Of a DNA stretch of 12,780 bases, positions 1 to 12,780 are shown in pieces (positions within the stretch are counted from its first letter, which is position 1; every line of letters starts with the position of its first letter). The translations under genes and the position numbers were made by a program. A model generated the notes under the pieces. The model was given only the letters and a program-made list of their open reading frames with translations, was not told where the DNA came from and did no database searches. The stretch comes from Planctomycetota bacterium (GTDB lineage Bacteria > Planctomycetota > PUPC01 > JACPCR01), in the NCBI GenBank assembly GCA_030740295.1, contig JASLXP010000124.1, positions 1 to 12,780 on the forward strand. Reading direction: 5' to 3'.

Positions 1-528
1 GGGAGAATGGTGGAGGACATCGAAGAAAAGTGGGGAGGCATCGATATCCTTGTTAACAACGCCGCCGTGACCCAGGCTCTGCCCATTGCTCTGATGGAGG
101 AAGAGGACTGGGATTACGTCATGGACACAAACGTGAAAGGAGTTTTTCTCACGACGCGGACGGTTCTCCGCGGGATGATTCGGAGCAAAGGTGGTGTCAT
201 TCTCAACATCGGTTCCCTCGCCGGTGTGCGAATGATGGAAGCTCCCCTCCATTACTACACCAGCAAGGCGGCCATCAAAGGTCTTACCGAGTGCCTGGCC
301 AAGGAGGTAGCCCGATATGGCATCCGAGTCATCTGCCTGGCCCCCGGGCTGCTCGAGGAGGGAGTGGGACGCAACTTGCCCGACCACCGACTGGCTGACT
401 ATCTAAAACACTGCTCCCTTGGCCGAGTCGGCAGGTTCGGAGAGGTGGCGCGTTTTGCCGCCTTTCTAGTCTCCGATGCAAACACCTATATGACCGGCGA
501 AACGGTCATCATCGACGGCGGGGTTTAG
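1..528 (+). CDS. SDR-family 3-oxoacyl-ACP reductase (FabG-like), 5' end outside window
   Basis: Short-chain dehydrogenase/reductase, most likely an NADPH-dependent 3-ketoacyl-ACP reductase of the type II FAS/PKS operon that follows. The frame is open from base 1, so the true start and the N-terminal TGxxxGxG cofactor loop lie upstream; the ATG at 7 is internal. Counting from that Met, the visible part has the VNNAA motif (16-20), Asn42, Ser70 of IGS, and Tyr83/Lys87 of YYTSK, which form the complete SDR catalytic tetrad. The APG motif after the active site and the terminal TGETVIIDGG strand are typical of FabG. The C-terminal third closely matches the next gene (both have KHC, RVGR and NTYxTG in register), so the two are tandem paralogues. 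The stop is 6 bases before the next ATG, consistent with one operon. The SDR assignment is firm; the substrate is inferred from neighbours. Confidence 0.9.
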   Translation, partial: GRMVEDIEEKWGGIDILVNNAAVTQALPIALMEEEDWDYVMDTNVKGVFLTTRTVLRGMIRSKGGVILNIGSLAGVRMMEAPLHYYTSKAAIKGLTECLAKEVARYGIRVICLAPGLLEEGVGRNLPDHRLADYLKHCSLGRVGRFGEVARFAAFLVSDANTYMTGETVIIDGGV

Positions 529-534
529 GCGCTA

Positions 535-1299
535 ATGCCAATGAAAAGCAACCCCTCACAAAGCCTTGGCTGTCTCGTCTTCGGCGGCTCCGGCGCTCTT
601 GGCCGGGTGGTCTGCCATGCCCTCGCAGCTAAAGGAGCTCGAGTCGCCTTCACTTACCACACCGGCGGAGAAGTGGCGAAGGAGTTAGTTAAAGAACTGC
701 CCGGAAGCCAGGCCCTGCAGCTTGATCTCAGATCGGTGACTGAGATCGAAAGTGCCGTTGATGCAGCGGCAGATGAATTCGGTGGCCTGGACGCCTTTGT
801 TCAGTGCGCTGCCGTCGGGGTGACAATGGAATGTTCAGGCCCCACCTCCCATCACCTCATGTCTCAAGTGGACGAAAAGGGCTGGGACATGATGATGGAC
901 GTCAATGCCAAAAGCACTTTTTTTGCAGTCCGGCACATTTCAGAAATCATGCGAAGGAATAATGGGGGCAACATCGTTCTGGTTGGCTCCATTGATGGGG
1001 TGAAGCCGGTGCCAGCCCCGGTCCACTACGCGGCCTCAAAGGCGGCGCTGCAGGGCATGACGCAGGCCATGTCGAAGGAGCTCGGCGAATTCGGGATTCG
1101 TATCAACCTGGTAGCGCCGGGCATCCTCGAGGACGGAATATCGCGGGACCTTCCCGATGATCTTCTCAGCGAGTACATCAAACATTGCGGCCTGAAGAGA
1201 GTCGGCCGTCTCTCCGAAGTCGCCAGTATCATTACCTGGCTCGCCCGCGAGAACACCTATGTGACCGGGCAGACCATTCTTGTAGATGGGGCAGTTTGA
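535..1299 (+). CDS. SDR-family 3-oxoacyl-ACP reductase (FabG-like), second tandem copy
   Basis: Complete SDR of 254 aa, normal length for FabG-type reductases, probably reducing 3-ketoacyl-ACP intermediates made by the downstream ketoacyl synthase. The cofactor loop is GGSGALG (17-23) rather than the usual TGxxxGIG, and the NNAG motif is replaced by QCAA (90-93). The tetrad Asn124, Ser152, Tyr165, Lys169 is intact. There is an insertion of about 10 residues after the QCAA strand (around 100-112) compared with the preceding paralogue. The APGILEDG and TGQTILVDG segments mirror the first SDR. A second ATG at 541 is an alternative start; neither has a strong Shine-Dalgarno. The stop lies 2 bases before the dehydratase start, suggesting translational coupling. 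The altered cofactor and NNAG motifs suggest specialisation for another chain length or substituent, but this is inference. Confidence 0.9.
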   Translation: MPMKSNPSQSLGCLVFGGSGALGRVVCHALAAKGARVAFTYHTGGEVAKELVKELPGSQALQLDLRSVTEIESAVDAAADEFGGLDAFVQCAAVGVTMECSGPTSHHLMSQVDEKGWDMMMDVNAKSTFFAVRHISEIMRRNNGGNIVLVGSIDGVKPVPAPVHYAASKAALQGMTQAMSKELGEFGIRINLVAPGILEDGISRDLPDDLLSEYIKHCGLKRVGRLSEVASIITWLARENTYVTGQTILVDGAV

Positions 1300-1301
1300 C
1301 C

Positions 1302-1778
1302 ATGCGTTATTTTCTGATTGATAAAGTTACCGAGCTGGTCGTTGGTGAAAGGGCCCGGGGGATAAAGAACATCACTCTCAGCGACGAGATCCTGCACGAC
1401 CACTTCCCGGATTATCCGATCATGCCTGGCGCTCTTATCCTGGAATCGGCCGCACAGCTTTCAGGATTCCTTCTGGAGATGACGTTCAATCAACCAGAAG
1501 CCCCACCCCTAAGGGCCCTGCTCGTACAGATCCAGAATGCCAAGTTTTACGAAACCTGTGGGCCGGGAGACCAGTTGGACATCACGGTGAAATTGGACTC
1601 AAAGCTGGATGCCGCAGCGCAGGTAAGCGCCGAAGTTCTGAGAGGTGAAACACGGGTCGTTCGAGCCTTGCTGACTTTTGTCATGAAAGACATCCCCTCC
1701 GAAAAAATACACGAACAAAGGAAAAGCGTTTACAGGCTATGGACCAGAGATTTCGAGACCCCTGTTACGATTCTTTAG
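1302..1778 (+). CDS. 3-hydroxyacyl-ACP dehydratase, FabZ-like hotdog protein
   Basis: Hotdog-fold dehydratase that would remove water from 3-hydroxyacyl-ACP to give trans-2-enoyl-ACP, the step after the SDR reductases. Of 158 aa, close to FabZ length. The diagnostic active-site stretch is present: His34 in HFPDYPIMPG and Glu48 in LILESAAQ, 14 residues apart as for the His/Glu pair in FabZ. The start at 1302 is chosen because it follows the previous stop by 2 bases and begins directly with the first hotdog strand; the reading frame is open further upstream but that overlaps the SDR. The last ~20 residues (YRLWTRDFETPVTIL) extend past the fold, and the gene overlaps the next one by 40 bases. 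Family certain; FabZ versus an aryl-polyene-type dehydratase cannot be decided here. Confidence 0.9.
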   Translation: MRYFLIDKVTELVVGERARGIKNITLSDEILHDHFPDYPIMPGALILESAAQLSGFLLEMTFNQPEAPPLRALLVQIQNAKFYETCGPGDQLDITVKLDSKLDAAAQVSAEVLRGETRVVRALLTFVMKDIPSEKIHEQRKSVYRLWTRDFETPVTIL

Positions 1779-2617
1779 CCATCACCGGGATCGGACATGT
1801 GCTGTCGACGCCCTGTGATCCCCGGCCCTGGCTGAAGGTGAAAAAGAATCGCAAGTTCATGGGCGCCCAGGACGACCTCGCGCTGGTTTCCGCTGGGCGC
1901 GCGCTTGAATCAGCGGGTCTTTTGGGCGTGTCCCTCGGTGAGAGGGCTGGTCTCTACCTGGCCGTCGGCTACATCCCCTTCGAAGAAGAAGACATCGATA
2001 GTCTGCTCGAAGTGTCCGCCGACTCAGAGGGATTCTGCATGGAGCGATTCTCCACAGAAGGCTACGACGCAGTGAATCCGCTGCTCACCTTCAAGTGCCT
2101 GTCGAACATGCCGGCCTTCCACATTTCTGCGAACTTCGATATTCAGGGACCCTACTTTGTGACCTATCCCGGGACCGGTCAGTTCTATCTCGCGCTCGAG
2201 GAAGCCTGCTCTGCTCTGAAGATGGGCTTGATTGACGTGGCTCTTGTCAGTGGCGTGGCTCACCAGCGAAACTTCCTCGTCAACCACCACTTCAACAGGA
2301 TCTCTTTCCCTGTGCCATCGGAACGCCTTCTGGATGGCGCCGGGTGTCTGGTCATCGAGTCGAAGAATCACGCGGCCGAACGCAAGGCCCAGATTCGCGG
2401 AAGGATGCTGAACTGTGATGTGAGCTACAGTACCTTTCACCCGTTCGAGGATCGTCTTCATCACACTGAACGATTCGAGGGATTGACCGGAGCGGATGGC
2501 GAGTTAGGCCCCGCATCATTGCCCGTCGCGCTGAGCCTCGGCAGTCATGGATACATTCACCATGAAGCGGAAACTCGCGATGGCATCGCGGCGTCGAGCG
2601 AATGGGAGCTGCTATGA
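1739..2617 (+). CDS. Beta-ketoacyl synthase-like protein without catalytic Cys (chain-length-factor-like)
   Basis: 292-aa protein resembling the N-terminal half of a ketoacyl synthase. The opening strand LAITGIGHVLS and the segment ALKMGLIDVALVSGV are typical thiolase-fold KS landmarks. Where KS enzymes carry the nucleophilic Cys (consensus STACATG) this protein reads VTYPGTG, with Pro144 at the Cys position, so it cannot act as a condensing enzyme by the usual mechanism. There are no HGT or KxxxGH motifs. It ends about 120 residues short of a full KS, but with a strand (DGIAASSEWEL) that looks like a natural terminus, so it may be a complete short family member such as the Ketoacyl-synt_2 / ApeC type of aryl-polyene clusters rather than a broken gene. 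It overlaps the dehydratase by 40 bases and the next KS by 4 (ATGA), suggesting a translationally coupled partner, perhaps a heterodimeric chain-length factor. KS-like fold confident; role inferred. Confidence 0.78.
   Translation: MDQRFRDPCYDSLAITGIGHVLSTPCDPRPWLKVKKNRKFMGAQDDLALVSAGRALESAGLLGVSLGERAGLYLAVGYIPFEEEDIDSLLEVSADSEGFCMERFSTEGYDAVNPLLTFKCLSNMPAFHISANFDIQGPYFVTYPGTGQFYLALEEACSALKMGLIDVALVSGVAHQRNFLVNHHFNRISFPVPSERLLDGAGCLVIESKNHAAERKAQIRGRMLNCDVSYSTFHPFEDRLHHTERFEGLTGADGELGPASLPVALSLGSHGYIHHEAETRDGIAASSEWELL
2604..2608 (+). promoter_or_regulatory. Ribosome binding site deciding the start of the ketoacyl synthase
   Basis: GGGAG lies 5 bases before the ATG at 2614, whose last bases overlap the previous stop (ATGA). 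This favours 2614 over the ATG at 2602, which has no such site and would add only four residues (MGAA). Confidence 0.6.
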
Positions 2618-3834
2618 GACGCCGCGTGGTTGTCACAGGCATGGGAGTCGTTTCCCCGATCGGCGACTCGGTCGCAAGCTTCAGTGACAGTCTTCTCGAT
2701 GGCCGGTCTGGCATTGGCCCCATCACGCTGTTCGACCCGGTCTCGCTCCCAACCAGGGTCGCAGCGGAGGTGCAGTGGGGTCGAGAGATGCTTCGGGATC
2801 GCAAGATTACTTTTGCGCAGGTTGCGGCAGAGCAGGCTCTCGACGACGCTGCAGCACGCAAAACGAAGCCAAGGGGCGATGGCGGACTCAGCCTCGGCAT
2901 TGGCCTCGAGCTCTTTTCCATGGAGGACATGGTCAAATCCCGGGGAAACGCGCCCCGTCCCGCGGCCTCGCAGCAAGAGCGGCTTACGTTTATTCAAACG
3001 CCATCGGACCTCTGCGTACACCTGATCTCGAAAGAGCATGGTCTTTGCACACCTCCGATCACACACGTCTCAGCATGCGCCGCGGGTACCGACGCGATTG
3101 GCTCGGCTTTCCGAATGGTGGCAGACGGACGCCGGGATTGGATGCTCGCAGGCGGAACCGACTCGATGATTAATCCGTTGGGCCTTGGGGGATTCTGCAA
3201 ATTGAATGCACTAAGCACGAGAAACGACCACCCCGAGAGCGCTTCCAGACCCTTTGACAGGAATCGGGACGGCTTTGTCCTCGGTGAGGGGGCAGCCATG
3301 CTGGTCCTCGAGGACCTCGAAGACGCAAAGGCCCGCGGCGCGAACATTCATGCTGAGATCATTGGTTACGGCAATTCCTTTGACGCCCATGGGATCAGCG
3401 AGCCGCACCCGGAAGGACGGGGCGCATGCCAAGCCATGAAACGCGCTCTCGATGAAGCAGGCATCCTTCCGGCATCGGTAGACGCGATCAACGCGCATGG
3501 AACCTCAACTCCGAAAAACGATCCCGTTGAAACATCCGCCATCAAAGGGGCCTTCGGGGATCGCGCATACAGAATCCCGATCAGTTCGACTAAATCAATG
3601 ATAGGCCACCTGATTTCCGCGGCAGGCGCGGTCGAAGCAGTCGCCGCCATCGCGTGCATGCAGAAGGGTTTCGTGCACCCCACCATCAATCTTGATGAAC
3701 CCGACCCCGCCTGCGATCTCGATTACGTTCCGCATGAGGCCAGGCGGATGGACACATCCATCGTGTTATCCAACTCCTTCGGATTCGGCGGGCAGAATTC
3801 CTCCATCCTCTTCAGGAAATACGTGAATGCTTGA
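2614..3834 (+). CDS. 3-oxoacyl-ACP synthase, FabF-like (KASII type)
   Basis: Decarboxylative Claisen condensing enzyme that extends acyl-ACP with malonyl-ACP. The 406-aa protein is full length for FabF. Active-site Cys155 (VSACAAGT), His295 (NAHGTST), Lys327 (SSTKSMIGH) and His332 are all present, with spacing 140/32/5, the same as between Cys163, His303, Lys335 and His340 of E. coli FabF. The C-terminal SNSFGFGGQN glycine-rich motif is intact, as is the N-terminal VVVTGMGVVSPIG strand. It starts in a 4-base overlap (ATGA) with the Cys-less KS-like gene and ends overlapping the following SDR fragment by 8 bases, so the operon is densely coupled. With the Cys-less partner it resembles a KS/CLF pair as in type II PKS, aryl polyene or related systems; the product is unknown. 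Confidence 0.95.
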   Translation: MRRRVVVTGMGVVSPIGDSVASFSDSLLDGRSGIGPITLFDPVSLPTRVAAEVQWGREMLRDRKITFAQVAAEQALDDAAARKTKPRGDGGLSLGIGLELFSMEDMVKSRGNAPRPAASQQERLTFIQTPSDLCVHLISKEHGLCTPPITHVSACAAGTDAIGSAFRMVADGRRDWMLAGGTDSMINPLGLGGFCKLNALSTRNDHPESASRPFDRNRDGFVLGEGAAMLVLEDLEDAKARGANIHAEIIGYGNSFDAHGISEPHPEGRGACQAMKRALDEAGILPASVDAINAHGTSTPKNDPVETSAIKGAFGDRAYRIPISSTKSMIGHLISAAGAVEAVAAIACMQKGFVHPTINLDEPDPACDLDYVPHEARRMDTSIVLSNSFGFGGQNSSILFRKYVNA

Positions 3835-4051
3835 AGACAAAAAGATCCTCATCACGGGGGCAAGCCGTGGTATCGGAAGAGCCATTGCACTGGCATGTGC
3901 CCGGGAAAGGGCTGCCGTGGGTATCAGCTATCGGGACTCAGAAGACCAGGCGAAGTCTCTTCACAAAGAGATCGCCGACCGATATGAAACCCGGGTTAAA
4001 ACCCGGGGCTACCCGCCTAAGTCCCTTCGGGACACAATTCACTGGCGCTAA
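3827..4051 (+). pseudogene. Truncated FabG-like SDR (N-terminal Rossmann part only)
   Basis: Starts inside the end of the ketoacyl synthase gene and encodes a perfect FabG N-terminus: KKILITGASRGIGRAIA, with the TGxxxGIG cofactor motif, then ISYRDSEDQAK in the NADP-selecting region. After about residue 55 (IADRYETRV) the similarity stops where the frame enters a palindromic REP-like element at 3989, and the remaining ~20 codons (KTRGYPPKSLRD...) are just translated repeat. The NNAG motif, the YxxxK active site and the C-terminal half, about 190 residues, are missing, and no continuation is found in any frame before the next gene at 4311. It would be the third SDR of the operon. The product could not be an active reductase. 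The loss probably happened by deletion or rearrangement at the repeat; an assembly join is the other possibility. Confidence 0.8.
3989..4033. repeat. REP-like double palindrome at the broken end of the FAS-like operon
   Basis: Two adjacent hairpins. CCCGGGTT (3990-3997) pairs with AACCCGGG (4000-4007) across a 2-base loop. GTCCC (4021-4025) pairs with GGGAC (4029-4033) across TTC. The connector GCTACCCGCCTAA lies between them. This layout is like short interspersed palindromic elements that occur in many copies between genes. It sits exactly where the SDR coding similarity ends, and it also supplies the stop codon of a short minus-strand frame. Copy number elsewhere cannot be seen here. Confidence 0.6.
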
Positions 4052-4175
4052 ACAGTCCCGCGCTTCTCTTTTGATACTTCTCATAAACGAAGACGGAAAG
4101 ACAGAAATAAATGACGCCAATCCCTGTCAGCGTAATCGCAAACAGGTCGACCGCCCTGTAATCTCTGTTGCTCAT
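4017..4175 (-). CDS. Possible small single-pass membrane protein or N-terminal gene remnant
   Basis: Fifty-two codons reading MSNRDYRAVDLFAITLTGIG and then a hydrophobic run (VIYFCLSVFVY) followed by a basic EKYQKR, the pattern of a small inner-membrane protein with one helix at about residues 9-32. The last ~10 residues and the stop codon come from the REP-like repeat, so this may be the surviving N-terminus of a longer membrane protein, cut at the same repeat that truncates the facing SDR gene. A GGAG lies about 13 bases before the ATG, rather far. The frame stays open upstream to 4262, but that part looks non-coding. No family recognised; it could be chance. Confidence 0.3.
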   Translation of the reverse strand: MSNRDYRAVDLFAITLTGIGVIYFCLSVFVYEKYQKRSAGLFSASELCPEGT

Positions 4176-4310
4176 GCTCACTTGAACTCTCCATGGACAT
4201 GACTGCTGTGCCACAAGCCGCTCACTACTTAACTTGAAGCGACCTACGGCCGCAACCTCCATTCAGAATCGGTGGCTTTTTACTTCTCGGTCTTCTCTGA
4301 ACCATCCGTC

Positions 4311-7300
4311 ATGAACGACTACAACTCCGACAGTCGGAGAGAACTGATAGTCCGTAAGGACCTGATCTCTTGCATCGCGCTTCTGCCAGTGGCGTGCACC
4401 ATTCTTTGGGCTCAGGATCTGAAAGTCTCGAAGATTCGCCGCCTGCAAGGGCCGCCGCCCTCTGAGGTTCCTGCCGGCTTTGCAGCCACTGCCAGCACAC
4501 CGATAAGCATCGACGGAAAGCTCGATGAAGCGGCCTGGAAGAGGGGCAACTGGATCGACCAGTTCCAAAATTATGTCACCGGCGCGCCTGCCATAGACGG
4601 GACTCGGTTCTGCGTCCTCTTTGATGTGGAACAGAACCGCATCTTCCTCGGCGCGGAAATGATGGACAGCTCGATGTCTACTTTCGGAGAGCGGGGAGAA
4701 GACCGCGCGAAGCAACCGCGTGACAACTGGCCGGGCGAATGTGCTGAATTTTTCCTGTCTCCCAAATGCGACGGCAATCAGTATTTTCAACTCGCGGTGG
4801 GCCCGCGTGGCACGAAGCCTCTCCCGAACGGCAACCTGATTGTCTACGACGCCAACGACACAGAATCCAAAGCATGGGACGGCAAATGGAAAGCTACGGG
4901 ACAGAAGCTCGCAGATCGCTGGATCCTTGAAATGGAGATCGATGCCGATTCATTGGACGGTGCGACCCTGAAGAACGGGGCAGTGTGGGCGATGAATTTC
5001 TGCCGTGGGAATTATTTCTCTCGTGACAGAAAGCTCCCCACGGAATACCAATCATGGGCCCCGGTCCAGAACGGATTTCGTGATGTGCCCCGGTTTGGCC
5101 GGCTCATCTTCGGTGAGAAGGCGACTGCAGAACACGCATCGCGGCTGCACCTGCCCTACGAGGTGAAGCTCTACCCGGACCGGGAAAACTATGACGGCCA
5201 ATTTGAAAATGCGGAAGTCGCTCTCTTTGTGCCGGTAGCGCCACCGAAAGGATCGGAGCTTCAGTTGGAGTTGGCTTCCATCGATGGCGAGCGCGGCTTC
5301 ACGATGCTGCCCGTTGAAAGTGCAGGATACATCGCCGCGCAGGTGGACATCTCCGGTTTGCCCGAAGGCACATACCAATGGAGCGCGAAGTTGCTGGACC
5401 CCGCGGGCAAGACGCTGGCGACAGCAGAGCGTCCCATGATTCGCACTGAGAAGACTGGAATCAGCGAAGTGAAACTGCCGGTTCGCGTACCTTTGAGATT
5501 CTTCAGGCTGGGCGGAGCCGACGGCGGGTACAACGGCGCCTTTCCCATTTCGACGGGGCTGCCCCTTTCGCGTGGCCTCGTACGAGATCCTCAGCAGATC
5601 ACGGTGTTTCATGGCAGAAAAAGAATCTCCAGCCAGAAAACCGTCCGGCAATCCTGGGACAGAGGCAGGAGCATCCGATGGCTTGGGCTGGACTTCATCG
5701 CGGAATACGAGAATGGAATCGCTTCCGACTACGTTGCTGTGATCAACAGCAAGCCATCGAGCTCAAGAAACAGAAAGCCATTGCCCGTAACTTCCAGTAA
5801 TGGCGCCGTTGAAATCACGACCGGCCCCGCTCGCTTCAGATGGACGGCCGCGGGCAAAGGCCTTCCGGATGCGGCCTGGCTCGACGCGGACGGAAACGGA
5901 AAGTTTTCAAAGGACGAACAGGTGATCCAGTCCGGCCCAGACGACGGCGCCTATTGGATCGCTACAAGCGTTGACGGTGGACGCTGCGACCTGACGGGCG
6001 ACCTGAAATTCACCATCGAAGAATCTGGCCCGCTGAAGGCCGTGCTGCGTGTAGACGGATGGTACGAAGGCCGGCGGAAGAAGGAACGAAACTGCCGGGC
6101 CACGCTGCGCTTCACTGCTTATGCAGGCCAGGCTTTCCTTCACATGGACCACACTTTTGTCATCACCTTCGATGACAAAAAGGAAAAGATTCGCGGCATC
6201 GGCTTGCAGTTGGGAGTGCCGGGCACGAAGACCGGCAGTTTCGCTCATCTCGACGGCTCGCCCGTCACACGCAAGGCCACGAAGAAAGGCTCTTACCTGA
6301 ACCAGCGCTGGTGGAACGAATTCAAAGTCATGGAAGCCAGTGCAGACCCAAACCGGCCTGACAGCTTGCAGAACGGGACGAAGTCGCTGGGCATGGTCTC
6401 GGTCGTGTCGCCGCGGGCCCGCGTCATCATGGCCCTGCGGGATGCCTGGCAGCTCTATCCCAAAGAATTCAGCTTTGATGAAGGTGGCATCAGCGTTCAC
6501 CCCTGGCCGACCCATCCCGCGGCCTTTTCCGGGTCGTGGGATTACCAGGCACGCCGTGAACTTGATCCCGACAACATCTGGAAGCTCTGGTACGCACACC
6601 GGCAATCCTACTACGGCACGAGCCTGGCTTTCCCGCAATCCTACTTTGATCGTATCAAGCAGGAGGTGGAGAAAAATCCGGGCCAGGGGAACGCAGACAG
6701 CTACGCCGCCCTCGGGCTGCAGTCGAACGCGCACGGCATCGCCATTCACAACGAAATGCTGCTCGGGCTCGGCGCGCCGGATTCGCCGGTCGAAGATGCG
6801 GTCCGGCTCGCGGGCGTGTTTCAGGAAAATCCGCACGGCATCCCTGACCCGCAGTGGATCGGGGCCAGCCGCGCTATCTGGCCGTTCTCGCCAAAGGACA
6901 CGAAACAATTCCCGCGCCTCGAATCGCTGATGGATACCGCGTGGACCTGGTTCTACGACTCAGTCTGCGAGCGCAACGGGGACTACGGCCTGTTCAACTT
7001 TCTCGATGGGCATACGTACAACGGCACGGCTACCGCGACCAAACAGGTCTGGCATCGCGTCTGGCTGAACAATCATTACGACCACGCGTACATGCTCTGG
7101 CTGATGTATGCCCGCAGCGGCGAGAAACGCTATTTCCGGATGGCCCGACGGCACGCCCGGCACGTGGCCAACATCGATACCTGTCACGAATACAGCAAGC
7201 CCGGACAGTTGCTTCATCAGCACGTGCCGGGCGGTGTGTTCCACTGCAAAGGATTTCATCACTGGGGCGGCTCGGCCGCGCTATGGGATCACATGGTCTG

Positions 7301-7883
7301 TCCCGATTACCAGTTGCTGAATTACTACCTTACCGGGGACCGCCGATACTGGGACACCTTCAATGAATGGCGGACGAGTCTCACAAAGCTCCACACCCGA
7401 CCCACTTGGGGCCGCAACGGCGTCTACATGTTGAAAGCCTTCAACGATGCTTACGAAGCCACCGGCGATCCGATCCTGCTCGCGCACCGCTGGGATCAGG
7501 CCGACCACACGGTAAAAGTGCCGTTCCGCGAACAGCACGCGATGGCCTTCCAACCGACCGTCTATCCGGAGTATCTGCGCTCGGTGGGCGACTCAGCCAT
7601 GCTCAAAAGATTCCTGGAATATGTGGACGATCTGATGGCAGGCAAAGCCCAGGGCACCTGGCCGCCCTTCGCATTCTTCACCAGCGCCTGGCAACTGACG
7701 GGTAATCGAAAATACATCGAGCACAATGCGAAGTTCATCGCCGAGAAACTCCACAGTTGGCGGGAGCGATATACCAGCATGCACCTGAATGCCACGCCGG
7801 GCCTGGTATCCAGTCTGGAGGCGCTCAGAGAGGCGGGGTTCACCGAGGAAGCCATCTTCAAACTGCGGAAGATCGAGAAGTAG
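4311..7883 (+). CDS. Exported CBM9-like / PcRGLX (PL26-like) exo-rhamnogalacturonan lyase family protein
   Basis: Very large secreted polysaccharide-degrading protein of 1190 aa. The ATG at 4311 is chosen: it gives a basic start (RRELIVRK), a hydrophobic core (LISCIALLPVACTILW) and a plausible signal-peptidase site at WA-QD around residue 36; a GTG at 4272 in the same frame would spoil this layout. Residues ~55-270 look like a carbohydrate-binding family 9 / DOMON-like domain (ISIDGKLDEAAW, then a VxFD strand and an AEFFLSP strand). From ~residue 395 (VRVPLRFFRLGG, then FPISTGLPLSRG) it matches my recollection of the RIFT-barrel domain of PcRGLX/YetA-like proteins, followed by a beta-sandwich and an aromatic-rich helical toroid (WLNNHYDHAYMLWLMYA; FHHWGG). 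Such proteins cleave rhamnogalacturonan I by beta-elimination. Catalytic residues were not assigned. It has no visible operon partner; the integron cassettes start about 250 bases downstream. CBM9 call strong, PL26 assignment moderately strong. Confidence 0.8.
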   Translation: MNDYNSDSRRELIVRKDLISCIALLPVACTILWAQDLKVSKIRRLQGPPPSEVPAGFAATASTPISIDGKLDEAAWKRGNWIDQFQNYVTGAPAIDGTRFCVLFDVEQNRIFLGAEMMDSSMSTFGERGEDRAKQPRDNWPGECAEFFLSPKCDGNQYFQLAVGPRGTKPLPNGNLIVYDANDTESKAWDGKWKATGQKLADRWILEMEIDADSLDGATLKNGAVWAMNFCRGNYFSRDRKLPTEYQSWAPVQNGFRDVPRFGRLIFGEKATAEHASRLHLPYEVKLYPDRENYDGQFENAEVALFVPVAPPKGSELQLELASIDGERGFTMLPVESAGYIAAQVDISGLPEGTYQWSAKLLDPAGKTLATAERPMIRTEKTGISEVKLPVRVPLRFFRLGGADGGYNGAFPISTGLPLSRGLVRDPQQITVFHGRKRISSQKTVRQSWDRGRSIRWLGLDFIAEYENGIASDYVAVINSKPSSSRNRKPLPVTSSNGAVEITTGPARFRWTAAGKGLPDAAWLDADGNGKFSKDEQVIQSGPDDGAYWIATSVDGGRCDLTGDLKFTIEESGPLKAVLRVDGWYEGRRKKERNCRATLRFTAYAGQAFLHMDHTFVITFDDKKEKIRGIGLQLGVPGTKTGSFAHLDGSPVTRKATKKGSYLNQRWWNEFKVMEASADPNRPDSLQNGTKSLGMVSVVSPRARVIMALRDAWQLYPKEFSFDEGGISVHPWPTHPAAFSGSWDYQARRELDPDNIWKLWYAHRQSYYGTSLAFPQSYFDRIKQEVEKNPGQGNADSYAALGLQSNAHGIAIHNEMLLGLGAPDSPVEDAVRLAGVFQENPHGIPDPQWIGASRAIWPFSPKDTKQFPRLESLMDTAWTWFYDSVCERNGDYGLFNFLDGHTYNGTATATKQVWHRVWLNNHYDHAYMLWLMYARSGEKRYFRMARRHARHVANIDTCHEYSKPGQLLHQHVPGGVFHCKGFHHWGGSAALWDHMVCPDYQLLNYYLTGDRRYWDTFNEWRTSLTKLHTRPTWGRNGVYMLKAFNDAYEATGDPILLAHRWDQADHTVKVPFREQHAMAFQPTVYPEYLRSVGDSAMLKRFLEYVDDLMAGKAQGTWPPFAFFTSAWQLTGNRKYIEHNAKFIAEKLHSWRERYTSMHLNATPGLVSSLEALREAGFTEEAIFKLRKIEK

Positions 7884-8159
7884 GTTTTGAAGCAACCCGC
7901 TATTTCGAAGGAATCTCCTGCGACGGCACAAATGTTGGCGACCCCGGGTACACTGCCTCTGGCCGCACCGGCGTAGGAACCTGATGTCGCTCCAGAGATG
8001 CATGTTGTGAAGCGGCACCAGGAGAGTCCATCGCATGCTGTCAGGTAAGTGTGATATTTCAACAGGGCGATATTGCCCGAAGCTTGTTCAATATGGATAT
8101 CTCAGGTCAAATCTGCCTGTACCACTAATGTTATGTGCGCCAGCACGGGAGCCGTTTTG
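7884..8159. other. Gene-free spacer between the lyase gene and the first cassette gene
   Basis: 276 bases without a convincing gene. It contains a near-palindrome GGGCGATATTGCCC (about 8066-8079) and, at 8130-8135, GTTATG, which matches the right-hand core of the attC1 site downstream and could be the left boundary of the first cassette. I found no upstream arm able to pair with it, so it may be an attI-like remnant, a broken attC, or chance. No integrase gene fits here. The frame of the lyase continues past its TAG for 30 codons and again after a second TAG, with no recognisable similarity. Confidence 0.4.
8147..8151 (+). promoter_or_regulatory. Ribosome binding site of the first cassette gene
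   Basis: GGGAG eight bases before the ATG at 8160. It supports 8160 as the start instead of in-frame ATGs at 8073 or 8133, which lack such a site. Confidence 0.5.
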
Positions 8160-8594
8160 ATGAGTCGAAAGGTACTCGAAGTGCGACCCAACGGGCCGGG
8201 AGAGGTCGTCAAGTGGAGCTCGTTCCGGCAAGGGCTCTTTGAGTCTATGAGCAACGTTTCCAGGTTCACTCGCCTCACGACCTGTCTGACAGATGCTGTC
8301 TCGACCATGTGGAAGATCTGCGTAGAGATGGACCCGTCCTGTGAGAGAGTGGTGCATAAAGCGAATGGCCTTTTCAGCACGTACTTCCGATTAGCTTTTA
8401 TCGGAACCGATTTTTGCGTTGAAGCTGAACGCTCTCTTGCTTACGGGCTCAACCCTGAACTTTCCTCAAACTATCGCGTTCTTCTGACCGTAACTTCCGA
8501 AAGTGCTGAACTTGTCGAGGCGATCATCGAGCGATACGTTCAGCTCGTCCCTGACCCCTTGAGAATTGCAGGAGGCCAGACCGTCCCCAAATAG
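8160..8594 (+). CDS. Cassette 1 protein, family not recognised
   Basis: 144-aa soluble-looking protein, not assigned to any family. The start at 8160 (MSRKVLEVRPNGPGEVV) is chosen for its Shine-Dalgarno; upstream extension to 8073 would cross the putative cassette boundary at 8130. The sequence has a central helical stretch (LTTCLTDAVSTMWKIC) and a final alpha/beta part (NYRVLLTVTSESAELVEAII). There is no signal peptide or membrane segment, and no catalytic motif stands out. The stop codon is only 2 bases before the attC1 left core, the close packing typical of integron cassettes, and this is the strongest reason to treat the ORF as real. Expression would depend on a promoter upstream of or within the array. 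Confidence 0.65.
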   Translation: MSRKVLEVRPNGPGEVVKWSSFRQGLFESMSNVSRFTRLTTCLTDAVSTMWKICVEMDPSCERVVHKANGLFSTYFRLAFIGTDFCVEAERSLAYGLNPELSSNYRVLLTVTSESAELVEAIIERYVQLVPDPLRIAGGQTVPK

Positions 8595-8596
8595 GC

Positions 8597-8721
8597 ACAT
8601 AACAAAGCGCTCGACAGAACTTGCACGAATACCGTGACTGGACGTTCAACTCCGCTTTGATTTTTTCTTTAACTTGCTGGTGGGCGGAGCTCGTGCAAGT
8701 CTGTCAGCTTAGACGTTATGC
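8597..8721 (+). other. attC1, integron cassette recombination site
   Basis: Outer cores CATAAC (8598-8603) and GTTATG (8715-8720) are exact inverse complements. Inside, GCT (8609-8611), GACAG (8613-8617) and ACTTGCACG (8619-8627) pair with CGTGCAAGT (8692-8700), CTGTC (8701-8705) and AGC (8706-8708), leaving only C8612 and A8618 unpaired. On the folded bottom strand these are the extrahelical G and T that orient attC recombination. Unpaired spacers of 5 and 6 bases separate the cores from the L boxes. The centre (about 64 bases) holds a T-rich run. Strand exchange is expected between G8715 and T8716. Confidence 0.92.
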
Positions 8722-9344
8722 CTGACGATCTGAAGAGCTTTCGCTGTATCGGGCTGGGCATGGAGCGTAGGACACCAGTGCTTTTTCTTGCCGTCATCTG
8801 TTTGACGCTCCTTGCGATCAGCGTGCCTCTGCATCTGCGCACTAGAGCAGTTGCGCACCGGGCAACCTGTCGTGCCCGGATCATGCAGTGTGCCCTCGCG
8901 ATCCGTGGCTACGTTGCGCAGTGGGGTGGTTGGTCTCACCCTGATCCCAGCTATTACGTGAAGGAACTGGGGTACAAGCTCACCTCGGAGACAGGATACT
9001 TCGGAGAGCCACCACCATGGTACTCGGCAGACGCGCTCAATCCGACGAGGTCGCAGGAACATGCAGCAGGTATCGAGGCGCTGCGGTGTCCTCTCGACTC
9101 GGCCCCCGCAATCATCATGAACGGGATACCTTCCTCCTACACTTTCATTCAGAGTTGGCCACGCGCTGGAGTCATGAATCCGGCCCCCCCGAGCGAAGTG
9201 CCGCTGCTGATCGAGTTCGGGCGAAGGCATTCCGCCGCGGACAATCCAGAAGTCCGAGGCGGCCACTGCATGTTCCTGGACATGCATGTCGAGATTCGTG
9301 CAGACCAGGCTCGGCTTGAAAAGCGTGCTATTGGCAGCAATTAG
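8718..9344 (+). CDS. Cassette 2: degenerate type II pseudopilin / H-X9-DG pre-pilin-like protein
   Basis: 208-aa protein resembling the pre-pilin-like proteins with a C-terminal H-X9-DG motif that are abundant in Planctomycetota, Verrucomicrobiota and Lentisphaerota. A hydrophobic helix (residues ~20-38, VLFLAVICLTLLAISVP) is followed by the family's Cys-containing helix (RATCRARIMQCALAIRGYV) and QWGGWSHPDP, matching the usual CxxNLKQIGLAL-MYxxDxxGxxP pattern. Near the C-terminus RHSAADN...MFLDMHVEI corresponds to RHxG...ADGHVE, with DMH in place of DGH. The peptidase motif GFTLxE before the helix is absent, so pilin-type processing is doubtful and the helix may act as a membrane anchor. The ATG at 8718 lies inside the attC1 core; ATG 8760 (MERRTPVLF) is an alternative giving a more natural N-terminus. 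Family call is by pattern; function as a cassette protein is unknown. Confidence 0.72.
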   Translation: MPDDLKSFRCIGLGMERRTPVLFLAVICLTLLAISVPLHLRTRAVAHRATCRARIMQCALAIRGYVAQWGGWSHPDPSYYVKELGYKLTSETGYFGEPPPWYSADALNPTRSQEHAAGIEALRCPLDSAPAIIMNGIPSSYTFIQSWPRAGVMNPAPPSEVPLLIEFGRRHSAADNPEVRGGHCMFLDMHVEIRADQARLEKRAIGSN

Positions 9345-9485
9345 ACGGGCACGTCCCCTGCGGCGCTGTCGAAACTGAAGCCTTAGCTTCGAATTGCCCA
9401 ATCGCTACCGGCAGAAGGGCAGACCGCGACCGTGAATAATGACTTTGATACCAGACTCCAGAAGTGGGCGCGAGAACAGACAAGC
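9345..9485. other. Non-coding remainder of cassette 2
   Basis: About 140 bases between the pre-pilin stop and attC2, long for a cassette. It holds a small hairpin (GAAGC, loop CTTA, GCTTC) near 9376-9390 with no T-tract, and a 19-codon frame starting with GTG at 9432 (VNNDFDTRLQKWAREQTSA) whose TAA stop at 9489-9491 lies in the attC2 left core. Cassette genes often end there, so this could be the tail of a decayed second gene; too short to judge. Confidence 0.3.
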
Positions 9486-9612
9486 GCATAACCAGAGCGC
9501 TCCAGAGAACTGCTTTCTGGCGTCTCAAATTGGAGTCAATCGTTGCTTTGATGTTTACTTTCCTTTTAATCCGCTCGTGGCTGTCCGCAGTCTCTGAGCT
9601 TAGACGTTAGAT
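9486..9612 (+). other. attC2, integron cassette recombination site
   Basis: Left core GCATAAC (9486-9492) and right core GTTAGAT (9606-9612, fits GTTRRRY). GCT (9499-9501), CAGAG (9503-9507), ACTGC (9509-9513) pair with GCAGT (9587-9591), CTCTG (9592-9596), AGC (9597-9599); the only unpaired bases are C9502 and A9508, the same two positions as in attC1. The flanks also match attC1 (AGCGCTC on the left, AGCTTAGACGTTA on the right). The centre is T-rich (CTTTGATGTTTACTTT). Exchange is expected between G9606 and T9607. Confidence 0.92.
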
Positions 9613-9638
9613 GGCTAGAGAACCCTCACTTAAAGGCG

Positions 9639-10130
9639 ATGGCTCAAGAAGAAGACGATCCCTACTGGAAGCTGAAGCCCCCAGCGCCAACACCAGCGCA
9701 TGAAATCTGCTCATGTCTCGATCACCATCCGATCGTCCTGCAGTGCCATCTCTCGTACAACCCGATAAGCTGCCTCGAATGCAACCTTGAAGTTCCACCG
9801 GAACGTATCGGTTTCTCCGCACAACTCGCCGAGGACTTAGCATTCTGGCGCACATTCCATGATTCCTTCCATCACTTATGGCTGGAATCCGTTGAATTTG
9901 AATCTTGGGCCTTTGAACAGTTATCGAATCCAACGAGTTCCGTAAACACTCGCGGTCTCGCGCTTAGCGACGCGCTCAACTCGCACCGACGATGCTACTA
10001 CTGGTGGTTCCAAGATTCTGGAGCAGATGATTTTCAACCGACCACGAAATGCCCACAGTGCCCCTTGCCGCTCACATCCCGAAGCATTAGATTGGTATGT
10101 GAAGTTTGTTCAATTGTCGTTGCAAACTGA
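9639..10130 (+). CDS. Cassette 3: zinc-ribbon protein of unknown function
   Basis: 163-aa soluble protein with metal-binding cysteines at both ends. Cys24/Cys26 and Cys45-x2-Cys48 (SCLEC) lie near the N-terminus. CPQC (138-141) and CEVC (154-157) near the C-terminus form a classical four-Cys zinc ribbon. The middle is rich in aromatics (LAFWRTFHDSFHHLWLES; RRCYYWWFQDSG). It resembles proteins annotated as zinc-ribbon, possibly nucleic-acid-binding (DUF2310-type), but I recognise this only by general pattern. The start at 9639 is preceded by AAAGG very close to the ATG (2-base gap), so translation initiation is uncertain; a 30-codon frame from the ATG at 9611, next to the attC2 core, overlaps out of frame. 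The stop is 11 bases before the attC3 left core. No signal peptide or membrane helix. Confidence 0.7.
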   Translation: MAQEEDDPYWKLKPPAPTPAHEICSCLDHHPIVLQCHLSYNPISCLECNLEVPPERIGFSAQLAEDLAFWRTFHDSFHHLWLESVEFESWAFEQLSNPTSSVNTRGLALSDALNSHRRCYYWWFQDSGADDFQPTTKCPQCPLPLTSRSIRLVCEVCSIVVAN

Positions 10131-10141
10131 CCACCATGGCC

Positions 10142-10269
10142 ATCTAACAAAGTCACTCGACCGAAGCCCTCAGTACTCGCGCTCTTTAGCGTTTCTGATT
10201 TTTTTAAATCATCCGTGTTCTGCGACGATGTCGGTCATCGTCCGGACTCGGTCAGTTCCGACGTTAGCT
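10142..10269 (+). other. attC3, integron cassette recombination site
   Basis: Left core ATCTAAC (10142-10148, fits RYYYAAC) and right core GTTAGCT (10263-10269). ACT (10155-10157), GACCG (10159-10163) and AGCCC (10165-10169, one mismatch) pair with GGACT (10244-10248), CGGTC (10249-10253) and AGT (10254-10256); C10158 and A10164 are unpaired, at the same places as in attC1 and attC2. The 3' spacer is again 6 bases. The centre has a T run (TGATTTTTTT) and a hairpin CGATG/CATCG (10224-10238). Confidence 0.9.
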
Positions 10270-10282
10270 GCTCCTTTGAATC

Positions 10283-10402
10283 GTGATTAACTCCAAAACA
10301 GAAGCTTTCAACTTGCTCGAATCACTTGGAGCTCCGACCAGACTTCTGCAACACGCCAGAATCGTTGGAGATGCCGCTGAAGTGCGCCTCGAACACCTTG
10401 TG
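10283..10402 (+). pseudogene. Cassette 4: N-terminal fragment of an HD-domain hydrolase-like gene
   Basis: Begins with GTG 14 bases after the attC3 right core, the usual position for a cassette gene. The first ~40 residues (INSKTEAFNLLESLGAPTRL, then LQHARIVGDAAEVRLEHL) closely resemble the opening of small HD/HDIG-domain phosphohydrolase-like proteins (pattern LLxxLGAPxRLxxHxxLVxEAAExLL). The frame continues to 10588 but from about residue 41 it runs out of frame over the beta-helix gene and its leader, and the catalytic HD motif is never reached. No attC follows. The cassette was therefore cut by a deletion or rearrangement joining it to the leader of the gene at 10450. Family call is from memory of the motif and moderately sure. 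Confidence 0.55.
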
Positions 10403-10435
10403 TCGATGAGGTGTCGCCCTGCGCTGTACTCACAC

Positions 10436-10440
10436 AGGAG
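10436..10440 (+). promoter_or_regulatory. Strong ribosome binding site of the beta-helix gene
   Basis: AGGAG nine bases before the ATG at 10450. It fixes this start against the in-frame upstream ATG at 10411 and implies that the native leader of this gene survives up to at least 10436. Confidence 0.65.
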
Positions 10441-10449
10441 ACCTTCCGG

Positions 10450-12567
10450 ATGTCAGCCGAAAACGAGATCTGTCTGTTTGTATCACCCGAAGGTAACGAC
10501 GGGTGGTCAGGCACCATCGCAGAACCTGATGAGGGCGACGGGCCATTTGCGACCATCGAGCGGGCGCGCAACGCGGTTCGAGCACTGAAGCGGAAAGGCC
10601 GGCTGACGGCACCTGTCCGCATCGTGCTGCGAGGGGGGACGTACTTTCTGGACCGGCCCCTTGTGCTGGGTCCGAAGGATTCAGGAGACGTGGAGTGCCC
10701 GGTCACTTACGCTGCCCATCCGGGCGAGATGCCAATCCTGAGCGGCGGGCGGCAGATAGAGGACTTCCGCGAAGAGAAGCTGAAGGGCAGACGCGTCTGG
10801 GTGACGGAGATTCCCGAAGTCAAGCGTGGGGAATGGTACTTTCACCAGCTCTTCGTTAACGGCGAGCGCCGTCCACGTACGCGCCTGCCGAAGCGCGGCA
10901 TGTACCGGATCAAAGGCCTGCCGGATTTCCCGCCAGGTACGTACGAGAAAGTGGTAAAACGTCATGGCATCGGGGCCGCATGGAAGCAGCAGTGCAGACA
11001 GGATTGCTTCGAGTACCTCAAAGGCCACATCAGGCGATGGCGGAATCTGCAAGACGTGGAGATCATTGCGCCCCACCAGTGGTGCGAGAGCCATTTCCAC
11101 ATCGCCGGCGTGGACACGAGAAAACGGGCAGTGACTCTTGACCGGCTAAGCAAGTGGAGTCTGCACGATGACAGCAGCCGGCGGGGCACGCGATATGCCG
11201 TGTACTGGATCGAGAACGTATTCGAGGCGCTCGATACCGCGGGGCAGTGGTACTTGGATCGCACGAAGGGACGGCTGTATTACCTTCCGAAGCGTGGGGA
11301 AAAACCCGGTTGTGCCGCCGTTGTTGCACCGCAGTTGGAGCAACTGCTGCGTATCGTTGGCACGAAAAATCGAAAGGTCGCGCACGTCCACTTCAAAGGT
11401 ATCACGTTCTCGCACACCGAGTGGAATTTCCCCAGCGACATGGCCGGCTCTGTTGATGCTGCGGCTGTGCCCGGCGCGGTGTTTCTGACGCACGCGGAGC
11501 ATTGCAGCATCTCACACAGCGTCATCGAGCACGTCGGCACCTGGGGGATCCAGGTGGCCGGGGGATGCATGGATAACGAGGCATGTCACAACCGGATCCA
11601 CGACTTGGGCGCCGGGGGGGTGAAGGTGGATTCCGAAACCGTAGCCGAAGGCATTCCGAAAGCTGGGTGCGATACCTTACGCACGAACATCACGGACAAC
11701 TCCATCGCGCAGGGCGGACGTATCTTCAAGACTGGCCATGGCATCCTTATCAGCAACAGTCCAGCCAACAGAATCCTGCACAATCACATCTGCGATCTGT
11801 TCAGCGAAGGAATCTGTCTGACGGGGCTCTGTGGCTATGGCAAGAACTATGGGATGGGGAACGTCGTCGAGTACAACCACATTCATCATTTGCGGGGCGA
11901 CGTCCTGAGCGATCAGTCGGCTATCTGGACGGGCGGGGTAGTTACTGGCACCCGCATCCGCTACAACCTGATCCATGACGTGGCCTGCCGAGTCTACGGT
12001 GCACAGGGCATATTCCTCGACTCGGCCAGCAGCTTCGTCCTGGTCGAGAAGAATATTGTCTATCGTTGCCAGGGCTACCCTCTGCACCATCTCCGCGGCC
12101 GGGAGAACGAAGTTGTGAACAATATCTTCGCGTTCGGCCGAGAGTGTCAGATTCAGCGCACCGTTATGGAGCCACACTGCTCGTTTACTGCCCGCCGCAA
12201 CATTGTCTATTATGCCGAAGGCGATCTGCTTGGCGGAAAATGGCTCGCGTCTCCCGATGAACTGACCACGTATCCCGACGCCTGGAGCCGCAAGCTCGAC
12301 GCCGACAAGGCGACGGTCACCCACTGCAAGTTTGACAACAATGTTTACTTCGAAACATCAGGCCGACCAGTGACCTTCGCTGGCAAGACGCTTGAAGAAT
12401 GGCAGGCGCAGGGCAATGACAAGGGCTCCCTGATCGCGGACCCGCTGTTCGTTGATCCGGACAACGGCGACTTCGCTCTGCATCCCGACTCCCCCGCGTT
12501 CAAGCTCGGTTTCGAGCCAATCGATCTCAGCGAGGCCGGCCCCCGCGACCACGCCAACAACGGCTAA
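10450..12567 (+). CDS. Right-handed parallel beta-helix protein, GH141-like glycoside hydrolase candidate
   Basis: 705-aa protein of the beta-helix class. The N-terminus is a family hallmark: LFVSPEGNDGWSG, then GPFATIERARNAVRAL, VRIVLRGGTYFLDRPLVL, and YAAHPGEMPILSGG, followed by an inserted domain with HQLFVNGERRPRTRLP (about residues 130-270). From ~300 on there are regular helix rungs with Asn/His-rich turns (HFKGITFSHTEW; IEHVGTWGIQVAGG; GILISNSPANRILHN; YNHIHHLRGD) and a terminal DPLFVDPDNGDFALHPDSPA segment. This layout is that of GH141-type proteins (alpha-L-fucosidase and xylanase activities known), and pectin side-chain cleavage would suit the neighbouring rhamnogalacturonan-lyase-like gene. 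Catalytic acids were not assigned. There is no signal peptide from this start, so it is predicted cytoplasmic, unless an original N-terminus was lost at the cassette junction just upstream. Beta-helix certain; GH141 moderately sure. Confidence 0.8.
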   Translation: MSAENEICLFVSPEGNDGWSGTIAEPDEGDGPFATIERARNAVRALKRKGRLTAPVRIVLRGGTYFLDRPLVLGPKDSGDVECPVTYAAHPGEMPILSGGRQIEDFREEKLKGRRVWVTEIPEVKRGEWYFHQLFVNGERRPRTRLPKRGMYRIKGLPDFPPGTYEKVVKRHGIGAAWKQQCRQDCFEYLKGHIRRWRNLQDVEIIAPHQWCESHFHIAGVDTRKRAVTLDRLSKWSLHDDSSRRGTRYAVYWIENVFEALDTAGQWYLDRTKGRLYYLPKRGEKPGCAAVVAPQLEQLLRIVGTKNRKVAHVHFKGITFSHTEWNFPSDMAGSVDAAAVPGAVFLTHAEHCSISHSVIEHVGTWGIQVAGGCMDNEACHNRIHDLGAGGVKVDSETVAEGIPKAGCDTLRTNITDNSIAQGGRIFKTGHGILISNSPANRILHNHICDLFSEGICLTGLCGYGKNYGMGNVVEYNHIHHLRGDVLSDQSAIWTGGVVTGTRIRYNLIHDVACRVYGAQGIFLDSASSFVLVEKNIVYRCQGYPLHHLRGRENEVVNNIFAFGRECQIQRTVMEPHCSFTARRNIVYYAEGDLLGGKWLASPDELTTYPDAWSRKLDADKATVTHCKFDNNVYFETSGRPVTFAGKTLEEWQAQGNDKGSLIADPLFVDPDNGDFALHPDSPAFKLGFEPIDLSEAGPRDHANNG

Positions 12568-12621
12568 CTACAGAACTCATCTCGTGTGGTGGAATGAAAT
12601 AGTTACCAATTCGGGAAGAAC

Positions 12622-12738
12622 GACCCCTGTGGGCTCGCCAGCTCGCCTCACGGGTGAATCAGGTTGAAAGGTTAGCTCAAGAGCCAGGGAGGAAACCATT
12701 CAACCTGATTCACCTGCCAGGCAAGCTGGCAAGGGGTC
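12622..12738. repeat. Nested inverted repeat (REP/MITE-like) downstream of the beta-helix gene
   Basis: The arm GTGAATCAGGTTGAAAGGTT (12654-12673) is matched by its inverse complement at 12694-12713 with one mismatch, across a 20-base loop. Farther out, GACCCC with CCAGCTCGCC (12622-12647) mirrors GGCAAGCTGG and GGGGTC (12720-12738), making a hairpin-like element of about 117 bases. It begins about 55 bases after the stop codon, so it may also act as a transcription terminator, although no T-tract follows closely. Confidence 0.65.
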
Positions 12739-12761
12739 TTTCCGTTTCATTCTCCCCTTCT

Positions 12762-12780
12762 AACCATCCAACCTGATTCA
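12762..12780. repeat. Further copy of the repeat unit, running off the window end
   Basis: These 19 bases repeat 12694-12712 in direct orientation with a single mismatch, 68 bases further on. The unit therefore occurs at least three times here (one inverted, two direct), and the series probably continues beyond the window. Confidence 0.6.

Follow-up and report, generated by a model that had tools for sequence, protein, structure and literature searches.

A probable piece of a planctomycete integron cassette array with three attC sites and no integrase in 12.8 kb

Do three similar sites, lying between two polysaccharide-degradation genes of a bacterium, mark an array of integron cassettes, or are they ordinary repeats of the kind found between genes? 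The question arises from a 12,780-nucleotide stretch of DNA, all of which was analysed and is referred to here as the window. An initial annotation, made from the letters of the sequence, had placed three attC sites in it and had read them as a mobile cassette array. The reading favoured here, on sequence grounds and with high confidence, is that positions 8130 to ~10410 represent a piece of a planctomycete integron array, consisting of three complete cassettes and a fourth that would have been cut by a later rearrangement.

Anatomy and folding of the three sites

The sites were sought with a descriptor composed after the annotation's claim had been read. It comprises AAC/GTT cores, spacers, and an L stem with one unpaired base after 3–4 bp and another after 5–6 more. 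The scan of the window returned three places only, all on the + strand and all with ends identical to those annotated: site 1 at 8597–8721 (125 bases; descriptor score 19.1), site 2 at 9486–9612 (127 bases; 14.6), and site 3 at 10142–10269 (128 bases; 14.6). Sixty dinucleotide shuffles of the window gave no score of 12 or above. With the threshold lowered to 10.5, the window still yielded the same three sites only, and 11 chance matches, the best of which scored 12.0, came from 824,160 bases of shuffled sequence (13 sources, each shuffled five times). A scan of the window against Rfam at gathering thresholds gave no match; Rfam is not known to contain an attC family.

Each of the three sites has R″…AAC and GTT…R′ cores, L″ and L′ boxes, spacers, and extrahelical bases, and the details that had been read from the letters were recovered. 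On the top strand, the L stem of every site consists of 3 bp, an unpaired C, 5 bp, and an unpaired A, so that the bottom strand carries a G and a T as its extrahelical bases. All three sites have a 3′ spacer of 6 bases and a T-rich centre, and all 11 of the pairs tested per site (3 + 5 in the L stem plus three AAC/GTT core pairs) are of the Watson-Crick type. The second L stem can be read as 5 or 6 bp (two A residues are adjacent), and the descriptor scan picked 6. Over a stretch of 21 bases at their 3′ ends, the three are 76 to 90% similar to one another. The outer cores, annotated as paired, are largely so in place, with 6, 4, and 6 of the 7 positions pairing within sites 1, 2, and 3, respectively; pairing over the full seven is achieved only with the first bases of the cassette to which the site belongs.

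The sites had also been credited with an identical folding logic. This is true of their anatomy, whereas the predicted stability of the folds separates site 2 from the others. As bottom-strand DNA, sites 1 and 3 are each more stable than 200 of 200 shuffles (z −5.20 and −4.20, respectively), but site 2 is no more stable than its shuffles (z +0.64), 152 of 200 being as good. The share of the predicted ensemble that contains the attC stem was 0.20, 0.02, and 0.58 for the bottom strands of sites 1, 2, and 3, versus 0.74, 0.002, and 0.63 for the top strands. Since the top-strand shares are comparable to those of the bottom strand, folding alone does not favour the latter, and the bottom-strand check suggested in the annotation gives a divided answer. 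The bottom strand would be the recombining one by virtue of its extrahelical G and T, taken together with what is known of integrons.

A covariance model was derived from other members of the Planctomycetota. The integron-integrase model TIGR02249 was used to search 294 genomes of the phylum, from which 20 integrase-bearing stretches (L063–L082) were then taken. The descriptor found 46 matches scoring at least 11 in these stretches, as compared to four in one shuffle per stretch, and many of the stretches carry several matches on one strand next to the integrase. The integrase itself shares a strand with the attC matches in L067, L068, L072, L073, and L075 and is on the opposite one in L063–L065, L074, and L078–L081. 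The model was constructed from 34 of the 46 matches, picked by eye, included no base from the window, and was run without filters. Its top three places in the window were sites 1 to 3, end to end, at 27.8 bits (E 2e-5), 27.2 bits (E 2.7e-5), and 25.0 bits (E 9.6e-5), with the fourth best at 6.9 bits; these E-values are roughly calibrated, and the test shares the bias of the descriptor with which the training sites were selected. An attC covariance-model search had been proposed with the annotation, and in the one made here with planctomycete sites all three stand out. Isolated matches were seen elsewhere, including one of 24.6 bits that falls within a long L010 ORF and one of 28.1 bits in genome G226 that was set aside as isolated and, by eye, in coding DNA. 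Because such isolated matches reach similar scores by chance, only a tandem set with closure constitutes strong evidence.

Cassette closure, boundaries, and genes

When an excised cassette closes into a circle, its own first bases come to pair with the 5′ core of its attC. Complementarity of this kind is found in all three units of the window, over 7 of 7 bases. The core of site 1, ACATAAC, is the reverse complement of GTTATGT at 8130–8136 (9 of 9 bases when extended), that of site 2, GCATAAC, is complementary to GTTATGC at 8715, which forms the end of site 1, and that of site 3, ATCTAAC, is complementary to GTTAGAT at 9606, which forms the end of site 2. In the last case, the match can be carried to 10 of 10 bases (GCCATCTAAC at 10139–10148 against GTTAGATGGC at 9606). 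Since the partner of each core is the beginning of the cassette that it ends, pairing in place within one site is imperfect.

Each closure 7-mer is single among the 140 GTT words of the window's + strand, and random AAC/GTT pairs from the window show a 7-base match in 147 of 25,480 cases (0.58%). A blind scan of the window for 9-base closures gave six matches versus 1.50 in shuffles; two of the six are cassette ends and four are not. In a control that covers 16 of the 20 planctomycete integrase stretches, 15 of 42 sites scoring at least 12.5 closed exactly on the detected site before them. The 27 misses include sites without a detected predecessor and likely false matches, for example, a perfect palindrome in L073.

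Closure of the site 1 core at 8130 puts the start of the array there, a boundary that had been left unmarked in the annotation, with a predicted exchange point (G^TT) at 8130/8131. On the + strand, cassette 1 would occupy 8131–8715, with G^TT points at both ends, cassette 2 would occupy 8716–9606, and cassette 3 would occupy 9607–10263, each of these complete units comprising one ORF followed by its attC. If they behave as integron cassettes do, a single strand of the attC (the bottom one in known integrons) would fold into a hairpin, with the orientation dictated by its unpaired G and T. IntI would then cut at G^TT and exchange strands, and the cassette could exit as a circle and re-enter elsewhere. 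Established knowledge of integrons suggests that the sites in the window are, or were, recombined by some IntI. The 246 bases between the preceding gene and 8130 contain no listed match to the attC model. They were also considered as a possible attI, as they recall the bases preceding the first cassettes in some integrase loci; the resemblance, judged by eye, was too weak, and the candidate was dropped.

At the right end, GTTAGCT after site 3 opens a fourth unit, of which the start only is present (10264 to 10410 on the + strand, the right edge being approximate). Roughly 45 codons from 10283 are 44% identical over 45 aa to a protein encoded on L007, a contig from an Anaerolineae MAG (E 3.3e-7 against a small set of loci). 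That protein matches the HD domain at 23.4 bits (cut-off 22), while the piece in the window has no Pfam match of its own. The HD-like frame then turns into an unrelated one before the next ORF begins, so the array is probably cut here, within a fourth cassette that would start an HD-domain-like gene.

The ORF of cassette 1 (8133–8594, + strand) specifies 153 aa, and its start codon overlaps the core; at E ≤ 1e-3, the protein matches only itself. The cassette 2 ORF (8718–9344, + strand; 208 aa) likewise has no relative besides itself and no credible family match, although one 28-aa match was seen in L074 (E 0.009 in a small search set). Its product may be pseudopilin-like, judging by a motif. 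Neither protein has a relative among the viral contigs searched. The third ORF (9639–10130, + strand; 163 aa) encodes a DUF2310 Zn-ribbon protein, with a PF10071 match of 28.8 bits (cut-off 25) and 79 relatives at E ≤ 1e-3; among these is a protein of 99% identity that is recorded on 12 contigs. In the plasmid collection, there was no match to this protein or to the DNA of 8100–10300. Viral contigs held one distant DUF2310 relative, where the best attC-model match was 12.8 bits (E 1.3). A paper search on DUF2310 returned no paper from the library searched.

Relatives of the DUF2310 protein occur at 11 loci in genome contigs, from MAGs labelled as several phyla. At two of these, L009 and L010, attC-model matches lie beside the gene, and at the other nine there is no match at E ≤ 5. 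In L009, from a Planctomicrobium MAG, attC-model matches flank the DUF2310 gene, upstream at 40.0 bits and immediately downstream at 32.8 bits. In L010, from an Acidobacteria MAG, a match of 21.2 bits (E 0.01) is located just downstream with others upstream, and an integrase split over two frames lies ~5 kb upstream of the gene. The split integrase, at 4149–5095, consists of two overlapping pieces in different frames that adjoin the attC array; a second, whole integrase is present on another contig of the same MAG (L013). The array reading of the annotation thus draws support from three directions, namely, the covariance matches, cassette closure, and the DUF2310 relatives beside attC matches.

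The remaining DUF2310 loci are more varied. L007 has no attC-model match, yet a 9-base closure joins its positions 4005 and 4831 (one of three such matches, the shuffle mean being 0.40), and a 7-base closure with G^TT-type ends, found by eye, encloses the HD-domain gene next to DUF2310. Misses of the model are therefore weak evidence. The segment at 4005–6860 of this 10-kb contig is likely a small cassette array with HD-domain, unknown, and DUF2310 genes. By eye, the contig also encodes DNA-polymerase-like and ParM-like proteins and is perhaps a plasmid or phage. Two further loci, L001 and L002, have at most half-site-like sequence, again by eye. In the latter, from a Kiloniellaceae MAG, a sequence resembling the 5′ half of an attC follows the DUF2310 gene at 10490–10540, perhaps representing a lone captured cassette. 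Among the 294 Planctomycetota genomes, seven possess a DUF2310-like gene, and within the ~3-kb loci examined, attC matches were found only in G009, the genome of L009. Judged by such surroundings, DUF2310 relatives are not always cassettes.

Flanking genes, host, and integrase

The left neighbour of the array (4311–7883, + strand) encodes a PcRGLX-like protein (PF21345, 50.2 bits; PF21346, 33.6 bits), and the right neighbour (10411–12567, + strand; likely ATG at 10451, by eye) is a beta-helix/GH141-like ORF with matches to PF13229 and PF21231. The setting among pectin-degradation genes that had been annotated is borne out to the extent of these family matches, both of which lie outside the cassettes. 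The PcRGLX-like protein had no relative in a scan of genome contigs; matches to it at 23–40% identity occur in 77 of 246 Planctomycetota genomes.

Host placement relies on the genes at 1–3834 (+ strand), which encode SDR, SDR, FabZ-like, KAS-like, and KAS proteins. The same five-gene order is found at L107 in genome G077, with identities of 73, 45, 65, 49, and 63%. Two genomes of a single Planctomycetota order, G077 and G161, have proteins that share 65 and 63% identity with the KAS protein. The next matches are 52% identical over the full length and 54% over part, and the best in 68 Hydrogenedentota genomes, among the matches listed, is 47%. Synteny of this fatty-acid-type cluster supports a host within Planctomycetota, which narrows the PVC-type bacterium of the annotation. 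A third SDR gene of the cluster (3827–4051) ends after ~55 codons at a GC-rich palindromic repeat (AACCCGGGTTAAAACCCGGGGCTACC...GTCCCTTCGGGAC), with repeats seen by eye at 3985–4035, and the cut gene suggests a rearrangement to the right of ~3990. To the right of the GH141-like gene, inverted and direct repeats are found at 12634–12780, with 45-base arms that are complementary at 82% of positions and another copy at the window's end.

An intI gene, which the annotation had recommended seeking on the same genome, is not found in the 12.8-kb window by tblastn with 20 IntI queries (best E 0.18), and within the window no intI or attI of the kind that adjoins the array in a complete integron was identified. 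As far as the window shows, the array is a CALIN, with three attC sites and no integrase in 12.8 kb. It may be a remnant, or else the far part of a complete integron with its integrase elsewhere. At the phylum level, the claim of an unusual setting is not supported: an integrase that exceeds the curated cut-off is present in 49 of the 294 Planctomycetota genomes (the same model gives a match in 52 of them). In the order nearest the window, 0 of 10 genomes have one at E ≤ 1e-40, although this silent answer is no proof of absence, and the ten are a small and distant sample (nearest KAS, 65% identical). The attC search in that order scored 150 of the 1,508 to 17,268 first-look candidates per genome and does not show the order to be without such sites. 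In the sequences searched, neither an empty site nor a relative with rearranged cassettes was found.

The lack of an integrase in the window and in those ten genomes would also fit insertion of the cassettes at an attG-like, non-integron place near 8130, by a trans-acting integrase in a lineage that has none of its own. The stretch between 7884 and 8130, devoid of listed attC-model matches, agrees with such an event. The right end, however, appears to be a cut fourth cassette rather than a clean junction of G^TT with host DNA, which fits the remnant of a longer array, and ten distant genomes say little about the lineage. A clean attG insertion was accordingly set back, and this account is judged unlikely. 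A related proposal is doubtful at best: the order as a whole would be without an integron integrase of its own, and cassettes would have been gathered between polysaccharide-degradation genes by an integrase supplied in trans or present transiently. If true, cassette capture would reach lineages that never carried an integron.

It is also improbable that the array came from another organism and is joined to the flanking genes by assembly chimeras. In favour of this, repeats lie on either side (3985–4035 and 12634–12780), the GC content of the cassettes (0.51–0.57) differs from that of the flanking genes (0.57–0.59), and similar attC sites are described in PMC9024848 as complicating assembly. 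On the other hand, the cassette 1 protein is listed on 19 contigs and the cassette 2 protein on 10, the longest of 64,533 bases for each, an observation that is silent on the junctions themselves. Finally, it is very improbable that the sites are ordinary intergenic repeats or terminator-like hairpins with no relation to integrons, given that, despite their similar 3′ ends and the poor folding of site 2, all three have asymmetric unpaired C and A bases, covariance matches spanning them end to end, and 5′ cores matched by the beginning of their own unit and not by the other sites, the closure in three of three being strongly contrary.

Relation to known integrons

The preferred reading, a planctomycete integron array piece, places the locus in familiar company. 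Planctomycete integrons had been reported by 2008 (PMC2426708), there is a covariance model of Planctomycetes attC sites (PMC8352920), and the CALIN, now reported with at least two attC sites, is a standard class (PMC9024848). Like the CALINs of IntegronFinder, the array in the window has at least two attC sites and no integrase seen; the window is a fragment, and a complete integron is possible. The Planctomycetota integrons of L063–L082 share with it the attC anatomy, G^TT cores, cassette closure, and phylum, but they were chosen for having an integrase, whereas none was found in the 12.8 kb of the window. Their aligned sites are mostly 59–73 bases long (24 of 34), with 10 of 34 at 91–131 bases, as compared to 125–128 in the window. 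VCR-type attC sites of Vibrio cholerae are long and similar to each other within an array. The sites described here would resemble them in length and mutual similarity.

Integrons have long been known in Planctomycetota, and the array is an ordinary further example that leaves knowledge of integrons unchanged. For the integrons of this phylum, it adds a DUF2310 cassette, with relatives that adjoin attC sites in Planctomicrobium and Acidobacteria MAGs, and two cassette genes that are orphans. It also illustrates that attC sites can be located with base precision from the letters of the sequence alone.
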